Below are positions 1 to 64,000 of a stretch of 64,000 nucleotides of DNA, piece after piece. Origin of the DNA: Gemmatimonadaceae bacterium (lineage in GTDB: Bacteria; Gemmatimonadota; Gemmatimonadetes; Gemmatimonadales; Gemmatimonadaceae); contig DASXUN010000004.1 in assembly GCA_036504815.1 (NCBI GenBank), forward strand, positions 62,001-126,000, written 5' to 3'. The notes beneath the pieces are model-generated. The model made no database searches. It had not been told where the DNA came from and saw only the letters and a list, made by a program, of their open reading frames with translations. The translations under genes were made by a program, and so were the position numbers. Within the stretch, counting starts at the first letter, position 1, and the number at the start of each line of letters is the position of its first letter.

Positions 1-1827
1 CCCCTGCACCTGCGGCACCGCGCGCGGCCCGGCCACCACGCGCGAGGGGCGCGACACCTGCTCCAGCGACACTTCGTAGGGCACGCTCCCCGCGCTCTCG
101 CTCACCACCACCGTCGCCTCCGCCGCATCGCGCACCGGTTCATCGCTGGGCGGCGCGGCCGCAACGCGCTGCGGCGCACTTGCCAGGCCGCGCCGGTCGA
201 GCGCCGCATCGCGGGCCGCGATGGCCGCCTGCAGCACCGTCTTGCTCACGGGCGCGGCGGCCTTGCCGCCGTAGATCGATTTCCGGGGGCTGTCGAGCTT
301 CACGAGAATCACGATCTGCGGTTCATCGGCAGGAAACATTCCCACGAAGCTCGCCATGTACTCGCCCGACACGTAGTGCCGGTTGCGCGCAACCTTGGCC
401 GTTCCCGTCTTCCCTGCGACCTCGAACGTCGCCAGCGACGCGCCGGCGGCGGTGCCGCTCTCCGTCACGCCCTTGAGCAGGGTGCGCATGGTCCGCGCCG
501 TCGCCGCGGTCATCACTCGGCGCACCACGCGCCGCTCGTGCCGGTACACCACCCGGCCATCGGGGGCGCGCACCTCGCGCACCAGTGCCGGCTGTAGCAG
601 CTCGCCGCCATTGGCGATCGCCGCGTACGCAGCCGCAAGCTGCAGCGGCGTCACGAGCAACTCGTAGCCCATCGCCAGCGACGCCGGCGTCTGCTGCGAC
701 CACTGACTGGGCGGCGCCAGCCGGCCCGGCGACTCCGAAGGATACGTCATCCCCGTCGGCGCGCCGAAGCCCGCGTCACGCATCAGCTCGTACTGCTCGC
801 GCGGCGACAGCCGCTGCGCGAACTGGATGATGCCGATGTTGCTCGAGAAGCGCATCACGTCGGCAAAGGTGAACGACGCCGCCTTGTGGTCATCCTCGAT
901 GAGGCGGCCGTTCAGGTCCCACTTGCCGTTGTGGCCGTCCACCACTTCGTCCACGCGCGCCCGCCGGTGATCGAGCAGCCACGCGGCCACGAACGGCTTC
1001 AGCGTCGACCCGGGCTCGTACGGCTCGGTGAGCGCCGTCGCCGCCGTCGAGCGCGGGTCGGTGCGACGGCTCGCGAGGGCGCGCACTTCGCCCGTCTGGG
1101 CGTCGAGCACCACGATGTCGCCGCCGGCCGCCCCCTGCGCCTGCACCGCGTCGGTCAGCGCGCGCTCGGCGATGTCCTGCAGTCCCGCATTGATGGTGAG
1201 CGTCACGGTGTGCCCGGGGCGCGCGGCGGCGCCGTCTTCGGACGGTGATGCGAAACGGCGCCCCTTGCTGTCCTTGAGCAGTGCCGCCGTCCCTTTCTCC
1301 CCGCGCAGCAGCGCGTCGAGCGCGAGTTCGACGCCATCCACCGGCACGCCACCGTCAGCCGTGCGGCCGATGATGCGGCGCAGCCCCTCCGACGGGGGGA
1401 GGACCCGGTTCAGCACCGGCTCCGGATGCACGCCGCGCGTGGCGGTGATCATCGCCACATCGGTGGGAAGGAAGAGGCCCGGGACTTCCACCCACTTGAG
1501 GGTCGAGTCGGTGGCGCGCGCCACCCATTCGGGCGCGACGCCCGCGCGGCGCATCAGCTTGCCCAGCTGGGCCCGATCGCGCACCTCGCGCGGCGCCACG
1601 CGCAGGCGCACCATCTCGCGGCTCTCCACCAGCACGTCACCGCTCGCATCGCGAATGGCGCCGCGCGGCGCGGGGAGCGGCGCATCCGCCACCTGCTGGT
1701 CCCGCGCCCGGGCCCGCCACCGGTCGGCGTCGAGCAGCTGCACCTTGGCCGCGCGGCCGATGACCGCCAGCGCGAAGAGCGCGAGCGCGACGTGGATCAG
1801 GCGCGGGCGGTCAGCGAACAGCGACAC
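1..1827 (-). CDS. ftsI: Peptidoglycan transpeptidase FtsI (division PBP), 3' end outside window
   Basis: Cross-links septal peptidoglycan as the transpeptidase of the divisome, anchored in the inner membrane with its catalytic domain in the periplasm. 609 codons lie in the window and the C-terminus is cut by the left edge. An N-terminal membrane segment spans about residues 10-28. A PBP dimerisation domain follows, then a transpeptidase domain with all three serine-enzyme motifs: STLK at about 274-277, an SSN motif, and KTGT at about 473-476. The visible end (VPYEV, then VPQVQG) looks like the approach to a C-terminal PASTA domain, but that part is not visible. The GTG start is chosen because it overlaps the 3' end of the ftsL-like gene by 17 bp and gives a short cytoplasmic N-terminus before the membrane helix. 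Order rsmH-ftsL-ftsI is the classic dcw arrangement. The family call is secure; FtsI rather than another class B PBP rests on context. Confidence 0.93.
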   Translation of the reverse strand, partial: MSLFADRPRLIHVALALFALAVIGRAAKVQLLDADRWRARARDQQVADAPLPAPRGAIRDASGDVLVESREMVRLRVAPREVRDRAQLGKLMRRAGVAPEWVARATDSTLKWVEVPGLFLPTDVAMITATRGVHPEPVLNRVLPPSEGLRRIIGRTADGGVPVDGVELALDALLRGEKGTAALLKDSKGRRFASPSEDGAAARPGHTVTLTINAGLQDIAERALTDAVQAQGAAGGDIVVLDAQTGEVRALASRRTDPRSTAATALTEPYEPGSTLKPFVAAWLLDHRRARVDEVVDGHNGKWDLNGRLIEDDHKAASFTFADVMRFSSNIGIIQFAQRLSPREQYELMRDAGFGAPTGMTYPSESPGRLAPPSQWSQQTPASLAMGYELLVTPLQLAAAYAAIANGGELLQPALVREVRAPDGRVVYRHERRVVRRVMTAATARTMRTLLKGVTESGTAAGASLATFEVAGKTGTAKVARNRHYVSGEYMASFVGMFPADEPQIVILVKLDSPRKSIYGGKAAAPVSKTVLQAAIAARDAALDRRGLASAPQRVAAAPPSDEPVRDAAEATVVVSESAGSVPYEVSLEQVSRPSRVVAGPRAVPQVQG

Positions 1828-2098
1828 GGGGCGAACGGCGCAGGGTGACCACCAGGCTGTCGCCGGGGATCCGCATGTGCAGGCGCTCTTCGGCGACACG
1901 CCCGAGGTGCTCCATGCTGACGGCGGTCCGGATGTCGCCGTCGAGCTTGGCGCGCTGCGCGGCGAGCGCCGCGCGCCGCGTCTCGAACTGCTCGATGGAC
2001 CGGGCGCGCGTCACGCCGAGACTGCGCCGCCAGATCACGCCGGTGGCGAGCACCACGAAGCCGGCGAGCGAGAGGAAGACGACCGTGCGTCCGCGCAT
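1811..2098 (-). CDS. ftsL: FtsL-like small division protein
   Basis: A 95-residue bitopic membrane protein lying between rsmH and ftsI, where FtsL is expected. Residues about 6-24 form one hydrophobic helix (VVFLSLAGFVVLATGVIW). The following stretch of about 45 residues is charged and helical with regular spacing (RAALAAQRAKLDGDI), consistent with the periplasmic coiled coil of FtsL, which pairs with FtsB and recruits FtsI/FtsW. The ATG lies 1 bp past the rsmH stop and the gene overlaps ftsI by 17 bp, so translation is probably coupled. Sequence similarity within FtsL proteins is low, so the call rests on topology, length and position. FtsB lies in this same window at the right end. Confidence 0.8.
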   Translation of the reverse strand: MRGRTVVFLSLAGFVVLATGVIWRRSLGVTRARSIEQFETRRAALAAQRAKLDGDIRTAVSMEHLGRVAEERLHMRIPGDSLVVTLRRSPRVAVR

Positions 2099-2099
2099 G

Positions 2100-3134
2100 T
2101 CAGTCGTCCCGCCGGAAGGCGCGCAGGTGCGCGCTGCGGGCGCGCACGTTGTGCGCCACTTCCGCGTCGGTCGCGGTGATCGGCTTGCGGGTGAGCAGCG
2201 TGCCCAAGGGGCGGCCTCGACAGGTGCAGAACGGTTGCTTCGGCGGACAGACGCACGACGACGCCCACTCACGGAAGGCCAGCTTCACGCGCCGGTCCTC
2301 CCCCGAGTGATACGCAATCACTGCGAGGACGCCCCGCGGCGTGAGTCGGTCACGCAGCGCCGGTAGGGCGCGCTCCAGCCCCGCGAGTTCGTCGTTCACC
2401 GCGATGCGCACCGCCTGAAACAGGCGGGCAAAGTCGCCCGGACCGCTGCGCGGACCAAGGACGGCGCGAATCGCGCCCACGAAGTCGTCGCTCACCGCGA
2501 ACGGGCGCCGCTCGCGTCGCCGCACCACCTCGTCCGCCAACCGCCGCCCCTTCGGTTCGTCGCCGTAGTCCTTGAAGGCGTCCGCGAGATCCGCATGCTC
2601 GGCGTAGTTGAGGAAATCCGCGGCGGAGTGCCAGGAGGAACGGCTGACGGGCGACGGGAGACGGGAGACGGGAGAGCCGTCTTCCGTCTCCCCGCCGCCG
2701 TCGGCCATCGGCCATCCGCCATCCGCCATCTCTCCGCCCCCGCGCCAATCCATCGCCCCACCAAGCGGCGCCCCCTCGCGGAACGAGAACCCGCGCGCAT
2801 CGTCGTCGATCTGGTGTGATGACACACCCAGGTCGAGCAGGATCGCGTCGAACCGCGCCGTATCGGGAAGCAGCGCGTCGACGTCGGCGTAGTTGCCGCG
2901 CACCGCATGGAACCGCCCGTCGGTGATGGCCGGCTGCAGTCGCCGCGACGCCTCGGCAATCGCCGTCCGGTCGCGGTCGATGCCCGTGACGTCCATGCCG
3001 GCGTCGAGCAGGGCCGCGGCATGGCCGCCCCCGCCGAGCGTGCAGTCGAGGGCATGCGACGCCCCCGCGAACAGGGCGAGGATCTCCTCGACCAGCACCG
3101 GCGCGTGGTAGGCGGAATCGTAGCGCGTGGTCAC
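2100..3134 (-). CDS. rsmH: 16S rRNA (cytosine1402-N4)-methyltransferase RsmH with a repeat-derived insert
   Basis: SAM-dependent methylation of C1402 in 16S rRNA. The N-terminus has the family signature HAPVLVEEIL, then LDCTLGGGGHA (SAM-binding loop), DAILLDLGVSSHQID, and later FQAVRIAVNDEL and ARSAHLRA near the C-terminus. At 344 residues it is some 30 longer than typical RsmH. The excess lies between the MDW motif and SAADFLNYAE and is encoded by heptanucleotide repeats (2646-2737), giving a MADGG-type low-complexity stretch in frame. It maps to a loop ahead of the helical insertion domain and may be tolerated, but this is inference. I chose the GTG giving VTTRYDSAYHAP; upstream in-frame ATGs would add a basic tail not seen in the family. 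First gene of the division cluster here; no mraZ is adjacent. Confidence 0.95.
   Translation of the reverse strand: MTTRYDSAYHAPVLVEEILALFAGASHALDCTLGGGGHAAALLDAGMDVTGIDRDRTAIAEASRRLQPAITDGRFHAVRGNYADVDALLPDTARFDAILLDLGVSSHQIDDDARGFSFREGAPLGGAMDWRGGGEMADGGWPMADGGGETEDGSPVSRLPSPVSRSSWHSAADFLNYAEHADLADAFKDYGDEPKGRRLADEVVRRRERRPFAVSDDFVGAIRAVLGPRSGPGDFARLFQAVRIAVNDELAGLERALPALRDRLTPRGVLAVIAYHSGEDRRVKLAFREWASSCVCPPKQPFCTCRGRPLGTLLTRKPITATDAEVAHNVRARSAHLRAFRRDD
2646..2737. repeat. Heptanucleotide repeat arrays inside rsmH
   Basis: Two 7-bp tandem arrays sit inside the rsmH reading frame. The first is about four copies of GACGGGA (first copy GACGGGC) followed by an inverted partner CCGTCTTCCGTCTCC. 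The second is four copies of GGCCATC or CGCCATC. Because 3 x 7 = 21, the peptide repeats every seven residues (ADGGWPM). The same words occur outside genes at 62.76 kb and inside ileS. Confidence 0.85.
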
Positions 3135-3265
3135 AATGACGATTGGACTGGGGCCAACTATAGACGATACACCCGACCCGTCGGAAACGGGGCGCTGGCC
3201 TCGCGCGCGGGCGCGCCCGCGCACTGGCGCACGCATGCGCGCGAGGCTCATACCCCGAAAGCAGG

Positions 3266-3291
3266 GCGGGCGGCCCGCCTGGGCCGCCCGC
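3266..3291 (-). terminator. Hairpin downstream of secreted TPR gene
   Basis: Perfect 11-bp inverted repeat, GCGGGCGGCCC and GGGCCGCCCGC, with a 4-nt loop. It lies 20 bp past the stop of the TPR gene read on the minus strand and is followed by CCTGCTTTCGG, so the U-tract is weak. It probably separates that gene from rsmH. It could act as a Rho-independent terminator or only as an mRNA 3'-end stabiliser. Confidence 0.6.
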
Positions 3292-3311
3292 TCATCAGCA
3301 GAGGACGAGAC

Positions 3312-5084
3312 TTACGGCTTGGCCGAGGCCCCGCCGCAGTACGCCTTCACCATCGACTCGGCGCCCGTCATGATCTGCGGGACGACCGGCATCAGCTGCG
3401 CCACGGCCTGCGGCGCGAAACGACCGCCCGCCGGCAGGTTCACCTGCGCCACCGAGATGTTGTCCTGCGCCAGCTTCGCGAGCTCGCACGACTTCGTCTT
3501 CGGCGCGTCGCTCACTGCGGCGACCGAGATCTGGAAGGTCGCGACGCCCAGGAGGAACTTCGCCTGGCTCTTGCGTTCCCCAGCGGGCAGCACTTCATCG
3601 GCGAACGACACCCACGGGACCACCGACTTGTTGGCTACGATCGCCGCAGCATAGTCCTCGGACGTCTTGCTCTGCTGCGCCTTGTTCAGCGCATCCTGGC
3701 CCACCTTGAAGAGGCGGTTGCCGATGCTCAGGGCGTAGCCGCCCACGGACTGGCCGTCTTCGCCGGCGGCCGTTGCCTCTCGCAGAGACGCGAGCGCGCT
3801 GTCCGCCATCTTCATCTCGTCGAACGTGCGCGCGATGAGCATGCGGATCGACGGCGCCTTCGGGTCGATCGTGAGGATCTTCCGGAAGGTCATGATCGCC
3901 TGCTGCTGCTGGCCGGTCTTGAGCTGCTCCTGCCCCAGCGCCGAGAGCAGCGTGGTGTTGGTCGGGAACTTCGCGACGCCGCGCGCCGCCATCTCGGCCG
4001 CCTTCGCGTAGGCGCTGTCGCCCTCGTAGGCGCCGATCATCTTGGTGAAGAAGGTCGTGTCCGCCGCCGAGGTGTCGATCTTCACCATCTCCTCGCCCAG
4101 CGCCGTGCCGTTGGCCACGTCCTTGGTCGCGAGATAGATGAGGAATCCCACCTTCATCAGGCGCACATCGCCCGGATTGTCCTTGATGGCCTGCGCGATG
4201 ATCGGCTTGGCCATCTCGTACTTGCCGGCCGCCGCGAGCGCGTTGACCACGTCGTCCAGCAGGCGCGTGTTGCCCGGATCGGTCGCGAGCAGGGCCACCA
4301 GCATCTCGGTGGACTTGTCCTGGTCGCCCTTGTCCTTGTACGCCTGCGCCGCGTTGGTCAGCGCAACCTTGCTCTTCGGATCGATCTTGAGGATCTCCTG
4401 CGCGATCTGGATGACCGAGTCGGGAGCGTGCTTGAAGCCCACGCGCACCTGCAGCTCGCAGAGGCGCGCCAGCGTCGCCTGCGGATAGGCCGCGATGCCG
4501 GCGTGCGCCGCCGCGATCGCGTCGTTGGCCTTGCCGTCGCGACCCAGCATGTTGCACTTCTTCTCGAACTCGAGCTGCTTGCGCGCATCCTGCAGGCTCT
4601 TCGAGAGCACAGAGGCGGCGCGCGTCAGCTTGTCGCCCTCGGCGGGCGGCAGCGGCTGCGAGAGGTCGCCGTCGCGCGTCAGCACCAGCTTGGCATGGAG
4701 CACAAAGCCGGTGGCGGTCTTCTCGACGGTCCCTTCCAGGAACTCGTCGGTGCGCAGCAGCTTCGCGAGACTGGCCAGGTCGCCCGACGACAGCGCTTCG
4801 TCGTAGGGATAGCCAGACTGCTCGACGACCTGCTTGTAGTCGGCCGACGAGATGACCGTGAGCGCACGGAACGGGATATCCGCGCCCAGACGGCTGCGCA
4901 GTTCCTCGGACGTCTGTACCGAGAGCTTCTTGTCGTTGCTCCGGAACGTCCCGACGACGAGCCGGGGGGCATTCGGGTTCGGCGTACGCGTGGCCTGCGC
5001 CTGCGCCACCGGGGTGACGCCAACGAACAGGACGGTCGCCGCAACCATCGAACGGACGATGCCAAGCCGAGCCTTCACAGTCAT
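3312..5084 (-). CDS. Secreted or periplasmic TPR-repeat protein
   Basis: Protein of 590 residues with no recognisable enzyme domain. A Sec signal peptide covers about residues 1-28 (hydrophobic core VAATVLFVGV, then AQAQA). Residues about 40-150 form a beta-rich domain of unknown family (VVGTFRSNDKKLSVQ, FRALTVISSADY). The remainder is tandem tetratricopeptide helices, e.g. LTNAAQAYKDKGDQ and LLSALGQEQLKTGQQQQA. The start after GGAGGAG is preferred over an ATG 33 bp upstream because it places the signal peptide at the N-terminus. Its N-terminal domain recalls proteins that respond to surface or stress signals, but I cannot assign a function. It is a single transcription unit ending at the hairpin 3266-3291 and lies just downstream of tRNA-Val. 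Confidence 0.85.
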   Translation of the reverse strand: MTVKARLGIVRSMVAATVLFVGVTPVAQAQATRTPNPNAPRLVVGTFRSNDKKLSVQTSEELRSRLGADIPFRALTVISSADYKQVVEQSGYPYDEALSSGDLASLAKLLRTDEFLEGTVEKTATGFVLHAKLVLTRDGDLSQPLPPAEGDKLTRAASVLSKSLQDARKQLEFEKKCNMLGRDGKANDAIAAAHAGIAAYPQATLARLCELQVRVGFKHAPDSVIQIAQEILKIDPKSKVALTNAAQAYKDKGDQDKSTEMLVALLATDPGNTRLLDDVVNALAAAGKYEMAKPIIAQAIKDNPGDVRLMKVGFLIYLATKDVANGTALGEEMVKIDTSAADTTFFTKMIGAYEGDSAYAKAAEMAARGVAKFPTNTTLLSALGQEQLKTGQQQQAIMTFRKILTIDPKAPSIRMLIARTFDEMKMADSALASLREATAAGEDGQSVGGYALSIGNRLFKVGQDALNKAQQSKTSEDYAAAIVANKSVVPWVSFADEVLPAGERKSQAKFLLGVATFQISVAAVSDAPKTKSCELAKLAQDNISVAQVNLPAGGRFAPQAVAQLMPVVPQIMTGAESMVKAYCGGASAKP

Positions 5085-5155
5085 CTCCTCCGAACGTTGT
5101 ATCCTTCTACCCGCCACGGCCGCCTAACGATCCGACAGGGCCGTCCAATTAACAG

Positions 5156-5229
5156 TGGGCGAAGAGGGACTCGAACCCCCGACTCCCTGCGTGTAAGGCA
5201 GGTGCTCTAACCAACTGAGCTATTCGCCC
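5156..5229 (-). tRNA. tRNA-Val (anticodon TAC)
   Basis: A complete cloverleaf on the minus strand. The acceptor stem is GGGCGAA with TTCGCCC and discriminator A. The D-arm contains AGCTCAGTTGGTTAGAGC. The anticodon stem CCTGC/GCAGG encloses loop CTTACAC, so the anticodon is TAC, reading GTA/GTG valine codons. The T-arm carries GGTTCGAGTCC. CCA is not encoded. It lies 24 bp after the 57-aa membrane-protein gene and may share its promoter. Confidence 0.97.
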
Positions 5230-5253
5230 GGAGCACCCCGCCTGTGCCTTGCG

Positions 5254-5427
5254 CTACCTCGCGAGAATCGCCCGCGGCACCAGCACGCAGTAGCCCAGCA
5301 CAAGCAGGATAGGGGCCACGGTCGCTCCCCCACGTGCGAGGTCGGCGTAGCCGAGAACGAGCGTCACAACCGCCGCCCCCCACCACCACACGGCCCCCGA
5401 TACCCGCCGGTCCTGTGCATTCGCCAT
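5254..5427 (-). CDS. 57-residue two-helix membrane protein of unknown function
   Basis: A short open frame with a polar start (MANAQDRRVS) followed by two hydrophobic segments: AVWWWGAAVVTLVLGYADL, and VAPILLVLGYCVLV after an ARGGAT turn. Topology therefore looks like a small helical hairpin in the inner membrane. A strong promoter (TTGACA, 17 bp, TAACCT) ends only 9 nt from the ATG, so the message would be leaderless or nearly so. The promoter also reads towards tRNA-Val. The clean two-helix pattern and promoter position support a real gene; I do not recognise the family. Confidence 0.7.
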   Translation of the reverse strand: MANAQDRRVSGAVWWWGAAVVTLVLGYADLARGGATVAPILLVLGYCVLVPRAILAR

Positions 5428-5436
5428 AAGCGATTG

Positions 5437-5465
5437 AGGTTATTCCAGTTGGGCGATGGTGTCAA
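5437..5465 (-). promoter_or_regulatory. Sigma-70-type promoter for the 57-aa gene and tRNA-Val
   Basis: Read on the minus strand: TTGACA (perfect -35), a 17-bp spacer, and TAACCT (-10, TAnnnT). The expected transcription start is about 5430, two or three nt before the ATG at 5427, implying a leaderless mRNA. This is the clearest promoter in the window. Confidence 0.75.
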
Positions 5466-5501
5466 GGAATGTCACCAAGTCGCCTTCGATGTAATCGAAT
5501 C

Positions 5502-6518
5502 CTAATCCGGCCGTCGGTCCCCCTCCTCCCCGAGGAGGGCGGCCAGCGCGCTCGCCCGCTCGCGCTCCGCCTGCGCCGCGTCCGCGATGCGCATCGCATC
5601 GAGCCGGCGCCTGTCGCGGCGCCGGCGAATGAGCCAGAGCGGTCCGACCATCAGCACCACCAGCACGGCGCCGAGGCTCACGTCGGTCACCAACGCCAGC
5701 CCGCCATACCGGCGACGCGTCGCCTTCTGCCAGTAATCCTCGAAGCCGCCGACCGTCAGCCCGAACGCCTGCCGCATGGCCATCTCCAGCGACCGGTCCC
5801 GGCGCCAGTACTCGAAGAAGAGCGTCAGGCCGCGCGTGCGGTCGAGTGCGGCCAGCTCCGCGACGGCCCGATACGAAAAGGCATACGCCGCCTGCGCCGC
5901 CGTGGCGCCACCGTAGAAGCTCGAATCCAGCGCCGGGAGTGTCGGCAGCCGTCCAAACGCGATGGCGAGCGCGAAGTTCGTCGCCAGCACGTCGTCCCGC
6001 CCCCACTCGCCGGCGGCATACGACGCGTATCCCTCGTCGAACCAGCGCGGCGGCATGTCGCCCAGCGCCTCGTGCAGCGCGAGGTGCGCCAGTTCGTGCC
6101 GCAGCACCTCCAGCGCGTCGCCTCCCTTGCCGCCGCGGTGCCCGTGCAGCACCACGCGCCGCTCGTGCGGGAAGGCGAACGCATTGCCCCACTCCGGCGC
6201 GCCGTCCCCCACCCAGCGCTGGAACTCGGCGTCGTTCGGCGCCACCCAGATCTCCACCCGAACCAGCGGGCGCGGAAGGCCGGGGAAGGTGTCGCGGGCC
6301 ACCGCCGACTCGGCGAGCGAAGCCGCCAGCCGCGCATCGGTGGGCGCGTAGTGGACGGTGAACCGGCCGCGATCCAGGCGCTGCAGCGCGTCGCTTGTTC
6401 CTTGCGCGCGCAGTGCGCCGGTGCCGGCCACCCACCCGAAGCCGCCGAGCGCAACCGCGAGCACGGCCCGGCGGGCGCCGCGCGTGCACCGCGCGAGCGC
6501 CGCGCACCGCCTGTTCAC
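5502..6518 (-). CDS. Membrane-anchored peptidase-MA-like metalloprotease
   Basis: Protein of 338 residues with an N-terminal signal sequence (AVLAVALGGFGWVAG, then ALRAQG). A domain facing the periplasm carries the zinc-protease motif HELAH (EVLRHELAHLALHEAL) followed by WFDEGYASYAAGE, where the downstream Glu is the expected third zinc ligand. A C-terminal transmembrane helix follows (LGAVLVVLMVGPLWLI) with a basic cytoplasmic tail RRRRDRRR. This architecture fits the peptidase MA family (gluzincins, PF13485-type). The substrate is unknown. The GTG start overlaps the TGA of the upstream TPR gene (GTGA), making this the last gene of the MglA/Che operon. A proteolytic or surface-processing role for that system is inferred from linkage only. 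Confidence 0.85.
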   Translation of the reverse strand: MNRRCAALARCTRGARRAVLAVALGGFGWVAGTGALRAQGTSDALQRLDRGRFTVHYAPTDARLAASLAESAVARDTFPGLPRPLVRVEIWVAPNDAEFQRWVGDGAPEWGNAFAFPHERRVVLHGHRGGKGGDALEVLRHELAHLALHEALGDMPPRWFDEGYASYAAGEWGRDDVLATNFALAIAFGRLPTLPALDSSFYGGATAAQAAYAFSYRAVAELAALDRTRGLTLFFEYWRRDRSLEMAMRQAFGLTVGGFEDYWQKATRRRYGGLALVTDVSLGAVLVVLMVGPLWLIRRRRDRRRLDAMRIADAAQAERERASALAALLGEEGDRRPD

Positions 6519-7399
6519 GGCAGGCGTGGCGGTTCCCCGCCCGCCTCCACCGTCTGCAGCACCTCGGCGCAGCGCTTGCCCCACGGGTTGAACTTGTTGG
6601 TCGTGTGGCCGGTGTTCCATGCCTGCTTCGCCTCGTCCGGCTCGCCATTGAACCAGTGGGCGCGCCCCAACTCGTAGTAGGCCTCGATCAGGTTCGGCCC
6701 GAGCGCCAGCGTCTTGCGGAAGAAGGTCTGCGCGTCCTCGTACATCTCGCGCTCCAGGTAGACGAGCCCGAGGTAGAAGTGCGCGTACAGCGTCGCCTTC
6801 TTGTCGTTGTCGAGGCGAATGGCCTTCGACAGGTGCTCGATCGCCTCGCCGAAGATGCGCTTCTTGAGGCAGATGTAGCCGACGTTGATGCGCGCGAGCG
6901 CATTGGACGGCTGGCGCATCAGCACCCTCTGGAAGTTCATCAGCGCTTCGTCGTACTTCTCCTGCAGCATCTGCGCCCAGCCCAGCAGCGCTTCGCTCTG
7001 CGGGTCGTTGGGCGAGAGTTCCAGCGCGCGCTGCAGCGCGGTCTCCGCGGCTTCGTAGTCGCCGAGCGACAGGCGGCTCCATCCCTTCTCGATGAACGTC
7101 GAGGCGCCAATGTGGTCGGCGTGCACCACCGGCTTCTCCGCCGTGAACTCGGGATGATTGGTCGCCGCATCGGCCTGCTGGGCCTTGAACTTGTCCACCA
7201 GCCGCTTCACGTCGTCCTTGAGCGTGGTCATCGCGGCCACGAGCTCGTGCAGGTCGGTGATCTCCTGCTCCAGCGTGCGGAACAGGCCGATGATCTCCTT
7301 GCGCGTGGCGTCGCGCTCGTCGGCGCCGAGGCCGGCGTCCAGCCGCTGTTCGATGGCCGCGAACTGCGCGGCCAGTTCCTTCAAGTTCGGAGCCGTCAC
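6515..7399 (-). CDS. TPR protein with N-terminal coiled coil
   Basis: Protein of 294 residues with no signal peptide, so probably cytoplasmic. Residues 1-60 are predicted coiled coil (LKELAAQFAAIEQRL, LEQEITDLHELVAAMTTL). Residues about 80-280 hold TPR units such as YEAAETALQRALELSPND, ARINVGYICLKKRIF and EAYYELGRAHWFNGEPDEA. It begins with GTG overlapping the stop of the preceding PATAN-TPR gene (GTGA) and ends in a GTGA overlap with the peptidase gene. As one of four TPR proteins in the cluster it is likely a scaffold or adaptor, but the partner is not deducible from sequence. Confidence 0.88.
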   Translation of the reverse strand: MTAPNLKELAAQFAAIEQRLDAGLGADERDATRKEIIGLFRTLEQEITDLHELVAAMTTLKDDVKRLVDKFKAQQADAATNHPEFTAEKPVVHADHIGASTFIEKGWSRLSLGDYEAAETALQRALELSPNDPQSEALLGWAQMLQEKYDEALMNFQRVLMRQPSNALARINVGYICLKKRIFGEAIEHLSKAIRLDNDKKATLYAHFYLGLVYLEREMYEDAQTFFRKTLALGPNLIEAYYELGRAHWFNGEPDEAKQAWNTGHTTNKFNPWGKRCAEVLQTVEAGGEPPRLP

Positions 7400-9018
7400 A
7401 TCTGCCCCCGTACCGTCTCGATGTTCGCCTGGAGGCGCGAATCCGTCGGGTCCAGCGACAACGCCGTCTCCCAGCACCGGATGGCCTCGTCCTTCTCGTC
7501 CCGCTTCAACCGGATATTCCCGAGCTTGCGCCAGACATCGGGCCCCAGCCGGTCGCTGAACTTCACGGCGCGCTGATAGGCCTCGAGCGCGTCGTCGAGC
7601 TGCCCGCCGCGGTAGGCGAGGTCGCCCAGGTTCTTGTGCAGCTGCGGCAGGCCGGCATCCTCGTGCACGCCGTTGTCCGCGGCCACCTTTGCCTCGTCCG
7701 CGCGCCCCTTCGCCTCGAGCGCGACCGCGAGATTGTTGAACAGCGTCGCCGAGTGCGGATGCGTCTGCGTGCCATCGCTCAGCAGCGAGATGGCCTTGTC
7801 GAGATGGCCACCGATGGCCGCGGCGAGCGCGGCGTAGTGGAACCAGACGGCGGGCGGCGCCTTGGTCGTGAAGAGCGGCCGCGCCTCCATGAGCGCCGCG
7901 TCGGCCGCCGTGGCGTTGCCGGCGCGCAGGTGCAGGATGCCGAGGCCCATGAGGATGCGCGGGTCGGACGCCCCGCCGCGCTTCACCGCCTCTTCCAGCG
8001 CCTGCCGCGCCTCGTCCCATCGGCCCAGCTGCTCCAGCGCCAGCGCCAGGTTGTGGAAGACGGCCGGCCGCGCCGAGCGCGACGACGCCACTTCTTGGTA
8101 CTCGGTCACCGCCTCGGCGAATCTCCCCTGCCGCACGTGCACGAGGCCGAGGTGGAAGCGCGCCGGCACGTCGGTGGCGCGCAGCTCGAGGACGCGCCGG
8201 AACTCACGCACGCTCTCGTCGAGCATCCCCGCCTTGTAGAAGGCGATGCCGAGATTGCGGTGCTCCTCCACGCGCGCGTCGGGGGCGCCGCTGTCGGCGG
8301 CCTTCGTCGTCTTGCCGACGCGATGCAGGAAGCCCGCGGTCACCAGGCCGTACAGCGCCTTGCCCACCTCGAACTCCACCATCCCCGTCTCGTCCACGAG
8401 CGTGGCCACGTCGCGGCGCCCGTCGATGAGCGGCACGACCATCTCCTGCTCCGCGGTGAGCGCGACGCCGCTGTCGGCGAGGCGCTTGCGGTCGATCTCG
8501 AAGACGATGTCGAAGCCCGGGATCTTCTTCTCGATCAGGCTCCACTCGTCCACGCGCCGCGCCCCTTCGAGCAGCAGCGACTCGGGATTGATGGAGACGA
8601 GGAAGTCCTGCTCCTCGGGGCGGATGTCCGCCTCGAAGTTGAACGTCCCCTGCGTCCACGTGAACAGGAAGTAGACGGCCTCCTCGATCTGCAGGCGAAT
8701 CTGCCGGTGCAGGTCGTCGCGCGTGATGATGCGGAGGCCGACGAGGATCTCGCCCAGCCGCTTGTCGCGCTCGTGCGCCTGCGCGGCGATGCCGGCCTCG
8801 AGCTGTTCCTGCGTGATCACGCCGCTCTTCATCAGGATGTCGCCCAGGCGGTCGCGACGGTTCACGATGGAGGCGTACGAGATCTTGCCCTTGTCGAAAT
8901 AGATCGAGCCGAAGTTGCTGCGATGCGTCACCGACAGGCAGCCGGTCTTCTTGCCCATGGAGAGCAGCTGCAGGACGTCGGGAAGGCTCGCTTCCTTGAG
9001 GCTGCCGCGGATGGCCAT
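7396..9018 (-). CDS. PATAN (DUF4388) domain protein fused to TPR repeats
   Basis: Protein of 540 residues. Residues 1 to about 110 form a PATAN/DUF4388 domain, recognised from LKEASLPDVLQLLSMGKKTG, GSIYFDKGKISYA and RLGDILMKSGVI. This module occurs in response-regulator effectors of cyanobacterial phototaxis and in many proteins of MglA-bearing bacteria. Residues 110-235 continue a conserved helical extension (YFLFTWTQGTFNFEADIRPEEQ, followed by LIDGRRDVATLV). From about residue 252 the protein is TPR array (EHRNLGIAFYKAGMLDESV onward) to the C-terminus. Start and stop overlap both neighbours (TGATG, GTGA). It likely links a signalling input to a protein assembly; the ligand is unknown. A second, shorter PATAN protein lies at 13152. 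Confidence 0.9.
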   Translation of the reverse strand: MAIRGSLKEASLPDVLQLLSMGKKTGCLSVTHRSNFGSIYFDKGKISYASIVNRRDRLGDILMKSGVITQEQLEAGIAAQAHERDKRLGEILVGLRIITRDDLHRQIRLQIEEAVYFLFTWTQGTFNFEADIRPEEQDFLVSINPESLLLEGARRVDEWSLIEKKIPGFDIVFEIDRKRLADSGVALTAEQEMVVPLIDGRRDVATLVDETGMVEFEVGKALYGLVTAGFLHRVGKTTKAADSGAPDARVEEHRNLGIAFYKAGMLDESVREFRRVLELRATDVPARFHLGLVHVRQGRFAEAVTEYQEVASSRSARPAVFHNLALALEQLGRWDEARQALEEAVKRGGASDPRILMGLGILHLRAGNATAADAALMEARPLFTTKAPPAVWFHYAALAAAIGGHLDKAISLLSDGTQTHPHSATLFNNLAVALEAKGRADEAKVAADNGVHEDAGLPQLHKNLGDLAYRGGQLDDALEAYQRAVKFSDRLGPDVWRKLGNIRLKRDEKDEAIRCWETALSLDPTDSRLQANIETVRGQM

Positions 9019-10865
9019 CAGCGCATCTCCTCGATGAGCCGCGCGCCCGCGTCGGGCCACTCGAAGATGATCTTCTCCTGGTCGAGGAACGGATTCGACG
9101 CCGTCACCGCCCCCGAGACGCGCGGGGCGCGCGCCGGCGGGGCGGCCACGCCGAGCTCCGTCTGCACGAACGCCACCGAGAGCGCCGCGCCGTGCACATC
9201 CGAGGCGGCGCCCAGCCGCGTGACCACGCCGATGATCTCGCGGACGCTCTGCACCGGGTGCTCGCCCAGCACGCGGAGCACGCCCTCGTCGGCGGCGCGC
9301 CCGGCATCGGCCAGGAAGCGCGCGTACAGCCGCTCGCGCAGCGCGCGATCGGGCGACTGGATGGGGACCACCAGCCCGCCCTCGAACCGCGACCGCAGCC
9401 GCGCCTCGAGGTCGGTGATGTCGGCCGGCACGCGGTCGCTCGTGAGCACCACCTGGCGCCCGTGCTCGATCATCGTGTTGAAGATGCCGAAGAACTCCTC
9501 CTGCGTGCGCTCCTTGCCGCCGAGGAACTGGATGTCGTCGACGATCAGCGCGCTGGCCCCGCGATACCGCGCGCGCCAGCGGTCCACGTCGCCGCGGTGC
9601 ACCGCCTCGATGAGCTCGTCCACCAGCTGCTGCGCGTTCACGCAGGCGACGCCGTGCCCGCCCCGTCGCTGCTGCAGCGCGTTGCCGATCGCGTTGGCGA
9701 GGTGGGTCTTGCCGACGCCGCTCGGGCCGTACATGACGAGCGGATTGTAGCGATGCGCCGGCTCCGCCACGACCGCATCGGCGGCATGCACCGCCAGCTG
9801 GTTCGACGCGCCCACTTCGAACAGCTCGCGCGCGAAGGCGGGGCTCGGTCCCTTGGCGGGCGATTCGCCGCGCAGCGCGCGCTCGACGAGATCCTCCGCC
9901 TCCGCCATGCGCTCCGGGTCGCGGAAGACCGCGTGCCCGACGAGCGACGGATCGACCTGGCGGGCCTGGCGCTCGAGGTTGCGCAGGTGCTCGACGGCCG
10001 CGGTGAAGGTGGCGGTCAGCCCGGCCACATCCGGGGCGCGCGGCAGGTCGAGCGCGCGCGACAGGACGGCCGTGCGGAACCCTTCCGCCTGCCAGTAGGC
10101 GATGGCCTCCTTCAGGCGGCCGCGCCATGACTCCACGTGCTGCTGCACCACCACCTGGATGTCGCCAAGGAAGCTCTCGAACTCGCCCGCGTCGAGCCGT
10201 GGCGCCGGCTTCTGCTGCCGCGCGGCGATGGGCGCCAGCGCGGCGCGCAGTTCGTCGATGTCGCGGTACTCGCGCGCGGCGAGGTCCTGAACCACATCCG
10301 CGGTGAGTTCCAGCCCCGCCTCGCGGGCCATGCGCTGGAGAATGGCGGCGCGCGTCTCGTAGTCGGGGGCCGACACGTCCACCAGCAGTCCCTGCGAGAG
10401 CGTGGTCGCCAGCGCCTCCTCCACCTCGGCGATGCCGGTGGGCAGGCGGTCGGCGGCGAGCACCACCTGACGGCCCGCGCGCACGAGCGCGTCGATGATG
10501 CCGGCCAGCGCCAGCTGGGCCGACGGGTGCCCTTCGAGCGCGTGCACGTCGTCGAGGAGCAGCATGCCCGCCCGGCCGAACGACGTCACGTAATCCTCGG
10601 CCGACCCCGAGGCGAGCGACGCCGCATGCCCGGCGACGAAGTGCGCGCCGTCGTCACGCCGGATGTCGAGCTCCGGCCACAGCTGTGCCGCCAGTTCGGC
10701 CACGGCCCCCAGGAGGTGCGACTTCCCCAGTCCGTGCGCGCCGTAGATGAAGAGCGGGTTGTACGTCGAGCCCGGCGATTCCGCCACCGCGCGCGCGGCC
10801 GCCGCGGCGAGGCGATTGTTCGCCCCGACGACAAAACGGTCAAACGAGTCGCGCAGCTCGGTCAA
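9018..10865 (-). CDS. Tandem DnaA-like AAA+ ATPase without DNA-binding domain
   Basis: Protein of 615 residues containing two successive DnaA/Hda-type AAA+ modules. Module 1 has TELRDSFDRFVVGANNRLA, Walker A GAHGLGKS (about 42-49) and Walker B LLLDDVHAL. Module 2, from about residue 340, has FEVGASNQLAVHAADAVVAE, YNPLVMYGPSGVGKTHLANA (Walker A about 377-384), Walker B ALIVDDIQFLGG and SDRVPADITDLEARLRSRF. The two are joined by a helical region. The C-terminus ends in FLDQEKIIFEWPDAGARLI. The DnaA domain IV helix-turn-helix that binds DnaA boxes is absent, so it is not the replication initiator. Start is TTG at 10865 after AAGGGG, placing the conserved DnaA-like beginning at residue 1. It sits between mglA and the PATAN-TPR gene; its role is unknown, possibly a nucleotide-driven regulator. 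Confidence 0.9.
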   Translation of the reverse strand: MTELRDSFDRFVVGANNRLAAAAARAVAESPGSTYNPLFIYGAHGLGKSHLLGAVAELAAQLWPELDIRRDDGAHFVAGHAASLASGSAEDYVTSFGRAGMLLLDDVHALEGHPSAQLALAGIIDALVRAGRQVVLAADRLPTGIAEVEEALATTLSQGLLVDVSAPDYETRAAILQRMAREAGLELTADVVQDLAAREYRDIDELRAALAPIAARQQKPAPRLDAGEFESFLGDIQVVVQQHVESWRGRLKEAIAYWQAEGFRTAVLSRALDLPRAPDVAGLTATFTAAVEHLRNLERQARQVDPSLVGHAVFRDPERMAEAEDLVERALRGESPAKGPSPAFARELFEVGASNQLAVHAADAVVAEPAHRYNPLVMYGPSGVGKTHLANAIGNALQQRRGGHGVACVNAQQLVDELIEAVHRGDVDRWRARYRGASALIVDDIQFLGGKERTQEEFFGIFNTMIEHGRQVVLTSDRVPADITDLEARLRSRFEGGLVVPIQSPDRALRERLYARFLADAGRAADEGVLRVLGEHPVQSVREIIGVVTRLGAASDVHGAALSVAFVQTELGVAAPPARAPRVSGAVTASNPFLDQEKIIFEWPDAGARLIEEMR

Positions 10866-10869
10866 CGGA

Positions 10870-11466
10870 TCACCCCTTCGACGCGCCCAGCCGGCGCAGC
10901 ACGAGTTCGGAAATCGACCGCAGCGTCTCGAAGACGCCCGCCCCGTGCAGCGCATCCGCCTCGAACGACGGGACCCCGCGGAAGTTCAGCGCATCCTCGA
11001 GGGTCGTCACGGGCAGCAGCAGCTCCGCAGGAAGGTCGCGCTTGTTGTACTGGAGCACCAGCGGGATGGCGCGCGCGTCGACGCCGTGCTCGGCGAGGTT
11101 CGCATGCAGGTCCTGCAGGCTCTCGATGTTCTCGTCGAGCTGCCGCGACTGGCTGTCGGCCACGAAGACGACCCCGTCGGCACCCTGCAGCACGAGCTTG
11201 CGCGTCGTCTGGTAGTAGACCTGCCCGGGCACCGTGTAGAGCTGGAAACGCGTCGTGAACCCGGAGATGGTGCCAAGGTCGAGCGGGAGGAAGTCGAAGA
11301 ACAGCGTCCGATCCGTCTGCGTGGCGAGCGACACCATCTTCCCTTTGCGGTCGGACGGCACCTGGCCGTAAATGTAATGCAGGTTGGTCGTCTTTCCGGA
11401 GCGTCCCGGACCGTAGTAGACGATCTTGCAGGTGATCTCGCGCGTGGCGTAGTTGACCAGGCTCAT
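10870..11466 (-). CDS. mglA: MglA-family small Ras-like GTPase
   Basis: A 198-residue bacterial Ras-like GTPase that, in Myxococcus and Thermus, sets the cell pole at which motility complexes assemble. The nucleotide-binding elements are all present: P-loop [10 protein letters not shown] (about 19-28), G3 TVPGQ (78-82, the MglA-typical replacement of DTAGQ), and G4 NKRD (141-144). The PM1-PM3-proximal sequence [16 protein letters not shown] is typical of the family. It lies directly downstream of three roadblock-fold genes, one of which probably encodes its GTPase-activating partner MglB, and 4 bp upstream of the tandem AAA+ gene. Identification is firm; the process controlled in this organism is inferred. 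Confidence 0.97.
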
Positions 11467-11496
11467 CGGATCTGGGTGGCGGCTGGAGACATGGGA

Positions 11497-11973
11497 CTAC
11501 GCCCGCCCGAACAGCTGGGCGAGGTTGCGGTTGAGGTCACGTTCGAAGTTCTCCGCCATCGCCGGCGCGCTCTCGACCGGCGTCGCCGCCGGCGCGGAGG
11601 CGGCAACCCGGGCGCGGAATTCCTCGAGGAACAGCTGCACGAGTCCCAGCGAGCTCTCGCGATCGAAGACGGCGAGCAGGAGCAGCGCCCCCGCCGGCGT
11701 CGGAATGACGCCGAGGAAGATCTGCCGGTCGCGCCCCATGTAGTGCAGCGCCGAGAACGGCTTTCCCTCCAGCTGGCGGCCGAGCTCGGACGATGACGCA
11801 TGAATGGCCGAGGCGAGCGCGCACGCCGTCATCACGTCCACCGAGCGCGCGAAGCCGTACTGCCCGAGCACCTGCCCGCTCGGGTGCATCAGCACGGCGA
11901 TCTCGACGCGGGCGTCGTCCACGAATTGCTTGAGGGGTGTCTCCACCCAGCTGGCGACGACGGAGAATCTCAT
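11497..11973 (-). CDS. Roadblock/LC7 protein, MglB-like
   Basis: Protein of 158 residues. Residues about 15-125 form a roadblock/LC7 fold: EIAVLMHPSGQVLGQYGF, DVMTACALASAIHASSSELGR, FSALHYMGRDRQIFLGVI and LLLLAVFDRESSLGLVQLF. The last part matches the pattern of MglB (a conserved SSLGLV-type helix start), the homodimeric activator of MglA GTPase. An Ala/Pro-rich tail follows and ends in a short amphipathic helix. The start overlaps the previous roadblock gene by ATGA; mglA starts 30 bp downstream. Best candidate for the MglA GAP here. Confidence 0.88.
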   Translation of the reverse strand: MRFSVVASWVETPLKQFVDDARVEIAVLMHPSGQVLGQYGFARSVDVMTACALASAIHASSSELGRQLEGKPFSALHYMGRDRQIFLGVIPTPAGALLLLAVFDRESSLGLVQLFLEEFRARVAASAPAATPVESAPAMAENFERDLNRNLAQLFGRA

Positions 11974-12317
11974 GGCAGCTGCTCCGCCGCGCGCAGCAGC
12001 TCCACGCGGAGCATCCCCACGTTCACCCGCGCTTCGCAGACGACCACGAGGACGAGTTCCTGTCCGCCCGCCGTGCACACCCGTCCCTGCTCCGCCGACA
12101 GCTCGAGGAAGCCCGTGGCGCCGAACCCGGCCGCCGCCGCCGATCGGCGCGCCTTGCGGTACAGCGACGCGGTGAGCGCCGCGAAGGCGTTGCCGTTCAC
12201 GCCGACCTGCAGCGTGGACTCCACGATGAGCCCGTCGTCGAGGCCGACGACCATCGCCCCCAGCACGCCGCGGTGCCGGATGAGTGACTCGGTGACGTGG
12301 GCGAAGACCGACGTCAT
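11970..12317 (-). CDS. Roadblock/LC7 domain protein
   Basis: A 115-residue single-domain roadblock protein: SLIRHRGVLGAMVVGLDDGLI (strand pair), FAALTASLYRKARRSAAAAG (central helix), and a final beta-alpha unit QELVLVVVCEARVNVGMLRV. Such proteins dimerise and bind Ras-like GTPases. It begins ATGA-overlapped with the upstream TPR-roadblock gene and ends ATGA-overlapped with the MglB-like gene. The ATG three codons inside the longest frame is preferred because of that overlap. Three roadblock modules next to one GTPase suggest heterodimers or successive regulators. Confidence 0.88.
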   Translation of the reverse strand: MTSVFAHVTESLIRHRGVLGAMVVGLDDGLIVESTLQVGVNGNAFAALTASLYRKARRSAAAAGFGATGFLELSAEQGRVCTAGGQELVLVVVCEARVNVGMLRVELLRAAEQLP

Positions 12318-13162
12318 CGCGTCCACTCCAGCCAGTCGGCGGCGCGCTGCAGCGCGCGCTCCAGCACGCGCCGCACGAAGCCAAGCGGAATCGGCCGGGC
12401 GGCAGCCACGAGCAGCACGCCGTCATGGCTGGGCGCCATCGCCACCGAGGCCGCCTCGGTCTCGAACACGATCTGCGTCCACGCGCCGAGGCCGAGGTGC
12501 CGCATCGCGCGGCCGGCTTCGTCGCTCACGCCCGACAGCTGCGCGCCGATGATCGCCGCGAGGTCGCGTCCGTCGGCCGAGACGTAGCGTCCCGCCAGCA
12601 CGAGGCCGTCGGCGTCCAGCAGCATGGCGGCGCTGCGCTGGCCCTCGAGGAGGTCGTCGAAGATCGCGCCCGCGTCCGCCTCGGGGTGGCGCAGTTCCGC
12701 GGGCAATCCGATAGTCGGACGCGCCGCCCCGCCCCTGCTCGCGACCGACGCGCGCTCGGCCAGCTCGGTCTGCACCGTCTGCAGCGCGGCGGCGAGCGAG
12801 CCGTCGTCGGGGTTGATGGCGAGAGCGGCGCCCAGATTCGCGGCCGCCTCCTCGAGGCGTCCCAGCTGGAAACAGATGAAGCCGAGTCCCTTGCGCGCCC
12901 CGGCATTGGCGGGTTCGAGGCGCAGCACGATCTCCCATTCGTGGATCGCGCGCTCGAGGTCGCCGCGGTCCACCGCGATGCGCGCCACGAGGTCGTGCGC
13001 GTCGGCGCGTCCGGCGTGCCGCTCGGCGCCGCGCAGCGCGACGCGCAGGGCGACATCGAGGTCGCCGCGACGGCGCAGCGCCTCGCCGAGCGGCACGAAG
13101 GCCAGGCTCGCCGGATCGGCGGCCAGCGCTTCGCTCAGCGATCGGATGTCGTCATTCCCCAC
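12314..13162 (-). CDS. TPR-roadblock fusion protein
   Basis: Protein of 282 residues. The N-terminal half (about 1-140) is TPR-like helices (LSEALAADPASLAFVPLGEA, LERAIHEWEIVLRLEPANAG, RLEEAAANLGAALAINPDD). A linker with SRGGAARPTIGLP leads to a C-terminal roadblock/LC7 domain (about 170-275): AAMLLDADGLVLAGRYVSADGR, AMRHLGLGAWTQIVFE and GVLLVAAARPIPLGFVRRV. The GTG start lies 11 bp inside the preceding PATAN gene. The fusion physically couples a TPR scaffold to the GTPase-binding fold and supports the idea that the TPR, roadblock and MglA proteins of this cluster act together. Confidence 0.87.
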   Translation of the reverse strand: MGNDDIRSLSEALAADPASLAFVPLGEALRRRGDLDVALRVALRGAERHAGRADAHDLVARIAVDRGDLERAIHEWEIVLRLEPANAGARKGLGFICFQLGRLEEAAANLGAALAINPDDGSLAAALQTVQTELAERASVASRGGAARPTIGLPAELRHPEADAGAIFDDLLEGQRSAAMLLDADGLVLAGRYVSADGRDLAAIIGAQLSGVSDEAGRAMRHLGLGAWTQIVFETEAASVAMAPSHDGVLLVAAARPIPLGFVRRVLERALQRAADWLEWTR

Positions 13163-14117
13163 GCAGCACCTCCAGGGACCGCCGCAGCTGTTCTGCCGCC
13201 ACCACCGCCTCGCGCACTGCCGGACCGTCCTTGTCATTCGCGTGGGCCGCCAGGTACTGCGTCCACGCGCGCATTGCCTCGTCCAGCCGGCCACCGCCCG
13301 CCGCCGCCAGGCCCTGCAACACCAACGCGCGGGCCGCCGCCTGTCGTTCCGCCGCCTCGTCGCTGTCCAGGACCACCGCCCGCGCACGGCGGTCGGGCTC
13401 GCGCAGCGACACCACGCCGGTGCTCACCAGACCATAGACGATCTTGGCCACGTCGAATTCACTGCGGGCGAGGTCCACGGCCATGCGCCGCAGGTCGCGC
13501 TCACCGTCGATCATGGTCAGCACCTCCCATTCCCCCGGGAGCAGGTCGAGCTGGCCGCTGTGGTCCTCGGCCGCCTCCGCGAACTGCGGCACCACCGACA
13601 GGCTCGGCACGCGGTCCGCGATGCGCGACCACTCGTCGATGCGGCGCGCCGCCTCCATCAGCACCGACTCGGTGGACACGGCCACCGAGGGATTGTCGGG
13701 CAGCTCGTCCGCGCTCGCCTCCTCGAAGCGGAAGTGCCCCTCGCGCCAGCTCATCAGCTCGAAGACCACCGCCTCGGCCTGGCGGCGCACGAACTGCTCC
13801 ACGTCGCGCGCCGTGATGGCGTCCAGCTCGATGAGGATCTCGCCGATGCGCCGCCGGTCGCCGTGCGCCGTCTGCCGCTCGCGCGCCGCCGCCAGCTCCT
13901 CGGCGGTGATCTTGTTCGCCTTGAGCAGCATCTCACCGATCGGGTGCGGATTGCTGCGGATCGACGCGTACGCGATCCGCCCCGAGTGGAAGGCCACCAC
14001 GCCCTCGTTGTCGCGCAGGCGCGACATGACGCGCAGCACCCCCGACTTCCGGCTCAGGTCGAGCAGCTGGAAGACATCGTGGATGCCGAGCTCGCGGAGC
14101 GGGCCTTCGATGGCCAT
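13152..14117 (-). CDS. PATAN (DUF4388) domain protein
   Basis: Protein of 321 residues whose N-terminal 110 residues are the PATAN/DUF4388 module (GPLRELGIHDVFQLLDLSRK, VVAFHSGRIAYASIRSNP, GEMLLKANKITAEEL). The shared extension follows (VFELMSWREGHFRFEEASA, WEVLTMIDGERDLRRMA). After about 235 only a short helical hairpin remains, where the paralogue at 7396 has a long TPR array. Parallel domain order in the two proteins indicates duplication within the cluster. It starts TGATG-coupled to the 903-aa TPR gene. Probable cytoplasmic signal adaptor; ligand unknown. Confidence 0.9.
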   Translation of the reverse strand: MAIEGPLRELGIHDVFQLLDLSRKSGVLRVMSRLRDNEGVVAFHSGRIAYASIRSNPHPIGEMLLKANKITAEELAAARERQTAHGDRRRIGEILIELDAITARDVEQFVRRQAEAVVFELMSWREGHFRFEEASADELPDNPSVAVSTESVLMEAARRIDEWSRIADRVPSLSVVPQFAEAAEDHSGQLDLLPGEWEVLTMIDGERDLRRMAVDLARSEFDVAKIVYGLVSTGVVSLREPDRRARAVVLDSDEAAERQAAARALVLQGLAAAGGGRLDEAMRAWTQYLAAHANDKDGPAVREAVVAAEQLRRSLEVLRGE

Positions 14118-16828
14118 CAGGAGGCTCCCGCCGCGCGGCGGCCGAAGACCTGCAGCAGGTCCTGCGCCGTGCGCATCTCGCGGCGCGCGCGCCGCGCGAA
14201 GTCACCCGCCGGCTCGAGGTCGATGACGTGCTGCCAGGCGGCGATGGCGTCGCGATAGCGCTTCTCGCCGGCCGCCAGCACGCCGTCGTAGAAGATGGCG
14301 CCCACGTGCGTCGGGTCGAAGCGCAACACGCGCGTGAATGCCGTCCGCGCATCCGCGCTGCGCCCCATCGTGAGCAGCGTCTCGCCGAGCGCGATGAGCG
14401 CGTCGAAGTTGTAGGGATCGCGCTGCAGCAGGTCGGCGAGCAGGTCCACCGCGTCGCGCGGACGCCCGGTGACGCGCTTGAGGCTCGCCAGTTCGAGGGT
14501 CGCCTCGGCGTACGTCGGCACCGCGTCGAGGGCGGTCAGCAGTTCGCGTTCGGCGTCTTCCCACGCCGACTTGCGCACCAGCAGGCGCGCCAGCTCAAAG
14601 CGCACCGCGGCAAAGTCCTTGTCGAGCGCCAGCGCGTGCCGGTAGGCCGAGATCGCCCCCTCGAGGTCGCCGACGGCGCGCGCGATGTTCCCGATCCACC
14701 GCAGCACCTCGGCGCGCTGCGGGGCGAGGCGCCGCGCGCGGTCGAGCGCCTCGAGCGCCGCGGCCGGATCGCCCGCCTCGAACCGCGCCGACGCGGCGAG
14801 CATCAGCGCATCCACGTCCTCCGGCTCGGCCGCCAGGATCTGTTCCGCCACGAGGCGCGCCTCCGATCCGCGGCCGAGCATCATTAGCGCCTGCGCCTCG
14901 CCCCGCAGCGCGCGCACGTGGCTGGGGCGCGCCTGGTGCGCCGCGCGGAACCGCTCGAGCGCGTCGCCATACGCCCCCTGCCGGTACAGCACGTCGCCCA
15001 GCAGCGCGTACCCGTCGGCGACGTCCGCGCCGCGTGCCATCGCGCGGCTGATCTCGGCCGTGGCACGGTCGTACAGCCCCTTGGTGAGATAGTCGGCGGC
15101 CATCGCGTACGGATCGGCCTCCAGCACGAGCGCCGGCTCCGGCACCGGCGGCGGCGCGAGTTCCTTGAACAGCGTGTCGAGCAGCGCCGGGTCAAAGGCA
15201 AACTCCCCCACCTCGCCGCTCATCCGCTGCTCGCCGCCGAGGTCCGGAACGACCGACAGGTCCGGATCCTCGTACTCGAGGTCGATCGCCAGCGCGAACT
15301 TCTGCGCCACGTAGTACGGATCAAGTTCCAGCGCCCGGCGCGTCTCGCGCAGCGCCCCGTCGAAGTCGCCCAGGTTCGACAGCGCGAAGCTCATGTTGTA
15401 GTGCGCTTCGGCAAAGTCGGGCCGCGCCTGGATGGCGCGCGCGAAGGCGTTGCGCGCGTCCTCGAACTTGCGCAGCTCGGCGAGGACCAGCCCGACGCCG
15501 TTCCACGCCAGCGGATTCTCGCCCTCCGTCACCAGCACCTGGCGGTACGCCTCCAGCGCCAGCTGCGCGCGCTTGGCGCGCGAGAGCAGCAGCGCGAGGT
15601 TCAGCCGCGCCTTGACGAAACCCGGATTCGCGGCGAGGGCGGTGCGAAAGGCGCCGATGGCGGCATCGCGGTCGCCCGCGTGAAAGAGCGCCACGCCGAG
15701 GTTGTTGGAGGCCAGCGCGTACCGGCTGTCCAGCGAGAGCGCGCGCCGATAATCCGCCGCCGCCTCGGCGTGCCGCCCCTGCTGGTGCTGCGCCACGCCG
15801 TGCTCGTTCCAGAGCTTCGGGCTCGTCTGGTTCGCCGCGAGCAATTGGTCGTAGATCGCCAGCGCCGCCGCCGGATCCTGCCGCAGCAGGTGCACCTCGG
15901 CCATCGCCTGGCGCACCAGCGGCCCGTCCTCGCCGCGATCGAGCGCCATCTGGTACTCGCGCAGCGCCTCGGTGAAGTACCCCTTCTGGCGGAAGGCGAG
16001 CCCCAGGTTGTAGTGCGCCAGGCCGTCACCCTCGGCGACGGACATGCGCGGCGTCGCGCGCGTCTGACGGGCCGTGCGCAGCGCCTCGTACGCCCCCGGA
16101 TGGTACTTCGCGAGCGCCAGGTTGGCCTGCTCGCGCGACAGCGCCGGGTTCAGCTGGATGGCGCGCTTGCTCGCCGCCCGCGCCTCGTCGTGCCGCCCCA
16201 TGTCGCCATAGATGAAGCCGAGCAGGTAGTGCGCGTCGGGATTCTCCGGATTCAGCTGGATGGCGCGCTGCAGGCAGATGAGCGCCTCCTCGATGAGTCC
16301 CTGATTGTAGAGCGTCTCGCCGAGGTAGAAGACGACGACGGAACTCGTGGGATCCATCTCGAGCGCGCGCGTCAGCCAGCGCTGCGCCTCGTCGAGCCGT
16401 CCCATCGCCTTCTGCGCGAGCGCCAGCTGGATGATGGCGCCCAGGTCCGTCTCGTCGTAGCGCAGCAGCTCCTCGAACTCCCGCGTCGCTTCCTCGCTTT
16501 CGCCCAGCTGGGCGTACGTGCGCCCCAGCTCCCACCGGGCATCGCGATCGTCGGCGCGCAGGCGCAGGCGCTCCTTCAGCTCGGCGACGCGGCGGTCGTA
16601 GTATCCCGTGTTGTAGTACGCGATCTCGAGGTTGCGCTGCGCCACCTGCATCTTGGGGTCGAGCTCGAGCGCCTTCGTGAACGCCTGCACCGCGTCCTCG
16701 GGAAGCCCCTTGTTGTAGAAGAGCACCCCGAGGTTGTTGTGCGCGCCGGCATCCGAGGGGTCGATGCGGCGCGACAGCGCCCGCAGGACATCCCGGTCCC
16801 GTGAGGAGGCGAGGCTCGCCGCGCTCAT
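14117..16828 (-). CDS. Large TPR scaffold protein (903 aa)
   Basis: Almost the whole chain is tetratricopeptide repeats, in two blocks (about 25-520 and 575-890). An acidic, proline-rich linker at about 523-573 separates them and contains LSVVPDLGG and ELAPPPVPEP. Representative units are AGAHNNLGVLFYNKGLPEDAVQA, AHYNLGLAFRQKGYFTEALREY and LAWNGVGLVLAELRKFEDARNAF. No signal peptide and no catalytic motif are seen, so it is probably a cytoplasmic scaffold. ATGA overlap with the CheC-like gene upstream and TGATG with the PATAN gene downstream put it in the middle of the operon. Confidence 0.88.
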   Translation of the reverse strand: MSAASLASSRDRDVLRALSRRIDPSDAGAHNNLGVLFYNKGLPEDAVQAFTKALELDPKMQVAQRNLEIAYYNTGYYDRRVAELKERLRLRADDRDARWELGRTYAQLGESEEATREFEELLRYDETDLGAIIQLALAQKAMGRLDEAQRWLTRALEMDPTSSVVVFYLGETLYNQGLIEEALICLQRAIQLNPENPDAHYLLGFIYGDMGRHDEARAASKRAIQLNPALSREQANLALAKYHPGAYEALRTARQTRATPRMSVAEGDGLAHYNLGLAFRQKGYFTEALREYQMALDRGEDGPLVRQAMAEVHLLRQDPAAALAIYDQLLAANQTSPKLWNEHGVAQHQQGRHAEAAADYRRALSLDSRYALASNNLGVALFHAGDRDAAIGAFRTALAANPGFVKARLNLALLLSRAKRAQLALEAYRQVLVTEGENPLAWNGVGLVLAELRKFEDARNAFARAIQARPDFAEAHYNMSFALSNLGDFDGALRETRRALELDPYYVAQKFALAIDLEYEDPDLSVVPDLGGEQRMSGEVGEFAFDPALLDTLFKELAPPPVPEPALVLEADPYAMAADYLTKGLYDRATAEISRAMARGADVADGYALLGDVLYRQGAYGDALERFRAAHQARPSHVRALRGEAQALMMLGRGSEARLVAEQILAAEPEDVDALMLAASARFEAGDPAAALEALDRARRLAPQRAEVLRWIGNIARAVGDLEGAISAYRHALALDKDFAAVRFELARLLVRKSAWEDAERELLTALDAVPTYAEATLELASLKRVTGRPRDAVDLLADLLQRDPYNFDALIALGETLLTMGRSADARTAFTRVLRFDPTHVGAIFYDGVLAAGEKRYRDAIAAWQHVIDLEPAGDFARRARREMRTAQDLLQVFGRRAAGAS

Positions 16829-17445
16829 TCCAGCCGCACCGCCTTGAGGATCTGGGCGAGCGACGCCTCATCGGGCAGCATGAAGTAGAAGCCGTGCAGC
16901 GGCTCCTGCCGCTCCTTGAGGAAGAACTCCGTCTCGATGACGAAGGCGATCGTGGCGCTGACGTTCGACGCACGCGACGTCTCCGTGAGCACCGCGCCGG
17001 CGACATCCACCGACAGGTTCGGCGGCGTCGGCAGCAGCGTCATCTCCATGAACTCGGCGAGCGCGTTGAGGAAGGCCGAGCCGAGGATGTTGCCCGCTTC
17101 CTTGATCGCCGACTGCTCGAAGGCCCCGAGGGTCGTGAAGTCCCCCGCCGGGCGATGCGCCATCATCTCGGCGAGGCGCAGCGCGCTTCCCTGCGGGATC
17201 ACGAGGACGGTGATGCCGTGCAGGTCGCCCGCCATTCCCATCCGCACGGCGACCACGGGCTCCTCGCGCTCCGACACCTGGTGCGGAATGTCCGTGACCG
17301 CGGCGACGGCGAGCCGGGGCACGCTGATCATGATCGTCTGGTCGGTCATCTGCGACAGCGCCGTGGCCGCGTGGCCGGCGCCGATATTGGCGACCTCGCG
17401 CAGCGCGTCGAGTTGGCGGGTGCTCAGCTTGCGGACGTCAGGCAT
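16825..17445 (-). CDS. cheC: CheC/FliY-type CheY-P phosphatase
   Basis: A 206-residue protein of the CheC family, which dephosphorylates CheY-P. Both copies of the active-site helix signature (E-x2-N) are present: LREVANIGAGHAATAL near residues 15-30 and IKEAGNILGSAFLNAL near 110-125. That implies two potential catalytic centres, as in classical CheC. The C-terminal beta sheet ends with FYFMLPDEASLAQIL. The start lies 11 bp after the stop of the CheA-like gene. With cheY and the kinase upstream it would complete a phosphorelay with its own off switch. No cheD is seen nearby. Confidence 0.9.
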   Translation of the reverse strand: MPDVRKLSTRQLDALREVANIGAGHAATALSQMTDQTIMISVPRLAVAAVTDIPHQVSEREEPVVAVRMGMAGDLHGITVLVIPQGSALRLAEMMAHRPAGDFTTLGAFEQSAIKEAGNILGSAFLNALAEFMEMTLLPTPPNLSVDVAGAVLTETSRASNVSATIAFVIETEFFLKERQEPLHGFYFMLPDEASLAQILKAVRLE

Positions 17446-17456
17446 GTCGGCCGCCC

Positions 17457-18950
17457 TCAGAAGCGAAGGGTCACGGTGGTTCCCTGGCCCAGCACGGACT
17501 CCAGCATCACGGTGCCACCCAGCTGGCTCACCCGCGTCTGCACCACGTCGAAGCCGACGCCGCGCCCCGAGAGGTCGCTGACCTCGGGCGCCAGCGTGAA
17601 GCCCGGACTCGCGATGATGCGCAGCAGCGCCGCGTCGTCGAGCGCCGTCACGTCCGGCTCGGCGAGGCCGCGTTCCCGCGCCCGCGCCAGCACGCGCTGC
17701 CGGTCGATGCCGCGGCCGTCGTCGCGCACGCAGACGCACATGGTCCCCTGCTCGCGCGCCACGCTCAGCACCACGCGCCCCGAGCGCGCCTTCCCCGCCG
17801 CCTCACGGAGCACGGGCGGTTCGATGCCATGGTCCACGGCGTTCCGCAGCAGGTGCACCACGGGCTCGGAGATCTCGTCGAGGAGAAAGCGGTCCACCTC
17901 GACATCGCGCCCGTCGATGGTGAACTCGATCTCCTTGTGCAGCTGGCGGGCCGCGTCGCGCACGAGACGGGGGAAGCGGTCGAACAGGTGCCAGGCCGGG
18001 ACCACGCGGCTCGCCATCACCTCCGACTGCAGGTCGGCGATCAGGCGCGAGGCGCGCGCCATCGACTCCTCGAGCGCCGGCTCGTGTCGCGACGCCACCA
18101 GCGCCGCAAGCTGCTCGCGCGTGTGCACCAGTTCGCCGATCAAGTTGACGAGCCGGTCGAGCCGCGAGAGCTCGATCCGCACGTAGCGCGCCGCCGTCGG
18201 CGCGGTGGCGGGCTCGTCGGTCGGCGTCAGGTGCATCGGCGCGCGCTGGCGTCCCCGTCCCGCCGAGACGCGCACGTGCTCGACATCGCCGACCGACCGG
18301 ATGGCCGCCTCGATCGCCGCCGGAGACTGCGGCGTCACGAGCCGGAAGGCAAAGGCCTGCGAGATCTCCGCGGTCTGCAACTCCTCGGGCGGCGGTGAGA
18401 CGGCCACCAGCTCGCCGAGCGTGCGCGCCTTCTGCAGCACCATGAACGCGCGCACGCCGGGAAAGACGATGCCCGAGCGCTGCCGCACGCGCACCAGCAG
18501 GCCGGGGCCGTCGTCCACGCGCTCGTCGTCCGTCTGCACCGCGTCCAGCTCCGGTGACGCCTCGGCGGAATCGCCGGCCAGGGCGCGGAGCCGCGCCTGC
18601 GCGCGCCGCAGCCCCGGCGGATCCGCCGCGCCTGCCACCGAGAGGTTGATGCCTTCCTCGAGTGCGTCCGCGGCGGCGAACAGTACGTCCATCACCTCGG
18701 TGCTGACCGTCATCGTGCCGGCGCGCACGCGGTCGAGCAGGCTCTCGAGTTCGTGCGTGAAGGTCGCCACGGCCGCGTACCCCATCGACGCGCTCAGCCC
18801 CTTCAGCGAGTGCACCGCGCGGAAGAGCACGTGCACCGGCTGCGCGTCGGCGGGACGCGCCTCGAGGTCGAGGAGCGCGCGATTGACCGCCGAGAGCTGT
18901 TCGCGGCTCTCGGAGCGAAAGAGGTCAGCGTACCGGGTCGACGAGTCCAC
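17457..18950 (-). CDS. cheA: CheA-like histidine kinase lacking the CheW-like P5 domain
   Basis: Protein of 497 residues. The N-terminal Hpt domain carries phospho-acceptor H47 (FRAVHSLKGLSASMG). A variable middle follows (about 120-260), then a dimerisation helix pair (LDRLVNLIGELVHTREQLAAL). The ATPase domain has N box LLRNAVDHGIE, G1 DDGRGI, F/G2 GRGVGFDVVQTRV and terminal GQGTTVTLRF. The chain stops directly after the ATPase domain, so the P5 CheW-like domain that docks canonical CheA to receptor arrays is missing. No cheW or chemoreceptor gene lies in the window. It therefore probably takes its input from another partner, perhaps the TPR/PATAN proteins. First membrane-independent kinase of the cluster; cheY lies 27 bp upstream. 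Confidence 0.9.
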   Translation of the reverse strand: MDSSTRYADLFRSESREQLSAVNRALLDLEARPADAQPVHVLFRAVHSLKGLSASMGYAAVATFTHELESLLDRVRAGTMTVSTEVMDVLFAAADALEEGINLSVAGAADPPGLRRAQARLRALAGDSAEASPELDAVQTDDERVDDGPGLLVRVRQRSGIVFPGVRAFMVLQKARTLGELVAVSPPPEELQTAEISQAFAFRLVTPQSPAAIEAAIRSVGDVEHVRVSAGRGRQRAPMHLTPTDEPATAPTAARYVRIELSRLDRLVNLIGELVHTREQLAALVASRHEPALEESMARASRLIADLQSEVMASRVVPAWHLFDRFPRLVRDAARQLHKEIEFTIDGRDVEVDRFLLDEISEPVVHLLRNAVDHGIEPPVLREAAGKARSGRVVLSVAREQGTMCVCVRDDGRGIDRQRVLARARERGLAEPDVTALDDAALLRIIASPGFTLAPEVSDLSGRGVGFDVVQTRVSQLGGTVMLESVLGQGTTVTLRF

Positions 18951-18977
18951 GCCGCGGCTCGATGGCTTGGACAGGCG

Positions 18978-19337
18978 TCAGCCGAGCACGCGCTGCACCG
19001 CCTCCAGCACGCGGCTCGGCTGGAACGGCTTGACCACGAAGTCCTTGGCGCCCGCCTGGATGGCCTCGACCACGAGCGCCTGCTGCCCCATGGCCGAGCA
19101 CATCAGCACGTGCGCGTTGGGATCGAAGGCCATGATCGCGCGCACCGCGTCGATGCCACCCATGTCCGGCATCACGATGTCCATCGTCACCAGGTCGGGC
19201 TTCAGCCGCTTGTACTGCTCCACGGCCTGCGCGCCCGTGTCGGCTTCGCCCACGACCTCGAAGCCCGCCCGCTGGAGGATGTCACCCACCATCGTCCGCA
19301 TGAAGATTGCGTCGTCGCAAATGAGCACCGTCGGCAC
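18978..19337 (-). CDS. cheY: CheY-like single-domain response regulator
   Basis: A 119-residue receiver domain without output domain. The acidic pair D8/D9, phospho-acceptor D53 (TMDIVMPDMGG), S81 (MCSAMG) and K103 (VVKPF) are all in place, so it should be phosphorylatable by the adjacent CheA-like kinase and dephosphorylated by the CheC-like protein. The GTG start directly precedes the first beta strand (PTVLICDDA). It is the first gene of the long minus-strand operon; 120 bp separate it from rluD, so transcription could also run in from upstream. Confidence 0.95.
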   Translation of the reverse strand: MPTVLICDDAIFMRTMVGDILQRAGFEVVGEADTGAQAVEQYKRLKPDLVTMDIVMPDMGGIDAVRAIMAFDPNAHVLMCSAMGQQALVVEAIQAGAKDFVVKPFQPSRVLEAVQRVLG

Positions 19338-19457
19338 CGTGGAACCCCCGCTGCGGATGACGGACCCGATTCGGATGATCAGGACCGGACGATCGCGAAC
19401 AGAACATCACCGGGCAGGCGCAGGCGCGCCCGACCCCCCTGAAAATGCGCCGACCGC

Positions 19458-20456
19458 TCAGTCGTCGGCTCTATAGAAGTGAAAGTACTCCAGGGGGTCC
19501 GGCGAGGCAATCAAATCGGGCAACTCGGCAACCGTCAGGAGCGAATCGCGCAGCGCCTCGGGGAGCGGCGAGCGAAAATCCAGCGCTTCGCCGGAAATCG
19601 GATGCTGAAAGGCCAGCCAGGCCGCATGCAGGAAATGCCGCTGCGGGGGGAGTCCCACCACCTTGCGCGCGCCACCGCCGCCGTAGCTGTCGTCGCCCAC
19701 GACCGGATGCCCGATCGACGCCAGGTGCACGCGAATCTGGTGCGTGCGTCCGCTGTGCAGGTGGCAGCGCAGGAAGTCCGTGGACGTGAAGCGCGCCAGG
19801 CGCACGAAATCCGTCCGCGCCGCGCGTCCGTTCGCCACCACCGCCATGCGCACGCGGTCATTCGGGTCGCGGCCGATCGGCCGGTCCACCGTCACGGCGT
19901 CGTCGGCGAGGTGTCCCCAGCAGAGCGCGGCATAGCGCCGCGTCACGCGCCGTGCGCTGATCGCCTTGCTCAGCACGCGCAGCGCCTGGTCCGTCTTGGC
20001 CACCACCATCAGCCCCGACGTGTCCTTGTCGAGGCGGTGCACCAGTCCCTGCCGCTCCTCGGCGCTCCCTTCGGCCAGCCCCTGGCCGCGTCCCTTGAGC
20101 GCGTTGACGAGCGTCCCCGTCCAGTTGCCCGGCGCCGGATGCACCACCATCCCCGCCGCCTTGTCGACGACGATCAGGTGCTCGTCCTCGAACACGACCG
20201 ACACGGGGAGCTGCTCGGGAATGACCTCGCGTCCGGGCGGCGGCGGGATCTCCACCACCACCTGCGCGCCGCGTGGCGCGCGGAAGGATGCGCGTTCGCG
20301 TCCGCCGTTCACCAGCACGCGGCCGTTGGCGACGAGCGTCGCCGCCTGGCTGCGCGAGAGGGCGCAGCGCTGCGCCACGAGCAGGTCGAGTCGCGGCGCG
20401 TCGTCCTCCTCCACGGTGAACGCGTGGCGCGTGCCCTCGGGGACGGAGCCGTTCAC
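19458..20456 (-). CDS. rluD: 23S rRNA pseudouridine synthase, RluD/RluA family
   Basis: Converts uridine to pseudouridine in rRNA. In 332 residues it has an N-terminal S4 RNA-binding domain (RLDLLVAQRCALSRSQAATL, with VLVNG) and the RluA catalytic domain with HRLDKDTSG, catalytic Asp at 143. Conserved elements further on are RRYAALCWG, HLHSGRTHQIRVHLA and GHPVVGDDSYGG. The GTG start lies 7 bp after the lspA stop. The lspA-rluD pairing is common across bacteria. Exact target positions (1911/1915/1917 if RluD) are inferred from family. Confidence 0.92.
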   Translation of the reverse strand: MNGSVPEGTRHAFTVEEDDAPRLDLLVAQRCALSRSQAATLVANGRVLVNGGRERASFRAPRGAQVVVEIPPPPGREVIPEQLPVSVVFEDEHLIVVDKAAGMVVHPAPGNWTGTLVNALKGRGQGLAEGSAEERQGLVHRLDKDTSGLMVVAKTDQALRVLSKAISARRVTRRYAALCWGHLADDAVTVDRPIGRDPNDRVRMAVVANGRAARTDFVRLARFTSTDFLRCHLHSGRTHQIRVHLASIGHPVVGDDSYGGGGARKVVGLPPQRHFLHAAWLAFQHPISGEALDFRSPLPEALRDSLLTVAELPDLIASPDPLEYFHFYRADD

Positions 20457-20463
20457 GGGCCGC

Positions 20464-21003
20464 CTAGCCGGGAACGCTGTCCGACGCCCGCTCCGGCGCC
20501 GGCGTCCCCAGCGCCTCGCGCGCCGGCGCAGCGTCCGCCTGCCACAGCAGCCAGCCGAGCAGGACGGCGCCGCTCGTCACCGCGATGTCGGCCACGTTGA
20601 AGGTGGGCCACCGCCACGCCCCGACGCCAACGTCGATGAAGTCCACCACGCCGCGCGCCGACTTGAGCCGGTCGAGCAGGTTGCCCAGCGCGCCGCCCGT
20701 GACGAGCGCCAGCGCCAGCAGGCGCGCGCGGTGCGCGAGCGGCGTGTCGAGATAGAGCCGCGCCAGCACGCCCAGCGCGACGAGCGTCAACCCGACGAAG
20801 ATCCAGCGTGACTGCGCGCCGAGATGGAGGCCGAACGCCGCGCCGGGATTGTACACAAGCGTGAGCCGCACGCTCTCACCCATCAGCGCGTGCGGCAGGT
20901 ACGCCGGCAGCAGCCGGTCGACGGCGACCATCTTCGTGAAGGCGTCGCCGGCCACCACCCCCGCCGTGACGCCCCAGAAGAGGCCGGGCTTACTTCTTGG
21001 CAT
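20464..21003 (-). CDS. lspA: Lipoprotein signal peptidase LspA
   Basis: An aspartic membrane protease that removes signal peptides from prolipoproteins. At 179 residues it has four hydrophobic segments and the five conserved family blocks: AGDAFTKM, VYNPGAAFGL, GGALGNLLDRL (first catalytic Asp), VVDFIDV and FNVADIAVTSGA (second catalytic Asp). The ATG lies inside the 3' end of the DksA-like gene (14-bp overlap). Its substrates in this window would include the FKBP and Ig-like lipoproteins. Confidence 0.96.
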   Translation of the reverse strand: MPRSKPGLFWGVTAGVVAGDAFTKMVAVDRLLPAYLPHALMGESVRLTLVYNPGAAFGLHLGAQSRWIFVGLTLVALGVLARLYLDTPLAHRARLLALALVTGGALGNLLDRLKSARGVVDFIDVGVGAWRWPTFNVADIAVTSGAVLLGWLLWQADAAPAREALGTPAPERASDSVPG

Positions 21004-21409
21004 CTTCCTCGCGCTGCTTGCAGTCCTTGCAGTAGCGCGCATGCGGCAGCGCCTCGAGCCGCTCGAACCCGACGTCGCCGCCGCAGTGCTGGCACTGGCC
21101 GAACGTCTCGGGGCTCTTGTACAGCCGGCGCAGCGCCTGGTTCACGTGCCAGAGGAACCGCCCCTCCTTCGAGGCGAACAGGAACGCCTTCTCGCGCTCC
21201 ATGGCATCGGTCCCCTGATCCGCCATGTGGAACGAGTACGACGACAGGTCGCCGTCGGCCCCCTGCTCCGTATTGCTCATCGTCTCGTCCCACTGGCCGA
21301 GCTCCTTGAGCACGCGCTTGCGCTCCTCCATCAGGAGCTTCTCGAGCGTCTGCAGCTGCTTCTTGGTGAGCGACTTGAACTTCTTCTCACCGCCATTCTG
21401 TGGCGCCAT
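20990..21409 (-). CDS. DksA/TraR-family zinc-finger regulator
   Basis: Protein of 139 residues. The N-terminal half is a coiled coil (LTKKQLQTLEKLLMEERKRV) and the C-terminal zinc finger is CQHC-x17-CKDC. Such proteins enter the RNA polymerase secondary channel to modulate initiation, often with ppGpp. The D-rich tip (GADGDLSSYSFHMADQGTDA) matches short DksA-like proteins found beside ileS and lspA in many phyla. The ileS stop at 21412 and this gene's start at 21409 almost abut, so the two are co-transcribed. Whether it answers to ppGpp cannot be read from sequence. Confidence 0.88.
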   Translation of the reverse strand: MAPQNGGEKKFKSLTKKQLQTLEKLLMEERKRVLKELGQWDETMSNTEQGADGDLSSYSFHMADQGTDAMEREKAFLFASKEGRFLWHVNQALRRLYKSPETFGQCQHCGGDVGFERLEALPHARYCKDCKQREEDAKK

Positions 21410-21411
21410 CG

Positions 21412-24400
21412 TCAGGATACCTTTCGAAGTGCGAGGGTAGCTGGCACGCCATCGAGATCGGCGGTCGTGCCGGGGGGAGCATCGGGGGCAATCGTGTCCG
21501 CGATGTGCAGCTGCAGCGTCAGCGTTTCGTCACAGATCCAGCCGCGGTGGGCGTCCACCGCGTCGTGCAGGGCGGCCGGGCCGGCCACCCACAGCGTGAT
21601 GCGGTCGCTCACGTTCAGCCCCGATTCCTTGCGGAAGCGCTGCACGCGGCTCACCAGCTCGCGGGCGAGACCCTCGCGCCGCAGCGCGTCGGTCAGCGTG
21701 GGATCGACGGCGGCAAAGCGCATGCCGTCCTGCGACACGACGAGCGATCCGCTCGCCTTGCGCACCACCGTGAGGTCCTCGGCGTCGAGCGGATGCGAGT
21801 GCCCGCCGACGGTGATGTGCACCACCTCGCCGCGCTCGAACGCCAGCAGCGTGGCGCTGTGCAGCGCATTCACGGCCTTGGCGGCCTGCGGCGTCTCCTT
21901 GCCCCACTTCTTGCCGAGGGAGCGGAAGTTCGCCTTGGCTTCGAGCGACACCAGCGAGTCGGCCGAGCCGAGGAACTCCACCGCCTTCACGTTGAGCTCG
22001 CTCGCGAGCAGGGGCACGAGTTCGTCGAGCAGCGCTTGCGGCGCCTCGCCGGCCACGCAGACGAGCCGCGCGAGCGGCTGGCGCACCTTGAGGCCGGCCT
22101 CCTCGCGCGCGGCGCGGCCGAGCGTCGCCAGCGCACGCACCTCGCGCATCGCCGCCTCCAGCGGAAGGTCGCGCGCCGGCGCACCCTCGCGCACGTAGCG
22201 GGCCAGGTGCACCGAACTCCCGGTGAGCGCGCGATGAATCCAGTCGCTCACGAACGGCGCGAACGGCGCCAGCAGGCGCGAGACGACGGTGAGCACCTCG
22301 TGCAGCGTCGCGAACGCCGCGCGGTTCCCGTCGCCATCCACCTCGTAGAAGCGCCCGCGCGACAGCCGCACGTACCAGTTGGCCACGTCCTCGGTCACGA
22401 ACTCCATCAGCGCGCGCGACGCCGCCGTGGCGTCGTAGCGCTGCAACTCGGCGTCCACCTCGGCCTCCACCGCGGCGAGCCGCGACAGCACCCAGCGGTC
22501 GAGCAGCGGGCGGTCGGCCACGGCCGGATCGGCCGCCGACGGCGCCCACCCGAAGTTCGCGTACTGCGCGAAGATGCCGTTGTAGACGTTCTTGAGCGTG
22601 ACGAGAAAGCGTCCCGCCGTCTCGCGGATCACCTGCTCGTCGAAGCGCCGCGGCACCCAGATCTGGCTGGACGCGACGAGGAAGAGCCGCACCGCATCGG
22701 CGCCGTGGCGCTCGATCACCTGCCACGGATCCACGGTGTTGCCGCGCGTCTTCGACATCTTCTGGCCGTTCGCATCGAGCACCAGGTCGTTCACCACCAC
22801 GGCCTTGTACGGCTCGGCGACGCCCGGCGGCAGGAAATGCCCGCCCGACTTGTGCGAGTCCACTGCGTAGGCGTCGATGTCGCGCGAAAGGTCACCATGC
22901 GAGCGCGCCGCCGCGTCCTTCTCCCGTCTCCCGTCTCCCGTCTTCCGTCCGTCGTTCGGATGCAACGCATCCCCAAGTCCCGTCGCAATCGCGAGCAGCG
23001 AGTAGAACCACCCGCGCGTCTGGTCCACGCCCTCGGCGATGAAGTCGCCCGGATACTGCTGCGCGAATTCCTCGCGATGCTCGAACGGGAAGTGCCACTG
23101 CGCAAACGGCATCGAGCCCGAGTCGAACCAGGTGTCGATGACTTCCGGCACGCGGCGCATCGTCCCGTCGCATTCGCTGCACGGCCAGGTGTAGCCGTCG
23201 ATGTGCGGCTTGTGCGGGTCGAAGTCGGCGCCGAGCGTCCGGCCCGTCTGCACCGCGAGGTGCGCAAAGCTGCCAATCACCTCGCGGTGCGACGACTCGG
23301 CGTCGCAGACCCAGACCGGGAGCGGCGTCCCCCAGAAGCGGTCGCGCGAGATCGCCCAGTCGATGTTGTTCTCGAGCCAGCTGCCAAACCGCCCGGCCCC
23401 GACTTCGGCCGGGTTCCAGTTCACGTGCCGGTTGCGCTCGAGCATCGCGTCCTTGAACGCCGTCGTGCGCACGAACCACGACGAGCGCGCGTAGTACAAC
23501 AGCGGCGTCTTGCAGCGCCAGCAGTGGGGATAGCTGTGCGTGAGGCGTCCGTCCTTGAACAGCACGCCGCGCCGCTTGAGCTCCTCGATGATGACGGGAT
23601 CGGCGGCCTTCACGAACATCCCGCCAACCAGCGGCATCCCCTCCGGGAACTCGCCGCGCGCGTTGACCGGCTGCAGGAAGGCCAGCTCGAACTGCTGTCC
23701 CGCCTGGTAGTCGTCCGCGCCGAACGCGGGCGCCAGGTGCACCACGCCGGTGCCGTCGTCCGCGGAGACGAAACCGGTCGTCACGATGATCTCGCGCGCC
23801 CCGTCGGCGAACGCCATCCAGTCGAGCGGTCGCTGATAGTGCGCGCCGGCCAGCGCCGTCCCCGGGAACGTCGTCACCACGTCCCAGCGATCCTGCCAGT
23901 CGCCGCCCAGCACCGCGCTCACGCGCGCCTCGGCGAGGATCACCGTGTGCGTTGCCCCCTTCTTGCGCTTGAGTTCGGCGTACGTGAGATCCGGGCTCAC
24001 CGCCAGCGCGGCATTCGACACGAGCGTCCACGGCGTCGTCGTCCAGACGAGGATGCGGCGCTCTCCCTCGGGCCCCGCCTCGCGCAGCGGCAGCTGCAGG
24101 TAGACGGACGGATCCTCGACGTCCTCGTAGCCCTGCGCCACCTCATGGCTCGAGAGCGCCGTGCCGCACCGCGGGCAGTACGGCAGGATCTTGTGCCCCT
24201 GGTACAGCAAGCCCTTCGCGTGCAGCATCGAGAGCGCCCACCAGACGCTTTCGATGTACGCATTGTGGTACGTGACGTACGCGTGCTCGTAGTCGAGCCA
24301 GAAGGCGATGCGGTTGGACAGCTTCTCCCAGTCCTCGCGATAGCGGAACACGCTCTCGCGGCAGCGGCGGTTGAACTCCGCCACGCCGACGCGCTCGATG

Positions 24401-24744
24401 TCCTGCTTGCCGCTGATGCCGAGTTCCTTCTCGACCTCGATTTCCACGGGGAGGCCGTGCGTGTCCCATCCCGCCTTGCGATCCACCCGGAAGCCCTGCA
24501 TGTGCCGATGCCGGCAGAAGAGGTCCTTGATGGTGCGCGCAAAGACGTGATGGATGCCCGGCTTGCCGTTGGCGGTGGGCGGCCCCTCGAAGAAGACCCA
24601 GCGCGGCGCGCCGGCGCGCGCGGCGAGCGACGCCTCGAAGAGCTTCTCGTCGCGCCAGCGCTCGAGCAGTTCGCGCTCCACCGCGTCGGCCGGACGCTCC
24701 GGCGGCAGCGGCGCAAAACGCGGGGTCAGTTCCACAACGGTCAC
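21412..24744 (-). CDS. ileS: Isoleucyl-tRNA synthetase with repeat-derived insert
   Basis: Charges tRNA-Ile, with editing of Val. The chain has 1110 residues. The class I first motif reads [11 protein letters not shown] (residues about 56-66), the HIGH variant of the eukaryote-like/IleS2 clade also seen in Bacteroidetes. KMSKT lies at 662-666. The CP1 editing domain ([32 protein letters not shown]) and the [12 protein letters not shown] block are intact. Between [14 protein letters not shown] and [11 protein letters not shown], just before KMSK, there is an extra stretch of about 45 residues. It starts with [11 protein letters not shown], encoded by the heptamer repeats also seen in rsmH. The GTG start overlaps the punA stop (GTGA). 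Catalytic motifs are complete, so the enzyme is presumably active. Confidence 0.96.
22817..22966. repeat. Heptamer repeat and extra segment inside ileS
   Basis: Plus-strand copies of TCCCGTC (the complement of GACGGGA in rsmH) run tandemly at about 22919-22952, with a few substitutions. They lie in an approximately 150-bp extra segment relative to what I recall of the IleS family, between codons for ATGLG and PYKAV. The reading frame is preserved. Exact borders need an alignment. Confidence 0.75.
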
Positions 24745-25589
24745 AGGCGCTCCATCACGCCGCGGACGAGCGCTTCGAGCTGCGGCTCGGCGGTCCCGGC
24801 ATTGGCAAGGATCTTGGCGAGGTTCGCGGGCTCGAGCGCGTCGGGCAGGCATTGATCGGTGATGATCGAGACGCCCATCACCCGCATCCCCGCCTGCACG
24901 GCGACAATCACCTCGGGAACCGTGCTCATGCCGACGACGTCGGCGCCGATCGCGCGCAGCATCCGGTACTCGGCGCGCGTCTCGAGGTTGGGCCCCGACA
25001 CGGCCACGTACACGCCTTCGCGCAGCGTGATGCCGCGCTCGGCCGCCACCTGACGGGCGATGGCACGCAGCCCCGGGTCGTACGGCGCGCTCATGTCGGG
25101 AAAGCGATCGCCGAACGCCGTGTCATGCGGCCCGATGAGCGGATTGTCGCCCAGCAGGTTGATGTGGTCGGAGATCAGCATCAGGTCGCCCGGCGCCCAC
25201 AACGGATGCATGCCGCCGCAGGCATTCGAGACGAGCAGCGTCGTCGCCCCGAGCGCGCGCAGGACGCGCACCGGAAACGTCACCTGCTGCAGCGCGTACC
25301 CTTCGTACCGGTGAAACCGCCCCTGCATCGCGATGACGCGCCGCCCGGCCAGCGTCCCCACGAGCAATCGACCCGCGTGCGACTCGACCGTCGACAGCGG
25401 GAAGCCGGGGATGTCGCCGTACGGGATGGCGCACTCCACCGCGATCGCCTTGCCCACCGCCCCGAGTCCCGTGCCGAGTATGAGCGCGACGTCCGGCACG
25501 AGGGCGGTCCGCGCGCGCACGGCGCGCACCGCCGCATCAACGGCGGCGGTCGTGTGGGCGTGCTCGGATCCAGGAAAGCGGACGGACAT
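24741..25589 (-). CDS. punA: Purine nucleoside phosphorylase (PNP-I, trimeric type)
   Basis: Phosphorolysis of purine nucleosides in the salvage pathway. The protein has 282 residues. Family blocks: [11 protein letters not shown] (phosphate loop), [50 protein letters not shown] and [13 protein letters not shown], where the Glu is the purine contact. Then come [12 protein letters not shown] and [12 protein letters not shown]. The last block has Asp where mammalian PNP has the base-reading Asn243. This may widen specificity towards 6-aminopurines, though related bacterial enzymes seem to share it. It lies between divIVA and ileS in a co-oriented, tightly spaced run. Confidence 0.92.
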
Positions 25590-25597
25590 GGGACCTC

Positions 25598-26167
25598 TTA
25601 CTTGGCCTCGGCGTCGTCCGGGCCGCCCTCATCGAGCCAGCTCGGCGCCTTGCCGCGAGCGGACGGACCCGACTCCTCGGCCGGGGCCGGCCGATCGGGG
25701 GCCGGCGTCGCCTCGGCGGCGCGCAGTTCGCTCACCTGTCGTTCGGTGAAAGCCCGCCACTGCGCGAGGTACGACAGGCGGGCGCGCTCCAGCGCCTCCA
25801 CCTGTCCCTCGAGCCGGCGCACCGTGCGGCGCGCCTCCTCGACGAGCTTGTCGCCCTCGGCGCGCGCCTCGCGCAGGATCAGCTGCGCCTCGCGCTCCGC
25901 CTGCTCGCGCGTCTCGGCGCGCAGCTGCTGGGCGGTGATCAGCGCGTCGTTCAGCGCCTTGTCGCGCTCGCGGAAGGCGCGCAGCTGTTCGTGGAATCCC
26001 TTGGCCTTCGCCTCGAGCTCGCTGTTCGCGCGGGTCAGCCGCTCCAGTTCCTCCGCCACCTGGTCGCGGAACTGGTCCACCCGCGTCTTGTCGTAGCCGC
26101 GCAGCGCCGACCCGAAGTCGAAGCGTCGCGCGTCGACCGGCGTGAGATGAAAGACATCGTCGCTCAT
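25598..26167 (-). CDS. divIVA: DivIVA-domain polar/septal scaffold protein
   Basis: A 189-residue coiled-coil protein. The N-terminal membrane-binding DivIVA domain is seen in [27 protein letters not shown] long coiled coil follows (about 35-150; [38 protein letters not shown]) and an acidic, proline-containing disordered tail ends it. Members recognise negatively curved membrane at septa and poles. It is preceded by yggS (TGATG-type overlap at 26167) and followed by punA-ileS, the arrangement of the Gram-positive ylm/divIVA-ileS cluster. A pole marker next to an MglA-type polarity module is suggestive, but they are 6 kb apart and a link is speculative. Confidence 0.9.
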
Positions 26168-26841
26168 CAGTGCCTCTCCCCGAACAGGACCGTGCCCAGC
26201 CGCACCATCGTGGCACCCTCTTCCACCGCGATCTCGTAGTCGCCCGACATTCCCATCGACAGCTCCGTCGCCGGGTGGCCCGCCGCGCGCAGCGCCTCGC
26301 GGGCCTCCCGGGCACCGGCGAAGCAGCGCCGCAGCGTTGCCTCATCCGCTTCGAGCGGCGCCATGGTCATGGCCCCGATCACGCGGATGCCGCGCAGTTG
26401 CACCAGCCGTTCCCCCTCGCGGGCCACGTCAGCCAGCGCGTGGCCGCCCTTCGTTTCCTCGCCCACCACACTCACCTGCAGCAACGCGTCCACCGGACGG
26501 CCGCGCCGCTGCCCGAACTCATCCACCGCATCGGCCAGGCGCGCGCTGTCGAGCGCGTGCAGCAGCCAGAAGTGGTCCAGCGCCTTCACCTTGTTGCGCT
26601 GCAGATGCCCGATCAGGTGCCAGCGCACCGGCACCGCGACCAACGCCTGCTTGTCCCGCGCCTCCTGTACCCGGTTCTCGCCGACGTCCTCCACGCCACA
26701 GGCGTGCACGGCCGCGACGGCGTCGGGTCCATGTGTCTTGGTGACCGCCACGAGCCGCACCGCCTGCCCGTGCCCGCCCCGGCGCACGGCGTCCGCGATT
26801 CGTCCCCTGACCTCAGCCAGGCGCTCAGCCAAGTCCTGCAT
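26167..26841 (-). CDS. yggS: YggS-family PLP homeostasis protein
   Basis: PLP-binding protein of the YggS/YBL036C family (PLPBP), which buffers pyridoxal phosphate and has no known catalytic activity. In 224 residues the PLP lysine is K35 (LVAVTKTHG), followed by GENRVQEARDK, WHLIGHLQRNKVK, LSMGMSGDYEIAVEEGATMVRLGTV split across the C-terminal part, and a final LFGERH. Here it heads the divIVA-ileS run, as ylmE does in Bacillus. Upstream of its ATG lies the repeat element at 26891-27050. Confidence 0.94.
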   Translation of the reverse strand: MQDLAERLAEVRGRIADAVRRGGHGQAVRLVAVTKTHGPDAVAAVHACGVEDVGENRVQEARDKQALVAVPVRWHLIGHLQRNKVKALDHFWLLHALDSARLADAVDEFGQRRGRPVDALLQVSVVGEETKGGHALADVAREGERLVQLRGIRVIGAMTMAPLEADEATLRRCFAGAREAREALRAAGHPATELSMGMSGDYEIAVEEGATMVRLGTVLFGERH

Positions 26842-26890
26842 AGCCTAGAAAAATAGGCGGGCGATAGGGGGAAGCGATAGGCTCGTACGG

Positions 26891-27050
26891 ACTTAGGATT
26901 GGGAATCCGGAACGGGATTCCGGACCACGACCCCGGAAAGCGATTGGCGACGGCCCGGCATCCCGCCGAGCCATCGCCAATCGCAATCGCCAATCGCAAT
27001 CGTCAATCGAAGTCCTGAATCCCAATCCGAATTCCCAATCCTCAATCAGC
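26891..27050. repeat. Dispersed repeat element, inverted-pair form (copy 1)
   Basis: Fills the gap between yggS and ftsH and ends 1 bp from the ftsH stop. The left arm begins TTAGGATTGGGAATCCGG. The right arm, read on the complementary strand, begins TGAGGATTGGGAATTCGG, so the two form a long imperfect inverted repeat. Inside are alternating words of the type CAATCGC/CAATCG. The same consensus arm occurs at 40.4, 44.6 and 62.7 kb. When transcribed it could fold into a long hairpin. Confidence 0.85.
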
Positions 27051-27051
27051 G

Positions 27052-29034
27052 TTAAGCCGGTTGAATCTCCGGCCCGCCCAGCACCGGCGGCACCGGCTTC
27101 GCATCGGGCGTCACGCTCGGTGCCGGCGCGCTCGCCAGCGGCAGAATGGTCCCCGGCACGACCCGCGGCGGCAGCGGCTCGCCCTCGACCAGCAGCTTGA
27201 TGTCCTCGCGCGTCAGCGTCTCGCGGTCGAGCAGCGCCATCGCCAGCGTGTCGAGCAGGGCGCGGTTCTCCGTGAGCACCACGCGCGCCCGCTCGTACGA
27301 CTCGTGGATGATGCGCGCCACTTCCTCGTCCACCAGTTGCGCCGTCCGCTCCGAGACTTCGCGGCGGCTCATCAGCTGCGCGCCCAGGAACAGCTCCTGC
27401 TCGTTGTCGCCCACGAGGATCGGCCCGATCTTGTCGGACAGCCCCCACTGCGACACGCAGCGGCGCGCCAGCGCCGTCGCCATCTGGATGTCGCTCGCCG
27501 CGCCGGTGGTCACGCGCTCGCGGCCGAAGACCAGCTCCTCCGCCACGCGCCCGCCGTACGCCATCACCAGCCGCGCGTCGAGCTGCAGCCGGCTGACCGA
27601 CACGCGGTCGTCCTCGGGCAGCGTGAACGCCACGCCCAGCGTGCGCCCGCGCGGCACGATGGTCACCTTGTGCAGCGGATCGGTCCCCTTGACCTTGATC
27701 GCGCACACAGCGTGCCCCGCCTCGTGATAGGCCGTCTGCTTGCGCTCCTCGTCCTTCATCACCAGCGACTTGCGCTCCGCGCCCAGCATCACGCGGTCCT
27801 TCGCCTCCTCGAGGTCCACCATGTAGACCTTGTCGTGGTTGCGGCGCGCCGCCAGCAACGCCCCCTCGTTCACGAGGTTGGCCAGGTCCGCGCCCGCCAT
27901 GCCAGGCGTGCTGCGCGCCAGCGCCGTGACGTCCACGTCCTCGGCCATCGGCTTGTTGCGCATGTGCACGCGCAGGATCCCCTCGCGGCCGCGCAGGTCG
28001 GGCGCGTCCACGACGATCTGCCGGTCAAAACGCCCCGGGCGCAGCAGCGCCGGATCGAGCACGTCCGGCCGGTTCGTCGCCGCCACCAGGATCACGCCCT
28101 CGTTGCTCTCGAAGCCGTCCATCTCCACCAGCAGCTGGTTCAGCGTCTGCTCACGCTCGTCGTGCCCGCCGCCCAGCCCGGCGCCGCGATGGCGCCCGAC
28201 CGCGTCGATTTCGTCGATGAAGATGATGCACGGCGCGTTCGTCTTGCCCTGCTCGAACAAGTCGCGCACCCGGCTCGCGCCCACGCCCACGAACATCTCC
28301 ACGAAGTCGGAGCCCGACATCGAGAAGAACGGACGCCCCGCCTCGCCGGCCACGGCGCGCGCCAGCAGCGTCTTGCCCGTCCCCGGCGGTCCCACCAGGA
28401 GCGCGCCCTTCGGCAGGCGGCCGCCCAGCTTGGTGAACTTCTGCGGGTCCTTCAGGAACTCGATGATCTCCTGCAGTTCCACCTTCGCCTCGTCGCACCC
28501 CGCGACGTCGGCAAAGGTCACCTTGGGCGTGTCGCCCGTGAGGAGCTTCGCCTTCGACTTGCCGAACGAGAACGCCTTGTTGGGTCCCTGCTGCATCTGC
28601 CGCAGGAAGAAGATCCAGAAGCCGAAGATCACGATCCACGGCAGCAGGCTCACCAGCACCGACGTGAACGACGGGCTCGGCGCCTGCGCCTTCACCTCGA
28701 CGCCCTGCGCGCGCAGCCGCTCGTCCAGCTTGTCGCCGTACTCGCCGGGGAGCATCGTTTCGAACTTCCGCACCGCGCGGCCGTCCACCATCACCGGCGT
28801 CTTGTACTCGCCGGTGACCGTCTTGCCGCCGACGACCGTCACCGTCTTGACGTTGCCGGCCTCGACTTGCCGCGTGAACTCGCTGGCATTCACCTCGCTC
28901 GTGCCTTCGGGCTTTCCGCCGGCATACTGGATGATGAAGACCGGCACCAGGATGACCAGCAGCCAGAAGGCGATGGTCTTCGAGAGTCGGCCGAAGTTCG
29001 AGGGAGGCGTGGGGGGAGTTGGATTCTGTGCCAT
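27052..29034 (-). CDS. ftsH: ATP-dependent zinc metalloprotease FtsH
   Basis: A membrane-bound AAA+ protease that degrades membrane and short-lived cytosolic proteins as a hexamer. The chain has 660 residues. First membrane helix about 17-36 ([18 protein letters not shown]), periplasmic domain, second helix about 118-138 ([20 protein letters not shown]). AAA+ domain with [26 protein letters not shown] and the second-region [18 protein letters not shown]. Zinc site HEAGH at about residues 436-440. The tail is proline-rich. Gene order tilS-hpt-ftsH is widely conserved. Confidence 0.97.
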
Positions 29035-29092
29035 GACTTGAGTTATGGACGTCGGCCAGCACGCCTGATGGCGTGCGCGGCGCTACCAGCCA

Positions 29093-29644
29093 TCAGGCGA
29101 GGCTGGCGATATACGGAACGTGACGGAAGTTCTCGGCGTGATCGAGCCCGTAACCCACCAGGAACTCGTTCGGCGCGTCAAACCCGACAAACTTGACCGG
29201 ATGATCCAGATGTTCGGCAATGTGCTTGTGCAGCAGCGCACAGATATGCAGCGACTTGGGACGCCGCGTCTCCAGGAGATCCACCAGCTTCTGCATGGTC
29301 CGCCCGGAATCGACGATGTCCTCCACGAGGAGAACGTGCTTCCCCTCCATGTTGGTTTCCGGATCGTACAGTAGTCGCACGTTCCCGGATGACACCGTCC
29401 CTGCCCCGTACGAACCCGCGACGATGAAATCGACCTGCAGCGGGCGGGGTATCTGGCGCACCAGATCCGCCGTGAACATGAAGCTGCCCTTCAGCAGGCC
29501 GAGCGCGAGCAGGTCGCCCTCCGGATACTCCGCCGCAATCTGCCGGCCGAGTTCGCGGACGCGAGCGGCAATCTGCTCCTCCGAGAAGACAATGCGCTTG
29601 ACCGCGCGTCCCATCAGGCGCGGATCGGCGGGTGCGGTGGTCAT
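29093..29644 (-). CDS. hpt: Hypoxanthine phosphoribosyltransferase
   Basis: Transfers phosphoribose from PRPP to hypoxanthine or guanine (purine salvage), complementing the PNP at 24741. The protein has 183 residues. The PRPP-binding loop is VLLVEDIVDSGRTMQ; the N-terminal part has LLKGSFMFTADLVR and the C-terminal part VKFVGFDAPNEFLVGYGLD. The start at MTTAPADPRL is preferred over one 51 bp upstream because it fits the family length. Directly upstream is TATATT with only 8 nt before the ATG and no Shine-Dalgarno sequence, suggesting a leaderless mRNA. Confidence 0.95.
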   Translation of the reverse strand: MTTAPADPRLMGRAVKRIVFSEEQIAARVRELGRQIAAEYPEGDLLALGLLKGSFMFTADLVRQIPRPLQVDFIVAGSYGAGTVSSGNVRLLYDPETNMEGKHVLLVEDIVDSGRTMQKLVDLLETRRPKSLHICALLHKHIAEHLDHPVKFVGFDAPNEFLVGYGLDHAENFRHVPYIASLA

Positions 29645-29652
29645 GGAGGATA

Positions 29653-29658
29653 AATATA
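29653..29658 (-). promoter_or_regulatory. Candidate -10 box (TATATT) of hpt
   Basis: TATATT on the minus strand ends 8 nt before the hpt ATG in an AT-rich island within GC-rich DNA. No good -35 is seen (TGGAAC at a 19-bp spacing is the best). If active, transcription would start at or next to the start codon. Confidence 0.45.
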
Positions 29659-29725
29659 GTGGGGGGCACGCCCCGACGTTCCATTGGCGTCGCACCGCCG
29701 GTGCGCCGGAACGCCCTCGTCTCTG

Positions 29726-30664
29726 TCAGTCCTCGGCCCCCGCGCGGCCGCGGCGCACGACGAAGGTCCGCGCCGTCCGCTCGACGGTCCCTCCCCCAGA
29801 AAGCGGCATCCGCTGTCCCGCGGTGGCGCGCGCCGACCACGCCGCCAGCCGCGCCACGCCGCGGCGGTCCAGCACCAGTCCGCCGCGCGCCGCCACTTCC
29901 GGCCAGACCACCGACAACCCGTCGGCGCTCAGCGAGGCGATTACGCCCGCGTCCACCACCAGCGCATCGCCCACGCGCTGCACACCGAGCGTGTCCACCA
30001 GCGCCGCCATCTCCGAGCGCCAGCCCGCGGCCCGCGTGCCGATCGACACCAGCGCATCTCCAAAGCCGGGCTGCGCCGCCTCGGCCGCCGTCAGCAGATG
30101 GGCCCGCAGGCGATTGCGCAGATAGACCGGATTGGCGTTCGACGGATCCTCCACGAAGGGGACGGCGGCCTGCTCGGCATAACGGGCGAGCGTCGCTCGA
30201 CGAATCCCGAGCAGCGGACGGACGACCCCCGGCGATGGCGCCGCCATCCCGGCGAGGCCCCGGGCCGACGCGTCCCGCAGGATGCGCATCGCCACCGTCT
30301 CGGCCTGGTCATCGAGCGTGTGCGCGGTCACGATCACCGCCCGCCGCTCCTCGGCGACCGCGCGCAGGAAGTTCCATCGCGCCTCTCGCAGGACCGACTC
30401 GGAGGCACGCGAGGCCGATGCACGCTCGGGGGCGCGCCCCGCAATCACCGAAACGCCCCGCCGCAGGCACTCGTGCACCACCAGTTCCACGGCCTCCGCC
30501 GCCGCCACCCCCGTGCCGTGATCGAACGATGCAACGGCCGTCTGCGGGTCGGGCCGGTGACGCACGAAGGCGTCGAGCAGGGCCATGGAATCCCGGCCGC
30601 CGGAGACGGCGAGCAGGTATCGGTCGGGTGGGAGTGCCCCAAGCGCTTTCGCGATCGCGTTCAC
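29726..30664 (-). CDS. tilS: tRNA(Ile)-lysidine synthetase TilS
   Basis: Modifies C34 of the CAT-anticodon tRNA-Ile2 to lysidine using ATP and lysine, making it read AUA. The protein has 312 residues. The PP-loop is SGGRDSM at residues 21-27, followed by SFDHGTGVAAAEAVELV, VIVTAHTLDDQAETVAMRIL, GMAAPSPGVVRPLLGI and FVEDPSNANPVYLRNRLR. It is shorter than E. coli TilS, lacking most of the C-terminal domains, as in many bacteria. The GTG start lies 6 nt after a TATCTT -10 box, so it may be leaderless. A possible substrate tRNA lies at 61178. Confidence 0.93.
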   Translation of the reverse strand: MNAIAKALGALPPDRYLLAVSGGRDSMALLDAFVRHRPDPQTAVASFDHGTGVAAAEAVELVVHECLRRGVSVIAGRAPERASASRASESVLREARWNFLRAVAEERRAVIVTAHTLDDQAETVAMRILRDASARGLAGMAAPSPGVVRPLLGIRRATLARYAEQAAVPFVEDPSNANPVYLRNRLRAHLLTAAEAAQPGFGDALVSIGTRAAGWRSEMAALVDTLGVQRVGDALVVDAGVIASLSADGLSVVWPEVAARGGLVLDRRGVARLAAWSARATAGQRMPLSGGGTVERTARTFVVRRGRAGAED

Positions 30665-30670
30665 CTAGCT

Positions 30671-30699
30671 AAGATATCCTCGCGGAAATCGCGTGTCGC
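30671..30699 (-). promoter_or_regulatory. Candidate tilS promoter
   Basis: Minus strand: GCGACA (-35, 4 of 6), 17-bp spacer, TATCTT (-10), then 6 nt to the GTG start codon. The spacing places the transcription start at the initiation codon, like the promoters at 5437 and 33529. Confidence 0.5.
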
Positions 30700-30729
30700 T
30701 GTGCCTCGACCTTCATCCCGATTCATCCC

Positions 30730-30912
30730 GTGGAACAGACCTACGGCGGACCCCTCGGAACCCTGATTGCCGGCGTCGGCATGTGCGCCTTTTACATGGC
30801 GCTCATCTGGATCAACGTGCTGCTCGGCATGTTCCTCACGCCGTTGTTCCTCATTCCGCTGACGTGGATTCAGGACTGGTGGATGGAGCGGCAGAAGGCC
30901 CTGCAGGCCTGA
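30730..30912 (+). CDS. 60-residue membrane protein of unknown function
   Basis: Encodes a small protein with two hydrophobic stretches: GTLIAGVGMCAFYMALIWINV and LLGMFLTPLFLIPLTWI, followed by a polar end (QDWWMERQKALQA). The likely topology is one long or two short membrane helices. GTG start; divergent from tilS and closed by a hairpin at 30937. The hydrophobic pattern and isolated transcription unit argue that it is real, but I do not recognise a family. Confidence 0.65.
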   Translation: MEQTYGGPLGTLIAGVGMCAFYMALIWINVLLGMFLTPLFLIPLTWIQDWWMERQKALQA

Positions 30913-30936
30913 GCCGAAGCTCCCCAGCGCTACCCG

Positions 30937-30958
30937 CGGGCCGGCAGATGCCGGCCCG
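30937..30958 (+). terminator. Hairpin after the 60-aa membrane gene
   Basis: Perfect 9-bp stem CGGGCCGGC / GCCGGCCCG with loop AGAT, 24 bp after the stop, followed by TTGACGTTCT. The U-tract is imperfect. It lies between convergent genes and may serve both. Confidence 0.55.
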
Positions 30959-31013
30959 TTGACGTTCTACCTCGATCGTTGGCCGGCTGCCCTGCCGCCA
31001 GGCCTGCATTGCC

Positions 31014-32300
31014 TCACGCTGGGCGGCCGTTCTTGTCGCGCAGGATGAGCCTCGCGCCCGGCTGGTACGACACGTAGTACCACATCCACTCCACCAGCAC
31101 CTTCAGCCGGTTGCGGAAGCTGATGAGCTGCAGGATGTGCAGCCCCGCCCAGATGACCCACGCCACGAATCCCGACGTGCGCACGCCGAAGATCTCGGCA
31201 ATCGCCTTGGCACGTCCGATGGTCGCCATCGAACCGTAGTCCCGATAGCGGAATGACGCCGAGGCATCGTCGCCGCCGGCCGGCGACGATGCCTCGCGCT
31301 CCCCGCGACGAATGAGCCGTGCCACGAAGCGCCCTTGTTGCATCGCCACCTGCGCGACCCCCGGCAGCGGACCCGTGGCCGTCGCGAAGTGCGCGCCATC
31401 GCCGATCACGAAGACATCCGGATGCCCCGGGACGCGGCACTGCAAATCCACCATCACCCGCCCGGCGCGATCACACTCGGCGCGCAGCGTTCGCAGCAGC
31501 GGCGAGGCCGCGTTGCCCGCCGCCCAGATCAGGTTCTGGCTGCGGATGAATTGCTCGCCGATGCGTACGCCCTCGGCGCTGACATCGGTGACCGTGGCAT
31601 TCAGAAGGACTTCCACGCCGAGGTGTTCCAGCATCGCCCGCGCCGCGCTCGACTGCGACTCGCTGAAGGTGCTGAGCACGCGAGGGCCGCCCTCGACGAG
31701 CACCACGCGAACGTCCTCTCGCGTGAGCAGCGGAAAATCGGGGAGCATCGTGCGCAACGCGATCTCCGCGATCGCCCCCGCCAGTTCCACGCCGGTGGGG
31801 CCACCGCCCACCACCACGAAGGTGAGTGCCGGCCGCGCCTCGGGTGCCGCGGCCTGATGATTCGCCTCCTCGAAGGTGCGCAGAATGCGCTCGCGAATGT
31901 GCAGGGCGTCATTCATGTCCTTCAGGCCGGGGGCGTGCGTCTCCCACGCGTCGTGGCCGAAGTACGAATGCCGGGCGCCGGGCGCGAGGATGAGCGCATC
32001 GTACGCGTACGTCCCCGCGCTGGTCACGACGGTGCGCTGGGACGCATCGATGTCCGTCACCGTGGCCAGCACCACGCGCACGTTGCGGGCGGAACGCAGG
32101 ATGCTGCGGATCGGCTGTGCGATGTCGCCCGGCGAGAGCGCCGCCGTGGCAACCTGATACAGCAGCGGCTGGAACAGGTGGTGGTTCGTCCGATCGATGA
32201 GCGTGACGTCCACTTCGGTGTTCACGAGCGCCTTGGCGGCCGACAAGCCGCCAAAGCCGCCGCCTACGATGACCACATGTTTTCGTCCGCCAGTTGGCAT
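31014..32300 (-). CDS. ndh: Type II NADH dehydrogenase (NDH-2)
   Basis: A single-subunit flavoprotein passing electrons from NADH to quinone without proton pumping. The protein has 428 residues. The FAD dinucleotide fold is VVIVGGGFGGLSAAKAL and the NAD fold is TFVVVGGGPTGVELAGAIAE. FVIGDGAH is the FAD-ribityl motif, and RLLYQVATAALSP-like sequence near the N-terminus is typical (here FQPLLYQVATAAL). C-terminal hydrophobic helices (GFVAWVIWAGLHILQLI) attach it to the membrane. The start at MPTGGRKHVV is chosen because the longer form adds 11 untypical residues. It follows the cupin and SufR-like genes, so its expression may be redox- or Fe-S-controlled. Confidence 0.93.
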   Translation of the reverse strand: MPTGGRKHVVIVGGGFGGLSAAKALVNTEVDVTLIDRTNHHLFQPLLYQVATAALSPGDIAQPIRSILRSARNVRVVLATVTDIDASQRTVVTSAGTYAYDALILAPGARHSYFGHDAWETHAPGLKDMNDALHIRERILRTFEEANHQAAAPEARPALTFVVVGGGPTGVELAGAIAEIALRTMLPDFPLLTREDVRVVLVEGGPRVLSTFSESQSSAARAMLEHLGVEVLLNATVTDVSAEGVRIGEQFIRSQNLIWAAGNAASPLLRTLRAECDRAGRVMVDLQCRVPGHPDVFVIGDGAHFATATGPLPGVAQVAMQQGRFVARLIRRGEREASSPAGGDDASASFRYRDYGSMATIGRAKAIAEIFGVRTSGFVAWVIWAGLHILQLISFRNRLKVLVEWMWYYVSYQPGARLILRDKNGRPA

Positions 32301-32310
32301 GGGTCTGCGT

Positions 32311-32721
32311 TCACCCAGGGAGAACGCCGTCACCGGACGTCGTGCCCTGATCGGCAGCGGCTAACGGCGCCGAGGGCGCACCCGACTTTGCGACCGTCAG
32401 CAGGAAGCTGGCGCCATCCGTCGAACCGACCCAGTGCGGTACCCCGGACGCGAGGGAGATCAGCTGGCCCGCACCGATGTCGTGCGTGACTCCCGCAGCC
32501 ACGAACTGAAGGCGTCCACTCAGCGGCTGCACCGCAATGGGACCGTCGGCGCGGTGCTCATGCAGATGCGCTCCCGGGGCAATCTGGACCAGCATCACGC
32601 TGAGCGACTCCTGCTTCACCAGCGTCCGCGCGGTCCGCGTCGTCACGTCGCCGCCGTCGGCGGCCGCCGTGAGGTCAACAACGAGCACTTCGCCTGCAAT
32701 CGTTCGCGTCAGTGAGGACAT
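32311..32721 (-). CDS. Cupin-domain protein
   Basis: A 136-residue single cupin barrel. Motif 1 is APGAHLHEHRADGPIAVQPLSG, with two His and a distal acidic residue as candidate metal ligands. Motif 2 is LISLASGVPHWVGS. The C-terminus is Ala/Ser-rich. It lies between the SufR-like repressor gene and ndh in one orientation. Cupins in such positions are often small-molecule sensors or quality-control proteins. No substrate can be inferred. Confidence 0.85.
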   Translation of the reverse strand: MSSLTRTIAGEVLVVDLTAAADGGDVTTRTARTLVKQESLSVMLVQIAPGAHLHEHRADGPIAVQPLSGRLQFVAAGVTHDIGAGQLISLASGVPHWVGSTDGASFLLTVAKSGAPSAPLAAADQGTTSGDGVLPG

Positions 32722-32746
32722 CAGACCGCCTCGGGGGGAAGGATGG

Positions 32747-33379
32747 TTATCGCGGCTGCTCCAGCCGGTACGCGCACGAGTGATCGCCGTCGGCGAAGTG
32801 ACCCACCCGCACCGGTTCGAGTCCGAGCAATTCCTTGATGAGTCCGAACTCCGCCCCGCACGGGATCCGTGTCGCCTGGATGACGGCGCGCAGCGGACAG
32901 TGGCACAAGCGGAGGTACAGGGCATCGGCGTCGTCTTCCACCACCGCCATGTAGCCTTGCTCCGAGAGAATCCGCGCGACTTCCTCAACGCGCGCGCGGC
33001 CCGTCAGCGGCGCCACGCGCGCGAGTGCGTCACGACGGCGCGCGCCAATGCGCTGCGCGAAGAACTCCCGCAGCAGCTGGTCGTGTCCGGACTCCAGCAG
33101 ATGCGAAGTCAGCTCCTGCAAGACTTCGCCTTCCGACCGTGGAAAGAGCGCATCGGCCGTGGCGCTGAGTCCGTAGCACGCCTCGGGGCGTCCGGGGCCC
33201 CGGCGTCGCGTCCCGACCTGGAGCACAAGTCCGCGTCCCAGGAGCGCCTTCACATGCTCGCGGACCGTCTCGATGTTGAGGCCAAGCGCCGCCGCCAACT
33301 CCGGGATGCTGCCCTCGCCCCTTCGCTTGAGGCGCTCGAGAATGGCGCCCTGACTGGATCCGAGGCCTGGCGGGTTCAT
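32747..33379 (-). CDS. SufR-like iron-sulfur transcriptional repressor
   Basis: Protein of 210 residues. The N-terminal winged helix (about 10-66) carries GSIPELAAALGLNIETVREHVK as recognition helix-turn-helix and RRRGPGRPEACYGL as wing. The C-terminal part has a cysteine set at 159, 161, 174 and 202 (RLCHCPLRAV, RIPCGAEFGL, HSCAYRL), the pattern of SufR-family regulators that bind an Fe-S cluster and lose DNA affinity when it is damaged. Its ATG overlaps the stop of the 48-aa ORF (ATGA). It probably binds the perfect inverted repeat upstream of that ORF and controls its own operon including ndh. Confidence 0.85.
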   Translation of the reverse strand: MNPPGLGSSQGAILERLKRRGEGSIPELAAALGLNIETVREHVKALLGRGLVLQVGTRRRGPGRPEACYGLSATADALFPRSEGEVLQELTSHLLESGHDQLLREFFAQRIGARRRDALARVAPLTGRARVEEVARILSEQGYMAVVEDDADALYLRLCHCPLRAVIQATRIPCGAEFGLIKELLGLEPVRVGHFADGDHSCAYRLEQPR

Positions 33380-33522
33380 CCGCGGCGTCCTTGCGGCGCA
33401 CCCTGATCAACGCAGGCCGCGCCGAGGTCACGACAGAGGTTGCCTGCGTCAACACAGGCCGAGCCGGGGTGTATGAACATCAGGCCCGCCACCCGCTCCA
33501 AGGCTGCCAGGAGTCGTCGCAT
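33376..33522 (-). CDS. 48-residue cysteine-containing ORF heading the SufR-ndh operon
   Basis: Encodes MRRLLAALERVAGLMFIHPG followed by a tail containing three cysteines spaced C-x7-C-x6-C. Evidence for translation: its ATG lies 6 nt after a TATTGT -10 box, it fills exactly the space to the SufR-like gene, and its TGA overlaps that gene's ATG (ATGA). It could be a small redox-active peptide or a leader peptide that couples translation to the repressor. I do not recognise it. If it is not translated, the repressor mRNA would have an approximately 140-nt 5' UTR. Confidence 0.55.
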   Translation of the reverse strand: MRRLLAALERVAGLMFIHPGSACVDAGNLCRDLGAACVDQGAPQGRRG

Positions 33523-33527
33523 AAGAA

Positions 33528-33574
33528 GACAATACGAGCGGTTCTCCTTATTGTCAAGGTAGTTTCCTTGACAA
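33528..33574 (-). promoter_or_regulatory. Palindromic operator and promoter of the SufR-like operon
   Basis: Contains a perfect 9-bp inverted repeat TTGTCAAGG-N6-CCTTGACAA (33551-33574). On the minus strand its inner half supplies a consensus -35 TTGACA, then a 17-bp spacer and TATTGT (-10, 33529-33534), then 6 nt to the ATG of the 48-aa ORF. A second inverted pair, GACAATA/TATTGTC (33528-33555), spans the -10. A dimeric repressor bound here would occlude -35 in both directions, including any fumC promoter on the plus strand. The SufR-like protein is the obvious candidate. Confidence 0.75.
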
Positions 33575-33670
33575 ATATCCACATTTGGCTCCACTTTCAG
33601 CCAGTATATGGATGCTCCGTTCGAACCGCCCCCTCGACCTGCCTCGGCATCGTCCTCCCGGAGACTCGGC

Positions 33671-35065
33671 ATGACTGCACATCGCATCGAAACCGACACC
33701 ATGGGCGAGATCGCCGTCGCCGACGACAAGCTCTGGGGCAGCCAGACGCAGCGGTCCATTGAACACTTCGCCATTGGCGATCTGCGGTTCACGCGGCCGA
33801 TGATTCGCGCCTTCGGTTTGCTCAAGAAGGCGGCGGCGCTGACCAACCTCGAACTCGGGACGCTGTCCGCCGAGAAGGCCGGCCTGATTGTCCGCGTCTG
33901 CGACGAGGTGATCGCCGGGCAGCACGACGCGCATTTCCCGCTCGTGATCTTCCAGACCGGGTCGGGGACGCAGACGAACATGAACGTGAACGAGGTCATC
34001 GCCAACCGCGCGATCCAGCGCGCGGGAGGGAAGCTCGGTTCGAAGCAGCCGATCCACCCCAACGACGACGTCAACCGGTCGCAGTCGTCAAACGACGCCT
34101 TCCCGACCGCCATGCACATTGCCGCGGTCGAGGAGATCGTGCATCGGCTGCTCCCGGCGGTGCGGCAGCTGCGCGACACGCTCGCCACGAAGTCGACGGA
34201 GTTCTCGGAGATCGTCAAGATCGGGCGGACGCATCTTCAGGACGCCACACCGCTGACCGTCGGGCAGGAGATTTCGGGGTGGGTGGCCCAGCTCGATCAG
34301 GGGATGGGGCGGGTGAACGCCGCCCTGCCGGACCTGTACCAGCTGGCGCTTGGCGGGACGGCCGTCGGCACGGGGCTCAATGCGCCCGCGGAGTTCGCGG
34401 ATCGGGTGGCCGCGCGCATCGCCGAACTCACCGAGCTGCCGTTCGTCTCGGCGCCCAACAAGTTCGAGGCGCTCGCCGCGCACGACGCCCTCGGCTTTGC
34501 GTCCGCGGCGCTGCGTACGCTGGCCGGGGCGCTGATGAAGATCGCCAATGACGTCCGCTGGCTCGCGTCCGGTCCGCGCGCCGGGCTCGGCGAGTTGCGC
34601 ATCCCGGAAAACGAGCCGGGGTCGTCCATCATGCCCGGCAAGGTGAACCCGACGCAGGCGGAAGCGCTCACGATGGTCGTCTGCCAGGTCTATGGGAACG
34701 ATGCCGCGATCGCCTTCGCGGCCTCGCAGGGCAACTTCGAACTCAACGTCTTCAAGCCGGTGATCATTCACAACCTGCTCGAGTCGGTGCGACTGCTGAG
34801 TGATGCCTGTGTCTCATTTAGAGTACACTGCGTGGCGGGCCTCGAGCCCAATCGCGAACGCATCAGTCGGCTGGTCGCAGATTCTCTGATGCTGGTCACG
34901 GCGCTCAATCCGCACATCGGCTACGACAAGTCGGCCCAGATCGCGAAGAAGGCGCAGGCGGAGGGAACCAGCCTCAAGGAGGCCGGCGTCGCGCTCGGGT
35001 ACGTCACGGCGGAGCAGTTCGACCTGTGGGTTGATGCCAGCGCGATGACCAGGCCGTCTGACTGA
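33671..35065 (+). CDS. fumC: Class II fumarate hydratase FumC
   Basis: Interconverts fumarate and malate in the TCA cycle without an Fe-S cluster. The protein has 464 residues. Conserved blocks: [75 protein letters not shown], and the family signature [13 protein letters not shown] with the flexible loop serine. The ATG with upstream GGAG is preferred over one 63 bp earlier. Divergent from the SufR-like operon with a shared operator region. A cluster-free fumarase next to an Fe-S-sensing repressor fits a switch used when Fe-S enzymes are compromised. Confidence 0.96.
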
Positions 35066-35345
35066 GCCGGTGAACTGACCGCCCGCTTGAATGGCAGATG
35101 CGGACAACAGGCGTACGTCAGATTTGTGATGTGATGCGCCGCGATCGTCGTGTTGCGTAATTGCCGGCTCGATCGTGTCTTCAACGAACCGGACGTCTGG
35201 CGTCGCTTGATCTGCCAGGAGCGGCGAGCAGGCGGCTCACGGTGGAATCAGAAGAAATGTGATGTTCGGACCGACAGATTTCGATATGCAGAAGTATGCA
35301 GGCTCGGGATGCATGAAGTAGCAGGAAACTGCATATAGATTTCAC

Positions 35346-35377
35346 GCGAACTTACAACCGTAAGTTCGCATTTTTAT
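35346..35377 (+). terminator. Rho-independent terminator
   Basis: Perfect 10-bp stem GCGAACTTAC / GTAAGTTCGC with loop AACC, followed on the plus strand by ATTTTTATT. It lies about 280 bp past fumC and is probably the 3' end of its transcript or of an unrecognised small transcript in the gap. Confidence 0.8.
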
Positions 35378-35630
35378 TGCTATTACGCTATTTGTATTCA
35401 AGTCACGCTATAGACGATGCGGTTTTGGAGCGACGACACGGCCGTTTTGCGCCGGATTGCCATCCGATGTACAGCGGGACAAGGCTGGACATTGCTCCAG
35501 CGTGCTGCGCGGACCGCTTCCCTGCCCTAGCCCAGTCGCCGCACCGGCCGCGCACGGACGCTTGCGACCGCGGCGAGGGCGGTGCCGACTGCTGGCTGTT
35601 GCGCGCAGAAACACACAAACAGCAATGCGA

Positions 35631-35657
35631 GGGGCCCAGCCAAAATGACTGAGCCCC
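35631..35657 (-). terminator. Hairpin downstream of the Ig-like lipoprotein gene
   Basis: On the minus strand GGGGCTCAG pairs with CTGGGCCCC (one G-U), 9-nt loop, then TCGCATTGCTGTTTGTGTG. It lies 55 bp after the stop at 35712 and is a plausible intrinsic terminator with a broken U-tract. Confidence 0.5.
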
Positions 35658-35711
35658 CGTGCGCTCGCTCGCTTTCGAACCGGCCGCAGCCGCAACCCGA
35701 CCCCTAGCCGG

Positions 35712-37385
35712 CTACGGTACCGCCGTGTACTTGAAGGTCGCGCTCTGACGGTAGCCCGTGAGGGTCACCGTTATCGTCCCCGGCCCGATTGCCCAGCCCT
35801 GGGTCAGCTGGTAGGTCGCCGTCGACTGACCGTTGGCATCTGTGACCATTCGGCCGTCGCCGACAGCCGTCGCCCAGTCCACGAGGGCCCCGGGAACTGG
35901 CATCCCGCTCGCGTCCTTGACTACCACGACGAGGGGCAACGGGAAGTTCGTGCCGACCTTCACCGTTTGGTTGTCGCCCGACACGATGCTGATGGAGGCG
36001 GGGATGCCCTGTCGCGAGCCGACCTGGAGCGAGGTGCTCGCGATGGTCTGGCCGGCCACGACGACATAGATGGCCATGGTGCCGGGCGCCGAGGCCCTGA
36101 CCCGTGTGGTGACCGTCCCGCTGCCGTCGGTGATCGCCGACGTGGGATTGAAGGCCAGCGACGTCGCCCCACTGAACGTCGCGGTTACGTTAGACATCGG
36201 GCTGCCATTCACGTCGCGGAGCACGGCCGTCACCACCGCTTCGTCGGTGCCCACCAGGATCGCCGTCGGCAGCACCGAGAGCGAGGACCTGGAGGGTGTT
36301 GGGATCGACTGGACGGCCGTCGCGGAGAACACCACGGACGCCAGCCCGACGACGCTTGCCGTCACTTGCTGGACGCCGATGGTGCTACCGAGCGTCCAGT
36401 TGACCGAAGCCATTCCGAACTGGTCCGTGAGGCGCGACGACGCGCTGAGTGACCCGCCACCGGAGCTGACGGCAAATGCAACCGCCACCCCGGCTACCGG
36501 TTGTCCACTCGCGGAGCGGAGCCACACGCCAATCGGCTGGCCAAGCGTGCTCCCCGCAGGACCCGACTGGTTCTGCCCAGTCTGAGCGGTTAGCTGCGTC
36601 GCCGTCACCGTGTTCGTGACGAGCACGGAGTCCCGCAGCGGGAGATCGTCGAAACCCACCTGCAACCAGGTGGTCCCGGGCCGCTGGCCGCCCGTGACAA
36701 CGCCTATGCGCGCGTCCGCGAAGTGCGCGATGCTGTTGTCATTGGTCCACCAATGGAACCGAAAGGTCGGCGAGGAGAGCGCCGTCCCGCTGGCGTCATA
36801 GAGCGTGGACGTGACGGCCGTCGACTTTCCTTCACTGGTCGAGACGCTGCGCGGCGTGATGACCAGCTTCACCGCGCTTCGACCGGGACCCACGTAAACC
36901 GGCGCCGCTGTCGTGGTCACGGTGGCCTGGCCGCCGTGCGTCGTCGCGGCGCGCATCGTGAACGCCACCGGACCGACCGCGTAGAGCGTGTCTCCCTCGG
37001 CGCTCATTCCCCATCCCTGCACCTCGAACCGGTCATCCACGCTCGTGTATGGAAACGTCAGGGTGAAGACGGTGCCGGTATCCGAGTCGGCGGCATCGAG
37101 TTCCTGTGCCGTGAAGACGCGGCTGGCCACCGCGCGACGCGTGCTGCCCGTGACGAGGTAGATGACGAATCGCGCCGACTGGACGGCGTCGGTGACGCCG
37201 CCGCTGACCTGGCTCCGCGTGCGGAGTCCGCGCAGATCGATGGCGGCTTCGCCCGCGACGCCGCGTGATGAAGGCACATCGCCCAGACAGGCGGTGATCG
37301 CGCCGAGTGCGAACAGGGCGGAGAGGACGCGCACGCGCTGCCGCGCGCGAACCTGCGAGAATCGGGTGGGCATGCCGCGACTCAT
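35712..37385 (-). CDS. Bacterial Ig-like (Big-1 type) surface lipoprotein
   Basis: Protein of about 557 residues. A signal sequence ends in a lipobox (LGAITAC, Cys at about 33), so it is a predicted lipoprotein. After an N-terminal region (YLVTGSTRRAVASRVFTAQEL) come about four Ig-like beta domains. They have the typical invasin/Big-1 pattern of a variable strand, VxDxxGxPVxGVxVxF and a following TDxxGxAxV, e.g. SGQPVAGVAVAFAVSSGGGSL then TDQFGMASVNWTLG, and DASGMPVPGALVDWATAVGDGR then TDANGQSTATYQL. No catalytic domain is seen. Likely an outer-membrane-anchored adhesion or structural protein. Two ATGs 12 bp apart are possible starts; neither has a good ribosome site. Confidence 0.82.
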   Translation of the reverse strand: MSRGMPTRFSQVRARQRVRVLSALFALGAITACLGDVPSSRGVAGEAAIDLRGLRTRSQVSGGVTDAVQSARFVIYLVTGSTRRAVASRVFTAQELDAADSDTGTVFTLTFPYTSVDDRFEVQGWGMSAEGDTLYAVGPVAFTMRAATTHGGQATVTTTAAPVYVGPGRSAVKLVITPRSVSTSEGKSTAVTSTLYDASGTALSSPTFRFHWWTNDNSIAHFADARIGVVTGGQRPGTTWLQVGFDDLPLRDSVLVTNTVTATQLTAQTGQNQSGPAGSTLGQPIGVWLRSASGQPVAGVAVAFAVSSGGGSLSASSRLTDQFGMASVNWTLGSTIGVQQVTASVVGLASVVFSATAVQSIPTPSRSSLSVLPTAILVGTDEAVVTAVLRDVNGSPMSNVTATFSGATSLAFNPTSAITDGSGTVTTRVRASAPGTMAIYVVVAGQTIASTSLQVGSRQGIPASISIVSGDNQTVKVGTNFPLPLVVVVKDASGMPVPGALVDWATAVGDGRMVTDANGQSTATYQLTQGWAIGPGTITVTLTGYRQSATFKYTAVP

Positions 37386-37555
37386 AAGAGAGAGCGTCGC
37401 AGCGAACATCGCTCTCCCGGCGCACCGAGACAAGACTGAGAGCGCCCCGCGGGTGCGGGGGAAGTCCTGACACCGACCGGACCGTTTCCTGACTCGCATC
37501 CATAGGTGCGTTCCGGTTATCTTTTCAGGTCGTTTTCACCCCCTCACAAACCCGA

Positions 37556-38662
37556 ATGCGAATCGCCATCCCAAGAGAGCGCACCGCCCTAGAAGCGCGA
37601 GTGGCGCTCGTGCCGGAGAGCGTGTCGAAACTGGTCAAGGCCGGCGCCGAAGTGGTCGTCGAAGCCGGGGCCGGCGCGTCCGCCTCCTTCCCTGATGCGC
37701 TGTACACGGCGGCCGGTGCCAAGGTCGCCGCCGATTACGCGTCTTGCGTGGCCGGCGCGCACCTGATCTGCAAGGTGCAGCCGCCCACCGCCGACGAGAC
37801 GGCCGCCATCCCCGAGGGTGCGGCCGTCATTTGTTACCTGCAGCCCGCCGTCTACCCGGACGCCGTCCAGCGGCTCAACGGCCGCAAGGCCAGCGCCCTG
37901 GCGCTGGAACTGGTCCCGCGCATCACACGCGCCCAGTCCATGGACGTCCTCTCGTCGCAGGCGACCATCAGCGGCTACCGGGCCGTCCTGCTCGGCGCCG
38001 GAGCGCTCGGCCGACTGATGCCGATGCTCTCGACCGCGGCCGGGACCCTGGCTCCGGCCAAGGTCTTCGTGCTCGGCGCGGGCGTGGCCGGCCTGCAGGC
38101 GATCGCCACGGCGCGCCGGCTGGGCGCCATCGTGAGCGGCTTCGACGTCCGCCCCGCGGCGCGCGAGCAGATCCTCTCCCTCGGCGCGCAGGTGCTGAAG
38201 GTCGAGGGCGTCGCCGACGCCGAGGGCGCCGGCGGCTACGCGCGCGAACAGACCGATGAAGAGAAGAGGAAGACGCAGGCGGCCATCAAGGCGCACCTCG
38301 CACAGATGGATCTCGTGATCACGACGGCGGCGATCCCCGGGCGCAAGGCGCCCGTGCTGGTCACCGCCGACGCGCTCGCCGGCATGAAGCCGGGCGCGGT
38401 GATCGTGGACCTCGCCGCCGAGACGGGCGGCAACGTCGTCGGCACGAAGGCGGGCGAGACCGTCGTCGTGAACGGCGTGTCGATCCTCGGCCCCATCAAC
38501 GTGCCGAGCCAGGCCGCGTTCCACGCGTCGCAGATGCTCAGCCGCAACATCCACACGCTGCTGCAGCATGTGATCACGAAGGAGAACACGCTCAACCTCG
38601 ACGCCAACGACGAAATCACGGGCGCCATGCTCGTGTGCCAGAACGGGACGGTGAAGGTATGA
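37556..38662 (+). CDS. pntAA: NAD(P) transhydrogenase subunit alpha part 1 (PntAA)
   Basis: The soluble NAD(H)-binding domain I of proton-translocating transhydrogenase, which makes NADPH from NADH using the proton gradient. In 368 residues it starts with MRIAIPRERTALEARVALVP. It contains the RQD-loop region (SSQATISGYRAVLLGA), the dinucleotide fold VFVLGAGVAGLQAIATARRLG and IVDLAAETGGNVVGTKAGE. It ends directly before the membrane part, so alpha is split into two genes as in many three-gene pnt operons. The stop overlaps the next start by ATGA. Confidence 0.96.
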   Translation: MRIAIPRERTALEARVALVPESVSKLVKAGAEVVVEAGAGASASFPDALYTAAGAKVAADYASCVAGAHLICKVQPPTADETAAIPEGAAVICYLQPAVYPDAVQRLNGRKASALALELVPRITRAQSMDVLSSQATISGYRAVLLGAGALGRLMPMLSTAAGTLAPAKVFVLGAGVAGLQAIATARRLGAIVSGFDVRPAAREQILSLGAQVLKVEGVADAEGAGGYAREQTDEEKRKTQAAIKAHLAQMDLVITTAAIPGRKAPVLVTADALAGMKPGAVIVDLAAETGGNVVGTKAGETVVVNGVSILGPINVPSQAAFHASQMLSRNIHTLLQHVITKENTLNLDANDEITGAMLVCQNGTVKV

Positions 38663-38967
38663 CGCTCATCATGCAGTTGTACGTCTTCATCCTCGCCGGC
38701 TTCGTCGGCTTCCTTGTCATTGGCAAGGTGCCGCCGCTGCTGCATACGCCGCTGATGTCGGCGACGAACGCCATCTCGGGCATTTCGCTCGTCGGCGCGA
38801 TCGTCGCGGCCGGCGGACAGTACGGCAAGGTGTCGACGATCCTCGGCTTCATTGCCGTCGTCGCCGCGGCCACCAACGTGGTGGCGGGCTTCCTGATCAC
38901 CGACCGCATGCTCGGCATGTTCAAGCATCCGGCCAAGGCGGACGGCAAGAAGGGAGGGGCGCACTAA
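38659..38967 (+). CDS. pntAB: NAD(P) transhydrogenase subunit alpha part 2 (PntAB)
   Basis: A 102-residue membrane subunit (domain II part) with three to four helices: LIMQLYVFILAGFVGFLVIG, PLMSATNAISGISLVGAIVAAGG and ILGFIAVVAAATNVVAGFLI. A basic tail MFKHPAKADGKKGG follows. The TPLMSATNAISG block is a strong family marker. Start overlaps pntAA (ATGA) and the stop shares one base with the pntB start (TAATG). Confidence 0.95.
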   Translation: MTLIMQLYVFILAGFVGFLVIGKVPPLLHTPLMSATNAISGISLVGAIVAAGGQYGKVSTILGFIAVVAAATNVVAGFLITDRMLGMFKHPAKADGKKGGAH

Positions 38968-40433
38968 TGCTGCCTCTCTTTCAGGAAATCGCGCAGGACG
39001 CCGCGCAGGTGGCGGCGGAGCCGGCTACGAGTGTCTTGCGGGACGCCATCATCCAGGCGACGTACCTGGCCGCCTCGGTGATGTTCATCCTCGGCCTCAA
39101 GTCGCTGACCAAGCCCGACAGCGCCCGGCGCGGCATGCAGCAGGCCGCCGTGGGCATGCTGCTCGCGGTCATCGGCACGCTGCTCAACCAGCACATCGTC
39201 ACGTATCAGTGGATCCTCATCGGCCTCGTCGTCGGCGCCATCGCCGGCTACCCGATGGCGATGAAGGTCCCAATGACGGCGATGCCGCAGTTCATCGCCT
39301 TCTCGCACGCCTTCGGCGCGATTGCCGCGACGTTGGTGGGCGTGGTGGAGTACCGCGAACTGCTGGCCGAGGGGCACCTGACGAGCGGACTCGCCGGGGC
39401 GCTGGGCTTTGAAGTGCTGTTCGGCGCGCTGACGGTCACCGGCTCGTTCATGGCGTTCGGCAAGCTGCAGGAACTGATCACCGGCCGTCCGATCACGTTC
39501 AAGGGGCAGAACTTCTTCAACATTCTGCTGATGGCGGTGGCGTTCGGCTCGTTCGCCTTCCTGATCTACCAGCCGTCAGCGACGTGGGCGTTCTACACGG
39601 TCGTCGGCCTGTCGCTCTTCCTCGGCATCTCGATGGTGCTGCCGATCGGCGGCGGCGACATGCCGGTGGTGATCTCGCTGCTCAACTCGTACGCCGGCCT
39701 CGCGGCCGCGGCGACGGGCTTCGCGATCGGAAACAACGTGCTGATCATCGCCGGCGCGCTGGAAGGCGCGGGCGGCTTCATTCTGTCGGTCATGATGTCG
39801 AAGGCGATGAACCGGTCGTTCGGCAACGTGATCTTCGGCGCGTTCGGCGCGCCGCCGGCCGCGGTCGGCGTCAAGGGCCCGGCGAAGGAGCCGAAGACGA
39901 TCAGCACTGAAGACGCAGCGATGCAGTTGGCGTATGCCGGATCGGTGGTGGTGATCCCGGGGTACGGCATGGCCGTGGCGCAGGCGCAGCACATCTGCCG
40001 CGAGCTGGCCGACCTAGTGGAGGCGAACGGCGGCGCGGTGAAGTACGCCATTCACCCGGTGGCCGGCCGCATGCCGGGGCACCTGAACGTCATCCTCGCC
40101 GAGGCGGGCATCGACTACGGCGCGCTGATGACGGACGTCGATGACGCGAATCGGGTGCTGAAGGATGCCGACATCGCCATCATCGTCGGCGGCAACGACA
40201 TCGTGAACCCGGACGCCGAGAACGACAAGAGCAGCCCGCTGTACGGCATGCCGATCTTCCGCCCGTGGACCGCGAAGGTCACGTACGTGATCAAGCGCGG
40301 CAAGGGCGTGGGCTTCTCCGGCGTCGAGAACCCGCTGTTCACGCTCGAGACGACGCGCATGATCTACGGCGACGCGAAGGGCGCGCTGGGGACGCTCGTC
40401 AAGGAAGTCAAGGCGATCGACGAAGGGCACTGA
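38967..40433 (+). CDS. pntB: NAD(P) transhydrogenase subunit beta (PntB)
   Basis: A 488-residue subunit with about nine membrane helices (for example LIGLVVGAIAGYPMAMKVPMTAMPQ, ITFKGQNFFNILLMAVAFGSFAFLIYQ) and a C-terminal NADP(H)-binding domain III. The latter is marked by VVVIPGYGMAVAQAQH, KYAIHPVAGRMPGHLNVILAEA and GGNDIVNPDAENDKSSPLYGMPI. All three genes are intact, so the organism has an energy-linked NADPH source. The stop is followed at once by a dispersed repeat (40434). Confidence 0.96.
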   Translation: MLPLFQEIAQDAAQVAAEPATSVLRDAIIQATYLAASVMFILGLKSLTKPDSARRGMQQAAVGMLLAVIGTLLNQHIVTYQWILIGLVVGAIAGYPMAMKVPMTAMPQFIAFSHAFGAIAATLVGVVEYRELLAEGHLTSGLAGALGFEVLFGALTVTGSFMAFGKLQELITGRPITFKGQNFFNILLMAVAFGSFAFLIYQPSATWAFYTVVGLSLFLGISMVLPIGGGDMPVVISLLNSYAGLAAAATGFAIGNNVLIIAGALEGAGGFILSVMMSKAMNRSFGNVIFGAFGAPPAAVGVKGPAKEPKTISTEDAAMQLAYAGSVVVIPGYGMAVAQAQHICRELADLVEANGGAVKYAIHPVAGRMPGHLNVILAEAGIDYGALMTDVDDANRVLKDADIAIIVGGNDIVNPDAENDKSSPLYGMPIFRPWTAKVTYVIKRGKGVGFSGVENPLFTLETTRMIYGDAKGALGTLVKEVKAIDEGH

Positions 40434-40497
40434 GACTTAGGATCTGGAATCCGGAATGGGATTGAGGATTCCGAATTAGGATTGCGATTGGCGATGG
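40434..40497. repeat. Dispersed repeat element, single-arm form (copy 2)
   Basis: Starts immediately after the pntB stop: ACTTAGGATCTGGAATCCGG, then AATGGGATTGAGGATTCCG and ATTGCGATTGGCGATGG. It matches the arm consensus of the elements at 26.9, 44.6 and 62.7 kb but has no inverted partner here. Confidence 0.8.
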
Positions 40498-40747
40498 GCC
40501 CGGGGCGTTTGCTCCGGGTCTTTTCGTTTGTTGGTGAAGTTCCTCTTCTTTGGTCGTTTCCGTGTAATCCGAGCTTGCCCGTGAGATCCGTGGTATGCCG
40601 TTTGGAGCGGCTACCACGGATTTCACAGATGAACACGGAGGGACACGGAGGGACACGGATCCAACTTGGGAGGAACTACAGCGCGCTTCTCTACCGCGCG
40701 GGTGGTTTCGTGCCGTAGTTTCCGCTGACTCCCACTCCGAGCGCTCC
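40498..40747. repeat. Gene-free stretch with CACGGAT-type words and hairpin
   Basis: Between the pntB-side repeat and the amidase. ATCCGTGGTA (40586-40595) is the inverse of TACCACGGAT (40612-40621), a perfect 10-bp hairpin arm. It is followed by two tandem 10-mers CACGGAGGGA and CACGGAT (40634-40660). Words of this CACAGATGAACACGG type recur between genes in several environmental phyla, as far as I recall. No gene is seen. The AAGAGG-rich part further left holds nothing I can name. Confidence 0.6.
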
Positions 40748-42409
40748 ATGCCTTCCCCGCTCTCCCGTCGTGAGTTCGTTGCGTTGTCCGCCGCCGGCGT
40801 GGCCGCTTCTGGTGCGGCACCGGCGTTCGCTGCCGACACGTGGCCGAGCGACGCCGCGGGTGAGCGCGAGCCTGGCGCGAGGTCGATGGCGCCGCGCGAA
40901 GATGCGCTCTTCGAGAAGGGGGTCACGGAACTCGCGGCGATGATGGCGCGGGGCGAACTCACGTCGCGGGCGCTCGTGGAGCGCTACCTGCAGCGGATCG
41001 CGGCGATGGACAAGCAGGGGCCCGCCATCAACGCGGTCATCGAACTCAATCCCGACGCGCAGGCGATAGCGGCGGCCATGGACGCGGAACGAAAGGCCGG
41101 GAAGGTGCGCGGCCCGCTGCACGGCATTCCGGTGCTGATCAAGGACAACATCGACAGCGCCGACCAGATGCTCACGACGGCGGGGTCGCTGGCGCTGGCC
41201 GACAGCCGGCCGCTGCAGGATGCGTTCATCGTGCAGCGCCTGCGCGCGGCGGGGGCCGTGCTGCTGGGGAAGACGAACCTCAGCGAGTGGGCCAACTACC
41301 GCTCCACGCGCTCCACGAGCGGGTGGACCGGACGCGGCGGGTTGACGCGCAATCCGTACGTGCTCGACCGCAACTGCAGCGGGTCGAGCTCCGGGACCGG
41401 GGCGGCGCTGGCGTCCGACCTCGCGACGATCGGCATCGGCACCGAGACGGACGGCTCGATCATCTCGCCCGCGAGCATCTGCGGGCTGGTTGGCATCAAG
41501 CCGACGCTGGGACTGTGGAGCCGGTCGGGGATCATTCCCATCGCCGCGTCGCAGGACACGGCCGGGCCGATGTGCCGCACGGTGGCGGACGCGGCGGCGC
41601 TGCTGGGCGCGCTCACCGGCGTGGATCCGCGCGATGGCGCCACGAAGGCGAGCGCCGGGCAGGCGCGTGCCGATTACCGGTCGTTTCTCCAGGCCGGGGC
41701 GTTGCGCGGAGCCCGCATTGGCGTGGCGCGCGCGCAGGCGGGATTCAACCCCGACGTGGACCGCACGTTCGACCGTGCGATCGCCGCGATGAAGGACGCG
41801 GGAGCGGTGATCGTCGACCCCGCGTCACTGCCGACGCCGCCGCAGCTTGGCCCCGCCGAGACCCTCGTGCTCGACTACGAGTTCAAGGCCGGGCTCAACG
41901 CGTATCTCGCGTCGCGCGGCCCGACCGTGGCGGTGAAGTCGCTCGCCGAGCTGATCGCGTGGAACGAGCGCGAGGCGGCGCGCGAGATGCCGTGGTTCGG
42001 GCAGGAGATCTTCATTCGCGCGCAGAAGAGCGGCGCGCTGACAGCCAAGAAGTATCTCGACGCACGCGCCACGTGCCTGCGGCTGACGCGCGCGCAGGGC
42101 ATCGACGCGGTAATGGCGAAGCACCGGCTCGACGCAATCATCCTGCCGTCCAACCAGCCGGCGTGGACGACGGACCTGTTGAACGGCGACCACTTCACCG
42201 GCGGCGACACGACGTACGCAGCCGTGTCCGGCTATCCGAGCATCACCGTGCCGATGGGGATGGTGCACGGGCTGCCGGTGGGCGTTTCGTTTATCGGACG
42301 CGCGTGGGAAGAGGGGCGCCTGCTGTCGTATGCGTTTGCGTTTGAGCAGAGCACCAAGGCACGGCGCGCGCCGGCATTCCGGGCGACGTTGGGGGACGGC
42401 GGGGATTGA
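40748..42409 (+). CDS. Tat-exported amidase (amidase signature family)
   Basis: Hydrolyses an amide bond, substrate unknown. A twin-arginine signal (LSRREFVALSAAGVAASGAA) covers residues 5-30. The Ser-cisSer-Lys triad is present: K132 (IPVLIKDNID), cis-Ser at about 214 (SGSSSGTGAALASD) and nucleophile S237 (GTETDGSIISPAS). In the last motif the usual Arg of GSxRxPA is replaced, as in a subgroup of long bacterial amidases. The C-terminus has GYPSITVPMGMVHGLPVGVSF. The chain has 553 residues, typical. The ATG at 40748 is chosen because it gives the Tat signal at the N-terminus; an upstream extension is repeat-derived. Confidence 0.92.
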   Translation: MPSPLSRREFVALSAAGVAASGAAPAFAADTWPSDAAGEREPGARSMAPREDALFEKGVTELAAMMARGELTSRALVERYLQRIAAMDKQGPAINAVIELNPDAQAIAAAMDAERKAGKVRGPLHGIPVLIKDNIDSADQMLTTAGSLALADSRPLQDAFIVQRLRAAGAVLLGKTNLSEWANYRSTRSTSGWTGRGGLTRNPYVLDRNCSGSSSGTGAALASDLATIGIGTETDGSIISPASICGLVGIKPTLGLWSRSGIIPIAASQDTAGPMCRTVADAAALLGALTGVDPRDGATKASAGQARADYRSFLQAGALRGARIGVARAQAGFNPDVDRTFDRAIAAMKDAGAVIVDPASLPTPPQLGPAETLVLDYEFKAGLNAYLASRGPTVAVKSLAELIAWNEREAAREMPWFGQEIFIRAQKSGALTAKKYLDARATCLRLTRAQGIDAVMAKHRLDAIILPSNQPAWTTDLLNGDHFTGGDTTYAAVSGYPSITVPMGMVHGLPVGVSFIGRAWEEGRLLSYAFAFEQSTKARRAPAFRATLGDGGD

Positions 42410-42505
42410 TGGGCGGGCGTAGGGCGCCAGCGATGGGCGGTTGCAGGGATTGAGCGTTGGGCCGGCGCACGACTGAAGAGATGCGTCGGCGCCCGTGTGC
42501 CCGCG

Positions 42506-44533
42506 CTACTGATCCAGAATAAACGCGTACCGGAACGACGTCTCCTTCAGGCGTTCGTAGCGTCCGCTCGCCCCGCCGTGGCCGGCGCCCATGTTCATCT
42601 TCAGCAGCAGCGGCTGCGTGCCGGTGGCCGTCGCGCGCAGCTTGGCCACCCACTTGGCGGGCTCCCAGAACGCCACGCGCGAGTCGTTCACACCGCTCGT
42701 CACGAGCAATCGCGGGTACGGCTGCGGCGCGACGTTCTCGTACGGCGCGTACGCGCGGATGTGACGGTACGCCTCGGGCTCGTTGGGATTCCCCCACTGC
42801 AGCCATTCCTGCGCCGTCAGCGGAATGGACGCGTCGAGCATGGTGTTGACGACATCGACGAACGGCACGTCGGCCACGATGGTCCGGAAGAGATCGGGAC
42901 GCAGGTTCGCCACCACCCCCATCAGCAGGCCGCCGGCGCTGCCGCCATTCGCCGCCAGACGGTCGCTGGACGTGTAGCGCTCCCGCACCAGGTGCTCGGC
43001 GACGTCAACGAAGTCGGTGAAGGTGTTCATCTTCTTCATCATCTTGCCGTCATCGTACCAGGCGCGTCCCATCTCCTGGCCGCCGCGCACGTGCGCAATG
43101 GCGAAGGCGAAACCGCGGTCGAGCAGCGAGATGCGCGCCGAGTTGAACGTGGGCTCCATCGTGTAGCCGTACGAGCCGTACGCGTACAGCAGCAACGGGC
43201 GTGACCCGTCGCGCACGAACGGCGTGCGATAGACCAGCGAGATGGGGACGCGCGTTCCGTCACGCGCCGTCGCTTCCAGCCGCTCGATGGCGTACGCGTT
43301 CTCGTCGAAGCCGCCGAGCACGGGCTCCTTTTTCTTCACCACGCGCGACCGCGTGCGCAGGTCGTAGTCGAGGACGGTGTCGGGCGTGGCCAGCGACGAG
43401 TAGGTGAAGCGCAGTTCCGCCTGGTCGAACTCGGGGTTCGATCCCACCTGAATGCCGTAGGCCGCCTGCGGGAAGTCCACATAGTGGGTGTCGCCCTGTT
43501 CCAGGTCGGTGACGCGCAGGGTGCGCAGGCCGCGCTGCCGCTCCTGCACGACGACGAAGCGCCTGAAGACAAGCACGCCTTCGACGAAGGCCTCGGGACG
43601 GTGCGGGAGCCACTCCTCCCACGCCCCGGGATTCGCGAGCGGCGCGCGCATCACCTTGAAGTTCGGCGCGTCGAGGTTCGTGCAGACGTAGAGCCAGTCA
43701 ACGCCCGGTTCGACGTCGTATTCCACGTGCTCGCGCCGCGCGCGCACGAGCACGGGAGCGCGCTCCGGACGCGCGGCGTCGATCAGCCGCACCTCCCCGT
43801 CGGTGAACGACGACGACGAGATGACGATGAACGCCCCCGACCTCGCGCGATGCACGCCCACGTTGTTGAGCACGCCAGGTTCGTGGAAGACCTGGGCGGC
43901 CGTGCCATTACTTGCGCCAAGGACGTAGCGCCAGACGCGGTCAGACCGCTTGGCCTCGTCGGTGGTCGTGTAGAACAGCGTGCGGCTATCGGACGCCCAC
44001 GCCAGACCGAAGCCGAGCTTCTCCACGCGATCGGGCAGCCACTCGCCGGTGGCCAAGTCGCGCACGCGCAGAGTGAAGTCCTCATAGCCGGTGACGTCCT
44101 CGAGGACGGCGAGCAGGCGGTGATCCGGACTGACTTCGAGCGCGCCGAGCTGGTGGAACTCGTGCCCCGCGGCCTCGGCGTTCTGGTCGAAGATGATTTC
44201 TTCCCGTGCCTGTGCCCCCTTCCGGCAGTATATCGGGTACGCCTTCGCGGTTTCCGTGCGCGAGTAGTACCGCCACGTGCCGCGCCGCACCGGCACGGTG
44301 GTATCGTCCTCCTGGATGCGCGCCAGCATCTCCCGGTAGAGATCGTCCTGCAGCGGCTCGGTGTGCGCCATCATCGCCGCCGTATACGCGTTCTCGGCCT
44401 CGAGGTACGCCGTCACCTCGGGGTCCTCGCGGTCGCGCATCCAAGCGTAGTCGTCCACGCGGCGGTCGCCGTGGAGGAGATGGATGGTCTCGATGCGCTT
44501 GGCTTGCGGGGGGGATGCGGGGAGTTCGGGCAT
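42506..44533 (-). CDS. ptrB: Oligopeptidase B (prolyl-oligopeptidase family)
   Basis: A serine peptidase that cleaves short peptides after basic residues. The protein has 675 residues. An N-terminal beta-propeller domain (DYAWMRDREDPEVTAYLEAENAY is the family opening) is followed by an alpha/beta-hydrolase domain. The triad is S532 (NGGSAGGLLMG), D617 (GVNDSRV) and H652 (MGAGHGGASGR). Other blocks are LLYAYGSYG and FAIAHVRGGQEMGRAWYDDGK. No signal peptide, so cytoplasmic. The start at MPELPASPP is preferred; the longer frame enters the adjacent repeat. Confidence 0.94.
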   Translation of the reverse strand: MPELPASPPQAKRIETIHLLHGDRRVDDYAWMRDREDPEVTAYLEAENAYTAAMMAHTEPLQDDLYREMLARIQEDDTTVPVRRGTWRYYSRTETAKAYPIYCRKGAQAREEIIFDQNAEAAGHEFHQLGALEVSPDHRLLAVLEDVTGYEDFTLRVRDLATGEWLPDRVEKLGFGLAWASDSRTLFYTTTDEAKRSDRVWRYVLGASNGTAAQVFHEPGVLNNVGVHRARSGAFIVISSSSFTDGEVRLIDAARPERAPVLVRARREHVEYDVEPGVDWLYVCTNLDAPNFKVMRAPLANPGAWEEWLPHRPEAFVEGVLVFRRFVVVQERQRGLRTLRVTDLEQGDTHYVDFPQAAYGIQVGSNPEFDQAELRFTYSSLATPDTVLDYDLRTRSRVVKKKEPVLGGFDENAYAIERLEATARDGTRVPISLVYRTPFVRDGSRPLLLYAYGSYGYTMEPTFNSARISLLDRGFAFAIAHVRGGQEMGRAWYDDGKMMKKMNTFTDFVDVAEHLVRERYTSSDRLAANGGSAGGLLMGVVANLRPDLFRTIVADVPFVDVVNTMLDASIPLTAQEWLQWGNPNEPEAYRHIRAYAPYENVAPQPYPRLLVTSGVNDSRVAFWEPAKWVAKLRATATGTQPLLLKMNMGAGHGGASGRYERLKETSFRYAFILDQ

Positions 44534-44543
44534 GGACGGCGAC

Positions 44544-44684
44544 TGAGGATTGGGAATCCGGCACGGGATCAAGGATCACGATTCAGGAATTCGACTCGCG
44601 ATACAAATGTAGACACGCGCAAGTCGCAGGTCGCCATCCTGGATCGCAATCCGTGATCCCGTTCCGGGTTCCAAATCCTCAATC
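44544..44684. repeat. Dispersed repeat element, inverted-pair form (copy 3)
   Basis: Begins 10 bp upstream of the ptrB start. The left arm TGAGGATTGGGAATCCGG plus CACGGGATCAAGGATCACGAT is matched on the other strand by TGAGGATTTGGAACCCGG plus AACGGGATCACGGATTGCGAT. That is about 33 of 39 identical positions. A spacer of about 60 bp separates the arms. Same arm consensus as copies at 26.9, 40.4 and 62.7 kb. Confidence 0.88.
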
Positions 44685-44720
44685 GTGGTTCCCAGCCCAT
44701 GCTTTCGTTACCTTAGCCGG

Positions 44721-45200
44721 ATGCGAAATGACGCCCCCGGCACGGCCATCCTCGCGCAGTGGCGCCGGCTCTCCGCCTGGCCCGGCGGCCGCTGGCTCTT
44801 CAGCAAGCTCCTGGGCTGGCAGGTGCCCTATTCCGGCTCGGTCTCTCCGCGGGTGTTGCTGCTCGAGCCGGGGCACGTGCGGGTCTGCATCACGGAACGG
44901 CGCGCGCTGCGGCAGCACCTGGGATCGGTGCACGCCATCGCCTTGATGAACGTCGCCGAGCTGGCGAGCGGGCTCGCGATGCTGGGCGCGCTTCCGCAGG
45001 GGATGCGCGGCATCGTGACGAGGATCGGCATCGAGTACTTCAAGAAGGCACGCGGCGTGCTGGTGGCGGAGAGCCGCTGCACGGTGGCGCCGGACCTCCC
45101 CGAAGGCGAGTACGACTTCACGTCCGAAGTGACGGACGCCGCGGGCGACATTGTCGCCCGCGCCACGGTGACCTGGAAACTGGGACCGGTGCCTGAATGA
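44721..45200 (+). CDS. DUF4442 (hotdog-fold thioesterase-like) protein
   Basis: Protein of 159 residues of the DUF4442 family, related to hotdog acyl-CoA thioesterases. Blocks: GWQVPYSGSVSPRVLLLEPGHV, HLGSVHAIALMNVAELASGLAM, IEYFKKARGVLVAESRCTV and TDAAGDIVARATVTWKLGP. The ATG overlaps no upstream gene; its stop overlaps the next start (ATGA), so it is co-expressed with the nitronate monooxygenase. Actual activity has to be inferred. Confidence 0.82.
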   Translation: MRNDAPGTAILAQWRRLSAWPGGRWLFSKLLGWQVPYSGSVSPRVLLLEPGHVRVCITERRALRQHLGSVHAIALMNVAELASGLAMLGALPQGMRGIVTRIGIEYFKKARGVLVAESRCTVAPDLPEGEYDFTSEVTDAAGDIVARATVTWKLGPVPE

Positions 45201-46192
45201 ATCGCGAGTGGCAGCAGCGCTTCCTCGACCAGACCGGCGCCACGGTGCCATTGATCTGCGGCCCGATGTTTCCGTGCAGCAACCCTGAGCTGGTGGCGGC
45301 CGTCTCCGCCGCGGGCGGCATTGGGGTGGTGCAGCCGATTTCGCTGACGTACGTGCACGGACACGACTACCGCGAGGGACTGCGGCTGATCAACCGGCTG
45401 GCCGGTGGCCGTCCGATCGGGTTCAATGCGCTCGTGGAGAAGTCGTCGCGCGTCTACGAGGAGCGCATGATTCGCTGGGTCGACATCGCGCTCGAAGAGG
45501 GGGTGCGCTTCTTCATCACGTCGTTGGGCAATCCGCGCTGGGTGGTGGACAAGGTGCACGCCGCGGGCGGCGTGGTGTACCACGACGTCATCAATCGCCG
45601 CTGGGGCGAGAAGGGGCGCGACGCCGGCGTCGACGGTCTCGTCGCGGTCAACAATCGCGCCGGCGGACATCTGGGCAACCAGGATCCGCGCGCCCTGCTC
45701 GACGACCTCGCGCCGCTCGGCCTGCCTATCATCGGCGCCGGCGGCGTGGGCGACGCCGCCGACTTCACGCGCGTGCTTGGCCTCGGCTACGCCGCGGTGC
45801 AATGCGGCACGCGCTTCATCGCGACCAATGAGTGCAAGACGAGCGAATCGTACAAGCAGGCGATCCTCTCGTCGAAGGAGCGCGACATCGTCACCACGCA
45901 GCGACTCACCGGCGTGCCGGTGGCCGTGATCAACACGCCATACATCCAGCGGCTGGGGACCGAGATCAACGCGTTCTGGCGCTGGATGTTCAAGGGGCGC
46001 AAGACCAAGCACTGGGCGCGCACGTACTTCGGCCTGCTCGGCCTCTGGCGCCTCAAGCGCGACCAGCAGCGCGAGGGATCGGGCCACGGCGAGTACTGGC
46101 AGGCCGGCCGCAGCGTCGAGACAATCGACGTGATCGCCCCCGCCGGCGACATCGTCCGCGAATTCGAAGCCGCGTGGCGCGCCGCACCGTAG
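45197..46192 (+). CDS. Nitronate monooxygenase-type FMN enzyme
   Basis: A 331-residue TIM-barrel flavoprotein of the 2-nitropropane dioxygenase family, which oxidises alkyl nitronates. Family blocks: PLICGPMFPCSNPELVAAVSAAGGIGVVQ at the N-terminus (split motif), RPIGFNALVEKSS, VVYHDVINRRWGEKG, GVDGLVAVNNRAGGHLGN, LPIIGAGGVGDAADF and AAVQCGTRFIATNECKTS (phosphate of FMN). The C-terminus is extended and basic. Some members have other enoyl-reductase-like roles, so the substrate is open. Confidence 0.88.
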   Translation: MNREWQQRFLDQTGATVPLICGPMFPCSNPELVAAVSAAGGIGVVQPISLTYVHGHDYREGLRLINRLAGGRPIGFNALVEKSSRVYEERMIRWVDIALEEGVRFFITSLGNPRWVVDKVHAAGGVVYHDVINRRWGEKGRDAGVDGLVAVNNRAGGHLGNQDPRALLDDLAPLGLPIIGAGGVGDAADFTRVLGLGYAAVQCGTRFIATNECKTSESYKQAILSSKERDIVTTQRLTGVPVAVINTPYIQRLGTEINAFWRWMFKGRKTKHWARTYFGLLGLWRLKRDQQREGSGHGEYWQAGRSVETIDVIAPAGDIVREFEAAWRAAP

Positions 46193-46207
46193 GAGGCGTA
46201 CCCTCGC

Positions 46208-46294
46208 ACCGTGCACCACACCCTGCACCGTTCCCGAGCACCACACCCTGTACCGTGCCCGAACACCACACCCTGTACCGCGCCCCTGCACCAC
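46208..46294. repeat. 25-bp tandem repeat
   Basis: Two full 25-bp units at 46227-46251 and 46252-46276 (core CACCACACCCTGTACCG, differing by two bases) are flanked by a shortened unit on each side. They lie between the nitronate monooxygenase stop and the TIGR00266 gene. Longer frames reading through them are not needed by any gene. Confidence 0.85.
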
Positions 46295-46311
46295 GAATCG
46301 AGGACCTTCGC

Positions 46312-47106
46312 ATGCCCGCTGACATCATTGACTACAAACTCATCGGCGACGACCTGCAGGGCGTCGTCATCACGCTCGATCCCGGTGAGGGCGTGATCGC
46401 CGAGGCCGGCGCGATGCTGTACATGGAAGACGGCATCCAGATGGCCACGACCCTTGATCCCAACAACCAGGGCGGCGGACTGTTCGGCAAGCTGCTCGGC
46501 GCGGGCAAGCGCCTGCTGACCGGCGAGTCGTTCTTCATCACGATGTTCGGCAACGCCGGCCTGAAGCGACAGGACGTCGCCTTCGCGGCGCCGGTCCCCG
46601 GCAAGATCCGGGCGCTCGACCTCAAGGAATGGGGCGGCGAGATCATCGCGCAGAAGGACTCGTTCCTCTGCGCCGCGCGCGGCATCTCGCTCGACATCGC
46701 GTTCACGAAGCGCATCGGCGCCGGCTTCTTCGGCGGTGAGGGCTTCATCCTGCAGCGCTTCAACGGGGACGGCCTCGTCTTCGTGCACGCCTGCGGCGCG
46801 CTCATCGAGCGGCAACTTCGCCCCGGCGAGACGCTGCGGGTGGACACCGGCTGTCTCGTGGCCATGGAGAGCACGGTCGACTACGACATTCGCACCGTCC
46901 CCGGCATCAAGAATGCGCTGTTCGGCGGCGAGGGCATCTTCTTCGTGCACCTCACGGGACCGGGCAAGGTCATCTTGCAGACGCTCCCCTTCGCCCGCAT
47001 GGCCGACAAGATCATCGCGGCATCGCGCATGGGCATGGGACAGCGGCGTGACGAGGGCGGCGTGCTCGGCCCGCTGGGCGACATCCTGGGCGGAGACCGC
47101 GGATGA
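46312..47106 (+). CDS. TIGR00266/AIM24 family protein
   Basis: A 264-residue protein of the TIGR00266 family (AIM24-like, double-psi-type beta structure). Blocks: YKLIGDDLQGVVITLDPGEGVIAEAGAMLYM, LLTGESFFITMFGNAG, KDSFLCAARGISLDIAFTKR and GLVFVHACGALIERQLRPGE. In other bacteria members are linked to membrane stress or tellurite-type loci, but the molecular role is not known to me. The ATG lies 8 nt after GAGG. The stop overlaps the next gene by ATGA. Confidence 0.87.
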   Translation: MPADIIDYKLIGDDLQGVVITLDPGEGVIAEAGAMLYMEDGIQMATTLDPNNQGGGLFGKLLGAGKRLLTGESFFITMFGNAGLKRQDVAFAAPVPGKIRALDLKEWGGEIIAQKDSFLCAARGISLDIAFTKRIGAGFFGGEGFILQRFNGDGLVFVHACGALIERQLRPGETLRVDTGCLVAMESTVDYDIRTVPGIKNALFGGEGIFFVHLTGPGKVILQTLPFARMADKIIAASRMGMGQRRDEGGVLGPLGDILGGDRG

Positions 47107-49625
47107 GCGAGCGCGCGGCCGTCCCCGCCGTCGTGGCGCGGGCCAGTCAGGTGGCGGCGCTCATTCTCTCGGCCGCCGTGCTGTGCGTTGGCCTGTACGT
47201 CGGCGCGCGCCCGCTGGGACGCGTCCCGGCGCTGGGGCCGTTCCTCGATCCGGCGCACGGCATCTGGGCCGTGGCGCGCACCGCCGAACTCCCCCGCGAC
47301 GCGTCGCTGAACATTCCGGGACTCAAGGACAGCGTCGCCGTGCGATACGACGATCGCGGCGTGCCGCACCTGTTCGCCCAGAATGAAGACGATTTGATGC
47401 GCGCATTCGGCTTCGTGGTGGCGCGCGACCGGCTCTTCCAGATGGACCTGCAGACGCGCGCGGTGGCGGGCACGCTGAGCGAACTCGTGGGCGCGTCGGC
47501 GCTCGAGCTCGATCGCGAGGCGCGGGCGCAGGGGCTGGCGTGGGGGGCGCTGCGGAAGTGGAACGCGCTCCCCGACACCGCCGTGAGCCGCCGGATCGTC
47601 ACCGCCTATTCCGATGGCGTGAATGCCTATCTCGCGCAGATGTCGCGCGATGAGCTGCCGCTCGAGTATCGCCTGCTCGGCGCGACGCCGCAGGCGTGGC
47701 GTCCCGAGTACACGTACTACCTGCTGGCGCGCATGTCGCTCACGCTCGCGTGGAACGACGACGAACTGCGGCGGGCGAGCGTCGAGGCGCTGGTCGGCGA
47801 GAAGGCGGCGGACGCACTCTTCCCCATCGAGTCGCCCATTCAGGAGCCCATCCAGCCGGTGAACGGGCGGCATGCGCCGCGATTCGTCACCGCCGCGCTC
47901 CCCCCGCCCGCCCCGCACGACAGCGCGCGGCTGGTCATGGCGCGGGCGTTCGAGCGCGCCACCGAGTCCCCGACGCTCGACGCGCTGCGCGGCACCGGCG
48001 AGGTGGCGGTGGGCAGCAACAACTGGGCGGTCGCGCCGCAGCGCGCCGCGGCAGGACGCGCGCTGCTGAGCGGCGATCCGCACCTGCAACTCACCCTCCC
48101 CTCCATCTGGTACGAGGTGCACCTGCAGGTGCCGGGCGTCATCGACACCTACGGCGTGACGATCCCGGGCGGACCCATCGTCCCCATCGGATTCAATCGC
48201 TCGATGGCGTGGACCGCGACGAATACGGGCGCCGACGTTCTCGACTACTACGAAGAGAAGGTGGACGACTGGCGGCACCCCACGCGCTACGAGCTGGACG
48301 GCGCGTGGCTGCCGCTCGACCGGCGCATCGAGGCGATTCGCGGCCGGAGCGGGCGGGTGCTGCGCACCGACACCATTTATCACACCCATCGCGGCCCGAT
48401 GATTCGCGCCGGCGGCAAGTGGCTGTCGCGCCGCTGGACGGCGCTCGACGTCTCGGATGAGGGCGCGCTCTTCCGCCTCGCCAATCAGGCGCATTCGGTG
48501 GATGAGTGGATGACCGTGATGAGCGCCTACGGAGTGCCGGCGCAGAACTTCCTGACCGCCGACACGCTGGGTCACATCGCCATCCGTTCCACCGGTCATT
48601 ACCCGATCCGCGGCGGGCAACTGCGTGGCAATCGCATTGCCGACGGGACGAAGCGCGCGAACGACTGGAGGGGGTACTGGCCGCTCGATCGCTATCCGCA
48701 GTCGACGGACCCGGCGCAGGGCTACCTGGCCTCGGCCAACCAGCAACCGAAGGACCCGCTGGTGGATCCCGCATACCTCGGCTCCAATTGGCCGTCGCCG
48801 TTCCGCGCCATGCGCATCAACGCGCTGCTGCGCGCCGACTCGGCGGTCACACCGGATGCGATGCGCCGCTATCAGACGGACCCCACGAGCGAAATGACGG
48901 CGCTGTTCGTCGGTCCGATGTTCGACGCCGTGGCGAAGGCCGCCGGCGCGGGCGTGGCCGACACGTTCGCCGTGCGCGGCGCCTCGCTGCTGCGCGAATG
49001 GGACGGCCGCTTCACGCCCGACAACGAACGCGCCGTGCTCTACGACGCGATGATGCAGGAGCTGTCGCAACGCACCTGGGACGAACTGCGCGGCGCCGCC
49101 AACGTGCGGCGCGACCCGACGCCCAGCGCGGCGATCCTCGCCCAATTGATGCGCGACGAGCGGTCGATCTGGTGGGATGTGCGCGCCACTCCGGGACGCG
49201 AGACGCGCGACAGCGTGCTCGTGGCCAGCATCAGCGCGGCCTATCGCACCGTGTCGCAGAAGTACGGCCCGCCGGGACCGCGCTGGCGATGGTCGGGGAT
49301 TCGCACCGCCTCCATCAACCATCTGCTGCGCATGCCAGGACTCGGACGCACGCGCATCCCCATGCCGTCGGGGCGCGGCACGCTCAGTCCGTCCGATGGC
49401 GACGGTTCGCACGGCGCGAGCTGGCGGTTCGTCGTGGAGCTCTCGCCCGAGGTGCATGCGTGGGGGACGTATCCCGGCGGCCAGTCGGGGAATCCGGTGA
49501 GTGAGCGCTATGATGACCGGCTGGCCTCGTGGACCGCCGGGACGCTCGATACGCTGCGCTTTCCGCGCCGCGCCTCCGACCTGGCGCATCCGCGTTTCGC
49601 CCTCACCCTGCACCCGGAGCGCTGA
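47103..49625 (+). CDS. Penicillin acylase family N-terminal-nucleophile hydrolase
   Basis: Protein of 840 residues. A membrane or signal helix lies at about 16-35 (VAALILSAAVLCVGLYVG), after which the alpha chain begins (VRYDDRGVPHLFAQNEDDLMRAFGFVVARDRLFQMDL). The auto-cleavage site and nucleophile Ser are in GEVAVGSNNWAVAP (S305), giving a typical alpha/beta split. The beta chain has GDPHLQLTLPSIWYEVHL and VIPGFNR-like VPIGFNRSMAWTATN. Natural substrates may be acyl-homoserine lactones or other acylated compounds; this cannot be decided here. The ATGA overlap couples it to the TIGR00266 gene. Confidence 0.92.
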   Translation: MSERAAVPAVVARASQVAALILSAAVLCVGLYVGARPLGRVPALGPFLDPAHGIWAVARTAELPRDASLNIPGLKDSVAVRYDDRGVPHLFAQNEDDLMRAFGFVVARDRLFQMDLQTRAVAGTLSELVGASALELDREARAQGLAWGALRKWNALPDTAVSRRIVTAYSDGVNAYLAQMSRDELPLEYRLLGATPQAWRPEYTYYLLARMSLTLAWNDDELRRASVEALVGEKAADALFPIESPIQEPIQPVNGRHAPRFVTAALPPPAPHDSARLVMARAFERATESPTLDALRGTGEVAVGSNNWAVAPQRAAAGRALLSGDPHLQLTLPSIWYEVHLQVPGVIDTYGVTIPGGPIVPIGFNRSMAWTATNTGADVLDYYEEKVDDWRHPTRYELDGAWLPLDRRIEAIRGRSGRVLRTDTIYHTHRGPMIRAGGKWLSRRWTALDVSDEGALFRLANQAHSVDEWMTVMSAYGVPAQNFLTADTLGHIAIRSTGHYPIRGGQLRGNRIADGTKRANDWRGYWPLDRYPQSTDPAQGYLASANQQPKDPLVDPAYLGSNWPSPFRAMRINALLRADSAVTPDAMRRYQTDPTSEMTALFVGPMFDAVAKAAGAGVADTFAVRGASLLREWDGRFTPDNERAVLYDAMMQELSQRTWDELRGAANVRRDPTPSAAILAQLMRDERSIWWDVRATPGRETRDSVLVASISAAYRTVSQKYGPPGPRWRWSGIRTASINHLLRMPGLGRTRIPMPSGRGTLSPSDGDGSHGASWRFVVELSPEVHAWGTYPGGQSGNPVSERYDDRLASWTAGTLDTLRFPRRASDLAHPRFALTLHPER

Positions 49626-49627
49626 CG

Positions 49628-49975
49628 ATGAAATGGCTCGCACAGTTTGCCGCGCTCACGCTGGTGTCGGCCGCGGGCACGTGGTGGGGCGGCTGGTGGA
49701 TGGTGCCCCTGGCGGCCGCGGCGTACGGCGTGTGGGGGGCGCGATACCGCGCGACGGTCTTCACCGCCACGCTGGCCGGCGCGGCCGCGTGGGGCGCGCT
49801 CCTCGCCTACGACGCCTCGCTGGGCCCGGTGGGCCGGCTCACCCAGCTCTTCGGGGCGATCTTCCGGGTCTCGGACGGCACGCTGCTCGTGCTGACCGTG
49901 GCATACGCCGCGCTCCTCGCCGCCGCGGCGGCCGCCTTTACCCGCGGCATCCGGCGATTGGTGACACCGCTCTAG
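49628..49975 (+). CDS. Small integral membrane protein
   Basis: A 115-residue protein with about four hydrophobic segments: MKWLAQFAALTLVSAAGTWWGG, WMVPLAAAAYGVWGARY, ATVFTATLAGAAAWGALLAY and TLLVLTVAYAALLAAAAAAF. It starts 2 bp after the acylase stop and ends with a basic tail. No family recognised; co-transcription with the acylase gene is likely. Confidence 0.75.
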   Translation: MKWLAQFAALTLVSAAGTWWGGWWMVPLAAAAYGVWGARYRATVFTATLAGAAAWGALLAYDASLGPVGRLTQLFGAIFRVSDGTLLVLTVAYAALLAAAAAAFTRGIRRLVTPL

Positions 49976-50088
49976 GCCTCGCGGGTATCAAGTGGGGCCG
50001 CCCCCTGCCGTTCGAGGGCCGCCCCAGTGCAATTTACGACTCGGCACGGCGTGGCCGTGCCACCCTTCCTTTCGCCGATCGAACTGCC

Positions 50089-50586
50089 ATGCGCGCTGTC
50101 CGCCCCGTCCTGCTCGCCCTTGCCGCCATCCTGAGTGCCGGATGCAACGGCTCGAACTCGGGCACCACAGCCGTCGACACCAACGTCTATACCGCCGACC
50201 CGGCCACGTCGAGCTACGCCAGCTCGCTCAACGTCTCCATCGCCTCGATGACGAAGACGGCGAGCGGTCTGTACTACAAGGACCTCGTGACCGGCACGGG
50301 CGCGACGGCCGCAGCCGGGTACACGGTGCGGGTGGAGTACAGCGGTTGGCTGGTGAACGGCCAGCAGTTCGACACGAGTGTCGGCCGGGTTCCGCCGTAC
50401 TTCGAGTTCCTGCTGAACGCCGGCAAGGTGGTCAAGGGTTGGGACGAAGGCATCCAGGGGATGAAGGTGGGCGGCAAGCGCCAGCTCGTCATTCCGCCCA
50501 CCCTCGGCTATGGCACGAACGGGTCGGGGAGCATTCCCGCCAACGCCATTCTCGTCTTCGAGGTCACGCTGCTGGCGGTGCGCTGA
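50089..50586 (+). CDS. FKBP-type peptidyl-prolyl isomerase lipoprotein
   Basis: Catalyses cis-trans isomerisation of prolyl bonds. Lipoprotein signal MRAVRPVLLALAAILSAGC with lipid-carrying Cys19, a linker, then an FKBP domain (about 75-165). Domain blocks: TVRVEYSGWLVNGQQFDTS, VVKGWDEGIQGMKVGGKRQLVIPPTLGYG and IPANAILVFEVTLL. The binding-site aromatic and Asp residues are conserved. It probably works in the periplasm as a folding factor. Confidence 0.93.
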   Translation: MRAVRPVLLALAAILSAGCNGSNSGTTAVDTNVYTADPATSSYASSLNVSIASMTKTASGLYYKDLVTGTGATAAAGYTVRVEYSGWLVNGQQFDTSVGRVPPYFEFLLNAGKVVKGWDEGIQGMKVGGKRQLVIPPTLGYGTNGSGSIPANAILVFEVTLLAVR

Positions 50587-50596
50587 TCGCGACATC

Positions 50597-50638
50597 GGGC
50601 GCGCCATCGCGCGCCCACGCGGCCGCATCAGCCGCGTG
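50597..50638. terminator. Hairpins between convergent FKBP and hybrid-kinase genes
   Basis: GGGCGCG/CGCGCCC (50597-50616) is followed by CACGCGGC/GCCGCGTG with a 7-nt loop (about 50616-50638). They lie between two stops facing each other, so they are candidate bidirectional transcription ends. No U-tracts. Confidence 0.5.
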
Positions 50639-50643
50639 CCGGT

Positions 50644-53600
50644 TCAGTCCGCGGCGCGGCGACTGCCCCAGTTCTCGAGCGCGGCCTTGAGCACCGCATC
50701 GTCGATGGGCTTCGCGATGTAGTCGTCCATCCCCGCCGCCAGGCACCGTTCGCGATCGCCGGGCATCGCATTGGCGGTCATCGCCACGATCGGCGTGCGC
50801 CGCGCGTCGCCTTCGCGCCGCCGGATGTGCGCGGTGGCGGCATAACCGTCCATCACCGGCATCTGGCAGTCCATGAAGATGATGTCGAAGATCTGCGCCT
50901 CGGAGGTCTTCACGGCCTCCGCGCCGTTGTGCGCCACGACAACCAAGCAGCCGGCGCGTTCCAGCATCGCCTTTGCGACCATCTGGTTGACAGGATTATC
51001 CTCGGCCAGGAGGACGCGCAGTCCGGAGGTTGCGGAACTCGTGGGCGTGTCCACGGCCGAACGGCCAGTCGTCTTGCGCCGCGGGATCGGCCTGGGTTCG
51101 GTGATCTCGTCGAGGTTGCCGCGATGCCGTTCGCGGGCCGCACGGGCGGCGCGCATGGCGCCGAGCAGTGCCGCGCCGCGCGCCGGCTTGGTGACGAGGT
51201 CCACATAGCCCACCGGGGCGGCCGCGCCGGCGCTGAATCCATCGCTCGAGCGCACGAGCAGCACGAGGGGCGTGGCGGCGATGGCGCGCTCGCGACGAAT
51301 GGCCGACACGAAGTCCAGGTCTTCGGCGGTGCGCGTGCCGTACTCCACCAGCACCATATCGTACGGGCTGCCGCCGGCCGCCGCCTGCCGCAGCAATTGC
51401 AGGCCGTGGTCGCCCAGTGCGCGCGTGTCGACCGAGGCGCCGAACCCTTCGATGCGCTGCGCGATGGAGCGGCGCGTGACGTCGTGCGCGTCCACCACCA
51501 GCACGCGGCGGCCGGCGAGGTCGGGGAGCGGCGACGCTTCGTGCGCATCGGATGGCACCGTCAGTCGCAGCGTCACCCAGAACGTCGAGCCGCGTCCCTC
51601 CACCGAGCGGAAGCCGGCGGCGCCACCCATCATCTCCGCGATGCGCCGGGTGATCGCCAGGCCCAGGCCGGTACCGCCGAATCGCCGGCTCATCGAGGCG
51701 TCGCCCTGCGAGAAATCCTCGAAGATGCGGGACTGCTGCGCCTCGGGGATGCCGATGCCGGTGTCGTGGACGGAGATGCGCACCATCGCGTCGCTGCCGC
51801 GGCGCTCGATCACCTCCACCTCGAGCACGACGTGCCCGAACGTCGTGAACTTCACCGCATTCGAGAGCAGGTTGAGCGTCATCTGCCGGATGCGACCGGC
51901 GTCCCCCACCAGTTGCGACGGGACGCCGCGGCCGACGTGGAGCGCGATGGCAATCGACTTCTCGTCGGCGTTCGGCGCCAGCAGGTCGCAGGCCTCCTCC
52001 AGCGTCGACACCAGGTCGAAGGGGAGCGGCTCGATGGTGAGCTTGCCGGCCTCCGCCTTGGAGAAATCCAGGATGTCGTTGATGATCGACAGCAGCGAAT
52101 CGGCGGACGTCTTGACGGCGAGCGTGTACTGCCGCTGCTGCTCGTCGAGTTCGCTCTCGAGCAGGAGGCCGGTCATGCCGATGATGCCGTTCATCGGCGT
52201 GCGAATTTCGTGCGACACGGTGGCCAGGAACTGGCTCTTGGCACGCGCGGCCGCCTCGGCGGTTTCCTTCGCGATCACGAGCGCCTGCTCACTTTGGCGT
52301 CGCTCGGTGAGTTCGCGCACCTCCAGCAGCGTGATCGCCTCGCCCTCGAGCTCCACCGGCGTGAAGGTCAGCTCGGCGGGAAAGAGCTCGCCGTTCAACC
52401 GGCGGCATTGCAGTTCCGTCACGTGCGCGCCCTGGGCGCGCTCGCGATTGACGAGGCCCGACACCACCACCGCCGATTCCTCGCCGTCGGGCTGGTGCTC
52501 GGGGAAGAGCGCGCTCAGCTCGAGGGCGTTGAGTGTCCCCTTGTCCCGCGCCGCGAACAGCTTGACCGCGGCCTCGTTGCAGTCGGATATGGAGCTCTGG
52601 CGCATCAGGAAATGCGCCGACGTCGCGTGATCGAAGATCGCCTGGAAGCGCTGCTCGGCGGCCACGCGGTCGCCGATGTCGCGCACCACCGCGATGTAGG
52701 TCGCGTCGTTGCCCGCGGAGACGGCGCTCAGCGACATGTCGAGCACCAATTCGCGTCCATCCTTGCGGCGGCCGTTGACGATCTCGCTGACGCCGCGGCC
52801 GCTCGCCAGCGCGCGGTCGAAGTACTCGCCCAGCCGCTCCGGCGGCAGCGACCGGTACGGCTCGCCGGTGAGGGCGCGCACCGGAAGGCCCATCAGCTCC
52901 GACTCGCTGTACCCGAACAGCCGCTCGGCGGCCGGGTTGCAGCCGACGATGGTCCCGTTCTTGTCCGCCGCGACGATGGCGTCGATGGTCGAGTTGAGCA
53001 GCGCCCGGGCCTGCGCCTCGCGCGCCACCACATCGCGCGTCGTCCCCTCCACCTTGGACTCGAGTTCCTCGAATGCGGCCGCGTGCGAGCGCCGCTGGCG
53101 CACCACCAGCAGCGCGCCGAGGGCAAAGAGCACCGCCACCGTCGCATCGATGACAAATTCGAGCGAGTCGAGCCGCTCGCCGGCGCGGATCGCGGCGGCG
53201 TTCAGGTTCTCCTCAATGGCGGCCGCCTCGAGCGACGAGGTGCGCAGGGCACCGTCGAACCGTCGGTCGAGGTCGGCGTCCCGCAATGACCGCGGGCCCG
53301 CCGCCAGTTTCTGCCGCGCGAACTCGCGCAACGTCACCACCTGCGCACTGAGCTTCGACATGCGGTCGCTGAGCAGCGGATCGAGCATCAGCGAGGCGCC
53401 GCCCGAACTCACATCATCGGTGAGCTGCGCGATGAGGCGCAGCGCATGCGCATACCGATTGAGAATGTCCTGCTCGGGGTCGATGCCCGCATCGCCGTCG
53501 GCGTACTCCTCGACCGCCAGGTGCGCGCTCGTGAGGTCGAAGCGCAGGTCGTACGCCGTCTTGGCCACGAACTGCTCGCGGTCCGCCGCCTCGCGACGCA

Positions 53601-53718
53601 CGCGCTGCATCGCGGTCATGATGACGAAGACCAGCGCCCCCATCAGGAGGAGCGCGAGTGACAGGCCGTCGAAGAGCGAACGCGACGGGTTCCGGGAGGT
53701 GTTCGGCAGCAGCACCAT
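50644..53718 (-). CDS. Hybrid sensor histidine kinase (PAS, HisKA, HATPase, two receivers)
   Basis: Protein of 1024 residues. Two membrane helices (about 15-36 and 185-205) enclose a helical sensor region. Then come PAS domain 1 ([20 protein letters not shown]), PAS 2 ([20 protein letters not shown]), and HisKA with H503 ([14 protein letters not shown]). HATPase has [18 protein letters not shown] and GGTGLGLAI. Receiver 1 is degenerate: it starts VLVVDAHD but the phospho-site region reads DMVLVEYGT, with Glu in place of Asp. Receiver 2 is intact with D950 ([13 protein letters not shown]) and AKPI. It ends without a DNA-binding output. No cognate regulator lies adjacent. Convergent with FKBP and upstream of the TonB receptor terminator. 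Confidence 0.93.
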
Positions 53719-53739
53719 GGACCCGAAAGATACGCGCGG

Positions 53740-53769
53740 CGGCGCCGGCGGGGGAATCCGCCGGCGCCG
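53740..53769 (-). terminator. Terminator hairpin after the TonB receptor gene
   Basis: Perfect 12-bp stem CGGCGCCGGCGG / CCGCCGGCGCCG with loop of 6, starting 10 bp after the receptor stop (minus strand). It is followed by CCGCGCGTATCTTTCGG. It separates the receptor from the hybrid kinase gene. Confidence 0.65.
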
Positions 53770-53778
53770 GGCCCCGCG

Positions 53779-55854
53779 CTAGAACGCCCGCCGGATGCTG
53801 AGCATCAGGTGGCGCGTGGCGAACGGAAAGACGTAATTGGTCCCCCCGCTCGCGTAGCCGCCGCCGTACGCCAGCCGGTCGAGCACGTTGTTCACCCGGG
53901 CCGAGACACTGGTGGCGCCGCCGCTCCACGACAGGCCCGCATCCGCCAGGACGTACGCCGGCAGCATCGCCGCCGCGTCACCGGTGTTGGTCAGCGGCGA
54001 CTTCGAGACCTCACGCGCCTCGCCCTCGAAGGTGAAGCCGTGGCGCAGGCGCCAGACCAGCGCTTGCGTCGCCACCGTGGACGGAGTCAGCCGCGACCGG
54101 ACATTGCGATGTTCCCCTCCGCTGGCGGCGTCCACGAAGCGACGGATGCGCGCGTCGGTGAGCGCCAGCGTCGCGTCGAGCGCGAGGGACGGCGTCGCCT
54201 CCCAGCGCACCTCGGCCTCGAGGCCCCGGCGATGCGAGCCGCCGACATTCACGCGCAGCGGCGACCCGGTGAGGCTGAGCGCGCCCACGGCGGCGATCTC
54301 CTCGCGGAACTCCATCGCGAACAGGTTCGCCGAGGCGCGCAGCGTGCCGCGCTGCCACGTCGCGCCCGCCTCGTAGTCCACCACCTGCTCCGGCCGCACG
54401 CGGTCGAGCGGCAGGATGGAGGCCGCATTCGTGGAATCGAGGTTGTCGGCGCCGGCGAACATGTCGTCGCGCGTCGGCTCGCGCCGCACGGAACCGACCG
54501 AGGCGAAGAACGAAAGCGCCGGTGACTGCCGCCACGTGACGCCGACGCGCGGATTCAGGAACCCCCAGTCGGTGGACGGATGGGTGGCGGGAGCGTGCGG
54601 ATCCTGGGAGGTGCGAATGGCGGGGTCATAGCGGAAGGCAGCCCGCCGCAGCTGCAGGTCGCCGAACCAGGTGGCGCGACCGCGCTCCAGTTGCAGCTTG
54701 GCAAAGGCGGTCTGCTCGTTCTTGTGGCCCGTGTTGTCGTAGATCCGGTCGTTCAGCGCCGGCCAGATCTTGAGGAAGTGATCCCGGTGGTACTGCATCA
54801 GGTGCGCGCCCGCGTCGAAGGCCACCGCGTCGCGCCGGTACGAGAAGGTGCTGAGCGCCCCGTACCAGTTGTACGACAGGTTGAAGCGCCACAGGTCGGG
54901 GTCCACCTTCACGTCGAACCAGCCACCCGCCCCCTGCCGGTAGACCGTGGTGGTCCAGACCGCGTGCGCGCCCACCGCCCGCACATGCTGCAGGTTCCAG
55001 AAGATCTGCGAGAAGCGGTCGCGTTCATCGAGCCCCATCGGATTGGAGCGCGGGTCGGCGCGTACCGTCGCCTCATCCGCCGCGTAATACGACGACCGCA
55101 GCTTGGAGAGCCCCGCGAAGGCCGTGAACTTCACCACGTCCTTGTTGCCGTACCAGGCGGCCGAAAAGAAACCGGATGACGCGTTGTTCCCCGAGTGACG
55201 GCGGAAGCCGTCGGTCTGCTGCGACGTGGCCCGGGCCGCCATCGCCCAGCGTCCGCCCGTCAACCCCGAGCGCCACTGCAGCGCGGCGCGGCGCGTGTCG
55301 AAGGCGCCGCCCGACATCTGCAGTTCCCCGCCCCGCCTGGCCGAGGCGAGGTCCAGCGACTGGAAGTTCACGGAGCCCGCGTAGGCCGCGCTGCCGAACG
55401 CGCTCGTTCCCGTGCCGCGCTGCACCTGCACCGACTGCACGCTGTTGGCGAAATCAGGGACGTTGGAGAAGTAGAAGGCCTGGTCCTCGGGATCGTTCAG
55501 CGGAATGCCGTCGAACGACAGGCTCACGCGGTTCTGGTCGAGGCCGCGCATGCGCAGGTAGCTGTAGCCGGTGAACGAGCCGCTTTCGGAATACGCGGTA
55601 ATGCCCGGAACGCGCGTCAGGAGCAGCGGCGCCTCCTGGCCGACGTAGCCGCGTTGCAGCTCGTCGCGGGCGATGGTGCGCTCGCTGAGGGGGGCCGCAC
55701 CGCTGGCGCGCACGGCACGCACCGTGACGCGTTCGAGGGTGTCGGTGCGCGACGTGCGCAGCGAGTCGGGACGTTGGGGGGCCTGCGCGGCCGCGGGGGC
55801 CGGCGGGGCCAGCGCGGCGAGTGACGCCGCGAGAACGAAGTGGATAGGCTGCAT
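53779..55854 (-). CDS. TonB-dependent outer-membrane receptor under TPP riboswitch control
   Basis: Imports a substrate across the outer membrane with TonB energy. The protein has 691 residues. Signal peptide 1-22 (FVLAASLAALAPPAPAAAQ). The plug domain has LERVTVRAVRASG, LLLTRVPGITAYSESG, YLRMRGLDQNRVSLSFDGIPLNDP and VQVQRGTGTSAFGSAAYAGS. A 22-stranded-type barrel follows, ending with the C-terminal Phe signal (RHLMLSIRRAF). The ATG at 55854 gives the signal peptide. The leader carries a TPP riboswitch and an intrinsic terminator, so the cargo is most likely thiamin, its phosphates or a precursor. THI-regulated outer-membrane receptors are known from Bacteroidetes. No thiamin-biosynthesis gene lies in the window. 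Confidence 0.92.
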   Translation of the reverse strand: MQPIHFVLAASLAALAPPAPAAAQAPQRPDSLRTSRTDTLERVTVRAVRASGAAPLSERTIARDELQRGYVGQEAPLLLTRVPGITAYSESGSFTGYSYLRMRGLDQNRVSLSFDGIPLNDPEDQAFYFSNVPDFANSVQSVQVQRGTGTSAFGSAAYAGSVNFQSLDLASARRGGELQMSGGAFDTRRAALQWRSGLTGGRWAMAARATSQQTDGFRRHSGNNASSGFFSAAWYGNKDVVKFTAFAGLSKLRSSYYAADEATVRADPRSNPMGLDERDRFSQIFWNLQHVRAVGAHAVWTTTVYRQGAGGWFDVKVDPDLWRFNLSYNWYGALSTFSYRRDAVAFDAGAHLMQYHRDHFLKIWPALNDRIYDNTGHKNEQTAFAKLQLERGRATWFGDLQLRRAAFRYDPAIRTSQDPHAPATHPSTDWGFLNPRVGVTWRQSPALSFFASVGSVRREPTRDDMFAGADNLDSTNAASILPLDRVRPEQVVDYEAGATWQRGTLRASANLFAMEFREEIAAVGALSLTGSPLRVNVGGSHRRGLEAEVRWEATPSLALDATLALTDARIRRFVDAASGGEHRNVRSRLTPSTVATQALVWRLRHGFTFEGEAREVSKSPLTNTGDAAAMLPAYVLADAGLSWSGGATSVSARVNNVLDRLAYGGGYASGGTNYVFPFATRHLMLSIRRAF

Positions 55855-55909
55855 GGCCGGTTCGCGAAGAACGGTTGCGATCCGGAAGTGGGCTCGGCCG
55901 AGCGGCGCC

Positions 55910-55944
55910 AAATACAAAGCGCCACCCGGCCGAGTGGGTGGCGC
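55910..55944 (-). terminator. Intrinsic terminator of the TPP-riboswitch leader
   Basis: Minus strand: perfect 9-bp stem GCGCCACCC / GGGTGGCGC with 8-nt loop, followed by TTTGTATTT. It lies between the riboswitch and the receptor start, where the expression platform of a transcription-terminating riboswitch is expected. Confidence 0.85.
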
Positions 55945-55965
55945 AACGGAAACCGCCGCGACACG

Positions 55966-56050
55966 CCGCACTCCCTACGCCGGTTTGATCCGGATCAGGT
56001 TCCAAGGGACTTTCTCAAAATCGGCGCGAGCCGAAATACCCCTGGCGGCT
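55966..56050 (-). ncRNA. TPP (THI-box) riboswitch
   Basis: On the minus strand the aptamer core reads GGGGTATTTCGG, then TTGAGA (consensus CTGAGA), CCCTTGGAACCTGATCCGG, then AACCGGCGTAGGGAG. This is the complete thiamin-pyrophosphate aptamer with its pyrophosphate- and pyrimidine-binding loops. It controls the TonB receptor at 53779 through the terminator at 55910-55944. TPP binding would be expected to favour termination. Confidence 0.95.
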
Positions 56051-56205
56051 ACCTCCAATGCTAATCGGTACCGCGCCGCACGCAACGGGGGCCGCACGAA
56101 GCGCCACGGCGGGACCACGCTGCCGTGGGGCCACGACACGGCGAGCGCGCCACGCGCGCTTCGCCTTGCCACGCGCCCGGCCCCACGCCACCTTCCCCCG
56201 CGCCT

Positions 56206-59013
<2,808 letters not shown>

Positions 59014-59096
59014 CACTCCGGGCGGGACGCCGTGTAGAATTCCCGGTCGCGCGCCGTCGCGTGCGACCCTGAACCCTCTCCCCGGAATTCCACCGC

Positions 59097-59639
59097 ATGA
59101 CGCGTTCCCGCCTCCTCGTCTTCGCCGGCGTAATCACCACCGCCGTCGCTGGCGCCTCGTTCGCCCCCACGGCAACCGCCACGGCGCGCTCGCAGGACGT
59201 GAAGCCCTTCGTGCAGGCCTCGTCGCCCGAAGCAGCGGGTGAGTACCTGATGACCGTGGCCAGCTGCCACGATTGCCACACGGCCGGCTGGGTGGAGAAG
59301 AAGGGGAACGTCGCCAAGGAAGACCAACTGACCGGCAACCCGGTCGGCTTCTACGGCCCGTGGGGGACGACGTACGCCAAGAACCTGCGCCAGGTCACCG
59401 ACCGGCACACCGAGGACGAGTGGGTGGACATCCTGCGCACCGCCGACCACGGGCAGGGCGCGCTCCCCATGCCGTGGCACGACGCGTCGAAGTTCAGCGA
59501 CCAGGACCTGCGCGCGCTCTACAGGTACGCCAAGTCCCTCGGTCCCAAGCCGGTGCGCCTGCCGCGCAACACCAAGCCGGGGGTGAAGCCGGCCGGCCCG
59601 TACATCGATCTCACGGTGCGGGATTCGACGAGTCGGTAG
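59097..59639 (+). CDS. Periplasmic monohaem cytochrome c
   Basis: Protein of 180 residues. Signal peptide about 1-30 (LLVFAGVITTAVAGASF, then ATATARS). A class I cytochrome c fold carries haem motif CHDCH at residues 57-61, and PMPWHDASKFSDQDLRALYRY contains a Met that could be the sixth ligand. The central stretch FYGPWGTTYAKNLRQVTDRHTEDEW resembles c-type subunits found with dehydrogenases. The electron partner is unknown. Its last 29 bp overlap the 3' end of the convergent SDR-DUF2867 gene. Confidence 0.9.
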   Translation: MTRSRLLVFAGVITTAVAGASFAPTATATARSQDVKPFVQASSPEAAGEYLMTVASCHDCHTAGWVEKKGNVAKEDQLTGNPVGFYGPWGTTYAKNLRQVTDRHTEDEWVDILRTADHGQGALPMPWHDASKFSDQDLRALYRYAKSLGPKPVRLPRNTKPGVKPAGPYIDLTVRDSTSR

Positions 59640-61119
59640 CCGCTGCCTCTGCTTCCGCGGCCTCGGCGCGCGACCGCAGCGCGTCGATCATGCCCGGGAA
59701 GATGAAGCGGTGGAACGGCAGCACCGCGTACCAGTAGAGATAGCCGAGCAGGCCGTCGGGATCGAAGAACGCGGTCTGCTCCACACGGCTCCCCTTGGCG
59801 TCGGGGAGCACCTCAAACTGCAGCCACGCCGCGCCGGGAAGCTTCATCTCGGCGCGGAGCCGCAGCAGGTGCGGCTCCTCGAGCGCCTCGACGCGCCAGA
59901 AGTCCACCGGCTCGCCGACGCGCAGGAAGCGCGCGTGCCGGCGTCCGCGCCGCATGCCGGTGCCGCCGACCATGCGGTCCATCAGTCCGCGCAACTGCCA
60001 CAGCCAGTTGCCGGCCAGCCATCCCTGCTCGCCGCCCAACTGACAGATGACACCGAACAGGCGCTCGGGTGTGGCCTTCACGCGACGGCGCTTGCGATCA
60101 AGCAGCATGCCCTCATGTTCGCCGAGGATGTCCTCTTCACCCGGATCCTGGGTGAGGCTCGACAGCGAGGACGCCCAGGTGGTGGCCACCGTGTCTTCCG
60201 CCATACGGGTGAGCGCCAGGCGCACCGCCTCGTCGTAGCCCGTGGGTTCCACGCGGAAGATCCGTCGCGCCCGGTCGTCCTTCACCACGACCTGCGTGTG
60301 CAGGCTCTCCACCAGCGGCTCCGCGATGCTGTACGGAATGGGCGTGATGAGATCGATCCAGTGGCCGGCCAGCTCCGGCAACGGCACGGGAAACGACACG
60401 ATGAGCCGGCGCAGGCCGCGAATGCGCGCGTACCGCTGCATCATGTCGCGATAGGGCAGCACATCGCGCCCGCCGATCTCGAAGATGCCCGTCGCTTCGG
60501 GATGGTCGAGGGCCTCCACCAGATAGTCGAGCACGGAGCGAATGCCGATGGGCTGGCAGCTGGTGTTCACCTCGGTGGGGGCGAGGATGACGGGCAGCCG
60601 TTCGACGAGGTGGCGGATCATCTCGAAGCTCGCGCTCCCGGAGCCGACGATGACGGCTGCGCGGAACTCGAGCACCGGCACGCTGGTGGAGGCGAGCGCG
60701 CGTCCCACCTCCTGCCGGGAGTACAGGTGCGGACTGTGCACGAAGTCCGGCTCGCCCAACCCGCCGAGGTAGATGATGCGCTTCACGCCGGCGCGCTCGG
60801 CGGCCTCGGCGAAAGAGTGGGCCATCAGGCGGTCGCGCTCGCGATAGTAGCGTCCCGCCGCCATCGAGTGCACCAGGTAGTACGCGACGTCGATGCCGTC
60901 GAAGACATTCCAGAAGATGTCGGGCTCTTCGAGGTCGGCCGGGACGATTTCCACCCCTGGCCACGGATGGCTGGCAAGGCGGCTCGGGTTGCGCGCGACG
61001 CAGCGCACCCGATGCCCGCGCTCGATGAGCCGCGGCACGAGCCGGCCGCCGATGTAGCCGGTGGCGCCGGTGACGAGCACCCGGAGCGGCGAAGCCGAGG
61101 AATTGGGGGGCGCAGTCAC
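59611..61119 (-). CDS. NAD(P)-binding SDR fused to DUF2867
   Basis: Protein of 502 residues. The N-terminal extended SDR/NmrA-like domain has the dinucleotide motif RVLVTGATGYIGGRLV, then VEIVPADLEEPD, VAYYLVHSMA and a Tyr-containing segment SPHLYSRQEVGRAL. From about 340 a START/SRPBCC-like DUF2867 domain follows (ATPERLFGVICQLGGEQGWLAGN, RVEQTAFFDPDGLLGYLYW) and ends with an acidic alanine-rich tail. The two-domain order is a recognised bacterial architecture, function uncharacterised. GTG start just after the hairpin at 61137. The tail overlaps the cytochrome c gene on the other strand. Confidence 0.87.
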   Translation of the reverse strand: MTAPPNSSASPLRVLVTGATGYIGGRLVPRLIERGHRVRCVARNPSRLASHPWPGVEIVPADLEEPDIFWNVFDGIDVAYYLVHSMAAGRYYRERDRLMAHSFAEAAERAGVKRIIYLGGLGEPDFVHSPHLYSRQEVGRALASTSVPVLEFRAAVIVGSGSASFEMIRHLVERLPVILAPTEVNTSCQPIGIRSVLDYLVEALDHPEATGIFEIGGRDVLPYRDMMQRYARIRGLRRLIVSFPVPLPELAGHWIDLITPIPYSIAEPLVESLHTQVVVKDDRARRIFRVEPTGYDEAVRLALTRMAEDTVATTWASSLSSLTQDPGEEDILGEHEGMLLDRKRRRVKATPERLFGVICQLGGEQGWLAGNWLWQLRGLMDRMVGGTGMRRGRRHARFLRVGEPVDFWRVEALEEPHLLRLRAEMKLPGAAWLQFEVLPDAKGSRVEQTAFFDPDGLLGYLYWYAVLPFHRFIFPGMIDALRSRAEAAEAEAAATDSSNPAP

Positions 61120-61136
61120 GGTCCCAAAACATGCGA

Positions 61137-61163
61137 CCCCGCTGGCGCGAAACGCCAGCGGGG
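61137..61163. terminator. Bidirectional terminator-like hairpin after tRNA
   Basis: Perfect 11-bp stem CCCCGCTGGCG / CGCCAGCGGGG with loop CGAAA. It is flanked by AAAAAGT on the tRNA side (TTTTT on the plus strand) and TTTTGG on the other. It lies between the tRNA and the SDR gene on the minus strand and probably ends the tRNA transcript. Confidence 0.7.
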
Positions 61164-61177
61164 CCGACTTTTTGAAG

Positions 61178-61251
61178 TAGCTGGGGAGGGGATCGAACCC
61201 TCGACCTCACGATTATGAGTCGTGCGCTCTCACCAGCTGAGCTACCCAGCC
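61178..61251 (-). tRNA. tRNA with CAT anticodon (elongator Met or Ile2)
   Basis: Complete cloverleaf on the minus strand: acceptor GGCTGGG with CCCAGCT (G1-U72 wobble), discriminator A, D-arm AGCTCAGCTGGTGAGAGC. Anticodon stem CACGA/TCGTG encloses loop CTCATAA, so the anticodon is CAT. T-arm GGTTCGATCCC. It lacks the three G-C pairs of the initiator stem, so it is elongator Met or, if modified by TilS (29726), Ile2 reading AUA. Sequence alone does not settle which. Confidence 0.93.
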
Positions 61252-61381
61252 ACGAAGCCTTGTAATATACGGGGACGCGGCACCGTCTCAAACCCCCGGG
61301 GTGGGACTGTCGCCGGTCTGCGCCGCACGGCATTCATACCCAGTTTCGCAACCGAGTCCCTCCGACAGTCGTCTTTCTAAG

Positions 61382-61915
61382 ATGAGTTCCGACGATCTTT
61401 TCAAGCGCCCCTATCCGGACGAGAACTACGTGCCGCCGGATGAAGCCGACCTGCGCAAGCAGGCGCTGCAGCGGGCGTACGAGATCGCGCAATCCATCAC
61501 CACGGAGCAGGCGCGCGAGGCGGCGGCCGCCATGTCGCGGCCGCCGGTGGATCGCGGTCCGCTGCTGCGCGGCATCAACGCCGCGCTCGCCGTCGGGATT
61601 GCCGTCTGGCTCTTTGCCTCGCCGCCCGACTGGCTCCCGCAATCCGCGCCCGACCTCCGCACGCCCGAACAGCGTGAGGTGGGGCTGCGCCTCGTGATCG
61701 CCATGGAGGCGGCGCGCGTCAACGCCTATCGCGACGCGGAGGGGCGACTGCCCGAGACGCTTGCCGCGGCCGGGGGCGATGCGCGCGGCATGCGATACGT
61801 CGTCGTGGACGAGACGCGGTTTACGCTGGCCGCCTCCGACGGCGGCGCGTCGGTAACGTACGACAGCACGGAGCCGCTCGATGCGCTGCTCGGCGGCTCG
61901 GGGAGCGTCCGATGA
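61382..61915 (+). CDS. Bitopic membrane protein with pseudopilin-like exterior domain
   Basis: Protein of 177 residues. The cytoplasmic N-terminal 65 residues are charged and helical (DDLFKRPYPDENYVPPDEAD). One membrane helix lies at about 68-84 (INAALAVGIAVWLF). The outer part contains LRLVIAMEAARVNAYRDAEGRLPETLAAAGG, resembling the helix-loop of type II secretion pseudopilins, then a small beta region. No prepilin peptidase site. ATG preferred at 61382. The stop overlaps the following gene (ATGA). Function unknown. Confidence 0.75.
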   Translation: MSSDDLFKRPYPDENYVPPDEADLRKQALQRAYEIAQSITTEQAREAAAAMSRPPVDRGPLLRGINAALAVGIAVWLFASPPDWLPQSAPDLRTPEQREVGLRLVIAMEAARVNAYRDAEGRLPETLAAAGGDARGMRYVVVDETRFTLAASDGGASVTYDSTEPLDALLGGSGSVR

Positions 61916-62514
61916 CCGGTTCCGGACCAGTCCGGGAACCGGGGAGCGGCGAGCGACGCCCCGGGGAACCGCGTACGGGTGAGCAGGTGAGGGAGCCCCG
62001 CACGGGCGGCCGCCGCCGCATCCGGAACAGTGGTGAGGCCGAGGCATCGAACGCGCCGTCCTGGCTCGAAGCCAACGCCGTGCGCATCCGGTGGGCGACG
62101 TGGATTGGCATCGCGCTGATCGCCATTCGCCTCATCGCGCCGCGCCCCGACGGCTGGCGCCGCTGGAGTGACGCGGCGCAGGCGCTCACCGACGTGGAAC
62201 AGGCTCGCACCGCGTCGCTGATGTACTATCAGGCCGCTGGCCGCCAGTGGCCGGCGCCGGGGCGGCCGGGCGTCGCGCCGGCCGGACTGCTCCCGTACCT
62301 GCCGGGGGACGTCGCCTTTGCGCGCCCGCGCTACCGGCTGGCCTGGGAGTACGCCGCCGACACCCTCAGCGGCGCGCGGGTCATCGGCATCAGCGTCATC
62401 GGCGACGACCCGCGCCTCGCCCAGACGATGGCACGTCGCGCCCCGGCGGGGATGCCATTTGTGGTGAGCGGGCATCGCTTCGTGGCCCTGATCGCGTCGG
62501 CCCCAGGGCGTTAG
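61912..62514 (+). CDS. Membrane protein paired with the preceding gene
   Basis: Protein of 200 residues. The N-terminal 50 residues are low-complexity Arg/Gly/Pro/Glu (EPGSGERRPGEPRTGEQ), encoded by a DNA stretch with imperfect inverted repeats (CCGGTTCC...GGGAACCGG). Then one membrane helix (about 62-78, WATWIGIALIAIRLIA) and an exterior domain DAAQALTDVEQARTASLMYYQAAGRQWPAPGRPG, similar in outline to the previous protein and to pseudopilins. ATGA overlap couples the two. Family not recognised; the disordered head could be a recent sequence addition. Confidence 0.75.
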   Translation: MTGSGPVREPGSGERRPGEPRTGEQVREPRTGGRRRIRNSGEAEASNAPSWLEANAVRIRWATWIGIALIAIRLIAPRPDGWRRWSDAAQALTDVEQARTASLMYYQAAGRQWPAPGRPGVAPAGLLPYLPGDVAFARPRYRLAWEYAADTLSGARVIGISVIGDDPRLAQTMARRAPAGMPFVVSGHRFVALIASAPGR

Positions 62515-62581
62515 GCTCAGCCCCCACGAAGTGCCCCAGACGCAAAACGGCCGGTCCAGTTGGACCGGCCGCTTGCGTTGA

Positions 62582-62655
<74 letters not shown>

Positions 62656-62697
62656 TCGATGAAAGAATAGTAAACGGTGTGGAATGCTAGGGCAAGA

Positions 62698-62788
62698 CGA
62701 TTGAGGATATGGAATTCGGATCGGGATTGAGGATCGCGACTGAGGACGGCGATTGGCGATTCGGCCGTCCGCCATCGGCCATCGGCCA
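62698..62788. repeat. Dispersed repeat element, single arm plus heptamers (copy 4)
   Basis: ATTGAGGATATGGAATTCGG, then ATCGGGATTGAGGATCGCG and GACGGCGATTGGCGAT match the arm consensus. It is followed by three 7-mers CGCCATC/GGCCATC identical to those inside rsmH. The array runs directly into the ftsB stop codon (62789-62791). It joins the two repeat types in one place. Confidence 0.85.
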
Positions 62789-63112
62789 TCACTTGCCCTT
62801 ATCCGAATCCTCCGCAAACCGGTACAGCATCTCCTTCTCCCCCTTCACCATCCCGAACTCCTCGCGCGCCAGGCGCTCCTGCACCAGCGGGTCGGTCTCG
62901 ATGGATTTCTTCCATCGCGACAGGCTGTCCACCTGGCGCTGCAACGAGTCTACTTCGTGGCGCAAGACGGCCAGGCGTCGGCTCTGGCGGACGAGATCCG
63001 TCGTGCCGTATTCCCCGCCCTGCACCGCGAAGTAGGCCACGCCGAGCGCGACGACCGCCATCGCGATGAGGGCGGCCGGAGACTTCCGGGAGGAGGCTTT
63101 CCTGGGCGGCAT
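62789..63112 (-). CDS. ftsB: FtsB/DivIC-family division protein
   Basis: A 107-residue bitopic protein. Short basic cytoplasmic start (PPRKASSRKS), one membrane helix about 12-30 (PAALIAMAVVALGVAYFAV), then a periplasmic coiled coil (LVRQSRRLAVLRHEVDSLQRQVDSLSRWKK). The conserved end ETDPLVQERLAREEFGMVKGEKEMLYRF is the septum-formation-initiator signature (ARE-x-GMV). It complexes with FtsL. Position next to enolase is the usual eno-ftsB arrangement. Its stop codon abuts repeat copy 4. Confidence 0.93.
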   Translation of the reverse strand: MPPRKASSRKSPAALIAMAVVALGVAYFAVQGGEYGTTDLVRQSRRLAVLRHEVDSLQRQVDSLSRWKKSIETDPLVQERLAREEFGMVKGEKEMLYRFAEDSDKGK

Positions 63113-63133
63113 AGGGCATGTAACAGACGATCA

Positions 63134-63167
63134 ACCCCGGCCGCCTGATACCACAGGCGGCCGGGGT
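63134..63167 (-). terminator. Strong hairpin between eno and ftsB
   Basis: Perfect 14-bp stem ACCCCGGCCGCCTG / CAGGCGGCCGGGGT with 6-nt loop, 26 bp after the enolase stop on the minus strand and followed by TGATCGTCTGTTAC. It probably ends or attenuates the enolase transcript before ftsB. Confidence 0.7.
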
Positions 63168-63193
63168 GCGCGAAATGCCGGATCGAACGGCCG

Positions 63194-64000
<807 letters not shown>

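Follow-up and report, generated by a model that had tools for sequence, protein, structure and literature searches.

How does an array of 7-nt words, of the kind that lies between genes, come to be part of the reading frame of an rRNA methyltransferase? The question is raised by a 64,000-nt stretch of Gemmatimonadaceae DNA (hereafter the window), for which a preliminary description had proposed that an intergenic-type repeat became part of the rRNA methyltransferase RsmH, as Rickettsia palindromic elements (RPEs) do in proteins but with another type of sequence. This core idea is upheld by our analysis, although that description had missed the hairpin form of the repeat, its presence in other core proteins and the occurrence of the insert in 6 of 10 members of the genus with changed words. 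In our best reading, the inserts would be protein-coding palindromic repeats analogous to RPEs and built of heptanucleotides. The window is part of contig 4 in a draft genome of 3.5 Mb (G000; 31 contigs, 99.4% complete), related public records are Gemmatimonadetes MAGs, and most of the genomes compared are draft MAGs.

The insert in RsmH

The following features define the locus:

2100..3251, minus strand: rsmH coding sequence, longest open reading frame, 383 residues, with an ATG at 3251
2628..2750, minus strand: linker carrying the insert, residues 168-208, from LGGAM to SAADF, 123 nt, predicted to be disordered
2695..2730, minus strand: 5' arm (coding strand), GATGGCG/GATGGCC heptamers, reading E-M-A-D-G-G-W-P-M-A-D
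2646..2675, minus strand: 3' arm (coding strand), TCCCGTC heptamers, encoding a 12-residue peptide
2663..2692, no strand assigned: inner near-perfect hairpin, GGGAGACGGGAGA-gccg-TCTTCCGTCTCCC

The open reading frame scores 212.5 bits against the RsmH equivalog model TIGR00006, for a cut-off of 154.3; by homology, the GTG at 3134-3132 is a more likely start than the ATG at 3251. TRF detects (GACGGGA)x4.3 at 2646-2675 and (CCGCCAT)x5.1 at 2695-2730, so that the in-frame arrays first noticed in rsmH do lie within the reading frame and within the 123-nt linker. The same LGGAM-SAADF gap measures 15-21 nt in species of the genus without the insert. Between MDW and SAADFLNYAE, the window protein has 39 residues. 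In this protein the LDMRM motif of RsmH (window 2747-2764) reads LGGAM; LGG[AS]M, LGAAM or LGMAM replaces it throughout the genus, insert or no insert, while other genera and the solved RsmH structures have LDMRM itself.

An AlphaFold model, computed from 22 family sequences, has a mean pLDDT of 83 but drops under 50 in two stretches, model residues 129-135 and 138-163, which cover most of the insert. The insert is thus predicted to be a disordered loop that joins the methyltransferase core to the helical part. A conserved RsmH domain was rejected as its identity: solved structures align on both sides without it, and outside the genus only short arrays are found (loci L049/L075, L068 and L070). 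The gene is not a pseudogene either, since the rsmH reading frame is intact in all six species with the insert and is the sole RsmH gene found. Indeed, a single RsmH gene per genome was identified in 10 of 11 genomes of the genus, and none was found in G093. Sequencing or assembly error, raised at the outset as a possible refutation, is excluded because independent public assemblies of relatives carry an insert at the same codon.

A dispersed inverted heptamer element

Repeats of period 7 far exceed chance. The window holds four lag-7 regions, against a mean of 0.02 and a maximum of 1 in 100 dinucleotide shuffles, and a chance origin of the RsmH heptamer arrays is excluded. Sampling was extended to 464 kb of G000 and to 272-400 kb from each of five relatives. 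The 464 kb of G000 contain 26 regions at lag 7 and 16 at its multiple 14, with 0-7 at the other lags between 4 and 13. At 81 family loci (eight fetched by heptamer pattern and hence biased, the remainder unbiased), we counted 34 regions at lag 7, 16 at 14 and 10 at 21, versus 0-3 at every other lag between 4 and 13. Genome-wide, three successive GANGGNN words match 263+254 times and the reversed pattern 39+53 times; this excess is conservative because the reversed motif GG.AG can fall inside true elements (GGGAGACGG includes GG.AG). The repeats are 7-nt tandem units well above chance, dispersed and mostly non-coding, as heptanucleotide SSRs are.

The arrays also come in a fixed arrangement. 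Taking GANGGNN as the F arm and NNCCNTC as the R arm, neighboring arrays in the six sampled genomes of the genus form 26 F..R pairs and no R..F pair. Therefore the element is a hairpin, made of a GANGG arm, a spacer of 5-103 nt and a CCNTC arm, and the RsmH insert is one of hundreds of inverted heptamer elements of the form GANGGNN...NNCCNTC that this Gemmatimonadota MAG contains. Within an element, the two arms share their variable letters at a rate of 0.735, compared to 0.600 when arms are shuffled within a genome (p=0.0026). Outside the genus, 17 of 34 arrays have an inverted partner, versus 0 for reversed words.

Based on crude gene calls from codon usage, 20 of 33 elements in the G000 sample are intergenic or sit at the edge of a gene, while non-coding DNA makes up 15% of the sample. 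Others are in frame: arrays occur in G000 within the genes for IleRS, UvrA, an Fe-S oxidoreductase, an MFS transporter and a two-domain aldehyde dehydrogenase (ALDH), and Lon has them at each end. Two elements of the window bear on the first report that both RsmH words recur between genes at 62.76 kb:

62699..62790, no strand assigned: intergenic element adjoining a gene end, with GGCCATC words
22917..22949, minus strand: ileS array of GACGGGA words, in frame within the coding sequence 21412-24852, encoding a 12-residue peptide

GGCCATC is indeed present at 62763-62790; GACGGGA is not, its only other occurrence in the window being at 22922-22949, inside ileS.

Some intergenic elements (L243-L262 in G012 and L323-L342 in G062) enclose a long GC-rich stem with A/T flanks. 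These resemble two-way terminators, as if the heptamer arms lengthened the terminator hairpin. Elsewhere in the window, an ATCGCCA/AATCGCA array at 26973-27047, with periods of 7 and 13 nt, may be this type of element in a second vocabulary, and a 25-nt unit repeated 3.4 times at 46209-46294 is of an unrelated type.

Shared sites, changing words and arm pairing

Alignment of the RsmH proteins of relatives, proposed as a check in the preliminary description, was informative. Six of ten species (G000, G012, G062, G081, G118 and G119) carry the insert at one shared codon and in one frame; G040, G104, G112 and G120 lack it. The inserts are homologous: their first arms align in a single frame as x-[TM]-[VA]-[DE]-x-[GR]-x-x-[TM]-[VAG]-D, with one residue more in G118 than in the other five, and a W or Y precedes the SAA motif at the end of all six. 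In a four-gene tree, which is weakly rooted, the carriers belong to one clade with G104 nested within, so that one gain and one loss are enough to explain the distribution. Sequence comparison thus indicates that the insert predates the species and that its words have changed since. Beyond the genus this site is short, with the exception of a non-heptamer linker (L035/L036) and small GACGG-type arrays (L049/L075, L068 and L070), which look like separate gains. Conservation of the insert across distant RsmH proteins, which would have spoken against a repeat origin, is not observed.

Each genome has its preferred words. GACGGTG accounts for 54% of sampled array words in G118 and GATGGGA for 35% in G062; G000 uses mostly GATGGCG/GATGGCA, plus GACGGGA, and G012 uses GATGGTA plus GACGGCA. 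When inserts are masked, the dialect of their own genome is the best fit for 12 of 17 coding inserts and fails for five. This result is equalled by 2 of 720 label permutations, a value to be taken as an approximate guide, given that six genomes were sampled and the species are related. The IleRS copy illustrates both inheritance and change: GACGGAAGACGGGA words are common to G000, G012 and G062, and G118, which the tree places as the sister of G000, uses its own main word, GACGGTG. That related species hold inserts at shared spots in their own 7-base words suggests that RsmH-type inserts have been rewritten in place during evolution. In G093, the IleRS loop (L179) contains a 15-nt repeat encoding RTGEP/RTGES where relatives carry heptamers.

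Are the two arms kept complementary while words change? At the RsmH site, the insert of the window folds at -69.5 kcal/mol (z -2.4). Over the six species, hairpin z ranges from -6.2 to 0.7, three inserts folding little or no better than shuffles, and co-variation between arms is not significant (p=0.17, six species); we therefore observe decay, rather than maintenance, of the RsmH hairpin. The ALDH interdomain linker provides a natural test, because most members of the family possess it. Nine of ten members of the genus have a clear hairpin there; in the tenth, G112, the linker is present and the GANGG signal is absent. Cognate ALDH arms pair better than species-swapped arms in the genus (p=0.0001), and none of 10,000 shuffles matches cognate pairing, whether all 37 genomes are taken or only the 27 outside the genus. 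Unrelated heptamers, again as inverted pairs, occupy the ALDH linkers (L346-L372) of at least five other genera: GACGCTC in g15, GGGACTC in g16, GGAGAGT in g14, CGGAAGC in g19 and GGGACGC in g20. A hairpin z of -2.7 or lower is found for 16 of 19 ALDH linkers with lag-7 arrays and for 0 of 18 without, and many family ALDH linkers are unstructured non-repeat sequences of comparable length.

Origin and upkeep of the inserts

We favor, with fair though incomplete confidence, the view that the RsmH insert is a coding copy of the dispersed heptamer hairpin that entered once, was then rewritten in place through slippage and template switching, and was tolerated in a disordered loop. Its entry, into the exposed loop that separates the methyltransferase core from the helical domain, would date to an ancestor shared by most species of the genus. 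Its persistence may be owed to words that read without stops, to a total length kept at a multiple of three and to the disorder of the loop. Replication slippage by 7 nt would let the arms grow and shrink, and intra-element template switching between arms would preserve their complementarity; these two processes offer what may be the simplest account of the upkeep of the element. For each genome to keep to one vocabulary, something further would be required, be it exchange among copies or a mutational bias common to them. Selection would act as a filter, genic copies requiring stop-free reading and tolerant loops, and the insert would be neutral for RsmH function.

The main rival is recurrent insertion, in which a MITE-like or REP-like mobile hairpin enters a few tolerant loops, old copies are lost and each species comes to show a newly inserted copy, written in its own dialect. 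We consider it a possible, rather less than probable history for these inserts, and it probably does explain the first arrival of elements. The match of coding inserts to their own dialect fits it well, as does the short GACGG-type array at the RsmH loop of another genus (G019/L075; similarly L068 and L070): the relatives G045 and G096 are arrayless, and at least two separate hits on this loop within the family are therefore probable. The six RsmH inserts of the genus, however, align over the first arm in one frame with a shared W/Y before SAA, which points to inheritance, as do the IleRS words common to three species. Visual inspection of the RsmH and IleRS sites disclosed no target duplication. 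Furthermore, the Y1 transposase (PF01797) was found in neither G000, 99.4% complete, nor eight other genomes of the genus, being present in only 2 of 11. A REP system driven by RAYT is therefore unlikely, and mobilization of the RAYT/IS200 type was rejected for G000 on these grounds.

More speculatively, Gemmatimonadaceae may possess a dedicated activity that steps by 7 nt, in the form of an enzyme or of templated repair. It would write inverted heptamer arrays, and rewrite them, at fixed genomic sites in a lineage-specific word, and would drive concerted loop change in essential proteins; we hold this to be improbable. Slightly less credible still is that an RNA or DNA hairpin acting in transcript stability, termination or translation pausing is selected and kept by compensatory change, in genes as between them. 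Co-variation of the ALDH arms within and beyond the genus would agree with such selection, and so would the concentration of sampled elements at gene edges and between genes and the terminator-like stem that some intergenic elements enclose. Yet the RsmH insert is missing from four species, including one nested among carriers, the strength of its hairpin varies, up to a positive z, and selection on pairing alone does not demand wholesale word change. A view of the insert as an ordinary disordered linker of low complexity, evolving at the protein level with incidental heptamers, is very hard to sustain: the 15-nt repeat of the G093 IleRS loop and the unstructured ALDH linkers of similar length speak for it, but protein-level repeats would give periods of 3n and not 7 nt, arrays also occur between genes, and half of those outside the genus have inverted partners where reversed words have none.

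Returning to a single entry followed by rewriting, the resulting element works like the palindromic elements of Rickettsia and Wolbachia and is built like heptanucleotide repeats. With the former it shares palindromes that are scattered through intergenic DNA and also lie in frame within conserved genes, at sites common to orthologues; RPEs and their Wolbachia counterparts encode solvent-exposed segments (PMC3767692, PMC2229807). RPEs differ in being 100-150 bp elements of obligate intracellular alphaproteobacteria, whereas here a 7-bp word is set in opposite orientations, with words that vary by species and genus, in a Gemmatimonadota MAG. Judged from this 7-nt array structure and the changing words, and not from runs of RPE models, the element falls outside the RPE-1 to RPE-7 consensus (about 100-150 bp).

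Heptanucleotide arrays are known from Xanthomonas (GGGAATC), Nostoc (GGGGA(C/T)T), Beggiatoaceae (TAACTGA) and Calothrix (PMC4692102, PMC4679880). They are dispersed, mostly intergenic and near gene ends, and their number and sequence vary among close relatives (PMC4692102); work cited in PMC4679880 describes heptanucleotides as the commonest long repeat class in most genomes and proposes polymerase slippage. In contrast to these arrays, the element described here has inverted pairs, co-varying arms, in-frame copies in core enzymes, and a GANGG core fixed per genus with positions that vary per species. Inverted-repeat template switching has been described in yeast coding DNA (PMC8604942), in the maintenance of RNA hairpins (PMC8794818) and in coding palindromes of Nematomorpha (PMC6649704). 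Those cases likewise involve arm homogenization in protein-coding inverted repeats, with several amino-acid changes at once, but they are single inverted repeats, while our arms are tandem heptamer arrays of a dispersed family.

Within the phylum, the one paper found on repeats deals with short repeats of cultured Gemmatimonadota and relied on exact seeds of 32 bp or more. It reports other size classes, two dense ones of 90 and 150 bp in Gemmatirosa kalamazoonesis (PMC11237797), and its account of these classes mentions neither heptamer arrays nor coding copies. We found no description of heptamer repeats in Gemmatimonadota or Gemmatimonadetes in the open-access literature.

Most protein-coding palindromic repeats described so far come from Rickettsia and Wolbachia, and whether their shared sites reflect old insertions or hotspots is debated; for RPE-4, RPE-6 and RPE-7 this ambiguity is reported explicitly (PMC3767692). 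Gemmatimonadota appear to be a non-rickettsial bacterial group with clearly different words at shared coding sites, so that gain, rewriting and loss can be told apart. This case also connects work on heptanucleotide repeats with work on template switching at inverted repeats, and it supplies many natural replicates, in genes of certain orthology.
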